Source of the DNA: a virus
Virus record (IMG/VR): IMGVR_UViG_3300017762_000020
Span: 1-38,880 of that record
Direction: 5' to 3' (one strand)
Length of the DNA: 38,880 nt
Shown here piece after piece: positions 1 through 38,880 of the stretch. The translations under genes and the position numbers were made by a program. A model generated the notes under the pieces. It saw only the letters and a list, made by a program, of their open reading frames with translations, did no database searches and was not told the origin of the DNA. The stretch's first letter is position 1. The number at the start of each line of letters is the position of its first letter.

Positions 1-68
1 AACTCTTTGTCTCTATCACCATCTACTGTCTTTTGCGCAGACGCTAATAATTCAGAACGGAATGTCAT
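1..68 (-). CDS. Partial early gene cut by the window edge; DUF6378-like N-terminus
   Basis: An ATG at 68-66 overlaps the end of the preceding gene and is preceded by a good ribosome site (GAGAGG, 9 nt spacer). The frame is open to base 1 and gives MTFRSELLASAQKTVDGDRD, then KE. The pattern of a short helix followed by GDRDKE resembles, from memory, the start of small phage proteins grouped as DUF6378 (typically GDRxxxYGDP...). Function unknown. If base 1 is joined to base 38880 the frame stays open for about 40 more codons, so this may be one gene split by linearising a circular map. The family call rests on 22 residues and is weak; the start is well supported. Confidence 0.5.
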   Translation of the reverse strand, partial: MTFRSELLASAQKTVDGDRDKE

Positions 69-639
69 CGTTAAACACCTCTCTCTTTTTTGGTTTTACA
101 GATTCAATCTCAGCACCAGGCCAATGTTGTTTGACCTCATTTACAAAGCTATGTTTGGTATCGAGCAGCCGGACTACATCATCGAGCGTGTAGGTGATCG
201 CATCACTGTCCACAAACTTGGCGTCACCGGCATCTTGGACAAACGCATACTTCTGGCCTGCATCACCTCTGTGATACCAAACGCCGAACACTTGCGGCTT
301 ATGGCCAGCTGCTAACACTCTCTTCTCAAGCACTCGCCAGCCCTTTATCATATCGCTGCATCGAGCAACAACCTCACTCACATCATCACCGCGCAACGCA
401 TTATCCAATCTGATACGCGCTTGCTCGAACCTGACAGCCAACGCTGGGTCAGCTAGTCGTTCCAGCTTACCAATGCCCCACCTCACCTCAACATCACGGG
501 CAACCGCATCAAGTGACCTAACCGCTGCATTGATGGTCTGTGCTTTTCCTGCATCGTTATACATATCAGGCACTGGCTCATACTCGTCGCCGCGCTTTTT
601 CGCCTGCCGTTTTACGCCTGCCCACTTCCCTGCCTGCAT
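52..639 (-). CDS. Early protein of unknown function with an SSB-type C-terminal tip
   Basis: 195 residues, not recognised as a family. The middle is helical and charged; the region from about residue 110 looks like a small alpha/beta domain. The last residues are EVFNDDIPF, almost the same as the acidic-hydrophobic tip of bacterial single-stranded DNA-binding protein (DDDIPF), the docking peptide for many repair and replication proteins. It lies directly downstream of the iteron array and ends the replication operon, overlapping the next gene by 17 nt. A role in binding ssDNA or recruiting host SSB partners is inferred only from the tip; no OB-fold motif was seen. Coding status is supported by length, operon position and coupling to the next start. 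Confidence 0.75.
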   Translation of the reverse strand: MQAGKWAGVKRQAKKRGDEYEPVPDMYNDAGKAQTINAAVRSLDAVARDVEVRWGIGKLERLADPALAVRFEQARIRLDNALRGDDVSEVVARCSDMIKGWRVLEKRVLAAGHKPQVFGVWYHRGDAGQKYAFVQDAGDAKFVDSDAITYTLDDVVRLLDTKHSFVNEVKQHWPGAEIESVKPKKREVFNDDIPF

Positions 640-674
640 TACGCCACCGCCTTGCCAATCCGCAAGGATGGCAT

Positions 675-853
675 TGCGGAAGTAATGCCTTGGGGGTATG
701 GGGGTTTTACTTCCGCATTACTTCCGCATTTTTTCACGTTTTTGGGCTTCATTTCCGCGTCATTTCCGCAAACCATTTTCTTACTTCCGCAGTTTTTGAC
801 CATTTTGGGCTTCACTTCCGCTGTTTTTGGCCTTTTTGGCCTTCATTTCCGCA
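675..853. repeat. Iteron array of 11-bp repeats in helical phase
   Basis: Seven same-orientation copies of T(T/C)A(C/T)TTCCGCN begin at 707, 718, 749, 760, 781, 812 and 843. One inverted copy (TGCGGAAGTAA) lies at 675-685. Start-to-start distances are 11, 31, 11, 21, 31 and 31 bp, so all copies would face nearly the same side of the helix. The inverted copy sits in a small hairpin (GGCATT/AATGCC, 670-689). The array covers the 141-bp gap at 640-780 and runs into the 3' end of the next gene; because 11 and 31 are not multiples of three, the repeats pass through its reading frame. Iterons beside replication genes usually bind an initiator; an operator array is the alternative. Confidence 0.7.
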
Positions 854-999
854 ATTTCATTGATGCTTTTTATGCTGTCTATCGCCCGTGTTTGCGCCAA
901 TCCTAGTTCTTCGAGAACTTGTTGTTGCTGTTGCAGCACATAGACGCACCGGTTTATGTTGGCTTCCATCGCCAGTATTCTTTGTTTGCTGATCCACAT
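781..999 (-). CDS. Small coiled-coil early protein, function unknown
   Basis: 72 residues from the ATG at 999, chosen because AGGA lies 8 nt upstream and it begins just after the stop of the preceding gene; longer in-frame starts would overlap that gene. Residues about 5-50 are a helix with a run of five glutamines and heptad-like spacing, predicting a coiled coil. The last 23 residues are basic (KAKKAKN...QKLRK). The 3' end is built from the DNA iterons, so the tail composition may reflect DNA-level selection rather than protein function. No family recognised. It sits between a small gene and the iteron gap. Confidence 0.55.
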   Translation of the reverse strand: MWISKQRILAMEANINRCVYVLQQQQQVLEELGLAQTRAIDSIKSINEIAEMKAKKAKNSGSEAQNGQKLRK

Positions 1000-1009
1000 T
1001 GTCGCTATC

Positions 1010-1228
1010 CTATCTGTATGGTCGCCAAGCGCCAAACTCGGTTCCGTCATGCCAGGCGTCATATGCCTTTCCCAACACAAATGGCATGAACGAATTTTTT
1101 TGTGTTGAACTTGGAACGTGCGGAACCATGTTTTTATATTTCAGCATTTTTGTGATAAACGCTTGTTTGCTTGCGCCTGCCTTGATCGTTTTGTGCGCGA
1201 TCTTCCAAAACTTTTTTTCGTCATACAT
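1010..1228 (-). CDS. Small early protein of unknown function
   Basis: 72 residues starting MYDEKKFWKIAHKTIKAG. The ATG at 1228 has AGAGG a suitable distance upstream (AGAGGTGACGATATG); longer versions start inside a zinc-ribbon frame and lack such a site. The protein is basic and rich in aromatic residues, with no recognisable motif and no membrane segment. Its 5' half overlaps the 3' half of the zinc-ribbon gene at 1141-1341 by 88 nt in another frame, an unusually long overlap. The next gene starts 11 nt after its stop. Confidence 0.55.
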   Translation of the reverse strand: MYDEKKFWKIAHKTIKAGASKQAFITKMLKYKNMVPHVPSSTQKNSFMPFVLGKAYDAWHDGTEFGAWRPYR

Positions 1229-1341
1229 ATCGTCACCTCTAAATAACTCTCGCCACCGCACCTTGCGCATAGCGTCCACTGGCCGCAGCCATATCCGTCC
1301 GGTTCCCAATGCCAGCCGTCTTTGCAAGCCCAGCACTTCAC
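1141..1341 (-). CDS. Small zinc-ribbon-like protein
   Basis: A GTG at 1341 overlaps the methyltransferase stop (GTGA) and opens a 66-residue frame. It has two CxxC pairs, C3-x2-C6 and C25-x2-C28, plus C19, separated by an aromatic and glycine segment (GWHWEPDGYGCGQW), a typical small zinc ribbon. The C-terminus (about residue 38 on) is basic and overlaps the start of the next gene for 88 nt, so this tail may not be conserved. No longer start is compelling, since upstream codons lie inside the methyltransferase gene. Function unknown; such proteins in phage early operons often bind nucleic acid. Confidence 0.45.
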   Translation of the reverse strand: MKCWACKDGWHWEPDGYGCGQWTLCARCGGESYLEVTICMTKKSFGRSRTKRSRQAQANKRLSQKC

Positions 1342-1889
1342 AGCCAATTTATTCTCGGCTTTAACTTGAGGCTGCCTACTGGCTTGTCCCAAACAAACCA
1401 CGCATATGCGGTCGTGCCATTGCCTGCTCTGACTTCATCACCCCGCCAGATTGTTAGCCTGCTGCTGAATATGTGAACCCTCGATGGCGGGTGCGGCTCG
1501 AACAATGTCGTGCGCCGCTTTACACCTTCGAGAAATGACAGCCGCAGCAGCCATGCGTGTTTGATTGCGCCCAGCTGTATCGCGTGTTGAATAAACTGCT
1601 CGGCTAGTTTGTATGGTGGGTTGGTAATTAAGCTTGTGACCGGTCGGTGTACCTCCGGCAGCTTGGTTTCCATCAGGAAATCAGTGCCAGCTTTGCAATA
1701 CCCGTAATCGTTTAGATCGCTGGCAACTACATTATATCCGTGTTTTGTCATCACCTCGGCAATAGCACCATCACCGGCAGCTGGCTCCCATACCACACTG
1801 TCGAACCGCTCGTTATCGAGCAACGCTTCGGTTGCTTCCGGCGGTGTCGGATAGAAGTCGTCCTTTTGCCTAGTCTGGGTATTTGACAA
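1338..1889 (-). CDS. Phage-type DNA adenine methyltransferase-like protein
   Basis: 183 residues. Near the N-terminus DDFYPTPPEAT (10-20) is the entry motif common to small phage and plasmid methylases. EPAAGDG (35-41) is the SAM-binding motif I, and NPPY (90-93) is the catalytic motif IV of N6-adenine methyltransferases. There is little room for a target-recognition domain, so sequence specificity is unclear. Possible roles are protection from host restriction or marking of phage DNA. The start overlaps the end of the primase-helicase by 20 nt and its stop overlaps the following GTG start, so it is in the middle of a coupled operon. Confidence 0.85.
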   Translation of the reverse strand: MSNTQTRQKDDFYPTPPEATEALLDNERFDSVVWEPAAGDGAIAEVMTKHGYNVVASDLNDYGYCKAGTDFLMETKLPEVHRPVTSLITNPPYKLAEQFIQHAIQLGAIKHAWLLRLSFLEGVKRRTTLFEPHPPSRVHIFSSRLTIWRGDEVRAGNGTTAYAWFVWDKPVGSLKLKPRINWL

Positions 1890-4026
1890 CGCGCAGCCCC
1901 TTCATTTTCGAGTGACCGTCAGACGTGCCGACTTCTATATACCCCTGATCGAGCCACGCATTTAGGTAGTTTTTGGCGGCTCTCGGCGGCATCCCGTATT
2001 CCGTTTTGAGCCATCCGAGGAATGATCTGTTTGTGTTGCTGCCGATTGCGAATGGTGTATCGGCTGCCCAGCGTCGTTCGATTTCGGTAAAAATTGCCGT
2101 CGTCTGGATCTTGTCAAGTTTCGCACTTGCTTCAAGAATGGTCGCAACTTCATCTGTCCGGTTCTCCAATAGGCCACCTTCGCTGCGGATAAACGTGCTT
2201 GTACTCATGTCAGCCTGATCGTTGACCTTGACGATCCCGCCGCACACACTCACGCCCTGCCCTGCTTCAAATCCCATCTTTTGCGCGATAACAATTTCGT
2301 CGGCCTCGGGCATATTCCATAGCCCGTAGACCCACCTCGCGCCGTCAACGAGCGCCGTTGTGCCTCTGATCGCCTCACGCGCCTGCATTGATTTGGATAT
2401 GCTGAACGATCCGTCCTTGCGCATATGATGACTGACCAGCACATTTGCCCCGACTGTTACGCACAATTCTGACATCAATGACCACCAAAACTGCGCAGCA
2501 GCTGGGTCGGTGTTGATGTCGGCAGCTGCAAATGCTTGCAGCGGGTCAATGACAACCAGCGCAACGCTTTCCATTGCCACCAGCTGATCGCGTAGGCTCT
2601 GAAATATAGGCGTGATGCTGTATTGCCCCATCACATGCTCGATGAACGGCTGCGGCCCACCAGCATCAGGCATCGGTACAACGAATAAATTTTCCGATGC
2701 ACGATCGCGCAGCGTTTTGTCGGCTATGCTCTCGATCCGTCTGTGCATACTGGCCGCGGAATCCTCCGCACCGAAGAACACAACCTTGCCATTCTTGACG
2801 ACATTGCCGCCAAACGCTTGCTCGGAGTGCATAGCCTGATCGCCGCCTGCAACCTTCATGCAAAGATCGAGCAGGATAAACGACTTGCCAAGACCGCCTA
2901 TCGCGGCAACAAGACCAGGAACCCTAGCGGGTAATATGTTTTGGATTAACCATTCCTGATCTGGCGCGTCACCCGCATAGCGGTGCATACCCCAATCAGA
3001 AATAAGAAGTGGTGAGGCAGTTGACGCGGGAGCGACCCTCGCTTCACCCGCCTCACCCACACTTGTACTAGCTGTTGGCCGCTTGTCCAAGTGTTTTTCT
3101 GAACCCGCGACTACATTTTCGAGTATCCGCAGTTCTTTATTCTTTGCGCGTTTTAGCTGATACCAGCATTTACGCTTAAACAATGCTTCGCCTCGGCCAT
3201 CATCATCGAGTGATCGGCCACGCGCTTTGACCTTAATGATGTATGTAGGCCACGCATCATCAAATAATTCTTCGACTGTCGGTAGCTTGCCGCGCTGCCC
3301 CCACCATGTTCTGATCGTGCCAAGGATCAGCTGCACCATGTAACCTTCGCGGCCATCAACGACATCACCCCACATATTTGTCATGCCGGTGTTCTGCATG
3401 GCGTCGCCCGTGCCGGACGGTCTGTCAGCTGCATCGAGCATACTTGCAAGCCATTCCGGCGATTGTTCGATCGGATCGCCGCGTACTACATAATGGTTGC
3501 CTGACTTGTGGTTTGATGGGGCAACGACGATAAACCCGCCCTCGCCTCGCGTATCAATTCCTTCGCCCAATGTGTTAGCGCCCGTTGCTACAGTCATGTC
3601 AGCTGGCGCTCGATATATGTAATGCCTGCCACCGCTGCCGGTGATTTGCTCTAGTGTTTGCGGCAAATCCTCATTTGCCATGCACAAATCGTCAAGCGAT
3701 TCGGCGCCCAGCTTGCCCTCGGCCACATCAACATCAACGGCAAACACATTGCCGCTGACCTTGCCAGTGACAACGCCAATGTTGTAATCGCGGTATTGGC
3801 CGTCGAACCAGCACGTTAATGTGTCAGTATCAGCGCATACCTTTTGGTAGCGCATCCATCTGCTTGGCGCGGGATGCTTACCAGGAGAAGGGCAATCCTT
3901 CCCCTGAGAGCATGAGCAGCTGCCGTCTGGCCTGACGTAGTGAACAGGAACAACGCTAAAGCCCTGTTCTGCCCACCACAATGCCCAGTCTAGCTTGTTG
4001 TCAAGCGGATTAGATTTCGTCATCAT
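1870..4026 (-). CDS. Bifunctional DNA primase-polymerase with RecA-like helicase/ATPase domain
   Basis: About 718 residues from the ATG at 4026; a second ATG follows at 4023 and another in-frame pair lies at 4038, while anything longer would run deep into the upstream gene. The N-terminal ~215 residues form an archaeo-eukaryotic prim-pol domain: a cysteine/histidine-containing entry segment, FAVDVDV (catalytic acidic pair), GGRHYIYR and GFIVVAPSNHKSG. The middle is a RecA/RepA-type ATPase with Walker A GGLGKS near residue 378, Walker B VVIDPLQAF and VSHHMRK. The last ~80 residues resemble a winged helix. It probably primes and unwinds DNA and is the best initiator candidate for the iterons at 675-853. 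Confidence 0.9.
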   Translation of the reverse strand: MMTKSNPLDNKLDWALWWAEQGFSVVPVHYVRPDGSCSCSQGKDCPSPGKHPAPSRWMRYQKVCADTDTLTCWFDGQYRDYNIGVVTGKVSGNVFAVDVDVAEGKLGAESLDDLCMANEDLPQTLEQITGSGGRHYIYRAPADMTVATGANTLGEGIDTRGEGGFIVVAPSNHKSGNHYVVRGDPIEQSPEWLASMLDAADRPSGTGDAMQNTGMTNMWGDVVDGREGYMVQLILGTIRTWWGQRGKLPTVEELFDDAWPTYIIKVKARGRSLDDDGRGEALFKRKCWYQLKRAKNKELRILENVVAGSEKHLDKRPTASTSVGEAGEARVAPASTASPLLISDWGMHRYAGDAPDQEWLIQNILPARVPGLVAAIGGLGKSFILLDLCMKVAGGDQAMHSEQAFGGNVVKNGKVVFFGAEDSAASMHRRIESIADKTLRDRASENLFVVPMPDAGGPQPFIEHVMGQYSITPIFQSLRDQLVAMESVALVVIDPLQAFAAADINTDPAAAQFWWSLMSELCVTVGANVLVSHHMRKDGSFSISKSMQAREAIRGTTALVDGARWVYGLWNMPEADEIVIAQKMGFEAGQGVSVCGGIVKVNDQADMSTSTFIRSEGGLLENRTDEVATILEASAKLDKIQTTAIFTEIERRWAADTPFAIGSNTNRSFLGWLKTEYGMPPRAAKNYLNAWLDQGYIEVGTSDGHSKMKGLRVVKYPD

Positions 4027-4618
4027 CGAACACATCATCACTTTTAGCTGCTGGCGCAGCTTCTGTTGTTGATTGTTGCTCGTTGCTTTCAACACTCGGC
4101 GCATCGGCAAGCATTTCTTCTGGCCGATCCACCCATTTGACGATTTCGTATTTTGGGTTTCGGGTATTGCCCTTGCCCAATTTCATAGTAGGCGTTTTGT
4201 AAATCTGTACGACTGGCACTTTGCCTTTGCCAAATTCAGCTTCACATTCGTTGTAAAGTTTCTGGATAAACATAAGTAAACCAGCACCGCTTGAGCAAAA
4301 CTCACGCAGCGGCGCATCATCGAACAGTTTTTTCGAGTAAACCTTTACAGAAAAACCCTGTTTGTAATCGTCACCTGGTTTTTCGATTTGCTCATTGACT
4401 GACGGAAACGGCTGCCAGTCACGTTGACCAACGGCCAGCATCAGCCACCCCATTTGTATATTCTCGACATCAACGATCATGGGCGCAGGCAACTTGCCCT
4501 CGACCATATCAATATCTGTCATTCCACTTTCTTCTGTAGAGCGTGACCACAAATCCTCGTTAGAAGAATAGCGGATAAACGGCATCCCAGTGTTTTCAGC
4601 TGCAAGCATTAGCGGCAT
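4010..4618 (-). CDS. Possible ssDNA-binding protein with acidic tail
   Basis: 202 residues with a strong ribosome site (AAAGGAG, about 7 nt before the ATG). The core (about 40-150) is a mixed beta domain with conserved-looking aromatic stretches (GQRDWQPFP, GFSVKVYSK). The last 30 residues are Ser/Ala-rich and end in DDVFDDDEI, an acidic tail like those of phage ssDNA-binding proteins such as T7 gp2.5 (family knowledge). I did not recognise the core family, so ssDNA binding is inferred from the tail and from a position directly upstream of the primase-helicase and downstream of the nuclease. It overlaps the primase start by 17 nt. Confidence 0.65.
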   Translation of the reverse strand: MPLMLAAENTGMPFIRYSSNEDLWSRSTEESGMTDIDMVEGKLPAPMIVDVENIQMGWLMLAVGQRDWQPFPSVNEQIEKPGDDYKQGFSVKVYSKKLFDDAPLREFCSSGAGLLMFIQKLYNECEAEFGKGKVPVVQIYKTPTMKLGKGNTRNPKYEIVKWVDRPEEMLADAPSVESNEQQSTTEAAPAAKSDDVFDDDEI

Positions 4619-4639
4619 TTCAGTCTCCTTTAGACATTT

Positions 4640-4978
4640 TTACGTTTCAATTTTAGGACGGTGAAACGATCCGTCATCGCTGAGTGCGAATTTCCAACTT
4701 AAAAATAGTGTCACCTTGCGGCGTAAATAATCAGGGTCAAAGCCAGCAAGCGAACAAACAGTCCTATAATCATCGCTATCACCAAGCAGCCAGTCGATTG
4801 CAGCGTTTGCATCGCGGCGCTTATACTTATCTTTGTTGTTCAGCTTCATGCTATCTGTAAGTGCCTGCATAATTACGTTGTACCAAAGCGCCCGTTCTGG
4901 GCAGTCAAAGTCACTCTTGTCTGTCTCAAGTTCTCTTTCATAATCTCTATTGCGGGAAGATTGCTTGCGCGATGTCAT
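4640..4978 (-). CDS. Small conserved phage protein, possibly DNA-binding
   Basis: 112 residues. The N-terminus is charged. The segment AIDWLLGDSDDYRTVCSLAG followed by FDPDYLRRKV recalls a small phage protein family in which an (A)xxWL..D..D(F/Y)..VC..(A/L)G.DP...R pattern occurs; I know no proven function. The helical C-terminal half could hold a helix-turn-helix. It starts 32 nt inside the nuclease gene and ends 21 nt before the next start, so it is co-expressed with replication and recombination genes. No clear ribosome site precedes the ATG, suggesting translational coupling. Confidence 0.65.
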   Translation of the reverse strand: MTSRKQSSRNRDYERELETDKSDFDCPERALWYNVIMQALTDSMKLNNKDKYKRRDANAAIDWLLGDSDDYRTVCSLAGFDPDYLRRKVTLFLSWKFALSDDGSFHRPKIET

Positions 4979-5792
4979 CCGCGTTTTTCCAATAGAATGT
5001 GTCTGGGTTGTGCGGGATGATGTCGTAGATGTCTTGCACGTTGCCGCTAGTGCTTAACACTTTGTCCATAGTTCTAATTGTTTGCTTAAATACGCCCATG
5101 TAATAATCGCTGTTTTCCATAGTCAGCCAGACATACGGGTCTTTTTGGCGCGTCAACGCATACAAAAACTTCACTGTTGCCGGCTTGCCAGTCAGCTTTG
5201 TCACTGCTTTTTCATAGACTGACGCTTGTATGCCGTGCGACAAACTCCAATCTGACGGGGCTTTTGCTGTAGTTTTAAGGTCAACAACCAGATTATCGTG
5301 CTGCGGATACCAGTAATCGAGGAAGCCCAGAGCATCAACGCGGCCACCCTCGCCGTCGCGGAAGCGAATCGGAACCTTAAATCTGTGCTGCGAGTCACCA
5401 ATGGGCGGTACTTCTGGCTTACCAAGTGGCCGCATCTGCTCAAGCGCGGTGATAACCATCCGCGCCATTGTATCTCTGCGCTTTTCTAATTCTTCGTAAC
5501 CATTACTGATTTTCATCACTTCGTTGCCGAAATATTCCCAAACCATGTCGATGCACTCTTGGTCTGTTGCATCGTTGTAAACGCCATGATCGACGCCCAT
5601 TTCAACAGCTTTGCCTTGGACAGCTGGTGCGCCAAACGGAAACCTCTGCTTGCCAAGATACTGAGCAGCCCATGCGTCTGGCGCTTCACGAAACTTGTTT
5701 ACCTGAGACACACTAATGTGTTTCAAGTTGTGCAACTCAAATCCGTTTTTAATCTCTATCTGCTTGCGATTTTTGTTGGTCGTGATTTTCAT
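4947..5792 (-). CDS. PD-(D/E)XK superfamily nuclease (RecB/Cas4-like exonuclease)
   Basis: 281 residues. Core motifs in order: HISVSQVNKF (25-34), the usual opening of RecB-type nucleases; QGKAVEMGVDHG (59-70); GFLDY with D159; VVDLKTT with D171 and K173, the D-xK catalytic pair; and HGIQASVY (187-193), the QxxxY motif. These define a single-domain Cas4/RecB-like nuclease. In phages such proteins act as 5'-3' exonucleases in recombination or process replication intermediates. It starts directly after the RuvC-like gene, with GGAGGA upstream, so the pair may form a recombination unit. Exonuclease polarity cannot be read from sequence. Confidence 0.85.
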   Translation of the reverse strand: MKITTNKNRKQIEIKNGFELHNLKHISVSQVNKFREAPDAWAAQYLGKQRFPFGAPAVQGKAVEMGVDHGVYNDATDQECIDMVWEYFGNEVMKISNGYEELEKRRDTMARMVITALEQMRPLGKPEVPPIGDSQHRFKVPIRFRDGEGGRVDALGFLDYWYPQHDNLVVDLKTTAKAPSDWSLSHGIQASVYEKAVTKLTGKPATVKFLYALTRQKDPYVWLTMENSDYYMGVFKQTIRTMDKVLSTSGNVQDIYDIIPHNPDTFYWKNADDIAQAIFPQ

Positions 5793-6263
5793 TTATTCAA
5801 CATTTCCTCCAAAAGAAAAGCCGTAATAGGCAATTAAAGAAGCCTCCGCACGGCCATCGTCTTTCTTTCGAGCAAACAGCTGGCTGTAAGCTGGCAGCAA
5901 TTCCATTGCTCTGGCTCGGCTGCCGTCCTTACCTTCTGGGCAACGCACCGCCTTTTTCCACGTCTGCGGTGTGACGTAATTAATAGGATAACCTAAACCA
6001 GCTGCAACACCTAGCACCATGCCGTATGATTTGCCAAAGTTAAACATTGAGGTGACGCCCTGCCCAGGCCGCGCAGATACCTGCTCGACCCAAACAGGGG
6101 CGTCATGCAGTTCAAGGATGTTTTTGATTAGCTGCGGCGACACGGCTTTCTTGCCGCGCACCTCAACTATGGGCATATCCCATGTTTCAACGACGCCATC
6201 GCCTGCATTGAACAATGCGATAGCGCCGGACAAACCTGGATCGCAGCCCCAAACAATCATCAT
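5793..6263 (-). CDS. RuvC-like Holliday junction resolvase
   Basis: 156 residues, close to the length of RuvC. An RNase H-like fold is shown by CDPGLSGAIA with the first catalytic Asp (D8), VWVEQV with the Glu at 60, and KKDDGRAEASLIA with D136 and E140 as the C-terminal acidic pair. GQGVTSMFNFGKSYGM between them matches the conserved middle of phage RuvC proteins. It would cut four-way or branched junctions arising during recombination and before packaging. It overlaps the preceding gene by 4 nt (ATGA) and abuts the nuclease. Confidence 0.88.
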   Translation of the reverse strand: MMIVWGCDPGLSGAIALFNAGDGVVETWDMPIVEVRGKKAVSPQLIKNILELHDAPVWVEQVSARPGQGVTSMFNFGKSYGMVLGVAAGLGYPINYVTPQTWKKAVRCPEGKDGSRARAMELLPAYSQLFARKKDDGRAEASLIAYYGFSFGGNVE

Positions 6264-6517
6264 ACAGCCTTTCGTTTTCTACTTGAAAGCGGCGCTGGCT
6301 CGTAAAGACAAGCCACAGCTTGTGCGTCAAGGCTGTTTTGGTGCATTATATTAGCTGCTTTATCCCTAATTTCATATTGAATTTCATTATTCATTACGAT
6401 GTCTCTAATGTGACGCATCGTTAAATCATAATATTCTTCCGACGTGCTTGGGTCTAATAAGATTGACTCATATTCATTTAGGTCAATCAAAAATCCAATG
6501 TCATAAATTTTTTCCAT
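6260..6517 (-). CDS. Small early protein of unknown function
   Basis: 85 residues from the ATG at 6517 (MEKIYDIGFLIDLNEYESIL). GGGGG lies 5 nt upstream. A longer in-frame version from 6607 is possible but would overlap a short frame that has a better ribosome site. The protein is acidic in the first half and ends in a basic tail (SSRKRKAV). No motif recognised. It overlaps the RuvC-like gene by 4 nt. Confidence 0.6.
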   Translation of the reverse strand: MEKIYDIGFLIDLNEYESILLDPSTSEEYYDLTMRHIRDIVMNNEIQYEIRDKAANIMHQNSLDAQAVACLYEPAPLSSRKRKAV

Positions 6518-6620
6518 GGCAACCCCCATTCTTTTCTGGTGGCGCATGTGGCGCATCGCACCAAGATGTCGCTCTTTTTGGGTTTGATCCATATAGCAAG
6601 GACTCAAAAATACAAATCAT
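6501..6620 (-). CDS. Very small (39-residue) early reading frame
   Basis: The ATG at 6620 is preceded by a near-perfect ribosome site (AAGGAG, 6 nt spacer) located at the stop of the Cro-like gene. The frame encodes MICIFESLLYGSNPKRATSW, then a segment with Cys and His residues, and ends 17 nt inside the next gene, which could couple the two. No family recognised. Its reality rests on the ribosome site and on filling an otherwise empty stretch; the alternative is a longer N-terminus for the gene at 6260-6517 in another frame. Confidence 0.4.
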   Translation of the reverse strand: MICIFESLLYGSNPKRATSWCDAPHAPPEKNGGCHGKNL

Positions 6621-6630
6621 TACATACTCC

Positions 6631-6906
6631 TTATTCTTGGTTGCCTTCCGCAACCCTATCTCGTTTAGGCTTAATATAATCGAGCAAGTTAAATTCTTGC
6701 CCACTCATTTGAGCAATCATCAGTAGGTGGAGCAAGCTAGTAATATTCATAGACTTGCGCCGCCTCCAAACATCAACCGCACCTTCGCTTACATCATTTC
6801 CAGATGCGCGTAATAGTCTTGCCGTGTTTGTGATGCCGCCAAAATCAGATACGATACGCCGTGTATCTAATTCAAATTTGCCGCCGCATTTTTGTTTTCT
6901 TTCCAT
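6631..6906 (-). CDS. Cro-like DNA-binding regulator
   Basis: 91 residues, first gene of the leftward early operon, with AAGGTG 6 nt before the ATG. Residues about 23-53 fit the small Cro-type helix-turn-helix that reads a gene-skipping pattern: GGITNTARLLRA, then VSEGAVDVWRRRKSM, where the second helix (EGAVDVWRRR) is the likely recognition helix. Divergent placement opposite an XRE repressor is the classic arrangement of a temperate switch, so this is the likely lytic-side regulator. The C-terminal third is basic and has no recognised domain. Confidence 0.7.
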   Translation of the reverse strand: MERKQKCGGKFELDTRRIVSDFGGITNTARLLRASGNDVSEGAVDVWRRRKSMNITSLLHLLMIAQMSGQEFNLLDYIKPKRDRVAEGNQE

Positions 6907-7058
6907 TAGTCACCTTTTCCGTTTACGCGGCCAACATTGTTCAACAAACATTAATTGTACCTATCGGTCAAGTCTATTGAGTAATATTTATCAGAAAAAA
7001 TTACTTACTTGCAAAATTGCTGATGTTGATTTAAGGGAGTATATGGGAGTAGAAAACA
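6907..7058. promoter_or_regulatory. Divergent lysogeny switch region with operator-like palindromes
   Basis: An AT-rich 152-bp gap between the leftward Cro-like gene and the rightward repressor. It holds a perfect 11-bp palindrome TTGTT-C-AACAA (6937-6947) and a second dyad TCAA-N5-TTGA (6968-6980), both candidate operators. Leftward, TACAAT (6959-6954) is a possible -10; rightward, TAATAT (6982-6987) is another. Neither has a convincing -35 at 17 bp, so exact promoters are not assigned. Two GGGAG ribosome sites (7035-7039 and 7045-7049) precede the repressor. An overlapping 8-codon frame (ATG 7043, MGVENNER, stop ending 7069) crosses the repressor start. Confidence 0.65.
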
Positions 7059-7475
7059 ATGAACGATAAAAAATCATCAACACGGAGTGATTTTTCGCCA
7101 AATGCTGATGTAGATTTATCAGTAAAATCAATTCGTAAAATAGAATTTGCTAAAAGACTTTACAACTTAATGATGCAAAAAGACTGGAATCAGTCTGACC
7201 TCGCCAGAGCCAGCGGATTAGGTAGAGACAGCATCAGTCAATATATTCGAGGCAATAATATACCCTCGCCGAAAAACCTGAAGAAACTGGCTCAATCATT
7301 AGGTGTGCAGCCTGTTGAAATATATCCAAACTATGAAGCAGCTGCTATTGAGGAAGAAATACCAGCCCTATCATTTAGGCAGATGCCTGGAGATGAGAAA
7401 CATATGTGGGTACGCATAAATAAAAAAGTACCGATGGATGTTGCAGCGCAAATAATGAAATTGATGAATGAGTAG
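7059..7475 (+). CDS. XRE-family repressor (CI-like)
   Basis: 138 residues. Residues about 29-90 form an XRE helix-turn-helix: FAKRLYNLMMQKDWNQSDLA, then GLGRDSISQYIRGNNIPS and LKKLAQSLGV. The remaining C-terminal ~45 residues contain no S24/LexA-type peptidase, so RecA-stimulated self-cleavage is unlikely and induction must work another way. The ATG at 7059 has GGGAG 9 nt upstream. It is the first of three rightward genes and overlaps the excisionase-like gene by 8 nt, so repressor, excisionase and integrase may share one transcript. Confidence 0.82.
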   Translation: MNDKKSSTRSDFSPNADVDLSVKSIRKIEFAKRLYNLMMQKDWNQSDLARASGLGRDSISQYIRGNNIPSPKNLKKLAQSLGVQPVEIYPNYEAAAIEEEIPALSFRQMPGDEKHMWVRINKKVPMDVAAQIMKLMNE

Positions 7476-7755
7476 TCTGATAAATCAAACAGACGCAGCT
7501 GCTTTGCTTGGCGTGTCGATAAAGACGATCAGCAGGATGCGAATCGACGGACAACTGCCGTTTGTAAAGGTTCGGGGCAGCATTAGAATACAAAGGAGCG
7601 ACATCGAATGGCTGCTAAATTACCGCCGCGAATCGGAACAAGAAAAGAAAATGGCTTGTGGTACGTCTTTTATAACGACGGTAAGCGAGACAAAAGATCG
7701 AGCCTTGGGACGAAAGATCGCACTGAAGCAGAGGCAAGGTTTCTCGGCTGGCTAG
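7468..7755 (+). CDS. Excisionase-like helix-turn-helix protein (MerR/HTH_17 type)
   Basis: 95 residues. Residues 5-47 are a winged helix-turn-helix of the excisionase class: NQTDAAALLGVSIKTISRMR, then GQLPFVKVRGSIRIQRSDIEWL. The family usually ends about here, but this frame continues for ~45 residues, all of which overlap the integrase gene (148 nt) in another frame. The start overlaps the repressor stop by 8 nt. Probable role is directing integrase toward excision by binding and bending attachment-site DNA; some members are transcription regulators instead. The extended tail may have no function. Confidence 0.75.
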   Translation: MSSLINQTDAAALLGVSIKTISRMRIDGQLPFVKVRGSIRIQRSDIEWLLNYRRESEQEKKMACGTSFITTVSETKDRALGRKIALKQRQGFSAG

Positions 7756-8684
7756 AACAGCGTCAAAAAGATTTGATTGTTGATGAAAACCCGCTAGTCG
7801 AATACTGCCTTGATTTGTGGTTTGACCAGCATGTGCAGCATTTAAAAAACTGGGATCGGCTGCGCTCGATCATCAAAAACCTTAAAGCTGGCTTCGATGG
7901 TGTTCGCGTCAGCGACATAACAATCGCAATGTGTCGCGACTACACCGCAAAAAGAATGGCTGGCACTCTTGCCGGACGCGCTAATTGCAAGGCGGCAACT
8001 GGCACTTGCAGACTTGAGTTACAAGAATTACGGGCTTGTATGCGGTTTATGTGTGAGCGTGTGGAGCCGCGTGATCGTCGGCTGCCTAACGACATGATGC
8101 CGTATTTTGAATTGCCTGACGCATCACCACCGCGTGATCGCGTCATCACCGACGAGGAATGGGATAAGTATTACGAGTTTGCTTTGCATGGCCAGTACAG
8201 TGGCCAAGGTATCCGTCCTACCAACGGTCGGCATCGCATCCAGCGCTTTATCATACTGGCTGGCGAAACAGCTCAACGCAAATCAGCTATTACAAACCTC
8301 ACTTTCGATCAGATATATTGGGATCGAGGCAAGTATGGCATGATAAATTTTCTACCAGCTGGTGAGACGCAAACAAAAAAACGCAGGCCGTGGGTGCCTA
8401 TGACCCAGCTGCTTCGTGATGTTATGCTGCAAGCCTACGAAAATAGGGCGAACAATCTTGTCCTTGATAAAGAAGCTGATGTTAAAAGCGCACTCGATAC
8501 TGTCAACGCAATGCTGGGCATCGAGGGTGTAACACCGCACACGTTCCGGCATACTTGGGCTACTAAGAAAATAACGGCTGGATTTGATATTAAAAAAGTT
8601 GCTGAGTTTATGGGCGACACTGAGGCGACAGTTCGTAAAAACTACGAGCATCTAGCGCCCGATTTCCTAGCAGATTTTGTTTAA
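7608..8684 (+). CDS. int: Tyrosine-family site-specific integrase
   Basis: 358 residues with an excellent ribosome site (AAAGGAG, 9 nt before ATG 7608) lying inside the excisionase-like gene. The N-terminal ~60 residues (GLWYVFYNDGKRDKRSSLGT) look like an arm-binding domain, followed by a core-binding domain (about 60-160). Catalytic residues are visible: R224 (in TAQRKSAITNL), a likely Lys near 257-258, H311 and R314 (in TPHTFRHTWAT), D337 where many members have His or Trp (FMGD), and nucleophile Y346 (RKNYEHL). It would recombine phage attP with the host attB; the repeat-rich gap just downstream is the likely attP. Confidence 0.93.
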   Translation: MAAKLPPRIGTRKENGLWYVFYNDGKRDKRSSLGTKDRTEAEARFLGWLEQRQKDLIVDENPLVEYCLDLWFDQHVQHLKNWDRLRSIIKNLKAGFDGVRVSDITIAMCRDYTAKRMAGTLAGRANCKAATGTCRLELQELRACMRFMCERVEPRDRRLPNDMMPYFELPDASPPRDRVITDEEWDKYYEFALHGQYSGQGIRPTNGRHRIQRFIILAGETAQRKSAITNLTFDQIYWDRGKYGMINFLPAGETQTKKRRPWVPMTQLLRDVMLQAYENRANNLVLDKEADVKSALDTVNAMLGIEGVTPHTFRHTWATKKITAGFDIKKVAEFMGDTEATVRKNYEHLAPDFLADFV

Positions 8685-8718
8685 AAACTGGCGGTAAAAA
8701 ACACCGTTTCTGGCGGGA

Positions 8719-8739
8719 TACACCGCCATTGGCGGTGTA
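8719..8739. repeat. Perfect 10-bp inverted repeat downstream of integrase
   Basis: TACACCGCCA-T-TGGCGGTGTA, two head-to-head copies of the TGGCGGTG repeat. No T-run follows, so it is more likely a protein-binding dyad of the attachment region than a rho-independent terminator. Confidence 0.65.
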
Positions 8740-8742
8740 GGG

Positions 8743-8780
8743 TGTCCAACATTGTCCACTTTTGTCCAACATTGTCCACT
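8743..8780 (+). repeat. Tandem TGTCCA repeats at exact 10-bp spacing
   Basis: Two direct 18-bp copies (TGTCCAACATTGTCCACT at 8743-8760 and 8763-8780) give TGTCCA at 8743, 8753, 8763 and 8773. The 10-bp period puts all four on one helical face, as for cooperative binding of an integrase arm domain or an excisionase. Confidence 0.8.
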
Positions 8781-8962
8781 CTGTTTTTGACTACCAATTT
8801 ACGATTCGGTGTCGATCAACAACTTTCGACAATGATAGTTCTGGTGCGGCTGATACTGAGGCTGTAAGCCGAATAATCGAAGAAAAACAAATAGTGTAGC
8901 GCAAATCTACAAAAAATTTGGCGGTGTATTTGGCGGTGTTATTAAATAAGTATGCGATGGTG

Positions 8963-8982
8963 CGCGGGTACTAATACCCGCG
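8963..8982. terminator. Strong hairpin at the end of the late operon
   Basis: A perfect 8-bp stem CGCGGGTA-CTAA-TACCCGCG at the convergent end of the leftward late operon and the rightward integrase transcript. It overlaps the stop codon of the last small gene. No U-rich tract follows in either direction, so it is not a standard rho-independent terminator; it may protect the 3' end or act with a factor. Confidence 0.5.
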
Positions 8983-9012
8983 TCCACCTTTACCCTTCTT
9001 TTTACCAGGCAT
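8971..9012 (-). CDS. 13-residue basic mini-protein
   Basis: Encodes MPGKKKGKGGRGY. The ATG overlaps the previous stop (TAATG) and has AAGGAG 8-9 nt upstream, inside the previous gene. The stop falls in the loop of the terminal hairpin. Very short Gly/Lys-rich proteins of this type accompany the neighbouring small basic genes in marine phages as I recall them. It may be real, a relic, or a device that brings ribosomes to the hairpin. Confidence 0.4.
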   Translation of the reverse strand: MPGKKKGKGGRGY

Positions 9013-9188
9013 TATGCCATCTCCTTATCTTTAGGTTGCTTGTAGCCCATTGCGGCAGCCATCTTTGGCTGTGCTTTGTTAGGCTTCTTCTTACGCAGCG
9101 CCTTAAAATCAGCGCCGGTAATCTTGTCAACAGGCGCAGCTGCCGATGCAATCTTTGACTGATTGCCTTTTAATTTTCCATGTGCCAT
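9012..9188 (-). CDS. Small lysine-rich late protein
   Basis: 58 residues, beginning MAHGKLKGNQSKIASAAAPV; 13 lysines, with a central DKITGADFKALRKKK segment and a second MAAAMGYK segment. The start overlaps the previous stop (TGATG) and its stop overlaps the next start. The GxLKGNQ...DKITGADFKALR pattern is familiar from unannotated small proteins of marine phages, but no function is known to me. High basic charge and late position suggest a nucleic-acid-associated or virion role (inference). Confidence 0.65.
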   Translation of the reverse strand: MAHGKLKGNQSKIASAAAPVDKITGADFKALRKKKPNKAQPKMAAAMGYKQPKDKEMA

Positions 9189-9361
9189 CACGCATACCCC
9201 ATCGCACCAGCCATAGTGCCTTTCTTCTTGGCCTTGTTCTTTTTAGAGTTCGGGAACCCAGCCTGCATATTCTTGTAGGCTTTGTCTGTGATTGTGCTGT
9301 CTTTCTTCGAGCGGCTAGTTCCAGCACGTTTCCGCTTGTTAATGTTTTCGTATAGACTCAT
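9188..9361 (-). CDS. Small basic late protein of the MSLYENINKR type
   Basis: 57 residues: MSLYENINKRKRAGTSRSKK followed by STITDKAYKNMQAGFPNSKK. This opening is a recurrent, nearly fixed signature of short proteins in marine phage genomes (recalled, no function assigned). It is Lys/Arg-rich. The ATG overlaps the preceding stop (ATGA), the stop overlaps the next start (TGATG), so it is translated in a coupled chain. It shares a closing MAGAMGY with the MAAAMGY of the next gene, hinting at a shared terminal motif. Confidence 0.72.
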   Translation of the reverse strand: MSLYENINKRKRAGTSRSKKDSTITDKAYKNMQAGFPNSKKNKAKKKGTMAGAMGYA

Positions 9362-9627
9362 GCTAAATTACATCGCCACCGTTTTAGTGCCGCGCCTTTC
9401 CTAGTTAATTTACCGTTTTTACTTGTCGGGCCCTTCATGCCCTTCATCCGTGCGCAAAACGATTTCTTACGCGCTTTCGCCTTGCCCTTTGGATTCTTCT
9501 GCGTAACCGGCGCTTTTAAGTTGCTGCCAGTTGCACGATTATACTTTGCTCGACCTTTGGCGGTTAGCCCAGCGCCTTGACTGGTTGGTCGTTTCTCGCC
9601 TCTGCCGACTGAAAGATTAACGCTCAT
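9358..9627 (-). CDS. Small basic late protein, DUF6321-like
   Basis: 89 residues. Key segments are QGAGLTAKGRAKYNRATGSN, then KKSFCARMKGMKGPTSKNGK and TRKGAALKRWRC, which match my memory of the DUF6321 pattern in marine phages. Strongly basic, no membrane segment, two Cys. Function unknown. It overlaps the giant upstream gene by 4 nt (ATGA) and the next small gene by 4 nt, so its expression follows that of the polyvalent protein. A DNA-condensing or ejected-protein role is possible but untested. Confidence 0.8.
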   Translation of the reverse strand: MSVNLSVGRGEKRPTSQGAGLTAKGRAKYNRATGSNLKAPVTQKNPKGKAKARKKSFCARMKGMKGPTSKNGKLTRKGAALKRWRCNLA

Positions 9628-12600
9628 AGATCAAAGTTTTTCTTTTTGCGGCCACGCTGGCCTGGTTCGTACCGTTGTCCGTAAAGCAGTTCTAAAACCT
9701 GATTTATAACTTCGTTCTTAAATGTCGTACTAGTTAGCCCCATTGCTGCGCCGGTTGCCGGTATGGCAGCTGCTGGCGATAGCGGCAGACCGGCTAGGAC
9801 AATACTTATCATTGGCTGAATGATTAAATTATAAGCGCCACGGAAAGCCTTAAATTCACTCGACACGGTATTATCGCTGTTCTGGCTGGTAAACGCTTGG
9901 GCTATATCGCCAACATTTTGCGCAACATAACTGCCTATACCAAGCATCGAGTTAGCAATATCGCGTTGGTATTTGAGGCCGGTAAAGGCTTGCACGATAG
10001 GATCAAACGCACCAGTTAGACCAGCACGGGCAAAGGCAAGCGGTATAAGATACTTGCCAACAAACTTTGCGGCATCCTCGTCAGCTTCTTCCCACTCTCG
10101 ATCCCAGCGGTCTTGGTTAAAAATATATTCTCTGGCTGTTGATACAATCGCGTGGGCTGTAAACAGACTAAGCATTGGGATTGCAGCTGCTGATGTTGCA
10201 AACATTGCTGCATCTTTTGTCGATGCGGCCTTGCCCTTGCCAAGCGATCTGCTGATGCCGTATTCGCGCTTGGTTCTTCTAACCATCGCTTTCAGCACCT
10301 TGTCTTGGAATGAGTATATAAAGCTGGTGATGCCGTATATGATCCTGCCAACACCACTTTCAGCCCATCGAGGTCTGTCTACCGTGCGCGGGTCTTGTAT
10401 TGTTTGGTCAACAAACCGCATTGTCGATACGGCCAGCTGTAATCCCATGTCAGTGTAGTCGCCTTGCGCATCCATCACATCTTCTGCTTGCGGCAGCGCA
10501 GAGGTTTTGATTTTTTTCTTACCAAGCATTGTTGCTTGTTCTTCGCCAAAGCCAAGTATGTAGTCGATAAACTGCTCCATGCGGCTATCAGCAACGCCCA
10601 AGTCTTTTAGCACCAGCTTGGCTCTAGCCGCGTTTCTTTCGCTCGATGGGTTACGAATTTCGTATGCCATCTCAAGCATATACTGGAAACCAATCTTTGA
10701 TGCTGACCGGCGCTGCGCGTTTGTAATGCCGGACAGTTTAATCTTTGCAAAGAATTTAGACTGCAACCTGTTGATGTTTGGGTCGCCAGCAAACTCACCA
10801 CCTATGCGGCTAGTCATAATGTCGCCGACTTCTGGGTCGTCTATAACACCAAGTATTCTGGCAAACTGGTGTCTAAGTCGAATATCTTCGGTCGCGTTTT
10901 TCGACAATTTACGCAAACCAGGAAACTCCATCATGGTTGACCCAAACGACTGTATGCCTTTTTGTACGCTGCCGGTCGATAAAGCGGTTGTAAATGGCTC
11001 GGCAATCGAGGCTATAGGCGCTCGAACCAGTAACGTGATTGACAGTGTTGCAGCAAATCTGTTTGCAAGTTTTTGCGCCATGCCTGCTTGGAACCCTGAC
11101 ATATTGCGGCCAAGCATAGTGTCTATGGTCTGCTTCAGTTCGTTGACTTCAGACGCGCTCACACCTTCTTCTTGCAATTTTGTAAGATCATATTCGATGG
11201 CATCGTTGTATTTTCTTTTGTCTGCTATGTCCGGCAGCGTGTTTAGACCAAAGCGGCGTTCAAATTCAGCCTTTCGGGTGACAGCTAGTATGTAGTTTGT
11301 GACCGCCTCAACTGGATCGTTGACGTAAAAATCTTCCATTATGGCATCAGCTTCTGGTGGCAGCTGCCGTGTTTTAGAAAATTTTGCTTGCGGGGATGAC
11401 ATCGTTGGGTCGCCGACATTACCCCGCCTAATTGCAGCTAACCAATTTACTGCGCTCATATCTGAATAAGATTCACGCATTTCTGCATGAAACTCTGCAA
11501 ATTCATCGGCTACGGCATCAACCGCATCTTGTATGTCGGCCTCAAGCGCTTCGATCTGTTGATCTGTTACAGAATCTGGGTCTGCTTCTTTTTGTTTATT
11601 CAATGCCCGTAAGTCGGCCATCAACTCTCTGACTTCTTGCCAGCCGCTGCCTCTCGTAAACTCAATGTAAGCTGGTTCTGTCGCTAAAGTCCTTATGCTG
11701 CCGTCATCACGCACTTGTTCAGTTCTTAGCTTTTGGTCTTGGATAAATTTAATTGTGTCCAGCATATAATCGAGACTGTTTTGGTCTATAGGGCCAAGCG
11801 TTTCGTCAAAGACAACGCGGTACACTTCTGTCGCTTTGGTCGTAAACTCTTTTGGATTTTCTGCAATCCGCAATGTATCTGGTATGCGTGGCACATAGCC
11901 GCTTTTTGCATATCCAATATCAAGACCAGCCTTGTTGGCGTAGTCGTGTATGTTGTTATAGATTGTTCTAAAACCACCAGCTGCTTTGACTACATTGTCT
12001 GGCGCTGATCCAAGTGTGTCTTGGCTGGTCAGTATCATGTGCAGCTGCTTGGTTTCTAATTCGTTAAACAGCGAAACATCGTTTGCATTTATGATGTTTT
12101 TAAGGCGATCCGAAAACATACGCACTTGTCTTGCTTGTGCATTAAACAAAGTGTCGCCCTCAAAAACACTTTGAAACTCGCCGCCAGTTTGCGTAGCTAG
12201 TTTTCCATACAGCGCCTTTAGCCTGCGATTGTTCGGGTATCGTTTCATAATAGCTTTGATCTGGCCTTGCTTTTGATAAAAGAATGGGGCCAAGAAACTA
12301 TCCTCTATGAACGCGTATGCCCTCATAGGAACAACGTATCCCTTTTCTCCTATAATCGCTTTTTTCTTGCCAATGTATTGGCTGTATAATTTTGGTTGAT
12401 TTGCTTTTTTCTCCGCAAACTTACGGGCTGCCCTAGCTTCTCTCTTTTGGTCAGCAATAAAACCTTGCGATACATTTTCGGGAACATCGTGCATCTTTCG
12501 GATATCAATGACAAATTGATCCCCCACTTCTGTTGCTGCCTGCCCTTCGCCTAGCGCTGTTTCTCTTGCAATAGCATCCATTAGGTTGCGGAAAGCACCC

Positions 12601-15600
12601 ATAATCTCAACGCGCTCTTGGCCTTTCGGGAATGTTAGGGCTAGTCTTGAGTCCATAATCGCAAGCAGATCAGCTACATTCTTTGGATTTTCTAACTGTT
12701 CGCGTGTGATACCAAGCTGTTCGAGCGTCATGTCATACGCTTCGCGGCTCTTGCCCATACCTTCTGTGCGCAGCCCGGCATTAGCCAACTGTGTTATAGC
12801 AAAATGCTCAAACGCCCTAGCAGACATTTCAGCTGGGCTTGCCCAGTACGCAGCGGAAGAATTACCAATCTCGGCAAAAAACTCTGCGTTCTCTCGATAC
12901 TCTGTTGCCTTTACCTTTTTGCTTTTACCAACAGCTGACAGTATGTTTTCTTTTTGCTGCTTCAGCTTTTGATAAGTTGACATCTGACTTACATCCTTGC
13001 CGCTCTTTTGCGCACGGACTTCCATCGCAGTCATCTTCTCATTGATAGCTTGCAGCTGCGCTGCTTCTGTCGCCTTGTCTTTGTATATCGCTCTCATAAG
13101 CGCAAAGTATGAATCTTTTAGGCTGGTCGGCGCGTCTGGGCCAAACGCTTCAGACCCATGTTTTTTAACCGCAGCTGATGCTAGAGGTATTTTTGTTGCT
13201 TCAGCATCGCCAAACTTGCCCAGCAAGTAATGATCGAGCGCGTGGAACCACTCATGCGCAAAGCTGTTGCTGCGTTTCGGCAATGTGATTGACCGTGTGT
13301 TTGGATCGTAGACGCCATACGCGCCTATGTTTTTGGCTAAGATAAAACTGAGTGTACCTTCGAGGCCAAACGCTTTTGTCGGCAATCCAAGGTTTGCAGC
13401 GAGGTCGGTAAGGTTGTGATAACCAACTAGCAGCTGATCGACTGCTTCTTTTGCGCTGGCGTTGTCGGTTTTGACCACATTTGCAAAACCAAAACGCCGC
13501 TGCATCATATCAGATAATATTCTAAACTGGCGCTCGATAGGGAAGCTGATCGCAATGTCAGGATCTAGCCCCGCATCCGCAAACGCCTGCCTTTGTAGCG
13601 CCGACCCTTTGCGCATCGACTCTTTGTCAACTCGCGTTCCTGGCTTCTGCTGCCGCGTGTTATCGAGGTCAGATATTGGTCGTATGGTATCTTCCGGCGA
13701 TCCCACAACATCTTCACCAGCCACCTCTGTTCTGCTCGTTCTCTCAAGCTCATTTATACGTCTTTGGACTTCTTGCTGGCCGGTGTCTGCGAGGCCACCC
13801 GTAGTCCTTTTGCTGCTTCTCGTAGGTGTGGCGCGTCGTGCTTGTTGGCCGCTCTCATTAAGGCTGCGGCTAGGGCGCTGTTGGGCGTCTGCGAGGAGGT
13901 CGCCTTGTCCTTCTGTGCCATCTGCTTTTCTCCGTGCCAACTCGACTACATCGCGTGGCGTTGTTGTATCCTCAAAAAAACCGCCCTGCTTCTTTTGTGC
14001 GGCTTCTTCTGTGTAGAATTTTAGGACATCGGACATAATGCGCTGTGACTTAGCGCGGGTCAATTCTTCGTTATAAAACGCTCTTATCAACGCTTCGGTG
14101 TTAGGGTCAGTCTGCGTAAACGCATCTTGCTGCGCAAAGAAATCCCGTGGCTTTACACCTCGATTACGCAAATCGCTGATAATTCTAGCGGCTTCGGTGA
14201 CATTTGCTGATATGTCAAACTGGCTGTTTACCTCACCAGCTGAAATGTCAGACTTTAGTTTGGCAAAGCTAGGCGCGGCATCGAGCATCGCGTTTGATAT
14301 GGCTTTTATGTTGTCATCGGTGCTGTCCAGCATGATAGCCAGCGCGTCGGTATCTTCGTATGCTGTCGCCAATATGGCGTTTTGCATACGCTGCACACCC
14401 TCTTTGGTCAAACGGCCATCACGGCTCATAGTGTTTTGCTCTGTTGGCGCAACTACACTGCGCATAAATTGCTGAACAAACCCTTGGTTCTCGGTAGATG
14501 TTAGCGATCCACCTCGGAACATATTTACCATTTCAATGTCCATAGCTTGTGCGTCACGCTGCGCACGTTCCGTTGCAGACATCGAGGCAATGCTTTCCCG
14601 ATTTGAAAGGTCTGCAAAAGAAGCTAAATCTTGGGCGCTCATGTCTTGATCGAGCATCATTACAAGCACGGGAGTTTCGTAATTTGCGTCACTTGTCCCG
14701 TAGCTTTCGATAGCTTGTCTGTAATTCGCGTACTGTTCTGGATACTCAGCTTTGGCGAGTTCAATAGACAAAACGCGGCCATTGCCAGATATAATTGTGC
14801 CATCCCTTGCGATGATTGGTGCGCCCATGCTGGTAATAGGGCTTTCTATTAGCTGTCCTGGGTCTAGCTTGGACGCCCTTTCTCGAACAGCAACGTCGCT
14901 TTCTTTAAGACTTCTATCTCTTGGCTGAAAATCACCTTCAGCTTTTTTTAAGTCTGCAAGGTCTATGATAAATGGCTTTACCGCTACCTCTTGCTCACTG
15001 TTTGGTGTGCGGATTGTAAGTGTTTTTTGCTGCCCATCAGTGTCAGCCACGGGCCGTGCAAACGGAATGACTGGCTGGGCTTGCGGATTGACAGGCTCGG
15101 CTGCCGGTGCTGTTTCCGCTGCAACTGGCTCGACTACCGGCTGCTCAACTACCGGCTGCTCAACTACCGGCTCGGCTGCCTGTGCCTGCACTGGTGCTGG
15201 CTCTGGCTCTGCTTGTTCTAGCGCGTCTATCATCAAATTGCCTGTTGATGGCGCTTCTGGCTGTGCTGTCAGCTGCGCTCGATCTGGCGATAACAAATCT
15301 CTGGCAACTTGATCTGTAACACTACGCTCTAATGATTGCGCCTCGGCCTCTGCACGGTTTGCAGCCGCTTCTCTGCTACCCGACAATGTACCGGTTGCGA
15401 CCTCGATGCCGCCTAACGGTATTTCAGCAATACCTTCTAAAGCAATTTCGCCTCTGCTTATTTTGTCTCGGAAACCTTCTTGCAACTCACGCAACTGTGC
15501 AGCTGCCTCACCAGAAGCACCTAAACCACCTTGTACGGCAAGATCAAGGCCAGCAGCGCCAGCGATAGCCGGTGTTTTTGCGCCTGCTTTTATAAAAGCG

Positions 15601-16796
15601 CCTGTGATTTTACCAGCCAGACCCATAGATAGAGCGTCAAACACGGCTATGGGCAATGCGTAAGTCTCGCCTCTTTTTCTTGCTCTGTCGTAAAACTCTG
15701 GGTTTGACAGCATTTCCTGCACGGCGTTGTTGTCATTCATATCGACGCCAGCTTCACGCAACTCTTGAATGATAACATCATTGTATATCTGGCCGTATGT
15801 AATCGCTCCACCGGCAGCTGCGCCAAGAATAGGTGTGCCAACTACCGATCCAGCAATAAACATAGACAAAGAAGCGGCAGACATTGGCAAAGATTCAGCC
15901 ACAACAGACATGACCGCACTTGGATTATTTGCTATGGCTTTGAGGCTGTCTGCCCAGCCATCTGCATCAACAATCTCACGCAGCGCTGCTTGTAACTCTG
16001 GTGGCTGGTCTGGTGTAATTCTGTTTAGTTCAGTCATAACCCTAATTGCTTGGCTTTGGTCTTGCAGCCCAAGCGATGAACCAAGTAACGACATTGACTG
16101 ATTAGCGCGAGATAAGCCTCGAACAAACGCATTGTTAGGTAATTCGTATGTGTTGCCTCTGGCTATCTGCGCAGCTGCCGTTTCGTTATCAATGGGCGTC
16201 GGTGATCCCATTATGTCCATTGTGTAGTTGTCCGGCATACCAGATACACCAGACACTGTTGGATTTAGATTAAGGTTTGCCTTTTCTCTTGTTGGCCCCA
16301 GCTGCCCCATTACGTCAGTTACGCGCTGCTGCTCGTTTGCAATAATCTGGTCATTTGTTAATGGCGCTGGGTTAAATGCGCTAACAGGATTCACACCGTC
16401 TTGACCCAGCTGCACCGGCGGTGTTGCTGCTGACCTTGCGGCTGCATCATTTCTGCCTCGTAAGTTAGGCTGTATTAATGGCGTAATGCTGTCTCGAATG
16501 GCTTGGTTGCTTGCAATTATGTCATCAATCGTTGGATCAGGGTCATCATCGAGCATTGGCGGCGGCGGCATTTGCGGCTGCGGCGCAGTTCTTGGATCAT
16601 TCCTACCACTTAGTGCAGGGTCTACCGGCGGCACTGCACCCACGGGAGAAAAAATGGGCGGAGGAATAGCAGCATCGACAGCCGCCGGTAGTTCTGGCTC
16701 ATTCAGAAGATCGAGCATCATATTGCCGGTTGAACTTGGAGCGGCGCTGGGCGCAGCTGCGTCTTGTTCATCCAGCGCTTGCAGCATCAAGTTCAT
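9624..16796 (-). CDS. Giant phage polyvalent/internal virion protein with ParB-like and zincin domains
   Basis: 2390 residues, 18% of the window. Layout: Pro/Ala-rich disordered N-terminus (1-210); hydrophobic, membrane-active segment (about 270-470); Glu/Pro repeat linker (about 520-580); DdrB/ParB-like domain (about 600-830) with ISGNGRVLSIE; charged linker; a metallopeptidase-like domain with HEWFH at 1181-1185 in the HExxH zincin motif, followed by further polyvalent-associated segments; and a hydrophobic C-terminal region. Such multidomain proteins are thought to be carried in the virion and injected. Position among internal virion genes supports this. It likely replaces the T7-type gp15/gp16 ejection proteins. 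The ribosome site is weak (start 1 nt from the previous stop). Confidence 0.85.
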   Translation of the reverse strand: MNLMLQALDEQDAAAPSAAPSSTGNMMLDLLNEPELPAAVDAAIPPPIFSPVGAVPPVDPALSGRNDPRTAPQPQMPPPPMLDDDPDPTIDDIIASNQAIRDSITPLIQPNLRGRNDAAARSAATPPVQLGQDGVNPVSAFNPAPLTNDQIIANEQQRVTDVMGQLGPTREKANLNLNPTVSGVSGMPDNYTMDIMGSPTPIDNETAAAQIARGNTYELPNNAFVRGLSRANQSMSLLGSSLGLQDQSQAIRVMTELNRITPDQPPELQAALREIVDADGWADSLKAIANNPSAVMSVVAESLPMSAASLSMFIAGSVVGTPILGAAAGGAITYGQIYNDVIIQELREAGVDMNDNNAVQEMLSNPEFYDRARKRGETYALPIAVFDALSMGLAGKITGAFIKAGAKTPAIAGAAGLDLAVQGGLGASGEAAAQLRELQEGFRDKISRGEIALEGIAEIPLGGIEVATGTLSGSREAAANRAEAEAQSLERSVTDQVARDLLSPDRAQLTAQPEAPSTGNLMIDALEQAEPEPAPVQAQAAEPVVEQPVVEQPVVEPVAAETAPAAEPVNPQAQPVIPFARPVADTDGQQKTLTIRTPNSEQEVAVKPFIIDLADLKKAEGDFQPRDRSLKESDVAVRERASKLDPGQLIESPITSMGAPIIARDGTIISGNGRVLSIELAKAEYPEQYANYRQAIESYGTSDANYETPVLVMMLDQDMSAQDLASFADLSNRESIASMSATERAQRDAQAMDIEMVNMFRGGSLTSTENQGFVQQFMRSVVAPTEQNTMSRDGRLTKEGVQRMQNAILATAYEDTDALAIMLDSTDDNIKAISNAMLDAAPSFAKLKSDISAGEVNSQFDISANVTEAARIISDLRNRGVKPRDFFAQQDAFTQTDPNTEALIRAFYNEELTRAKSQRIMSDVLKFYTEEAAQKKQGGFFEDTTTPRDVVELARRKADGTEGQGDLLADAQQRPSRSLNESGQQARRATPTRSSKRTTGGLADTGQQEVQRRINELERTSRTEVAGEDVVGSPEDTIRPISDLDNTRQQKPGTRVDKESMRKGSALQRQAFADAGLDPDIAISFPIERQFRILSDMMQRRFGFANVVKTDNASAKEAVDQLLVGYHNLTDLAANLGLPTKAFGLEGTLSFILAKNIGAYGVYDPNTRSITLPKRSNSFAHEWFHALDHYLLGKFGDAEATKIPLASAAVKKHGSEAFGPDAPTSLKDSYFALMRAIYKDKATEAAQLQAINEKMTAMEVRAQKSGKDVSQMSTYQKLKQQKENILSAVGKSKKVKATEYRENAEFFAEIGNSSAAYWASPAEMSARAFEHFAITQLANAGLRTEGMGKSREAYDMTLEQLGITREQLENPKNVADLLAIMDSRLALTFPKGQERVEIMGAFRNLMDAIARETALGEGQAATEVGDQFVIDIRKMHDVPENVSQGFIADQKREARAARKFAEKKANQPKLYSQYIGKKKAIIGEKGYVVPMRAYAFIEDSFLAPFFYQKQGQIKAIMKRYPNNRRLKALYGKLATQTGGEFQSVFEGDTLFNAQARQVRMFSDRLKNIINANDVSLFNELETKQLHMILTSQDTLGSAPDNVVKAAGGFRTIYNNIHDYANKAGLDIGYAKSGYVPRIPDTLRIAENPKEFTTKATEVYRVVFDETLGPIDQNSLDYMLDTIKFIQDQKLRTEQVRDDGSIRTLATEPAYIEFTRGSGWQEVRELMADLRALNKQKEADPDSVTDQQIEALEADIQDAVDAVADEFAEFHAEMRESYSDMSAVNWLAAIRRGNVGDPTMSSPQAKFSKTRQLPPEADAIMEDFYVNDPVEAVTNYILAVTRKAEFERRFGLNTLPDIADKRKYNDAIEYDLTKLQEEGVSASEVNELKQTIDTMLGRNMSGFQAGMAQKLANRFAATLSITLLVRAPIASIAEPFTTALSTGSVQKGIQSFGSTMMEFPGLRKLSKNATEDIRLRHQFARILGVIDDPEVGDIMTSRIGGEFAGDPNINRLQSKFFAKIKLSGITNAQRRSASKIGFQYMLEMAYEIRNPSSERNAARAKLVLKDLGVADSRMEQFIDYILGFGEEQATMLGKKKIKTSALPQAEDVMDAQGDYTDMGLQLAVSTMRFVDQTIQDPRTVDRPRWAESGVGRIIYGITSFIYSFQDKVLKAMVRRTKREYGISRSLGKGKAASTKDAAMFATSAAAIPMLSLFTAHAIVSTAREYIFNQDRWDREWEEADEDAAKFVGKYLIPLAFARAGLTGAFDPIVQAFTGLKYQRDIANSMLGIGSYVAQNVGDIAQAFTSQNSDNTVSSEFKAFRGAYNLIIQPMISIVLAGLPLSPAAAIPATGAAMGLTSTTFKNEVINQVLELLYGQRYEPGQRGRKKKNFDL
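15126..15176 (-). repeat. In-frame tandem repeat coding VVEQP
   Basis: About three 15-bp copies (unit CAACTACCGGCTGCT on the plus strand) encode PVVEQPVVEQPVVEPV in the Pro/Glu linker of the giant protein. It is a flexible spacer that can expand or contract by slippage without frameshift. Confidence 0.75.
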
Positions 16797-18278
16797 TTAT
16801 TTAACCAAGTTTGCAGCAATCGCAGCTGCTTCTGCATCGTTGTAACCAAGGCTCTTACTTATTTGAATTGCCAGTTGCTGCCTACGCGCTATTGGAGTGT
16901 TTTTTATTCTTTCATCATCTTCTTTGACGCCTGTTGTACCGTTAAATTGCGCGACCAAAAAATTAGGAAACTTTATATCTGTATTGACATTAACACCCAT
17001 GATTGTGTCGTTGTCAGGCACAGTGACTTCTGTAAATCCTTGCGCCAGCATCCGGCGTATGTAATTTTTGCCTTTCGATATGTTTTTCTTTGGCCCCATT
17101 TCAGCAATAGCGCCTTTAACAAGAAGGTCTTGTATAAACCCACCGTTTGACATAGATGCAAGCGCCTTGTCCGTATCTGCTGTTACGGTCATTTCTTTCA
17201 AAGCAGTATCGTCAGAGGGTGTTACTGCAAAGCTGGTATTGCCGTCGCCTCTAGTGCTGGCATCTTCTTTATAACCAGCGCCTTTAATAACGTATTGACC
17301 GTCCTCATTCCTTTCTGCGCCAATAGCTTCGGCGGTTGTTTCGTCCATAAATACATCTTCTCTGCCAACCTTTACAACAACGTCACCAGGTTTCTGCCCA
17401 CCATCTAGCACATGAAGGCCATTGTACGGGCTGCTTGGATCGTTAATAACTGGTATGCCAAGTTTTTCAGCGGTTGTTGGATCAACAACAATTTGCTTGC
17501 CAGGTTCAACCTTCAGATTAATGGTTCTGTTGTCGTGCTTGTAACGCACTGTTTCCTGATCTCGCTTGTTATTGTCTGCTTTAGTCGCTTCTTGCGCTTC
17601 TGTATCTCTGTCGCCCTGACCACCTACGCCAAACCTTACACGATCTTCGTTCATGTCTGCCGCTTGGTCTAAATCATCATCACGCCGATTGGTTGCATCT
17701 TCTGTTCTAAGTTTTTGGGCTGCAAACCCTGGGTTTTGGAATTGGCCGCCACTAGGAGACATCAGTAAAGCACCACGACCAGCCTGATCGTCTGTGCCGC
17801 CAAGTATCATGCTTTCAGCTAAACGACTTGCACCAGCGCTGCCAAGATTGTTAAGCATTTGAGATAGTTGGTTTGCGTTACTTGTGCCGTCACCATACAT
17901 AGTACGGCCTATGTTGCCCAACTCTGTCATTAGCGCCCCGCCATCCATGTTTCTTTGGTCAGCGCCCAGTGCCGGAACAGACTTTTGATCCCCGCCAGGC
18001 AAAACTGGCTGTATTAAGTTGCCGTTATCAAGGTCATAGCCCAAGGCATTTGCAATGCTTTTGCTCATAATGTTGCCTTGTGCGGCGGCATCTATTGCAT
18101 CCAGATTGCCAGACATTCCTCGATTTTTGAGGTTTTGCCCTTCAGTCTGCGAGTCATAATACTTACGACGAGCAATGGCAGCATCGTCAGCTGCGCTGCC
18201 AAACATAGCTTTGCCTAATGAATTGGCTATACGGGATAAATCGTTGCTGTAGTTATATGAATTAGGGTTAAAAACCAC
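16797..18278 (-). CDS. Probable internal virion protein
   Basis: 493 residues with a GTG start at 18278 chosen because AGGAGG lies 5 nt upstream and no ATG is near. The N-terminus (NDLSRIANSLGKAMFGSAAD) is a pattern I recall from marine podovirus internal proteins. The rest is Gly/Asp/Asn-rich and hydrophilic with a small beta region (about 240-330) and a helical end. No enzymatic motif. It sits between the gp14-like protein and the polyvalent protein, so it is likely an inner-core or ejected protein. Confidence 0.7.
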   Translation of the reverse strand: MVFNPNSYNYSNDLSRIANSLGKAMFGSAADDAAIARRKYYDSQTEGQNLKNRGMSGNLDAIDAAAQGNIMSKSIANALGYDLDNGNLIQPVLPGGDQKSVPALGADQRNMDGGALMTELGNIGRTMYGDGTSNANQLSQMLNNLGSAGASRLAESMILGGTDDQAGRGALLMSPSGGQFQNPGFAAQKLRTEDATNRRDDDLDQAADMNEDRVRFGVGGQGDRDTEAQEATKADNNKRDQETVRYKHDNRTINLKVEPGKQIVVDPTTAEKLGIPVINDPSSPYNGLHVLDGGQKPGDVVVKVGREDVFMDETTAEAIGAERNEDGQYVIKGAGYKEDASTRGDGNTSFAVTPSDDTALKEMTVTADTDKALASMSNGGFIQDLLVKGAIAEMGPKKNISKGKNYIRRMLAQGFTEVTVPDNDTIMGVNVNTDIKFPNFLVAQFNGTTGVKEDDERIKNTPIARRQQLAIQISKSLGYNDAEAAAIAANLVK

Positions 18279-18287
18279 GATACCCTC

Positions 18288-18875
18288 CTAGCCAAATAAT
18301 CCGTATTGAGTTCCAAGGCTGCCGCCCAATTGCAACAAGTCACCCATTGGTGACTGCGCTTTGTTCTTCGCGTTCCTCAAATCAGCTTGTAGAACATTTG
18401 CATTACCACCCATCATGTTGCCCATCATCTGGCCAACTTCGGCAGACTGGTTCATTGCTGGGTTCATTGTGTTTGCTAAATAATCACCGAAACCCTGCAA
18501 GTTAGCAGCTGCTGCGCCTTGCTGCTGATTAAATGCCTGCGCTTTTGCCATTTCATTCGTTACTGCATCTTGCACAATTTGAGGTGCGCCTGATTGGGTT
18601 GGTAGGGTTTTTCGAGTGACGCCGGTCGCATCATTAAACAATGCGGCCAAACGTGCAGTCGTATCTTCCTGACCAGTATCAAACTGATTTCGCTCAAACA
18701 TATCGCGTGTCTTGCCCAGAGCATCTCGCCCTTCAGTTTCGAGCGCCAGATTTTTACGACCAAAATCTTCTGTTGCCATGCCAGCCATCCTTTGGGCTTT
18801 GTCAGAAGCGTCTTGCTTCATTCTTGCGCCTAATAAGGTGGCTCCCGCACTTAAAGCTAATGTTGGACTACACAT
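18288..18875 (-). CDS. Internal virion protein, T7 gp14-like
   Basis: 195 residues starting MCSPTLALSAGATLLGARMK: Met-Cys then a short hydrophobic helix, as in the T7 gp14 class of ejected inner-core proteins, which insert in the outer membrane. The middle is a long amphipathic, Ala/Gln-rich helix (about 25-150). The Gly-rich C-terminus (LLQLGGSLGTQYGLFG) is typical. Located two genes above the giant polyvalent protein, in the same order as gp14-gp15-gp16. The call is by resemblance, not by a catalytic motif. Confidence 0.65.
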   Translation of the reverse strand: MCSPTLALSAGATLLGARMKQDASDKAQRMAGMATEDFGRKNLALETEGRDALGKTRDMFERNQFDTGQEDTTARLAALFNDATGVTRKTLPTQSGAPQIVQDAVTNEMAKAQAFNQQQGAAAANLQGFGDYLANTMNPAMNQSAEVGQMMGNMMGGNANVLQADLRNAKNKAQSPMGDLLQLGGSLGTQYGLFG

Positions 18876-18876
18876 A

Positions 18877-19971
18877 TCAAACTACCCTTATGCTTCTGCT
18901 ATCAAATGGTGATCTAATGCCTGTTGTAATTGGAGTTATCTCACCAAATTGAGGTGCGCCAGCTGTAGACTCTGCCTGCACATTTATTGATGGGCCAATT
19001 GGTGCGGCGAGTTGGGTAAAATCAGTAAAGAAATCCATGCCGGTTTTTTTGCCTGGTGTTTTTAATTTTTCTATTTCTTTATTAAAGTCAAAATTCTGTA
19101 TTGCTGCCGTTTGAGCTTCGAGTTGGGCTACGTCTTTAGCACCGCCAGAAAGTGCGCTTAATTGATCTCCAAGTTTTGCTTGTTTTGCCGCAACTTCATC
19201 GCGTTTTGCTTGACTGTAATCTGTTGCGCCTTGAGTAATTTTCTCCATTTCAGACTGTTTAGCAGAATCAAGTTTGCCTACAGCCTCATCAACATCAGCT
19301 TGTCTAAGCATCCCTTGCGCTTTAAACCCTTCCATGATCCCGCGCAAACTGCCGTCGTAACCTTCTTGTAATGACGATTGTTGAAAATCACTAAATGATG
19401 TTCCCATATCATCGTAAAAGTCATCATTAAAAAATCCAAACGCATCAGCTAATTCTTTTCTTTTTTGCGATATTGCGTTTGCACGTTTTAAAGCTGCTTG
19501 AAGTTTCTTATTTTGTTGATTGATGAGTGCAGAATTAAAAACAGGATCAGAATTGCTTTTATCCTGCATAGATTTTTCATAATCTTTACCATACGAGCCT
19601 GGATCAAATTCTGCGGGGCCGGTATATACTTGCGGTGTTGGTATTCCTAGTGCTTTTGTAACCATGTCAATAAACGCGTTGCCAGGGCCAAAAATTTTAG
19701 AGTCAGTTAGATAGCCGCCCGTTGGGTTTCCCTGCGCATCAAGAACGGGTGTTCTCATTTCTTTTCGCCCAAAAAGACCCGTTGCTTCATATTTTTGGCT
19801 ATTTTTTTCTATCTTAGCTTGGAGAGCATCTTTGTCCTCATTTCTAGCGCCGGTTCTTGATCCACTGTCAAATCCCTTACCCCCACCGCCCATTGAACTA
19901 GAACCACCGCCCCAGTTATCACCTACTCTGAGTATGTTTGTGCCACCAGCTATTTGCCTTATTAAAAGCAT
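18877..19971 (-). CDS. Probable internal virion protein A paralog
   Basis: 364 residues with AAGGAG 7 nt before the ATG. The Gly/Ser-rich N-terminus (NWGGGSSSMGGGGKGFDSGS) is followed by helical segments. FFNDDFYDD...FSDFQQSSLQEGYDGSLRGI (about 195-230) parallels FDDDFYKGRETAYLDF in the upstream gene, so the two are related. The second half is coiled-coil-like. No known catalytic motif. It is co-transcribed with the internal virion genes. Confidence 0.65.
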   Translation of the reverse strand: MLLIRQIAGGTNILRVGDNWGGGSSSMGGGGKGFDSGSRTGARNEDKDALQAKIEKNSQKYEATGLFGRKEMRTPVLDAQGNPTGGYLTDSKIFGPGNAFIDMVTKALGIPTPQVYTGPAEFDPGSYGKDYEKSMQDKSNSDPVFNSALINQQNKKLQAALKRANAISQKRKELADAFGFFNDDFYDDMGTSFSDFQQSSLQEGYDGSLRGIMEGFKAQGMLRQADVDEAVGKLDSAKQSEMEKITQGATDYSQAKRDEVAAKQAKLGDQLSALSGGAKDVAQLEAQTAAIQNFDFNKEIEKLKTPGKKTGMDFFTDFTQLAAPIGPSINVQAESTAGAPQFGEITPITTGIRSPFDSRSIRVV

Positions 19972-19981
19972 AACTAACTCC

Positions 19982-20584
19982 TTAACTTGGCTTTATGCTA
20001 GAACTGTCAGAAACGCCAAAAAGCCCAGTATTATATTTGCTTTTGCCTCTCCGCTCTAAATCAGCTTGTGTTGACAGCCCTTCCGCAACACCAGCAAACA
20101 GGTTTGTAAGAGGATCAAACACTGGTATTTGATTAAGGCGTGTTGCACGTTCAAGCGCATTTTGTGAAGCTAGTGCTGGATCAGCCATATTCATGTTCTG
20201 GCTTTGCAATCCTGACCGTGCAGACTCAATCGCTCCTCTTGCTTCACTTGCCGCTTGCACTGCTCTCTGGGCAGCGGCCAGCTGCTGCTCACCAAGTTGC
20301 TTTTCCAGCTTACCCATGCGTCGTGCAGACTCGCTACTTTGCGACAGACCAGCCATAGCAAGCCTTTTTCGCAGCTGCTCAAAGGAATCCTGATATTGGT
20401 CTTGGATTTGCGGGTTTGCAAAATCTAAGTATGCAGTTTCACGGCCTTTGTAAAAGTCGTCATCAAACTGCGCAAACGTGTTGTTTATGGCTTGATTGCC
20501 CTCACGGATACGAGCCTGTCTTGCTTCTTCCTGGCGCCGCCTTTCAGCTGCTCCACCGTCACCGCCTGATCCACCAGTACACAT
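19982..20584 (-). CDS. Probable internal virion protein with Met-Cys start
   Basis: 200 residues from the ATG at 20584, which overlaps the previous stop (TAATG) and has GGAG upstream; a longer in-frame start at 20611 would overlap that gene more. It starts MCTGGSGGDGGAAERRRQEE: Met-Cys, Gly-rich, then a long Arg/Glu/Gln-rich helix. FDDDFYKGRETAYLDF (48-65 approx.) is shared in outline with the downstream gene. Ends with a Gly/Phe patch (YNTGLFG), like the gp14-type protein. Inner-core protein inferred from position and composition. Confidence 0.65.
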   Translation of the reverse strand: MCTGGSGGDGGAAERRRQEEARQARIREGNQAINNTFAQFDDDFYKGRETAYLDFANPQIQDQYQDSFEQLRKRLAMAGLSQSSESARRMGKLEKQLGEQQLAAAQRAVQAASEARGAIESARSGLQSQNMNMADPALASQNALERATRLNQIPVFDPLTNLFAGVAEGLSTQADLERRGKSKYNTGLFGVSDSSSIKPS

Positions 20585-21108
20585 TAGCCTACTACTCCTG
20601 GTTTGTGCCACTTAACAAAGCCTTGCTTCGATTGCGGCTGCCTTACATAAGCAAAATTAACAAAATCCTCGCCGTTACGACCGTATCCTTTCAAAATGCT
20701 TTCTTCTTCTAGCCCTAAAAATTTCAACCAATTATGAACAGTTGAATATCCGGCTATTGATTGCGCTTCAACTCTATGCGCCCCAGCATTATCAAGTGTT
20801 GGTATTATACTCTTTATTATGAGTTTTGTCAGCGAAAGATGGATTTTGTTGAACCTGTCTGTGGCAAAAAGCCCCATATTCCACACACCTTTTCGCATGG
20901 GAACGTATGTAAATGCTGCTATACCGCCATCTTCCTTGGTGCCGCATACGATTGATGTTTCAATACTTGACCAGCTTCTAGCCAATTCATCTGCCAATTC
21001 ATGCCTATTGTCGGCAAAACTAAGAGCCACACATTCTTGATAGTCACGCTCTCTCATGTTGACGGCAATGTCATAGATCGCCCCAATGTTTGCTCGATGC
21101 CACATCAT
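20584..21108 (-). CDS. GNAT-like acyltransferase-fold virion-region protein (T7 gp13-like position)
   Basis: 174 residues. The pattern of a helical start, a central beta segment (GGIAAFTYVPMRKGVWNMGL), a long helix, then AHRVEAQSIAGYSTVHNWLK and FLGLEEESIL is that of GNAT folds: a conserved parallel strand followed by an aromatic-rich helix and FLGxxxE. The acetyl-CoA loop (R/QxxGxG/A) is not clearly present, so activity is doubtful. T7-type phages have a GNAT-like protein (gp13) between tail and inner-core genes, matching this position. It overlaps the nozzle gene by 4 nt. Confidence 0.68.
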   Translation of the reverse strand: MMWHRANIGAIYDIAVNMRERDYQECVALSFADNRHELADELARSWSSIETSIVCGTKEDGGIAAFTYVPMRKGVWNMGLFATDRFNKIHLSLTKLIIKSIIPTLDNAGAHRVEAQSIAGYSTVHNWLKFLGLEEESILKGYGRNGEDFVNFAYVRQPQSKQGFVKWHKPGVVG

Positions 21109-23180
21109 CCGGCTTCACTCCCTTCGTAATGGATGGAAATGTTGCCTAATTTTGCTTGACCAGCTGACGAGCAAGTAAGTTTTGGCGCAACGTGCGTTGA
21201 ATAGCCAACCAATGACACGCGGCCTAATCCATAAGTTGTCCGGTTTACAGTTGCTACAATTTCACTTAGCGAAATATCCGTTGGGTCAGTTGATAAACTG
21301 ACATTCCATTCATTGGTGCAAGTTACGTCAATGCCAGTAAAATCTTTGTTAGTTGCTGGCGCGCCAGCATCGAGGAATGGCATTTGTATCTCTACTGTGG
21401 CGCTATCGTAAATATTTCCATCCGTACCACCGAGAGAAAACAAATTGTTGCCGCTGCGGCAAAGTATTTGTGAACCGTCATAAGCCCATCTATCTATTGC
21501 AAAACCTGGTTCATAGGTTGACCAAGCTGACACTTTGGACGACGGAAAGTAACTAAATACATAAATAGTGCTGCCAATTGCCAATAAGTAACGGCCAGTT
21601 CGAGGGTCAAGTATGCCTTGCGCTTCTTCTCCGTTGTCTACATTAGCCGCTATAGCGTCAATAACTGTTTCATCAATGGGGTTGCCAATATCCCCGACAA
21701 ACGCGGCATTACTAGAATCTCTTGCTCTAAGGCTTCTGACGCCCGAAACACTAAGATAGAAAACATCATTGTCTCCAAATTCAACGACAGATTGTGGAGC
21801 AATCGTGCCAGTATTGTTCAACACTTGTATTTGCTGGTTAAGGCTTTCATTTGCGCTTACAAACCAGATTTGTATTGCCTGCTTTGCAAAGACAGCAATG
21901 TTGTCAAAATAGTTCGCCATTGACTGCAAATCTTCAGAACCAGAGGCGTTGTTAGACAGGTTTATAAATCCTGCGCCAGCTGATCCATCATTCCATTCTG
22001 TTGGGTCATTTGTGCCGCTAAAATGCAACAAGCTGTCAGACAATGCGTACATTTTAGTTTTCACTGGACGGATAAAGCCGCCTGGGGTGTAACCATTGAT
22101 GTTGTTCGAGGTTGCGCCGCCGTCTAAAAAATTCTGTGTTGTGGGATTAAATGCCGTTGTGACATTGCCTGATACGGACACAACAATAACAAAGTTATTA
22201 AACGACGAGCCGCTTTCTTTGGATATGATGTTTACGTCAGCACCAGTAGCCGTTGCCTCATATTCTGGCGCTGAAGCAAAATCATTTATTGCATCTGCTA
22301 ATGCTTCAGCTGTAGCGGAGTTAGATGTCGCCCACTTGACTTGAGCAGAAATAATGCTCACGCCATTAACAGTGATGTCAGTAACAGCATTATCCACGCC
22401 GCCTGACATATTAACTATGCTGCCAACAGTAGCAGCGCCGTCTACTTGCACCACTATTGCAAACCCATTTGTTTCTACGCCAACGGTAGATGCAGTTATT
22501 GTTACAACAGCGCCAGAGGCAGAAGCTGTGTAGTTTGGATTGCTAGTATGACTGTTAATTGCATTAGCGACAGCGGTGGCGGTCGTGTCATTGTCGCTAG
22601 TATGTGCAACAGAAGAGCCAATAATGTTTACATTATTAACAGTAATTGTCCTGATGTTGTCGCCAGGATTTAGTGTTCCGCCTGTGATTGTAAGCGAACC
22701 AGTAGCAGCTGTGCCGCCTACCGAACCGCCCGTAACACTAAATTTTGCCCTCGCTCTACCGTCGAACCAGTCTGTAATCCTTGTGCCATCGTAGTAATGA
22801 AATATGCGGCCATCATCGAATTGCGCAGCCGCATACACTTTGCCGTTAAAAAAGTCTGTATCTAAAATTTTTGTTAAAGCAGTGGTGGATGTTGGGTGCT
22901 GTAGCTGAACGTAGTTTAGGTTTGCTGGCGTGTCTGACGGAAAAGTGACAGCTGAAACAGCCTCATGGCCAAACACATAAATCTGCCCATTTGCAGCTGC
23001 AAGACCTTTGGTGTTTGACGGCAGCGTGGTTAAAGAAACAAAGGCTGGCCTTTTCTCTATTTCACCACCGCGAGTAATATGGGCGTTTTTCAGAGTAATA
23101 AGCGTACCAGGCGTTGCCGTAACATTCGATCGCCTAGTGTCTAAGCCACCTCTGAAATCTTCGACAAGTATGTATGGCAT
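21105..23180 (-). CDS. Tail tubular protein B / nozzle-like protein (T7 gp12-type) with duplicated insert
   Basis: 691 residues. The N-terminus (DFRGGLDTRR...LKNAHITRGGEIEKRPAF) is the opening of gp12/P22 gp10-like tail tube proteins, which form the nozzle below the adaptor. Beta-propeller-like repeats follow (GQIYVFGHEA, GKVYAAAQF, GRIFHYYDG). Between about 174 and 355 two tandem ~90-residue beta domains are inserted, each with ITVNxVxII...TAxAxAxAIN...YxAxASG and SGG(V)D. After the insert the propeller resumes (IRPVKTKMYALSDSLLHFSG). It sits directly after tube protein A. Confidence 0.82.
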   Translation of the reverse strand: MPYILVEDFRGGLDTRRSNVTATPGTLITLKNAHITRGGEIEKRPAFVSLTTLPSNTKGLAAANGQIYVFGHEAVSAVTFPSDTPANLNYVQLQHPTSTTALTKILDTDFFNGKVYAAAQFDDGRIFHYYDGTRITDWFDGRARAKFSVTGGSVGGTAATGSLTITGGTLNPGDNIRTITVNNVNIIGSSVAHTSDNDTTATAVANAINSHTSNPNYTASASGAVVTITASTVGVETNGFAIVVQVDGAATVGSIVNMSGGVDNAVTDITVNGVSIISAQVKWATSNSATAEALADAINDFASAPEYEATATGADVNIISKESGSSFNNFVIVVSVSGNVTTAFNPTTQNFLDGGATSNNINGYTPGGFIRPVKTKMYALSDSLLHFSGTNDPTEWNDGSAGAGFINLSNNASGSEDLQSMANYFDNIAVFAKQAIQIWFVSANESLNQQIQVLNNTGTIAPQSVVEFGDNDVFYLSVSGVRSLRARDSSNAAFVGDIGNPIDETVIDAIAANVDNGEEAQGILDPRTGRYLLAIGSTIYVFSYFPSSKVSAWSTYEPGFAIDRWAYDGSQILCRSGNNLFSLGGTDGNIYDSATVEIQMPFLDAGAPATNKDFTGIDVTCTNEWNVSLSTDPTDISLSEIVATVNRTTYGLGRVSLVGYSTHVAPKLTCSSAGQAKLGNISIHYEGSEAG

Positions 23181-23181
23181 A

Positions 23182-23895
23182 TCATGTGCCTGTTGTAGCT
23201 ATAAGTGGTGGCCCCTTTGGACGGTACATACCTTCTGGTTCACCGCCGCCAATAACAAAGGTTTCGGTCTTTGCTAACCGTGCTTTTAATCTGTTGTAAT
23301 GTGCTTGCGCTTGAGCCAGTTTGTTTTGTGCGTCAGCCTGTTTCTGACGCGCCAACATTTCGGCTGCTGAATACAAAACAATAAGCTGATCGTCTAAATC
23401 AGCTTTGTCGCTGTCATTAATTAGACCACCAAGATTCTTAATGCCGTGTATGCGCACCATGCCATTTTTATTGCTGGCAGTGCTGTTTGCTGACGGCACA
23501 GGCCAAAATTCTATTTGGTCATTTTCAGCTGTGTCATATCGTTGTATCGGGGCCGACTCTATGCCTCGATCACTGTCGTATTGATTGTACTGATCTGCGC
23601 CAATGCTATATTCTAGCTTTTCCCAGTAGTCGCCGTGCTTAAACTCAACACGCTCAATGCGCTCGAACACCATGTCGTCTGGTAAATCGTAATACCTTTG
23701 GCTTTTTTGTATGTTCAAATCGCGCATTACGCGCAAAAACGGCCACGCATAGTCATCCCATAGCCGTCTTTGATTTCGTTGAATGACATTTATCAGCACA
23801 TCCCTTGTCGATCTGCCAAGGTTTGGCTCAAGCGAATGGCCAATTTCTGAACGCAAATCATTAATAAGTATTGCTAGGGTTGTGCCTCTTGCCAT
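23182..23895 (-). CDS. Tail tubular protein A / head-tail adaptor (T7 gp11-type)
   Basis: 237 residues. RSTRDVLINVIQRNQRRLWDD then YAWPFLRVMRDLNI is the conserved helical start of the gp11-type adaptor, followed by a beta region (RYYDLPDDMVFERIERVEFK) and a C-terminal helix with KQADAQNKLAQAQAHYNRLK that wraps neighbouring subunits. It would form the dodecameric ring between portal and nozzle. Position between the capsid region and the nozzle gene supports this. Stop and next start are 1 nt apart. Confidence 0.85.
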   Translation of the reverse strand: MARGTTLAILINDLRSEIGHSLEPNLGRSTRDVLINVIQRNQRRLWDDYAWPFLRVMRDLNIQKSQRYYDLPDDMVFERIERVEFKHGDYWEKLEYSIGADQYNQYDSDRGIESAPIQRYDTAENDQIEFWPVPSANSTASNKNGMVRIHGIKNLGGLINDSDKADLDDQLIVLYSAAEMLARQKQADAQNKLAQAQAHYNRLKARLAKTETFVIGGGEPEGMYRPKGPPLIATTGT

Positions 23896-23898
23896 TGT

Positions 23899-24330
23899 TT
23901 AGTCCTCCGCATAAGCCTCGTTTTCTGGCGTTGCAGGGTCGTCGGCAACAAAGTGGCCGCTGTCAGTACGAGCGCGTTTTTTAGCAGCTGGTTTCTTTGC
24001 TACTTTTTTAGTTTTGCTTTTATTCTCTGTAAGCCAGACCTGATCCATGTAGCTATCCTCGATCTTTGCAGCTGATAGGCTATCAGGCACTTCGCCATAC
24101 TTTCCGAAAACTTGGTCAACAGTCGCATCATCGTAAAGTTCTCCTAAACGATTTCGCTCCGCATCAGAGTCGTTATCGAAAGACCCTGTTGGGCGAATAT
24201 TTGTTATTGCGTGATCTCCGTGGATGTTACGCAACATGACTATTTCAGCTGCGGTCACATACTCTTTGGTAATTACATTTTGAATGTCGCCGCCAATAGC
24301 CAAGGCTATAAAGTGATGATCCATAGACAT
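23899..24330 (-). CDS. Conserved virion-region protein of unknown function
   Basis: 143 residues. First half: alpha/beta with AIVMLRNIHGDHAITNIRP; LYDDATVDQVFGKYG is a pattern I recall from podovirus structural regions. A highly basic stretch (KSKTKKVAKKPAAKKRAR, about 105-122) is followed by an acidic tail ending DPATPENEAYAED. It lies between capsid and adaptor, after the hairpin that follows the capsid gene. It may be a capsid-associated or tail-completion protein. GGGAG lies upstream of the ATG. Confidence 0.65.
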   Translation of the reverse strand: MSMDHHFIALAIGGDIQNVITKEYVTAAEIVMLRNIHGDHAITNIRPTGSFDNDSDAERNRLGELYDDATVDQVFGKYGEVPDSLSAAKIEDSYMDQVWLTENKSKTKKVAKKPAAKKRARTDSGHFVADDPATPENEAYAED

Positions 24331-24351
24331 TTATCTATCTCCCTTGTGGTA

Positions 24352-24383
24352 TGGGGCGCGGAAATTAGGAAAACCGCGCCCCA
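24352..24383 (-). terminator. Stable hairpin just after the capsid gene
   Basis: TGGGGCGCGG - 12 nt - CCGCGCCCCA, a perfect 10-bp GC-rich stem starting 5 nt after the capsid stop. There is no U-tract, so it more likely pauses RNA polymerase or protects the capsid mRNA 3' end than terminates fully. Confidence 0.6.
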
Positions 24384-24388
24384 AACAG

Positions 24389-25441
24389 TTATGCGATCTC
24401 GTAAACGCCGTGGCAGTTAAGCTGCGACGCACACAAGACTGCGGTTGTGGTAATAGCGCGGAACATCACGTACTGCGTAGCCGGACGGGCCGGCGCATGA
24501 CGCTTCATCTTCTCGCCATCCATGTAATGCAGATACAATTTGGATGGGTCGATGATGTAACAACGCTTGGATGGGTTTTTGCCCGAAATGGTCAAGTCAT
24601 CGAGGGTTGGATCATACTGGAATGTCATTCCATTGTAATTGATCTCCCCCATTGAGATGTCTTGATTACGGGCAAATCCAGTATTGCTGTAATTGCCATT
24701 ACGGCGCAACTCATCAGCAAGGCGATCGAGGAACGCTGAACCAGCAAGAGCGATTGTTGGCTTGCCGCCAAACCGCTTTAGCTGACGCATTTCAGCGTGG
24801 ATTGTTTCGATCAGTTCCTGACCAGTAGCAGAAGTTGCAATTGCAACACTTGCACGATTTCTCCACCATGTGTTTGTCACAGTTGAGAGGCCACCAACAG
24901 TTGTACCGGTAGCAGCTGGGTTATCAACAATGATCGAGCGGATACCGGCCAATGCAGATGCGCTGCCAGAACCATCGCCGTAAAGCAGATCGTTCATGCC
25001 ACGGGAATAACCTTCCATCATGTCATCCAGCTTATCTTCGAGAAGATTAGCCAGAACAGTCGCGTCACGACCGCTATGATTAGAAGTGCTTGCACCATTC
25101 AGCGAGTCAGTAACACTTATACCGTCTTTTTTTAGTTCGGTCAGTGTCAGTGAAATACCAGCATGGTGTTCTTTCCATGCGTAGTTAACACGTTGAATGT
25201 TAGCTGGGTTTGCATAAGACACTGTGTCGTTATGCGTATATCCAGCAACAGTTGTGGTGTACGTTCCCTTAACAGCAAGACTTACGTTTTCTTTACCGCC
25301 TGGAAATGTCTTTGCAGATTTGTCCATAGCAGCAAGAAGCGGTTTGTCTTGAAGTGAGTTAGCGTACACTTTGCCTTTGTCGATGTAGTAATCGAGCGCG
25401 GCGTTAGCGATATTCGCTAGTTCGGCAGATGAAAATGCCAT
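24389..25441 (-). CDS. Major capsid protein
   Basis: 350 residues, starting MAFSSAELANIANAALDYYI. The mixed beta/alpha pattern, with a central helix (LEDKLDDMMEGYSRGMNDLLYG), GSGSASALAGIRSIIVDNPA and the C-terminal P-domain-like KKRFGGKPTIALAGSAF style segment (LKRFGGKPTIALAGSAFLDR), is that of HK97-fold capsids of this class. Size fits a small podovirus capsid. It follows a scaffold gene and precedes a strong hairpin. GGAG lies upstream of the ATG. HK97 fold is inferred from context and segment order; no catalytic signature exists to confirm it. Confidence 0.85.
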   Translation of the reverse strand: MAFSSAELANIANAALDYYIDKGKVYANSLQDKPLLAAMDKSAKTFPGGKENVSLAVKGTYTTTVAGYTHNDTVSYANPANIQRVNYAWKEHHAGISLTLTELKKDGISVTDSLNGASTSNHSGRDATVLANLLEDKLDDMMEGYSRGMNDLLYGDGSGSASALAGIRSIIVDNPAATGTTVGGLSTVTNTWWRNRASVAIATSATGQELIETIHAEMRQLKRFGGKPTIALAGSAFLDRLADELRRNGNYSNTGFARNQDISMGEINYNGMTFQYDPTLDDLTISGKNPSKRCYIIDPSKLYLHYMDGEKMKRHAPARPATQYVMFRAITTTAVLCASQLNCHGVYEIA

Positions 25442-25456
25442 TTTACTTACTCCAAA

Positions 25457-26434
25457 TTAGGCAGAACCGTTTGCCATCGCGTTTTGCACTGCTTCCAACA
25501 GGCTGTTTGGCTCTGGCGTTGGTGTTCCACCAAGTTTTCCACCTGATGAAGTACGCATTGGTTTTCTGGTAATCTGTCGTCCCTTGTGCCTTTGCGTAAC
25601 CTCTGCATGGGCTTGTTCAGCCAATGCAATGGCGTCTGCTTCGGTTGTTGGACGGCCTTTTTCAGATACTAAAACCCTTACGCGATCATCAATCTCATCT
25701 TGTTTGAGGTCATAATCTGGATCAGTCTGACGAGTTTTGTTTTCCCATTCCGTTACAGTAGAAGCCAAATGATTAAGGACTTGTTGGTTTTGCACTTGTT
25801 GATTTTGTGCTACCGCCCTCTCATTTTGTTCGCGTAAAGCTGCGGCCTCTGCTCTGGATTGAGACAATTCCCTGCCCGTTTGCTCATCCATATACCCGTC
25901 ATCAACTTTGTTCTGAATATCGTCAGGCAGTATTTCACCAGTTACTTGCCGCAAACTGCTTATATACGGAGTTAGCGCATCTAACGCTTTCTTTGGGTCA
26001 TTTTTCATCAATGCCATGATCTGCAAGCCCATCGAGGCTTCCTCGGCATTTATGTTATTAGACGCCAAATAAGTTGTTATCTGCTGATACTGGCGGTGCC
26101 CTTCTTTATATTCGTTCTTCTCTTGATTGACTTGTTGGAATCGCTTGTACGGAACCGGCCCCTTGTCTGAATTTTCCTCGTCAGCTTCGTCAGAAGATGT
26201 TTCTAAAGAAAATTCTTCGTCGAGGTCGTCGTCGTCATCCTCTATTGCCTCATCGGATTGCGAATCCGTATCCTCAGTTTCATTCTCGTCTATTGCGCTT
26301 TGGACAACAGACAACAAATCTTCTTCGGTTTCCGCTTCTGCGCTAGACGGTTGCGCCTCTTGCTCTGCTTCCAGATCAAGTTCGTCTTGGTTTGAGCCAT
26401 CGGACGTATTTAGCTCATTTGGTTCATCAACCAT
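25457..26434 (-). CDS. Scaffolding protein
   Basis: 325 residues. The first ~110 are extremely acidic (long Asp/Glu/Ser runs such as EAIEDDDDDLDEEFSLETSS), followed by a switch to VPYKRFQQVNQEKNEY, a coiled-coil middle with Gln/Glu-rich helices, and a short basic C-terminal helix after ITRKPMRTSSGG. Acidic N-terminus, coiled coil and basic end are typical of P22-type scaffolds, and the portal-scaffold-capsid order is standard. AAGGAAGG precedes the ATG. No head protease gene is nearby, so scaffold release without cleavage is likely. Confidence 0.85.
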   Translation of the reverse strand: MVDEPNELNTSDGSNQDELDLEAEQEAQPSSAEAETEEDLLSVVQSAIDENETEDTDSQSDEAIEDDDDDLDEEFSLETSSDEADEENSDKGPVPYKRFQQVNQEKNEYKEGHRQYQQITTYLASNNINAEEASMGLQIMALMKNDPKKALDALTPYISSLRQVTGEILPDDIQNKVDDGYMDEQTGRELSQSRAEAAALREQNERAVAQNQQVQNQQVLNHLASTVTEWENKTRQTDPDYDLKQDEIDDRVRVLVSEKGRPTTEADAIALAEQAHAEVTQRHKGRQITRKPMRTSSGGKLGGTPTPEPNSLLEAVQNAMANGSA

Positions 26435-26459
26435 ATTTTCGTCCTTCCTTTCTACATTC

Positions 26460-26494
26460 TAGCGTTGTTGATCGTAAATTTCAACAAAACGCTA
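26460..26494 (-). promoter_or_regulatory. Hairpin between portal and scaffold genes
   Basis: TAGCGTT-TT-GTTGA / TCAACAACGCTA, a 12-bp stem with a 2-nt bulge and 9-nt loop. It begins at the portal stop codon and ends 25 nt before the scaffold ATG. No U-tract. It could be an mRNA processing or stabilising element that separates low portal from high scaffold/capsid expression. Confidence 0.55.
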
Positions 26495-28564
26495 TTGATT
26501 ATTGCCCATCGGTGGGAGTGATCCACTTGTACCGGCGTTTAACATAGGCGCATTGGCTGCACCTCCTTGTGGCGGCCCAGCTAATGCTGGATCGCCAGTA
26601 CCCTCGCCTTGCGTCTGGTTCATAGCCACAATAGACGGAATTTTATCAACAATAGCTTGTGTAATGTCGAGTTTGTCATCAAGACGCTTCAGCAATTCTT
26701 TTGCAAGCCAGCTTGGGTCGATACCAGGTATTTGCAGCAAGAACGGCATGATGCGCTCGATGTTCTGCAACTCAGCTGCACGGTTAGGTTTACCAGTAGA
26801 CCCAGCCTCGATCTGCAAGAAAACTTCTTCCATAATCTGTTCGCGGGTCATTTCTGGCCATGTAGCACCAGGCCCGACAATCTTTCTAACCTCGTCCGTT
26901 GACATTTCTGACAGCATGACCTGTCCAGCTGCCCTAGCTATTTCTGACATAAAGCTGTCTAAATCATCAACATTTGCGCCCATACTGGACATTCTGCTTG
27001 ATTCAGCAATGCTGGTTTCGGTAGCGGTTGCCTTAGATACGCTGCCAAAGTTTGCCTCTTGTGCGCCAACAACCAGCTGCACATCGTCGAATATGGTGCG
27101 AACCTCGTACAAATTAGGGTCAATGCCGATTTGCTGCACCGGCTGTATAACATCGTTTACCTTCTGGCCAGACGCCAGCGCTTGCAACTCGATAACAGCA
27201 TTGGCTGGGTGTGTTGCCAGTTTTTCTTTGTCAGCATCCTCAAGCATACCAGCTGGCGCTGCATATTTAGGCCGATTTGCCCGTCTATGCTCACGCAGCC
27301 CTTGCCTAGCCCGATTGTACTCGTTCTGCATTGGCATTAATAATTTAATGTCTGACGGCGGATACAGCACATCTTTGTGTTCGACTTCGTTAAATACCAG
27401 CGGGAATATAGGGTAAAAAGCCTCTACATTTACATCTGGGGCCATTGGCTCACGCAAGAAGTCGTCGTAACCATCAGCAATGCAATACTGCAATCCGCTT
27501 TTACGGTGGTAATACTCATACACTAAGACCAACCCATCTCTAGCGGATTTGTTCACATCCAACTCATCGCGTGACGATCTGGTATAGTCGCCCTCACCAT
27601 TTAGACGGCCTTTAATGTCGTATGATTGGAATTTGTCTTTAATGTCGATGCCGTAAATTTCTTCGACATCTTCTGGCGTCAGATACAATTCATGCGCAAT
27701 CCAGTTAGCACCAATAAACCCGCGCAGCTGTCGGCACATTGGGTCAATAATAATGCTGTTAGATTCTGGAAAATCAAACACCAGACCTTCTCGCACAATC
27801 ATCATTGGCTCATCAGTCAATGACTGCAATGACAAGATTAAATCTTCAATCTGTGGGTCATCTTCTTTTATTTCGCCTTTGGCTGCACCTGTTGCAATAC
27901 GAGTGATGTAGTCAATCTGCGCCTGCACATCATGTATCTGTGCAGCCACCTCTGGCATCCTGTCCATTTCCCGCTGGAAGCCAATCTTTACAAAGCCTAC
28001 ACCGGTTGTTACCACACGCCGCACCAGCCCTTTCATTTGCGCCTTAAAGGACGGAGTTTGCTCATTCATAAAGTAGTCAAACAGCTGTTCTAATGTTTTT
28101 GCTACATTATCCAGCATTTTGCGGTGGTTTTGGCCGTTTGTATAATCGTTGATAATAGCCTGAGCCTCGAATGGTACGGGCAGCCCAGATTGCGCAGATG
28201 TCTGTGACGCCTGATAAGCCATCTGCAAGGTCATTTCATCACCATCCCAAACAGAATAATCCATGCGATCTCTGCGCGATGCTACTGCTCTTGGGTTTTT
28301 CGCATACAATGCAGCCGTGCGCTGCTGAACATGACGCTGTAATATGTTGGCTACATAGTTGCTGTCGCTCCACTCTCGATCGTCATAACCATTGAGCGCA
28401 GCGTCCATATCTTTGCTCATCTGCTTGTAGGCTTTTTCGTGAAACTTTTTTGCAGACTTAATGTTTGCAGAAATTTCAGAAACAAGGCGTTTTCTGCGCT
28501 CTGGCGCTTCTGGCTTTTCTTCTTCAACAACCGTTACGGCCATATAATTTTCGTTTTCCATCAC
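26492..28564 (-). CDS. Portal protein (P22-type)
   Basis: 690 residues. N-terminal charged helix (VSEISANIKSAKKFHEKAY), DREWSDSNYVANILQRHVQQ, and a long central region with VVTTGVGFVKIGFQ, SIIIDPMCRQLRGFIGANWI (stem/clip), and DVLYPPSDIKLLMPMQNEYN, RQGLREHRRANRPKYA, patterns of the P22 portal class. The C-terminal ~70 residues are Gln/Gly/Pro-rich. A dodecameric ring at the capsid vertex is the family role. It overlaps the terminase by 4 nt (ATGA). Confidence 0.9.
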   Translation of the reverse strand: MMENENYMAVTVVEEEKPEAPERRKRLVSEISANIKSAKKFHEKAYKQMSKDMDAALNGYDDREWSDSNYVANILQRHVQQRTAALYAKNPRAVASRRDRMDYSVWDGDEMTLQMAYQASQTSAQSGLPVPFEAQAIINDYTNGQNHRKMLDNVAKTLEQLFDYFMNEQTPSFKAQMKGLVRRVVTTGVGFVKIGFQREMDRMPEVAAQIHDVQAQIDYITRIATGAAKGEIKEDDPQIEDLILSLQSLTDEPMMIVREGLVFDFPESNSIIIDPMCRQLRGFIGANWIAHELYLTPEDVEEIYGIDIKDKFQSYDIKGRLNGEGDYTRSSRDELDVNKSARDGLVLVYEYYHRKSGLQYCIADGYDDFLREPMAPDVNVEAFYPIFPLVFNEVEHKDVLYPPSDIKLLMPMQNEYNRARQGLREHRRANRPKYAAPAGMLEDADKEKLATHPANAVIELQALASGQKVNDVIQPVQQIGIDPNLYEVRTIFDDVQLVVGAQEANFGSVSKATATETSIAESSRMSSMGANVDDLDSFMSEIARAAGQVMLSEMSTDEVRKIVGPGATWPEMTREQIMEEVFLQIEAGSTGKPNRAAELQNIERIMPFLLQIPGIDPSWLAKELLKRLDDKLDITQAIVDKIPSIVAMNQTQGEGTGDPALAGPPQGGAANAPMLNAGTSGSLPPMGNNQ

Positions 28565-30141
28565 CAGCCACCTGTCGTGTTGTGTATTCTGTCGTGCTTC
28601 TTGCGCATTTCAGAGTCCCATTTAACCCATGCAAAAGTTCCCACTTCTGGAATTTTTGTATTATTGACAGGCGCACCACCTGGGGATGACAGCCTGTCCA
28701 ATCCCATTCCAACCCATGCTATTGTATCAACAAAATCGTCGTGACGGGAGTTAGGGAACTTTAATAATTCATCGACTGCTTTTTGCGTCCAGTGTGAGGT
28801 TTTTGGCAGCTTTACCTTTTTCATGGCCATGCGGCCCAAAATAGACTGCGCTCTTTGCACCTTATTCTGCACTGGCGTCACTTCCTCGATGCGGCAATAG
28901 GTTTTTTCTTCTGCCATGCGTTTGCGCAAAAATGGCCCAATAGCCTTACTGATGTGACCTTTTTCAGCCCACCAAATAAGTGGTTTGTGTTTTTGTATGA
29001 GGCTTAACATCGCCGTTACAACCTTGTCTGTCGGCTGCTTCTCCCACCAGCAATCAAGCAAATATATGTCGTCATTTTCATCGACGCCCACAACAAGCAG
29101 GCAAGTGGCGTCATTTCTTGTTTTATCCACGCCAACCGCATGATCTGATGCCGCATAAATGCGTAGGTCTTTTGGCAAATCTTTGCGGTCGTAGAAGCTA
29201 AGATTGGCTCTGTTAAACAGATCGCCATCCTCTGGTGTTGGCCGCTGCTGATAAAGAGCGGTAAAACCTCTGCTATCCAAACGCCGCTGGGCAGTCATAA
29301 AATCCATGTCAAAACGCTCCGGCCACAATAGTTCACCAACCTTGCGCCCTAGCGGGTCATCGTCCTCTGCTAATGCCGGTAGATTTATAATCTTCCACTT
29401 TGCAGCTTCTTCTTCTGTGTAGTGCGGATTTGTTGGGTCAGTAAGCCTGCCAATCAAATCATCTTCGTGCCATCTGGTCTGCACAATAACAATGCTGGCC
29501 GTAGCTGTCATAAGGCGGGTCATCAGCACTTGTGTAAACCATGTCCATAGCTGCTCTCTAAGCGTCGGTGAGCCAGCTTCGAGGCTGTCTTTGATGGGAT
29601 CGTCAAGAATAACAAAGTCGCCGCCACGGCCTGTTATAGAGCCACCACGGCCAACAAATACCGACATACCGCCAGAGCCTGTCTGTATTCTGGACTTCGA
29701 TGCGCCACCTTGGCGCAGCGTATGACGGGGAAACACATGCTTGTATTGAGGTGATGTCATAATCGCACGGCAATCTGCACCAAAATCCTTGGCAAAATCT
29801 TCGTTGTATGTAGCAAAAATGACGCTGCGATAAGGGTCTTTGCCTACCAACCAAGGGATAAATCGGCGTGATATAAGTTCTGATTTGCCGTGTCTTGGCG
29901 GCATACACACAATAAGACGCGGAATATGGCCTTTCTCTACCTTTTCTAGCACCTTTGCCAATGCTCGATGATGCTTTGCGTCCTTAAACAACGACAATTC
30001 CACGTTATCGTAGTCATCTGGGTCAGGCATTGTCAGTTTTGTAAATTTTAAGAAGTCGTCACGCGCCTCGATGGCAACCTTCTGCCTCTTTGCAGCCGAT
30101 ATGCGCTTATCTAGGTCATTAATTTGCTTTGCGGCGCCCAT
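28561..30141 (-). CDS. terL: Terminase large subunit
   Basis: 526 residues. ATPase: CMPPRHGKSEL (79-89) is Walker A, DFVILDDP (175-182) Walker B, VIVQTRWHEDD the coupling motif. Nuclease (RNase H-like): AASDHAVGVDKT with the first Asp and NSRHDDFVDTIAW near the C-terminus with the last acidic pair. It cuts concatemers and drives DNA packaging through the portal. It overlaps the lysozyme stop (TAATG) and the portal start (ATGA). No small subunit gene was found next to it, which is unusual. Confidence 0.95.
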   Translation of the reverse strand: MGAAKQINDLDKRISAAKRQKVAIEARDDFLKFTKLTMPDPDDYDNVELSLFKDAKHHRALAKVLEKVEKGHIPRLIVCMPPRHGKSELISRRFIPWLVGKDPYRSVIFATYNEDFAKDFGADCRAIMTSPQYKHVFPRHTLRQGGASKSRIQTGSGGMSVFVGRGGSITGRGGDFVILDDPIKDSLEAGSPTLREQLWTWFTQVLMTRLMTATASIVIVQTRWHEDDLIGRLTDPTNPHYTEEEAAKWKIINLPALAEDDDPLGRKVGELLWPERFDMDFMTAQRRLDSRGFTALYQQRPTPEDGDLFNRANLSFYDRKDLPKDLRIYAASDHAVGVDKTRNDATCLLVVGVDENDDIYLLDCWWEKQPTDKVVTAMLSLIQKHKPLIWWAEKGHISKAIGPFLRKRMAEEKTYCRIEEVTPVQNKVQRAQSILGRMAMKKVKLPKTSHWTQKAVDELLKFPNSRHDDFVDTIAWVGMGLDRLSSPGGAPVNNTKIPEVGTFAWVKWDSEMRKKHDRIHNTTGGW

Positions 30142-30683
30142 TAGACCGGAACCTCACTCTTTAAAAACTCAATGTTTTCCATTTCTATAGCAGTATCAGT
30201 TGTATGCTTATTTCTGCTTAACCAACCTTTGCCGAACGTGTCAAACGTGTCTAACTCGCGGTAAAAAGCCTCACGCTCTAGCCCCATAGCCGTAATAATG
30301 TCTTGCGGCTCCATCTTTTCGACCGCCACCAACGTCTTTGGCCCAATACCGCCATCAACAGTAGCGCCAACAACCCTTTGCAGTATCTTGCCTGCTCTGC
30401 CGCTGCCTGAGTTCACAGCAATATCGAACACTTGGAGGTCAACGCCGGTAGGCAAGTCCTCACATTTGCAGCGCATCCAGTAGTTTTCGTAGTAAATCGG
30501 CTTCACATCATCATATTTAAGACCGCGCATAGTCTCCTCATCTGCATCAGTCTTATAAAACTCGTCATATACCCGCTTGGTCAGGCCAAGATTGGTCATC
30601 CCGCCTGGGTCAGACGGATGATTTACATAGCCACCCTCTGACTTCAGCATGATTTTTAGACAATAGTCGAAATTGTTTGCCAT
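30141..30683 (-). CDS. Endolysin, GH108-type lysozyme
   Basis: 180 residues. KSEGGYVNHPSDPGGMTNLG contains the GH108 catalytic Glu (E16 in EGGY) and the D-x-GG-x-T motif. The C-terminal part (VDGGIGPKTLVAVEKM) is the usual PG_binding_3-like helical domain of this class. It cuts the glycan strands of peptidoglycan. No signal peptide was seen, so it needs the holin next to it. Overlaps holin stop and terminase start by 1 nt each (TAATG). Confidence 0.9.
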   Translation of the reverse strand: MANNFDYCLKIMLKSEGGYVNHPSDPGGMTNLGLTKRVYDEFYKTDADEETMRGLKYDDVKPIYYENYWMRCKCEDLPTGVDLQVFDIAVNSGSGRAGKILQRVVGATVDGGIGPKTLVAVEKMEPQDIITAMGLEREAFYRELDTFDTFGKGWLSRNKHTTDTAIEMENIEFLKSEVPV

Positions 30684-31060
30684 TATTTTTTACTGTCCGT
30701 TTTCTTGGTCTTGTCGTAGCTTCTCATTCCAGATATTCCGAGCATCCCAAACATTAGAGGCATCATTACAGACATATCAGCCTGTGGTATATCGACGCCA
30801 AAACCCATTGCTACTGGCGAAACTAAGTAGTTGATGCCAAGGGATAGGCCGCATATCCATCCAATTAACGGTCGCCAGGATGACTGAAACCAGTTGCCTT
30901 GTGCGTCAGCTTTCAAAACCTCGATCTGCGCAAGTGCCAGTTCCTGCGCGTGTTTTTCTGACATTGTTGCCAGTTCATGCGCAATCCGTGCCTTTTCATC
31001 GGCATCAGGGATAAACTTATCGAGTAGCTTAGTAGCTGGGCCAATTAGCGCTTGGATCAT
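30683..31060 (-). CDS. Holin of the 3-TM family
   Basis: 125 residues from the ATG at 31060 (MIQALIGPATKLLDKFIPDA), preferred over an upstream one because AAAGGAG lies 10 nt away and the ATG overlaps the previous stop (ATGA). The first ~60 residues are an amphipathic helix with DEKARIAHELATMSEKHAQE; WFQSSWRPLIGWICGLSLGI opens the membrane part, with two clear TM segments ending GMLGISGMRSYDKTK. This is the Holin_3TM pattern. It would permeabilise the inner membrane for the endolysin. Confidence 0.85.
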   Translation of the reverse strand: MIQALIGPATKLLDKFIPDADEKARIAHELATMSEKHAQELALAQIEVLKADAQGNWFQSSWRPLIGWICGLSLGINYLVSPVAMGFGVDIPQADMSVMMPLMFGMLGISGMRSYDKTKKTDSKK

Positions 31061-31272
31061 CGTGACAAAACTCCTTTTGGCATCACCCTGCAAGTCCATC
31101 CCACGGGCTTGTACCCAGGCATATATTTATGCACCCTTTCAGCAAGCACCAATGCGTGACTTTGGCACGATTGCTCAGTGTCCTGCCAAGTCTGACTTTC
31201 TAGCTGCTTGCAGAAAGTGCCTGTCATGTTTGAAGTTCCGATTACACATGCCATTATCAGAGCCTGGTACAT
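31057..31272 (-). CDS. Small Cys-containing exported-looking protein in lysis cassette
   Basis: 71 residues. N-terminus MYQALIMACVIGTSNMTGTF is a short hydrophobic segment, then a hydrophilic part with Cys at 9, 21, 36 and 61, ending basic. It could be a small exported protein with disulfides or a spanin-like component, but there is no clear lipobox (the first Cys comes after LIMA, lacking an L-x-G/A-C context of normal length). It lies between the holin and the EF-hand TM protein, with overlaps at both ends (ATGA and TAATG). Confidence 0.55.
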   Translation of the reverse strand: MYQALIMACVIGTSNMTGTFCKQLESQTWQDTEQSCQSHALVLAERVHKYMPGYKPVGWTCRVMPKGVLSR

Positions 31273-31610
31273 TATTTTGGCTTTCTCTCAGCGTAAGCGT
31301 TTGCCCCAAAATAAGCGGCGACCAAAGCAGAATTGGCAACAAAATAGGTGGGCGCAATGTCGGTAATCATCGTTGCCGCATTGTCATAGCCCAGCATGGC
31401 TGTAATCAATATGGCAGCTGGGTAATTAAGTGTTCCAAAAAGCGCAAACCAAGTCATCCACCGCATTGAGTCACGCCTCGCGTCTGCATCTTCTAACTCA
31501 CGCCTTTTAAACTCCAAGGCCATGGTAATTTCGTCATCGCACAACGTATCATCGTTATTTGTGTCAAGATGCTGATATGCGCTGTCTTTTTGCAATTTCT
31601 TCTGGGTCAT
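31272..31610 (-). CDS. EF-hand plus two-TM membrane protein in lysis cassette
   Basis: 112 residues. Residues 16-27 (DTNNDDTLCDDE) form a 12-residue EF-hand calcium loop, with D16, N18, D20, L23 and E27 at consensus sites. Next comes an amphipathic charged helix (KRRELEDADARRDSMRW), then two TM segments (about 52-75 and 81-106) and a basic end. This could be a holin or antiholin whose state depends on divalent cations (inference). It is coupled to its neighbours by TAATG and ATGA overlaps. Confidence 0.75.
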   Translation of the reverse strand: MTQKKLQKDSAYQHLDTNNDDTLCDDEITMALEFKRRELEDADARRDSMRWMTWFALFGTLNYPAAILITAMLGYDNAATMITDIAPTYFVANSALVAAYFGANAYAERKPK

Positions 31611-32125
31611 AGGTTAATTGGCTCCTCTCGACCCTCTGCCATTGCCACAAACAAAAAGGCAAACAGCGCTATCGTAATCGCAATGACCGCGCCAACGATC
31701 GCTGCATTTTTAAGCGCCTCGTTAAATTCCGCAGCCTTACGAGCCGCTTCACGCTTTTGCGCGGCGATCTGCTCCTTTTGTTTTTTAACAGCTTCTGCAT
31801 GGTGGTTTAAAATTTCCTGCCATGTGGACGGCTGGTTTGCTGGCTTTGGCCACCTTAAATTAATTAATGTAGAAATCTGTTGCAGTTCAAATTCGAGGTC
31901 TTTGGCGGCCAATACAGCGTCGATCGAACTAGTCAGCTTAATATCCACCCCCACTGATGCTTGCTTGTTTCTTTCCTCGTTTATTTTTTGCCTTGCCGCG
32001 AAAATTGTAGACAGTTGATCGGAAAGTTGGCTGACACTTTCAACATCGTTGACACGTTCTTTAACGAATTTTATTGCACTTGACGCCGCCTGGACGGCCA
32101 TCAGCGCGGTCGAGATCGGTTCCAT
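31607..32125 (-). CDS. Coiled-coil protein with C-terminal membrane anchor
   Basis: 172 residues. A long helical region (about 20-140) rich in Lys/Glu/Gln/Ala (HHAEAVKKQKEQIAAQKREA) precedes one TM helix (about 143-165: AAIVGAVIAITIALFAFLFV), then an acidic tail. This is the reverse of a classical Rz spanin, which has its TM at the N-terminus. Likely a lysis-accessory or superinfection-related protein, but no family recognised. Overlaps on both sides (TAATG, ATGA). Confidence 0.6.
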   Translation of the reverse strand: MEPISTALMAVQAASSAIKFVKERVNDVESVSQLSDQLSTIFAARQKINEERNKQASVGVDIKLTSSIDAVLAAKDLEFELQQISTLINLRWPKPANQPSTWQEILNHHAEAVKKQKEQIAAQKREAARKAAEFNEALKNAAIVGAVIAITIALFAFLFVAMAEGREEPINL

Positions 32126-32295
32126 TAGCTTCTCACAATCATGCTAATGAGCAGCACAATCGTCGTGCCAGCTGTACCGATCATTATATGCTCGATCCTC
32201 TTTATCCTGTTTATAGTTTCGACCCACCTCTCATCTGTCACGGCGATATGCTTTTCAAGCTCAACATGGATTGATTGCAAGGTTGGTTTAGCCAT
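32125..32295 (-). CDS. 56-residue membrane protein (XhlA-like layout)
   Basis: Starts MAKPTLQSIHVELEKHIAVT; a charged helix (ERWVETINRIKRIEHIM) is followed by one TM helix (about 38-54, IGTAGTTIVLLISMIV) and a short basic end. The ATG overlaps the previous stop (TGATG), and the stop overlaps the next start (TAATG), which supports a real gene. Helix-then-TM at about 60-70 residues recalls XhlA-type holin partners; the similarity is of architecture only. Confidence 0.6.
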   Translation of the reverse strand: MAKPTLQSIHVELEKHIAVTDERWVETINRIKRIEHIMIGTAGTTIVLLISMIVRS

Positions 32296-32762
32296 CAGCC
32301 AGCGATTTCCATGATTTCTATGTGACTGAAATTCACGTTTTCATGTAGTTCGTTGACTGCTATTGCATGTGGGCCAGAGGTGTCATAAGACCGAAATTGC
32401 ACTTTGATGGTTTTTGATGCTGTGGAAGTATTTGTATAAAACCAACAGGGCGAAGTTGTTTGTCTCTCTGAGTTACTAAAAGATGAATTTTGTACGTCTA
32501 CATCAAAGAACATATAGTGATTAGTTGGGTCGCCTAACGACACGTTATCAACTACACATCTAAAAGAACCTTCACCACTTATGTGAAACACTGCTGAAAT
32601 TCTCAACACGCTATTGGAACTTTTTGGAGTATAGTTGATAGTTGCAGTGTCAGTAAAAGTTGCAGTTCCCTGTAGGTCGTTTTTGGTTGTGTAATAAGAT
32701 TTTGCATGTCCAATTACAGACCCACTCGGGAGACTGCTTGATTGTAATCGTATTAATCCCAT
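32295..32762 (-). CDS. Small tail-tip/adhesin-like beta protein
   Basis: 155 residues. The core is all-beta and Ser/Thr/Asn-rich with jelly-roll-like strands (SSNSVLRISAVFHISGEGSF, SKTIKVQFRSYD) ending in FSHIEIMEIAG, a common tail-protein terminal pattern (xhIxxxEI.G). No enzyme motif. First of the non-fibre genes after the tail cluster and coupled to the small membrane protein. Probable receptor-binding or decoration role (inference from composition and location). Confidence 0.6.
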   Translation of the reverse strand: MGLIRLQSSSLPSGSVIGHAKSYYTTKNDLQGTATFTDTATINYTPKSSNSVLRISAVFHISGEGSFRCVVDNVSLGDPTNHYMFFDVDVQNSSFSNSERQTTSPCWFYTNTSTASKTIKVQFRSYDTSGPHAIAVNELHENVNFSHIEIMEIAG

Positions 32763-32774
32763 ATCAGTCCCCCT

Positions 32775-33290
32775 TTATCCTAAAAAGTCCATCGTGAAGT
32801 GATCTAGTCTAACCGTCATATTGTTGTTATCGTACTCCCGTAGGTAGAGACTGATATCCTGACCAGCATTGCAATTTACTATACTACTTGCAGTTAGATT
32901 GTTGTGAGATACACCGCTAACGTATGGGAAAGCAAAATGATTAAACTGATTTTGTGTGTCTAAAACCCCATCTTTGTACAAAACAAAAGATACTGCTCGT
33001 CTAGCGGCAGAATTGTTTAATGAAATGGCAACGCTCCAGCGGTATGTGCCAGTCATCGGCACAGTGACTTCATTGTTTGCGAGAGTAAAACCACCGCTTT
33101 GTGCATAAGTATCGTCAAGTGTGAGTTTTACGAGTGTTCCAACGGAACCAAGACTAGCAGCGGCACCGCTATTATAAAAGTGACCATAAACAGGTGTGCC
33201 TAGTGACACACGCCCACTTGCATCAATCGACAACGCTGTGTTGCTGTTGGTGGGATCTTGCAGGGTACTAACTTTAAGTATGCTTGTCAT
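32775..33290 (-). CDS. C1q/TNF-like small tail protein
   Basis: 171 residues. N-terminal tag MTSILKVSTLQDPTNSNTAL then SIDASGRVSLGT is followed by a C1q-like beta jelly roll: VTVPMTGTYRWSVAIS, VSFVLYKDG and ISLYLREYDN...VRLDHFTMDFLG. C1q-like domains often trimerise and bind surface ligands, fitting a receptor-binding tip. The N-terminal tag is shared in outline with the next upstream gene (33300-33788), suggesting a common docking site. Confidence 0.68.
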   Translation of the reverse strand: MTSILKVSTLQDPTNSNTALSIDASGRVSLGTPVYGHFYNSGAAASLGSVGTLVKLTLDDTYAQSGGFTLANNEVTVPMTGTYRWSVAISLNNSAARRAVSFVLYKDGVLDTQNQFNHFAFPYVSGVSHNNLTASSIVNCNAGQDISLYLREYDNNNMTVRLDHFTMDFLG

Positions 33291-33299
33291 ATCGCTATC

Positions 33300-33788
33300 C
33301 TATCCTATTAAGTACCCGCCAAAACCACTATAAGCTGGAAAATATGCGCCAAAATTTCCTTTAATAGTGACTGTCTGATTTGCGGTAAGTTGTATAACTT
33401 CACTGAAAGTTGATGACTGGTCTAGACTGGTAGATTCGCTGGCGTGCCAATAAAGAGAACCATCAAACGAACCGTCATCTATACTAATAAAAAAATCAGA
33501 AGTGGAAGTCGTGTTATTAATATAAACACGACCAAAGAAATGATACAACCCATCAATAGGTGCCACAAATTCGTGGTCTGTAGTGTTGTAATAATTACCA
33601 ATGTTGTAATCAACTGAAGTCAACAAACTAAGTTTTGTATTAGAGACAAAGTTTGTCCACGTTGTCGATGTTCCGTGAACACGAAACGCTGGTCTTGCAG
33701 GAGTAGTCACACGACCACTGCTGTCTATCTCAAGTGCCGTGGTGCCTGATGTTGAGTGACCGATCTGGTCTACGTTTAAAGTTGACAT
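33300..33788 (-). CDS. C1q-like small tail protein
   Basis: 162 residues. Tag MSTLNVDQIGHSTSGTTALE followed by IDSSGRVTTPARPAF matches the tag of the neighbour. The body is C1q-like: FRVHGTSTTWTNF, then LSLLTSVDYNIGNYYNTTDH, FVAPIDGLYHFFGRVYINNT and IQLTANQTVTIKG. Thus two tandem genes carry the same tag and fold type with divergent bodies. Likely alternate or co-assembled receptor-binding proteins. Confidence 0.72.
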   Translation of the reverse strand: MSTLNVDQIGHSTSGTTALEIDSSGRVTTPARPAFRVHGTSTTWTNFVSNTKLSLLTSVDYNIGNYYNTTDHEFVAPIDGLYHFFGRVYINNTTSTSDFFISIDDGSFDGSLYWHASESTSLDQSSTFSEVIQLTANQTVTIKGNFGAYFPAYSGFGGYLIG

Positions 33789-33794
33789 AATCAG

Positions 33795-34343
33795 TTACCC
33801 CCCTATTTCTGTTGCGCTGATAAATGAGATGCCACGCTCGTATGCGGTGCCATCAACATCTCCGACTGTTCTGTTGATAAACAAGGTGTCATTACCCTGT
33901 GTGACAACTCCACACTTGTATGTGATTTGAGATGTTGTTGATGGGCTGTCAAAATAATCATATCTTCCAACAAGGGGCGTAGACTGGTCATCTGGAGCAT
34001 CGTATGTTCTCGTTAAAGAGCTTATTCCAACATTACGACTTCCAGCCGCTGAATGTGCAAGTTTGGTAGTATCTCTGAAGAAAAATAACGTGTTGTTATA
34101 ACTGTTTCCGTCATCAGCTAATTCACCGAAAATATGTGCTTGAAGGTGAATTACACTTAAAGTGCTTGCTGGTGTAATGTTGACTGTCAAATCTGTTATT
34201 ACAGTATTAGTGTTTGCTGTTAGCGACACTGAGTTCGTGCCAGTAAACTGAGTGTACTGCATCTGAATGATACCGCCTTGAGGCATCACAATCTTGTTGC
34301 CAGCGGTTTTCGGAGCAAGTTCGTTGACTAGTAATTTAGACAA
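33795..34343 (-). CDS. Small tail protein with beta jelly-roll body
   Basis: 182 residues. MSKLLVNELAPKTAGNKIVM is a tail-docking-like tag as in many phage fibre proteins (SKLxVNxLxPxTGxxIxxP). The body contains GGIIQMQYTQFTG, VNITPASTLSVIHLQAHIFG and ends GISFISATEIGG, the typical R-x-I/x-ISxIxAxEI ending of marine phage tail proteins. Function: probable adhesin or fibre tip. Overlaps the next gene by 8 nt. Confidence 0.68.
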   Translation of the reverse strand: MSKLLVNELAPKTAGNKIVMPQGGIIQMQYTQFTGTNSVSLTANTNTVITDLTVNITPASTLSVIHLQAHIFGELADDGNSYNNTLFFFRDTTKLAHSAAGSRNVGISSLTRTYDAPDDQSTPLVGRYDYFDSPSTTSQITYKCGVVTQGNDTLFINRTVGDVDGTAYERGISFISATEIGG

Positions 34344-34800
34344 TGGTCATCTCCCCAACTACTGTAAGTACGACGCTGTTATCAATCGTAAACGTACCTG
34401 CGACCATGGCTCGTTCTGATGATGCTATGGTTGTGTTCGTAGTTAATGTGCCTGTGTTGATACGGATGCCATTACGCATTAAGTTTCCAGACAATTTACT
34501 AGCTGTGATTGTTCCATCGCTAACAGAACCCACATCAAATACATCCCCAAGAGCAACAACAAAATCTATTGTGTCGCTGGTAGTCAGAGCTTCAGCAAAT
34601 ACAAGATTGCTTCCACTGATTGTAAAGCTGTCTTGAGGAGCTTGAATAATACCGTTGAGAGATACTATCAAATGATTTGCAGTCTCTGGAAAATATGCTG
34701 CACCACCTAGCGTCAATGCGTAGGTGTCTGTAGCAGAGGCAGAAGGGAATGATAGTTTATTAAACCCACCGCCTACAGGTCTTTTTCCTATATATGGCAT
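34336..34800 (-). CDS. Tail protein with shared YIG-type domain
   Basis: 154 residues. Begins MPYIGKRPVGGGFNKLSFPS; then a ~90-residue beta domain (YALTLGGAAYFPETANHLIV, SLNGIIQAPQDSFTISGSNL, IDFVVALGD) that also occurs in the S74 fibre and in the large fibre at 37428-38714. The second half (ITASKLSGN...TNTTIASSERAMVAGTFTID) is a beta-helix-like segment common in phage tails. Probably a linker or base of the tail-tip complex. Confidence 0.65.
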   Translation of the reverse strand: MPYIGKRPVGGGFNKLSFPSASATDTYALTLGGAAYFPETANHLIVSLNGIIQAPQDSFTISGSNLVFAEALTTSDTIDFVVALGDVFDVGSVSDGTITASKLSGNLMRNGIRINTGTLTTNTTIASSERAMVAGTFTIDNSVVLTVVGEMTIV

Positions 34801-34815
34801 GATGATTTCCCTTGA

Positions 34816-35073
34816 TTAGATGTCTTGAGATGCCAAGTGATCTGCGTAGGCGTCTTTGACTGCCTGAGTGAAAACTGGTGTGCAGACTGCCGCTACATCA
34901 GCATCTTCCGCTGCTAGGTCGGCGTCAGGCATAACTACATGTCTGTGAAATGTACGACTGATCTCAGTGCCATCACGCTTAATGACTGTGGCAGTGCGTA
35001 CTTGTACGGAACTGAATGTGCTGTTGTTTACGACTTCGATTTTGTCGTTAAGTGTTTCTTCTGTAAGTGCCAT
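34816..35073 (-). CDS. Small tail-region protein of unknown function
   Basis: 85 residues: MALTEETLNDKIEVVNNSTF, a beta hairpin with VQVRTATVIKRDGTEISRTF, then VVMPDADL and a C-terminal helix (VFTQAVKDAYADHLAS). I recall similar small proteins near fibre genes in marine phages, sometimes called tail-fibre assembly-like, but I know no proven role. Short intergenic gaps on both sides. Confidence 0.6.
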   Translation of the reverse strand: MALTEETLNDKIEVVNNSTFSSVQVRTATVIKRDGTEISRTFHRHVVMPDADLAAEDADVAAVCTPVFTQAVKDAYADHLASQDI

Positions 35074-35087
35074 GTCTTAAACCTTTG

Positions 35088-35579
35088 TTATGCTGTTGTT
35101 CTGTAAACTACACTGAGCCACACATAGACTGAGCTTGTTGCGTTATGAATAACAGGTGTCCAAATATCCACATCTCTGGTCTGGTAAAACTTAATTGTAT
35201 CGTAAGGCGCAGTAATGTAGGGAGTGATACTCTTACAACCAGCATCTAGGTCAAATCCCCGATACAGCATTTGATTTCCACAAGGGACTGTTTCTGATGG
35301 CAGAAACGGTATACCCGAGACAATTGCCTGACCTGAGTAACCTGCTGAGTTTACGTTTGAGATTTGACATTGAAGGAAAACAAGTTCTCCTATTTTTGTG
35401 TAATTACCATTTCCAGTAATTAAGGTTGCAGGTTTTGAACTGTTACTGTCTAGCGCAGGTGTCCAAGTGCCAGTCTCATAGTCATCAAACTGATTAGCAG
35501 AAACGGTTCCACCAAAGTGCATACCTGCGAAGTCATCAGCGAGATTTACGCTTTCGGATTGTATTACTGATTTTGCCAT
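35088..35579 (-). CDS. Tail fibre tip protein (YETGTWTP-type)
   Basis: 163 residues. The segment FDDYETGTWTPALDS, then GNGNYTKIGELVFLQCQISN and SGQAIVSGIPFLP, is a frequent C-terminal tail-fibre module in many phages (D-YE-GTWTPxL; G-NYTKIG). The N-terminal 30 residues (VIQSESVNLADDFAG) would dock it. Here the module is a gene of its own rather than part of a long fibre, suggesting it was split off or is exchanged as a cassette. It overlaps the S74 fibre by 1 nt. Confidence 0.72.
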   Translation of the reverse strand: MAKSVIQSESVNLADDFAGMHFGGTVSANQFDDYETGTWTPALDSNSSKPATLITGNGNYTKIGELVFLQCQISNVNSAGYSGQAIVSGIPFLPSETVPCGNQMLYRGFDLDAGCKSITPYITAPYDTIKFYQTRDVDIWTPVIHNATSSVYVWLSVVYRTTA

Positions 35580-36745
35580 TATGCGTTCTCCAGTGCCGTC
35601 AACCGTGTCTCAATGTCAGCCAGCCGCTGTTCAGTTGCTGCACACACAAACGAAAGCAACTCAGGGTATCTGATGCCCTTGCGGGTTTGGCTGTTGCCAT
35701 CGTCATCAGTCCAAGTGTCACTAATGAAAAACGCATAGTCACCAGCATCCAGACCAGCGTCAGTCATAGCTGCTTCAACATCCTGTGCAATGACGCCTGT
35801 GTGTGTTCTGGCGGCATCGCCTTTGGCTTCTACCTTGTCGTTCCATTTGAAAGTCTTGAATAGCTTACTGATAGCTAAAGCGGCTGTAATCTCTGCGCTG
35901 GTTAAGCTGGCAATCTGTTGCTTTTCGTTTTGGTCAGATGTTTGGATTGTGCCGTTTGTGGCAAAAATATCATCAAATCTAACTGCAGAATTTCCTAAAT
36001 CTATAGCATTGTCACGATTTAAACCCGTCGAGTTAACAGGTATGATTTGACTATTTACATCGTAAAATCGCAGCCCAGTATTTCCAGTGTTTATAAAAAT
36101 ATCACCTATTCTAGACCCAATACTCCCCACAACGGTGCCGTCTTTGCTAAATTTAACAATACTGCCATCACTTGTGCCACGACCAAAAACAACTGGCGCA
36201 CCAGCGTCCCTAAAAACTTGTAGACTAAGACCGTTTTTATAAGTCATTCCTTCGACTGAATTGTCGGCTGGAAGTTCATTTGTAGACCCCACCAGCAAGT
36301 TGCCACTGGCGTCCACGCGCATACGTTCTGAACCACCAGTGTCAAATGTCATAACATCATCTGTGCTGGCAGATATCTTAGTATCGCCATCAGCGTCTAA
36401 AATGAGGTCATTGCCGTTAATGTCTACGTTGCCACTAAACGTACCAGTGGTCGCTTGCATCGGTTGGTCAGATGGATGTGTGCTTGTATGCTTTGCTAGT
36501 GAGTTATAGACAACGTAAATGTCATCGGTGGCTGCTACGCTATATCCTACTAGATTAACTGTAGTACCATCTGTCGTATACGATTCAGTAGGTTCCTGAC
36601 GAACGTGGTTAATAAAAAGGTCTATGCTTTCTGGACTAGATACAGCATGGGACAGAGTTAGGCTAGAGCCTGTAGCCCCTGTTAAATCCTGCTTTGGGGG
36701 TATCTTAGAAAACCCTACAGTTTGTTGATTACCTATGTACGCCAT
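35579..36745 (-). CDS. Tail fibre with C-terminal S74 self-cleaving chaperone domain
   Basis: 388 residues. N-terminal MAYIGNQQTVGFSKIPPKQD and ~90-residue shared beta domain; a fibre shaft with repeats (FSGNVDINGNDLILDADGDT, GSERMRVDASGNLLVGSTNE). From about 265 the peptidase S74 domain: SDQNEK with catalytic S270 and K275, then FKTFKWNDKVEAKG, HTGVIAQDVEAAM, and the coiled end (RLADIETRLTALENA). S74 domains trimerise the fibre and then cut themselves off. Cleavage would occur just before S270. Confidence 0.88.
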   Translation of the reverse strand: MAYIGNQQTVGFSKIPPKQDLTGATGSSLTLSHAVSSPESIDLFINHVRQEPTESYTTDGTTVNLVGYSVAATDDIYVVYNSLAKHTSTHPSDQPMQATTGTFSGNVDINGNDLILDADGDTKISASTDDVMTFDTGGSERMRVDASGNLLVGSTNELPADNSVEGMTYKNGLSLQVFRDAGAPVVFGRGTSDGSIVKFSKDGTVVGSIGSRIGDIFINTGNTGLRFYDVNSQIIPVNSTGLNRDNAIDLGNSAVRFDDIFATNGTIQTSDQNEKQQIASLTSAEITAALAISKLFKTFKWNDKVEAKGDAARTHTGVIAQDVEAAMTDAGLDAGDYAFFISDTWTDDDGNSQTRKGIRYPELLSFVCAATEQRLADIETRLTALENA

Positions 36746-36752
36746 AAATCAC

Positions 36753-37409
36753 CTATGTCGAAATATCGTCGATAACGCTTACCGTCACGTCGAGCGAACT
36801 AACTAGCGAACTGCGAACAAACAAACGCTCTCCGGCCTGCACAAGTATAGATTTGTCTATGACCAGTGACGAACCTGTTGGGATTGGCGTCTGCTTCTGG
36901 ATATAATGTGCATTGTCAATCGCTACAGTGTTGCCCATGCCATCACCGTGCGCAGAACAGCTGTAATACAATGAGGCTGGTGTTGTATCTGTAATGACAA
37001 TTTCTGTTTTCGCGCCAGCTGACCCAGCTGTACCCGTAGTTGTAACACCGGTTGTGTAAGCAGAGCCGCCAGCTGCGGTCTTAAATACTATCTGATGACC
37101 AGCATTTGTAGAATCTGATTGGTCAAACACATAAGTAAACCCTCGATACAGCGTAATTGCTGGCTTTTGATTGCCGCCTAGAACGAAATAACCGCCAGCT
37201 ACCCCAACGCTAAAGGTAAAATAATCACCAGCGCCTCGGTCAACCGCAGCGCCAGTCAAAAACACATCAACTAAAATACCACTTGCCGCTGTGTTGCAAA
37301 GATGTAAGCCCGTAATATTGTCAAAACTGTCAAAATCTGACCCATCTGGTATGTCTGCCGCCGTCGTGCCAACACCCGTTAGTCTAAATGGTCTGAAATT
37401 TTGTGGCAT
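36753..37409 (-). CDS. Tail tip protein with nested cupredoxin-like domain
   Basis: 218 residues. Residues 1-60 (ITGLHLCNTAASGILVDVFL) and 166-218 (YIQKQTPIPTGSSLVIDKSI, then LVQAGERLFVRSSLVSSLDV) look like two halves of one beta-sandwich tail domain. Between them (about 62-165) lies a separate beta domain: AITLYRGFTYVFDQ, GHQIVFK, LYYSCSAHGDGMGN. H105, C151, H154 and M158 match the His-Cys-His-Met ligand pattern of type-1 copper sites (C-x2-H-x3-M). Copper binding is inferred. It lies between the two largest fibre genes. Confidence 0.7.
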   Translation of the reverse strand: MPQNFRPFRLTGVGTTAADIPDGSDFDSFDNITGLHLCNTAASGILVDVFLTGAAVDRGAGDYFTFSVGVAGGYFVLGGNQKPAITLYRGFTYVFDQSDSTNAGHQIVFKTAAGGSAYTTGVTTTGTAGSAGAKTEIVITDTTPASLYYSCSAHGDGMGNTVAIDNAHYIQKQTPIPTGSSLVIDKSILVQAGERLFVRSSLVSSLDVTVSVIDDIST

Positions 37410-37427
37410 CTTTTAGTCCTCGTTAAG

Positions 37428-38714
37428 CTAAAGTGCGGCCGCCATTGCAATGACAAAGCCTTTCGTGGCAAAGGACGAAGTATTTACAGCTGCCACGTTG
37501 TTCCATTGGGTTCCGTCGTAAAATTTTAGGTTCGAGTCGGTGGTGTTAAAGTACAAATCTCCTGGCGCAACTGTATGGCCAGCGCTTGTATGAGCATTTT
37601 GCGCAGCTGTATCGTCAGCATGAGCGCCGTAATAAACCTGATCGAAAGTCGCAACCGCGTTTTGCGCTTCTATCGCGTATGCTTTTGCAGATTTATTTGT
37701 GCCATCGACAGTTTCTGTGCCGTCAACATAATAAGATGCCCAATCTTTTGCAGAATGAGCGCCGGTCGATCCTCTGTTTATGCTCGATACGGCATAGGCC
37801 TTGGCCGAAAACTCAGTGCCATCAACAGTCGTGCTAGTGTTTGGCGTAGCGCCGCCCCCTATCGCCCATTGAATTGCAGCACCGCCGCCGGTTGCGCCCG
37901 TAACACCAGTACCCCCGTTAGCCCATGCTTTTGAACTATATTCAGATGTGGTGGGTATGACGCCATCTATCTTAACAGCATATTGCTGGGCGGTGGTTAC
38001 ATGGCCTTGCGCGTCATTCGAGTGTCCTTGTGCCGTAGAAGCAGCAGCTTGTGCAGCTGATACAGCGGCAGTCGCAGTAACGCTTGGCCCCCAGATAATT
38101 ACATTTTCGTTGCCCGACACAGCTGGTGTGCCTGGTGCAGTAGAAAATGTAATCTGGTTGCCGGATATAGTGTAATCGTCGCCAGGATTTCTCAAGGCTC
38201 CGTTCACAAAAACAAGTACGTCAGTATTAGAAGTGTAAGAAAATGACAGCGTGAAAGTAGTTTGCGATCCAGTACCTTCAAATTTATCAACAGTCGATGC
38301 AGTGGTAGTAATGGCAGCGTTTGCCAGCAGTATCCATTTGTCAGCAGCTAAGTCAGTATCAAAAACATTTCCAGAAGTATGCGCAGTTACAGCAAGATAA
38401 GTTGCAGCGTTATTGTCAACAAGGTCGCCAGCAGCGTAAGCGCGGCCAGCTGTCCAGTTTCCTTGGACGGTATAGCCCTCTAACCCAATTAGTGCCAGCG
38501 TATCAACGCCCAGTGAATTTGCATGAACTGACTGGTTAGCGAGTTTGCCGTCGTCGCGTTGTATCAAACCAATGTTTGTGTTTAGTCCAGTTAGGTTTGT
38601 TCGAGCAGAATTAAGTTCATTGTCGATCTGTACGGCTGGTAATGGCGTTGTCGGATTAACCGTTTGGTGATCGTCAAAATTAAACTGTCGAGCGTATGGT
38701 GTTGGCTGTGCCAT
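37428..38714 (-). CDS. Main tail fibre protein
   Basis: 428 residues from the ATG at 38714 (GAGGA 6 nt upstream; a GTG at 38729 is less likely). N-terminus ARQFNFDDHQ...LNSARTNLTGLNTNIG is the virion-attachment type. Then a carbohydrate-binding-like GNWTAGRAYAAGDLVDNNAA, the shared beta domain (FEGTGSQTTFTLSFSY, DVLVFVNGALRNPGDDYTIS), an Ala/Gln coiled shaft and SAKAYA/SAKDWA repeats, ending LYFNTTDSNLKFYDGTQWNN. First gene of the late operon, which suggests the highest expression from its promoter. Binds the tail and likely carries the smaller tips. Confidence 0.85.
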   Translation of the reverse strand: MAQPTPYARQFNFDDHQTVNPTTPLPAVQIDNELNSARTNLTGLNTNIGLIQRDDGKLANQSVHANSLGVDTLALIGLEGYTVQGNWTAGRAYAAGDLVDNNAATYLAVTAHTSGNVFDTDLAADKWILLANAAITTTASTVDKFEGTGSQTTFTLSFSYTSNTDVLVFVNGALRNPGDDYTISGNQITFSTAPGTPAVSGNENVIIWGPSVTATAAVSAAQAAASTAQGHSNDAQGHVTTAQQYAVKIDGVIPTTSEYSSKAWANGGTGVTGATGGGAAIQWAIGGGATPNTSTTVDGTEFSAKAYAVSSINRGSTGAHSAKDWASYYVDGTETVDGTNKSAKAYAIEAQNAVATFDQVYYGAHADDTAAQNAHTSAGHTVAPGDLYFNTTDSNLKFYDGTQWNNVAAVNTSSFATKGFVIAMAAAL

Positions 38715-38750
38715 AAGCGTCCTCGTCACACAATTCCGTTTATGCTGGAA

Positions 38751-38779
38751 AGTATATACTTATTTTCGACAGGTTTCAA
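38751..38779 (-). promoter_or_regulatory. Strong sigma70-like promoter for the late (tail) operon
   Basis: On the minus strand TTGAAA (38779-38774), a 17-bp spacer and TATACT (38756-38751), about 40 nt before the main fibre ATG. The sequence around the -10 is palindromic (AGTATATACT). It is the best promoter match I found. It would drive leftward transcription into the tail, lysis and head genes; additional internal promoters may exist. Confidence 0.7.
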
Positions 38780-38880
38780 CAAAAGCTAAAGATTGAAATT
38801 TTGCCCAAATTTGTATGTGAGGCCATAATACAATAGCTGCGCGATGTGTGACCAGGCCGGGGGGCGGGTCGGTCGGGTCG
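38780..38880. other. Right end of window; no complete gene, GC-rich terminus
   Basis: No full gene. The last 27 bp (38854-38880) are a G-rich low-complexity run (CCGGGGGGCGGGTCGGTCGG...), very unlike the rest. On the minus strand the frame from the left-edge gene would continue into this segment if the ends are joined. The run may be a sequencing or assembly artefact, or a true end. Confidence 0.4.

Follow-up and report, generated by a model that had tools for sequence, protein, structure and literature searches.

A 218-amino-acid virion protein, encoded on the minus strand at positions 36753-37409 of a 38,880-base virus record (taken whole and called the window here), is made up of a beta-sandwich carrier and a cupredoxin-type domain nested within it. 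The nested domain is a cupredoxin fold with a preserved, putative type-1 copper site, as indicated by the copper proteins that its fold matches, by conservation of the ligands and by their joint loss. The explanation that best accounts for the whole protein, and one that we consider likely, is a cupredoxin module displayed on the virion, stabilised by metal and, more tentatively, used in host contact.

The cupredoxin fold and its ligand set are already known. The papers searched, which included few from subscription journals, contain no description of this family, its location in virion proteins, its spread among ocean phages or its loop variants, and all four appear to be undescribed. Should the site hold copper, a copper redox centre would sit on the particles of a large share of ocean phages, many isolated cyanophages and pelagiphages among them. 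Adsorption would then be linked to seawater copper chemistry, phages would act as copper-binding colloids, and the Trojan-horse idea considered below would gain a metal beyond iron. Annotators gain from the family a label for a domain that is very common and so far unnamed. For chemists, it offers a natural series of type-1 loops in two lengths, C-x2-H-x2-M and C-x2-H-x3-M.

Predicted fold of the inserted domain

Residues 61-167 (36909-37229, minus strand), modelled alone from 68 sequences, give a pLDDT of 96.7 and a pTM of 0.89 in AF2, a program whose training included cupredoxins. The best Foldseek match to this model is the nitrite reductase 2dv6 (E 9.6e-4), followed by rusticyanin and plastocyanin. 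VIA-align 2 ranks the N-domain of the same nitrite reductase first, with 96 residues aligned at 2.5 Å and a Z of 9.4 that is only moderately above background, and places small laccases and rusticyanin next. All of its best 50 rows are copper proteins. On the model, the insert is a Greek-key beta-sandwich of cupredoxin type, and we regard a cupredoxin fold as almost certain for the modelled domain.

The N-domain of the Hyphomicrobium three-domain nitrite reductase, the small laccases and rusticyanin resemble the insert over 94-98 residues (Z 8-9.4, 2.4-2.8 Å). They differ from it in sequence (about 8-17% identity) and in being parts of enzymes or periplasmic carriers. These nearest folds in secreted redox proteins, together with SAR86 lipoproteins that contain little beyond the domain, fit real cupredoxin ancestry.

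Conservation and joint loss of the ligands

The putative copper ligands lie in two short stretches of the minus strand. Positions 37095-37112 encode STNAGH105, with the codon of H105, the first ligand, at 37095-37097. Positions 36936-36959 encode C151-SA-H154-GDG-M158, in which the thiolate ligand C151 (36957-36959), the third ligand H154 (36948-36950) and the axial ligand M158 (36936-36938) follow one another. An earlier note on this DNA had read a type-1 copper pattern at these four residues and named structure prediction and ligand conservation among its checks. The codons agree with its positions, the model is cupredoxin-like, with copper proteins as its matches, and the conservation described next bears the pattern out.

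An iterated search over all fetched loci yields 187 domains, 158 of which are unique. The modal residues H, C, H and M each occupy their ligand position in 151 of the 158 unique domains, a figure that is partly biased for H105, because a second pattern used to scan viral contigs contains the first His, and unbiased for the Cys, the second His and the Met. Peptide patterns containing none of the four ligands retrieved 41 of the loci. F95, Y93, H105, C151, H154 and M158 head the ranking of positions by conservation, so that all four ligands stand among the top six columns. Invariance of the segment GFTYVFDQ is an artefact of the scan pattern and is excluded from the evidence. The ligand set is near-invariant in phages, bacteria and archaea alike.

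The rare exceptions tend to lose the ligands together. Among 156 scorable domains, 150 have the first His and C-x2-H-x-M, five have neither and one has the His only. The upstream His is missing from five of the six domains without C-x2-H-x-M and from none of the 150 with it. This association has a Fisher p of 8e-9 with kinship ignored; three of the six deficient domains form one clade, and the tree implies at least three changes. Were the residues to form a metal site, they would be expected to disappear together, as they do here. It is very probable that the metal site is under selection, and a chance motif of Cys, His and Met was rejected in view of conservation and joint loss.

Domains in which few or none of the ligands remain (the cyanophage fibre proteins L190-L192, and L042, L182 and L188) are natural metal-free controls. 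Because some phage copies have lost the entire site, the domain can function without it.

Relation to known cupredoxin families

Pfam and NCBIfam scans of the 218-residue protein return no match. Copper-bind (PF00127) stays below its gathering score: it is not matched in the window protein, and its matches in 3 of 70 relatives (best E 0.003) make it a joint-top but weak Pfam family among members, which also give weak CBM and Big_1 matches. Against the PDB, a single-sequence phmmer search finds antibodies and noise only, and a profile search finds two matches only, one of which is pseudoazurin (E 0.24). Profile-profile comparison with phage/plasmid plastocyanin, pseudoazurin and halocyanin gives P 79.5% (p 1.5e-5), and the hhalign alignment pairs H105, C151 and H154 with known plastocyanin-type ligands. 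Masking the ligand columns in both profiles lowers the match from P 74.8% to 2.9% (p 0.016). The sequence evidence for a common origin with plastocyanins therefore rests largely on the ligands.

The domain shares with plastocyanin, pseudoazurin and amicyanin its predicted fold, the pairing of H, C and H in the profile, and the ligand order of cupredoxins, in which a His in an early strand or loop precedes a C-terminal loop bearing Cys-x(2+)-His-x(n)-Met. It differs from them in lacking a Pfam or NCBIfam match, in the x3 spacing before Met in its clade, in the residue after the first His, and in being embedded in a virion protein without a signal peptide or known redox partner.

Loop spacing divides the family. 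The form C-x2-H-x2-M occurs in 113 of 156 tree rows; the window's form, C-x2-H-x3-M, occurs in 37, all of them viral contigs in the window's part of the tree. Plastocyanin and pseudoazurin in the comparison alignment have C-x2-H-x4-M, from which the window departs. The amicyanin loop is C-x2-H-x2-M, a length that most relatives share and that the window exceeds by one residue. C-x2-H-x3-M is not known to us from any characterised cupredoxin.

Most small cupredoxins in the comparison alignment (A5) have Asn after the N-terminal His. The present family has Pro or Gln instead: Pro in 131 of 156 relatives and Gln (Q106) in the window protein. In cupredoxins the backbone NH of this residue bonds the Cys sulfur, which Pro is unable to do. 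Pro would therefore remove the usual NH-S(Cys) hydrogen bond, and the potential of the site may be unusual.

The carrier protein and its gene neighbourhood

The two halves of the carrier, residues 1-56 (37242-37409) and 166-218 (36756-36914), both on the minus strand, were joined and searched against phages. Uninterrupted homologues cover most of this query in HMO-2011, HTVC203P, HTVC035P, LMM01 and others. Alignment to these insert-free proteins places the insertion between residues 55 and 166, which makes residues ~57-165 the inserted domain. The carrier is thus a beta-sandwich of ~108 residues of the HTVC203P/HMO-2011 family, encoded beside a fibre gene. Its flanks align end to end with the small virion protein of HTVC203P and HMO-2011, whose gene stands at a comparable place directly after the tail fibre gene and carries the annotation (virion) structural protein.

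The full-length AF2 model (pLDDT 85.3) yields two groups of structural matches. The flanks together match the KHP40 cement protein (model range 1..218, 105 aligned residues, VIA Z 9.2), the HFTV1 turret (Z 8.8) and an Ena appendage subunit (Z 8.7), and the insert (~64..166) matches copper nitrite reductase, rusticyanin, laccase and plastocyanin. The flanks thus form a single domain, and the HTVC203P and HMO-2011 homologues differ from the carrier in having no insert. The architecture read in the earlier note, a separate domain at residues ~62-165 between two halves of one virion beta-sandwich, is therefore confirmed by the model, by PHROG matches at ~59-166, by the homologues with a gap from 55 to 166, and by the joint match of the flanks to KHP40 cement.

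The virus record encodes a terminase, a portal, an SU10-like major capsid protein and an integrase; the nearest relatives of its terminase and capsid protein are in Microcystis phage Mae-Yong1326-1 and Rhizobium phage RHph_N65. The carrier gene lies between a gene for a 433-residue fibre-type protein upstream (37428-38729, minus strand; gap of 18 bases) and one for a tail fibre with a Peptidase_S74 chaperone domain downstream (35579-36745, minus strand; gap of 7). The remaining genes of the same run include C1q-like and fibre-type members. Within the DNA covered, related viral contigs keep the upstream gene in 17 of 17 cases, with synteny over its C-terminal ~190 residues, and the downstream gene in 16 of 17. 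The order of fibre gene and then carrier gene also holds in HTVC203P and HMO-2011.

As part of the overall explanation given above, the carrier is likely to be a small beta-sandwich protein of the virion, encoded within the cluster of tail-fibre genes. A position at the tail tip, drawn from this neighbourhood only, is likely. Besides tail proteins, the best structural matches to the carrier comprise capsid cement and turret proteins, and a role in capsid decoration is possible.

Other features of the window can be noted. The 433-residue fibre-type protein has a sub-threshold CBM_5_12 match at residues 91-121. A 2390-residue ORF at 9624-16796 (minus strand) is likely to encode an internal virion protein or one of tape-measure type. 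A 172-residue protein at 31607-32125 (minus strand), which adjoins the lysis and fibre genes, matches the MerR DNA-binding family at the borderline (E 2.4e-5, slightly short of the gathering score).

Possible roles of the inserted domain

In the mechanism that we propose, a mobile cupredoxin-fold domain was inserted into a loop of the carrier, an arrangement by which it would project from the particle. Inside the host, the apo domain would fold in the cytoplasm, its site already formed, and would take up copper once released by lysis. At the surface of the particle it would then serve as a display module stabilised by metal, most likely in host adsorption, with the bound metal making its binding face rigid or gating it. 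Judged from the sequence, type-1 copper is somewhat more likely than not to be present in the virion, because the conserved ligands, a free thiolate among them, are those of type-1 sites and because apo-cupredoxins have a preformed site. The apoplastocyanin entry 2pcy, whose title states such a preformed site, is among the structural matches. Host contact, the role that asks for the fewest assumptions, is put forward more tentatively, at somewhat less than even odds.

The domain might instead be a cupredoxin-fold spacer or adhesin whose site is a structural metal clamp, occupied by copper or by zinc from the cytoplasm, so that redox activity and the identity of the metal would be irrelevant. 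Its presence in proteins of fibres, baseplate and carrier type that have no redox partner close by, the persistence of ligand-free copies in some phage fibres and the occurrence of several copies in one ORF (L080, L087) would all suit such a clamp. An exact H/C/H/M set with a thiolate would not be needed for this purpose, yet the set is almost invariant. The clamp reading is plausible but falls somewhat short of an even chance, and a metal of structural use only comes close in likelihood to a metal-stabilised host-contact module.

A stronger proposal is that many marine tailed phages carry redox-active type-1 copper on fibres, baseplates and decoration proteins for host recognition or for electron exchange with the cell surface, by means of an unclassified cupredoxin family whose loops have the amicyanin length or one residue more. 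This we consider doubtful, and electron transfer as the function of the domain is improbable.

Metal sites are known in other phage tail proteins. Iron-binding HxH motifs in the T4 gp37 tips and in fibres of marine phages are described together with a Trojan Horse hypothesis for iron (PMC11705849). Their octahedral iron sites sit in a trimeric fibre, in contrast to the putative copper-thiolate site within a single chain proposed here. By analogy with them, virion copper could act as bait for an outer-membrane metal receptor of the host, and the concentration of the domain in phages of open-ocean hosts would be in keeping with this. For marine cyanobacteria copper is not only scarce but also toxic, which counts against copper as bait. 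We think this use of the metal unlikely.

Mobile beta-sandwich modules are likewise familiar from the Ig-like accessory domains found on tail fibres and on Hoc, among the decoration proteins reviewed in PMC7602432. These domains resemble the present one in occurring on many unrelated virion proteins, and differ in having no metal site and in belonging to another fold family. Beta-sandwich folds resemble each other, such modules are common in phage tails and members give the weak CBM and Big_1 matches, but a metal-free Ig-like or carbohydrate-binding domain with a chance cluster of Cys, His and Met is very hard to reconcile with structural matches that are uniformly to copper proteins, with four ligands conserved and lost together, and with the Copper-bind and pseudoazurin profile matches.

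Phages also encode a cupredoxin in another form. Plastocyanin matches are found in 401 phage records, and cyanophage PetE is an auxiliary metabolic gene product. PetE is a free-standing, host-derived electron carrier with C-x2-H-x4-M, distant in sequence and found outside virion proteins. Because its sequence is not close and it stands alone, phage PetE was rejected as the source of the domain.

Distribution of the domain

At least 594 stretches in viral contigs encode relatives of the domain. Matches to the C-x2-H-x2-M form come from 323 records of named phages, most of them Synechococcus and Prochlorococcus phages, with Pelagibacter and Methylophilales phages among the others. Where phage relatives are annotated, they are called tail fibre, structural, baseplate or hypothetical proteins. 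BFVD contains 70 predicted viral structures with matches at E <= 0.001, and P-SSM2 tail fibres and baseplate wedge connectors are among them. Some ORFs, such as L080 and L087, carry two or three copies.

In prokaryote genomes, the broader alignment used as query finds 46 loci. A single pattern from the window's clade matches nothing in the prokaryote genome contigs because it was derived from that clade only, and plasmids contain no match to the domain. Many of the 46 loci are phage-type fibres in MAGs and SAGs of SAR11 and other groups. Others are of a different kind. In SAR86, L156, L159, L170 and L171 are lipoproteins of ~180 residues with a single domain and the lipobox AACGGGGG or similar, and the domain is present in 17 of 40 SAR86-family genomes. 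These proteins are likely to be a cellular family of blue-copper lipoproteins without a Pfam name. In Marine Group II Euryarchaeota, L158 and L161 combine a lipoprotein signal and collagen-like repeats with the domain. In Prochlorococcus, L168, L175 and L177 are proteins of ~400 residues in which the domain is fused to DUF4214 (Pfam match from L168 only).
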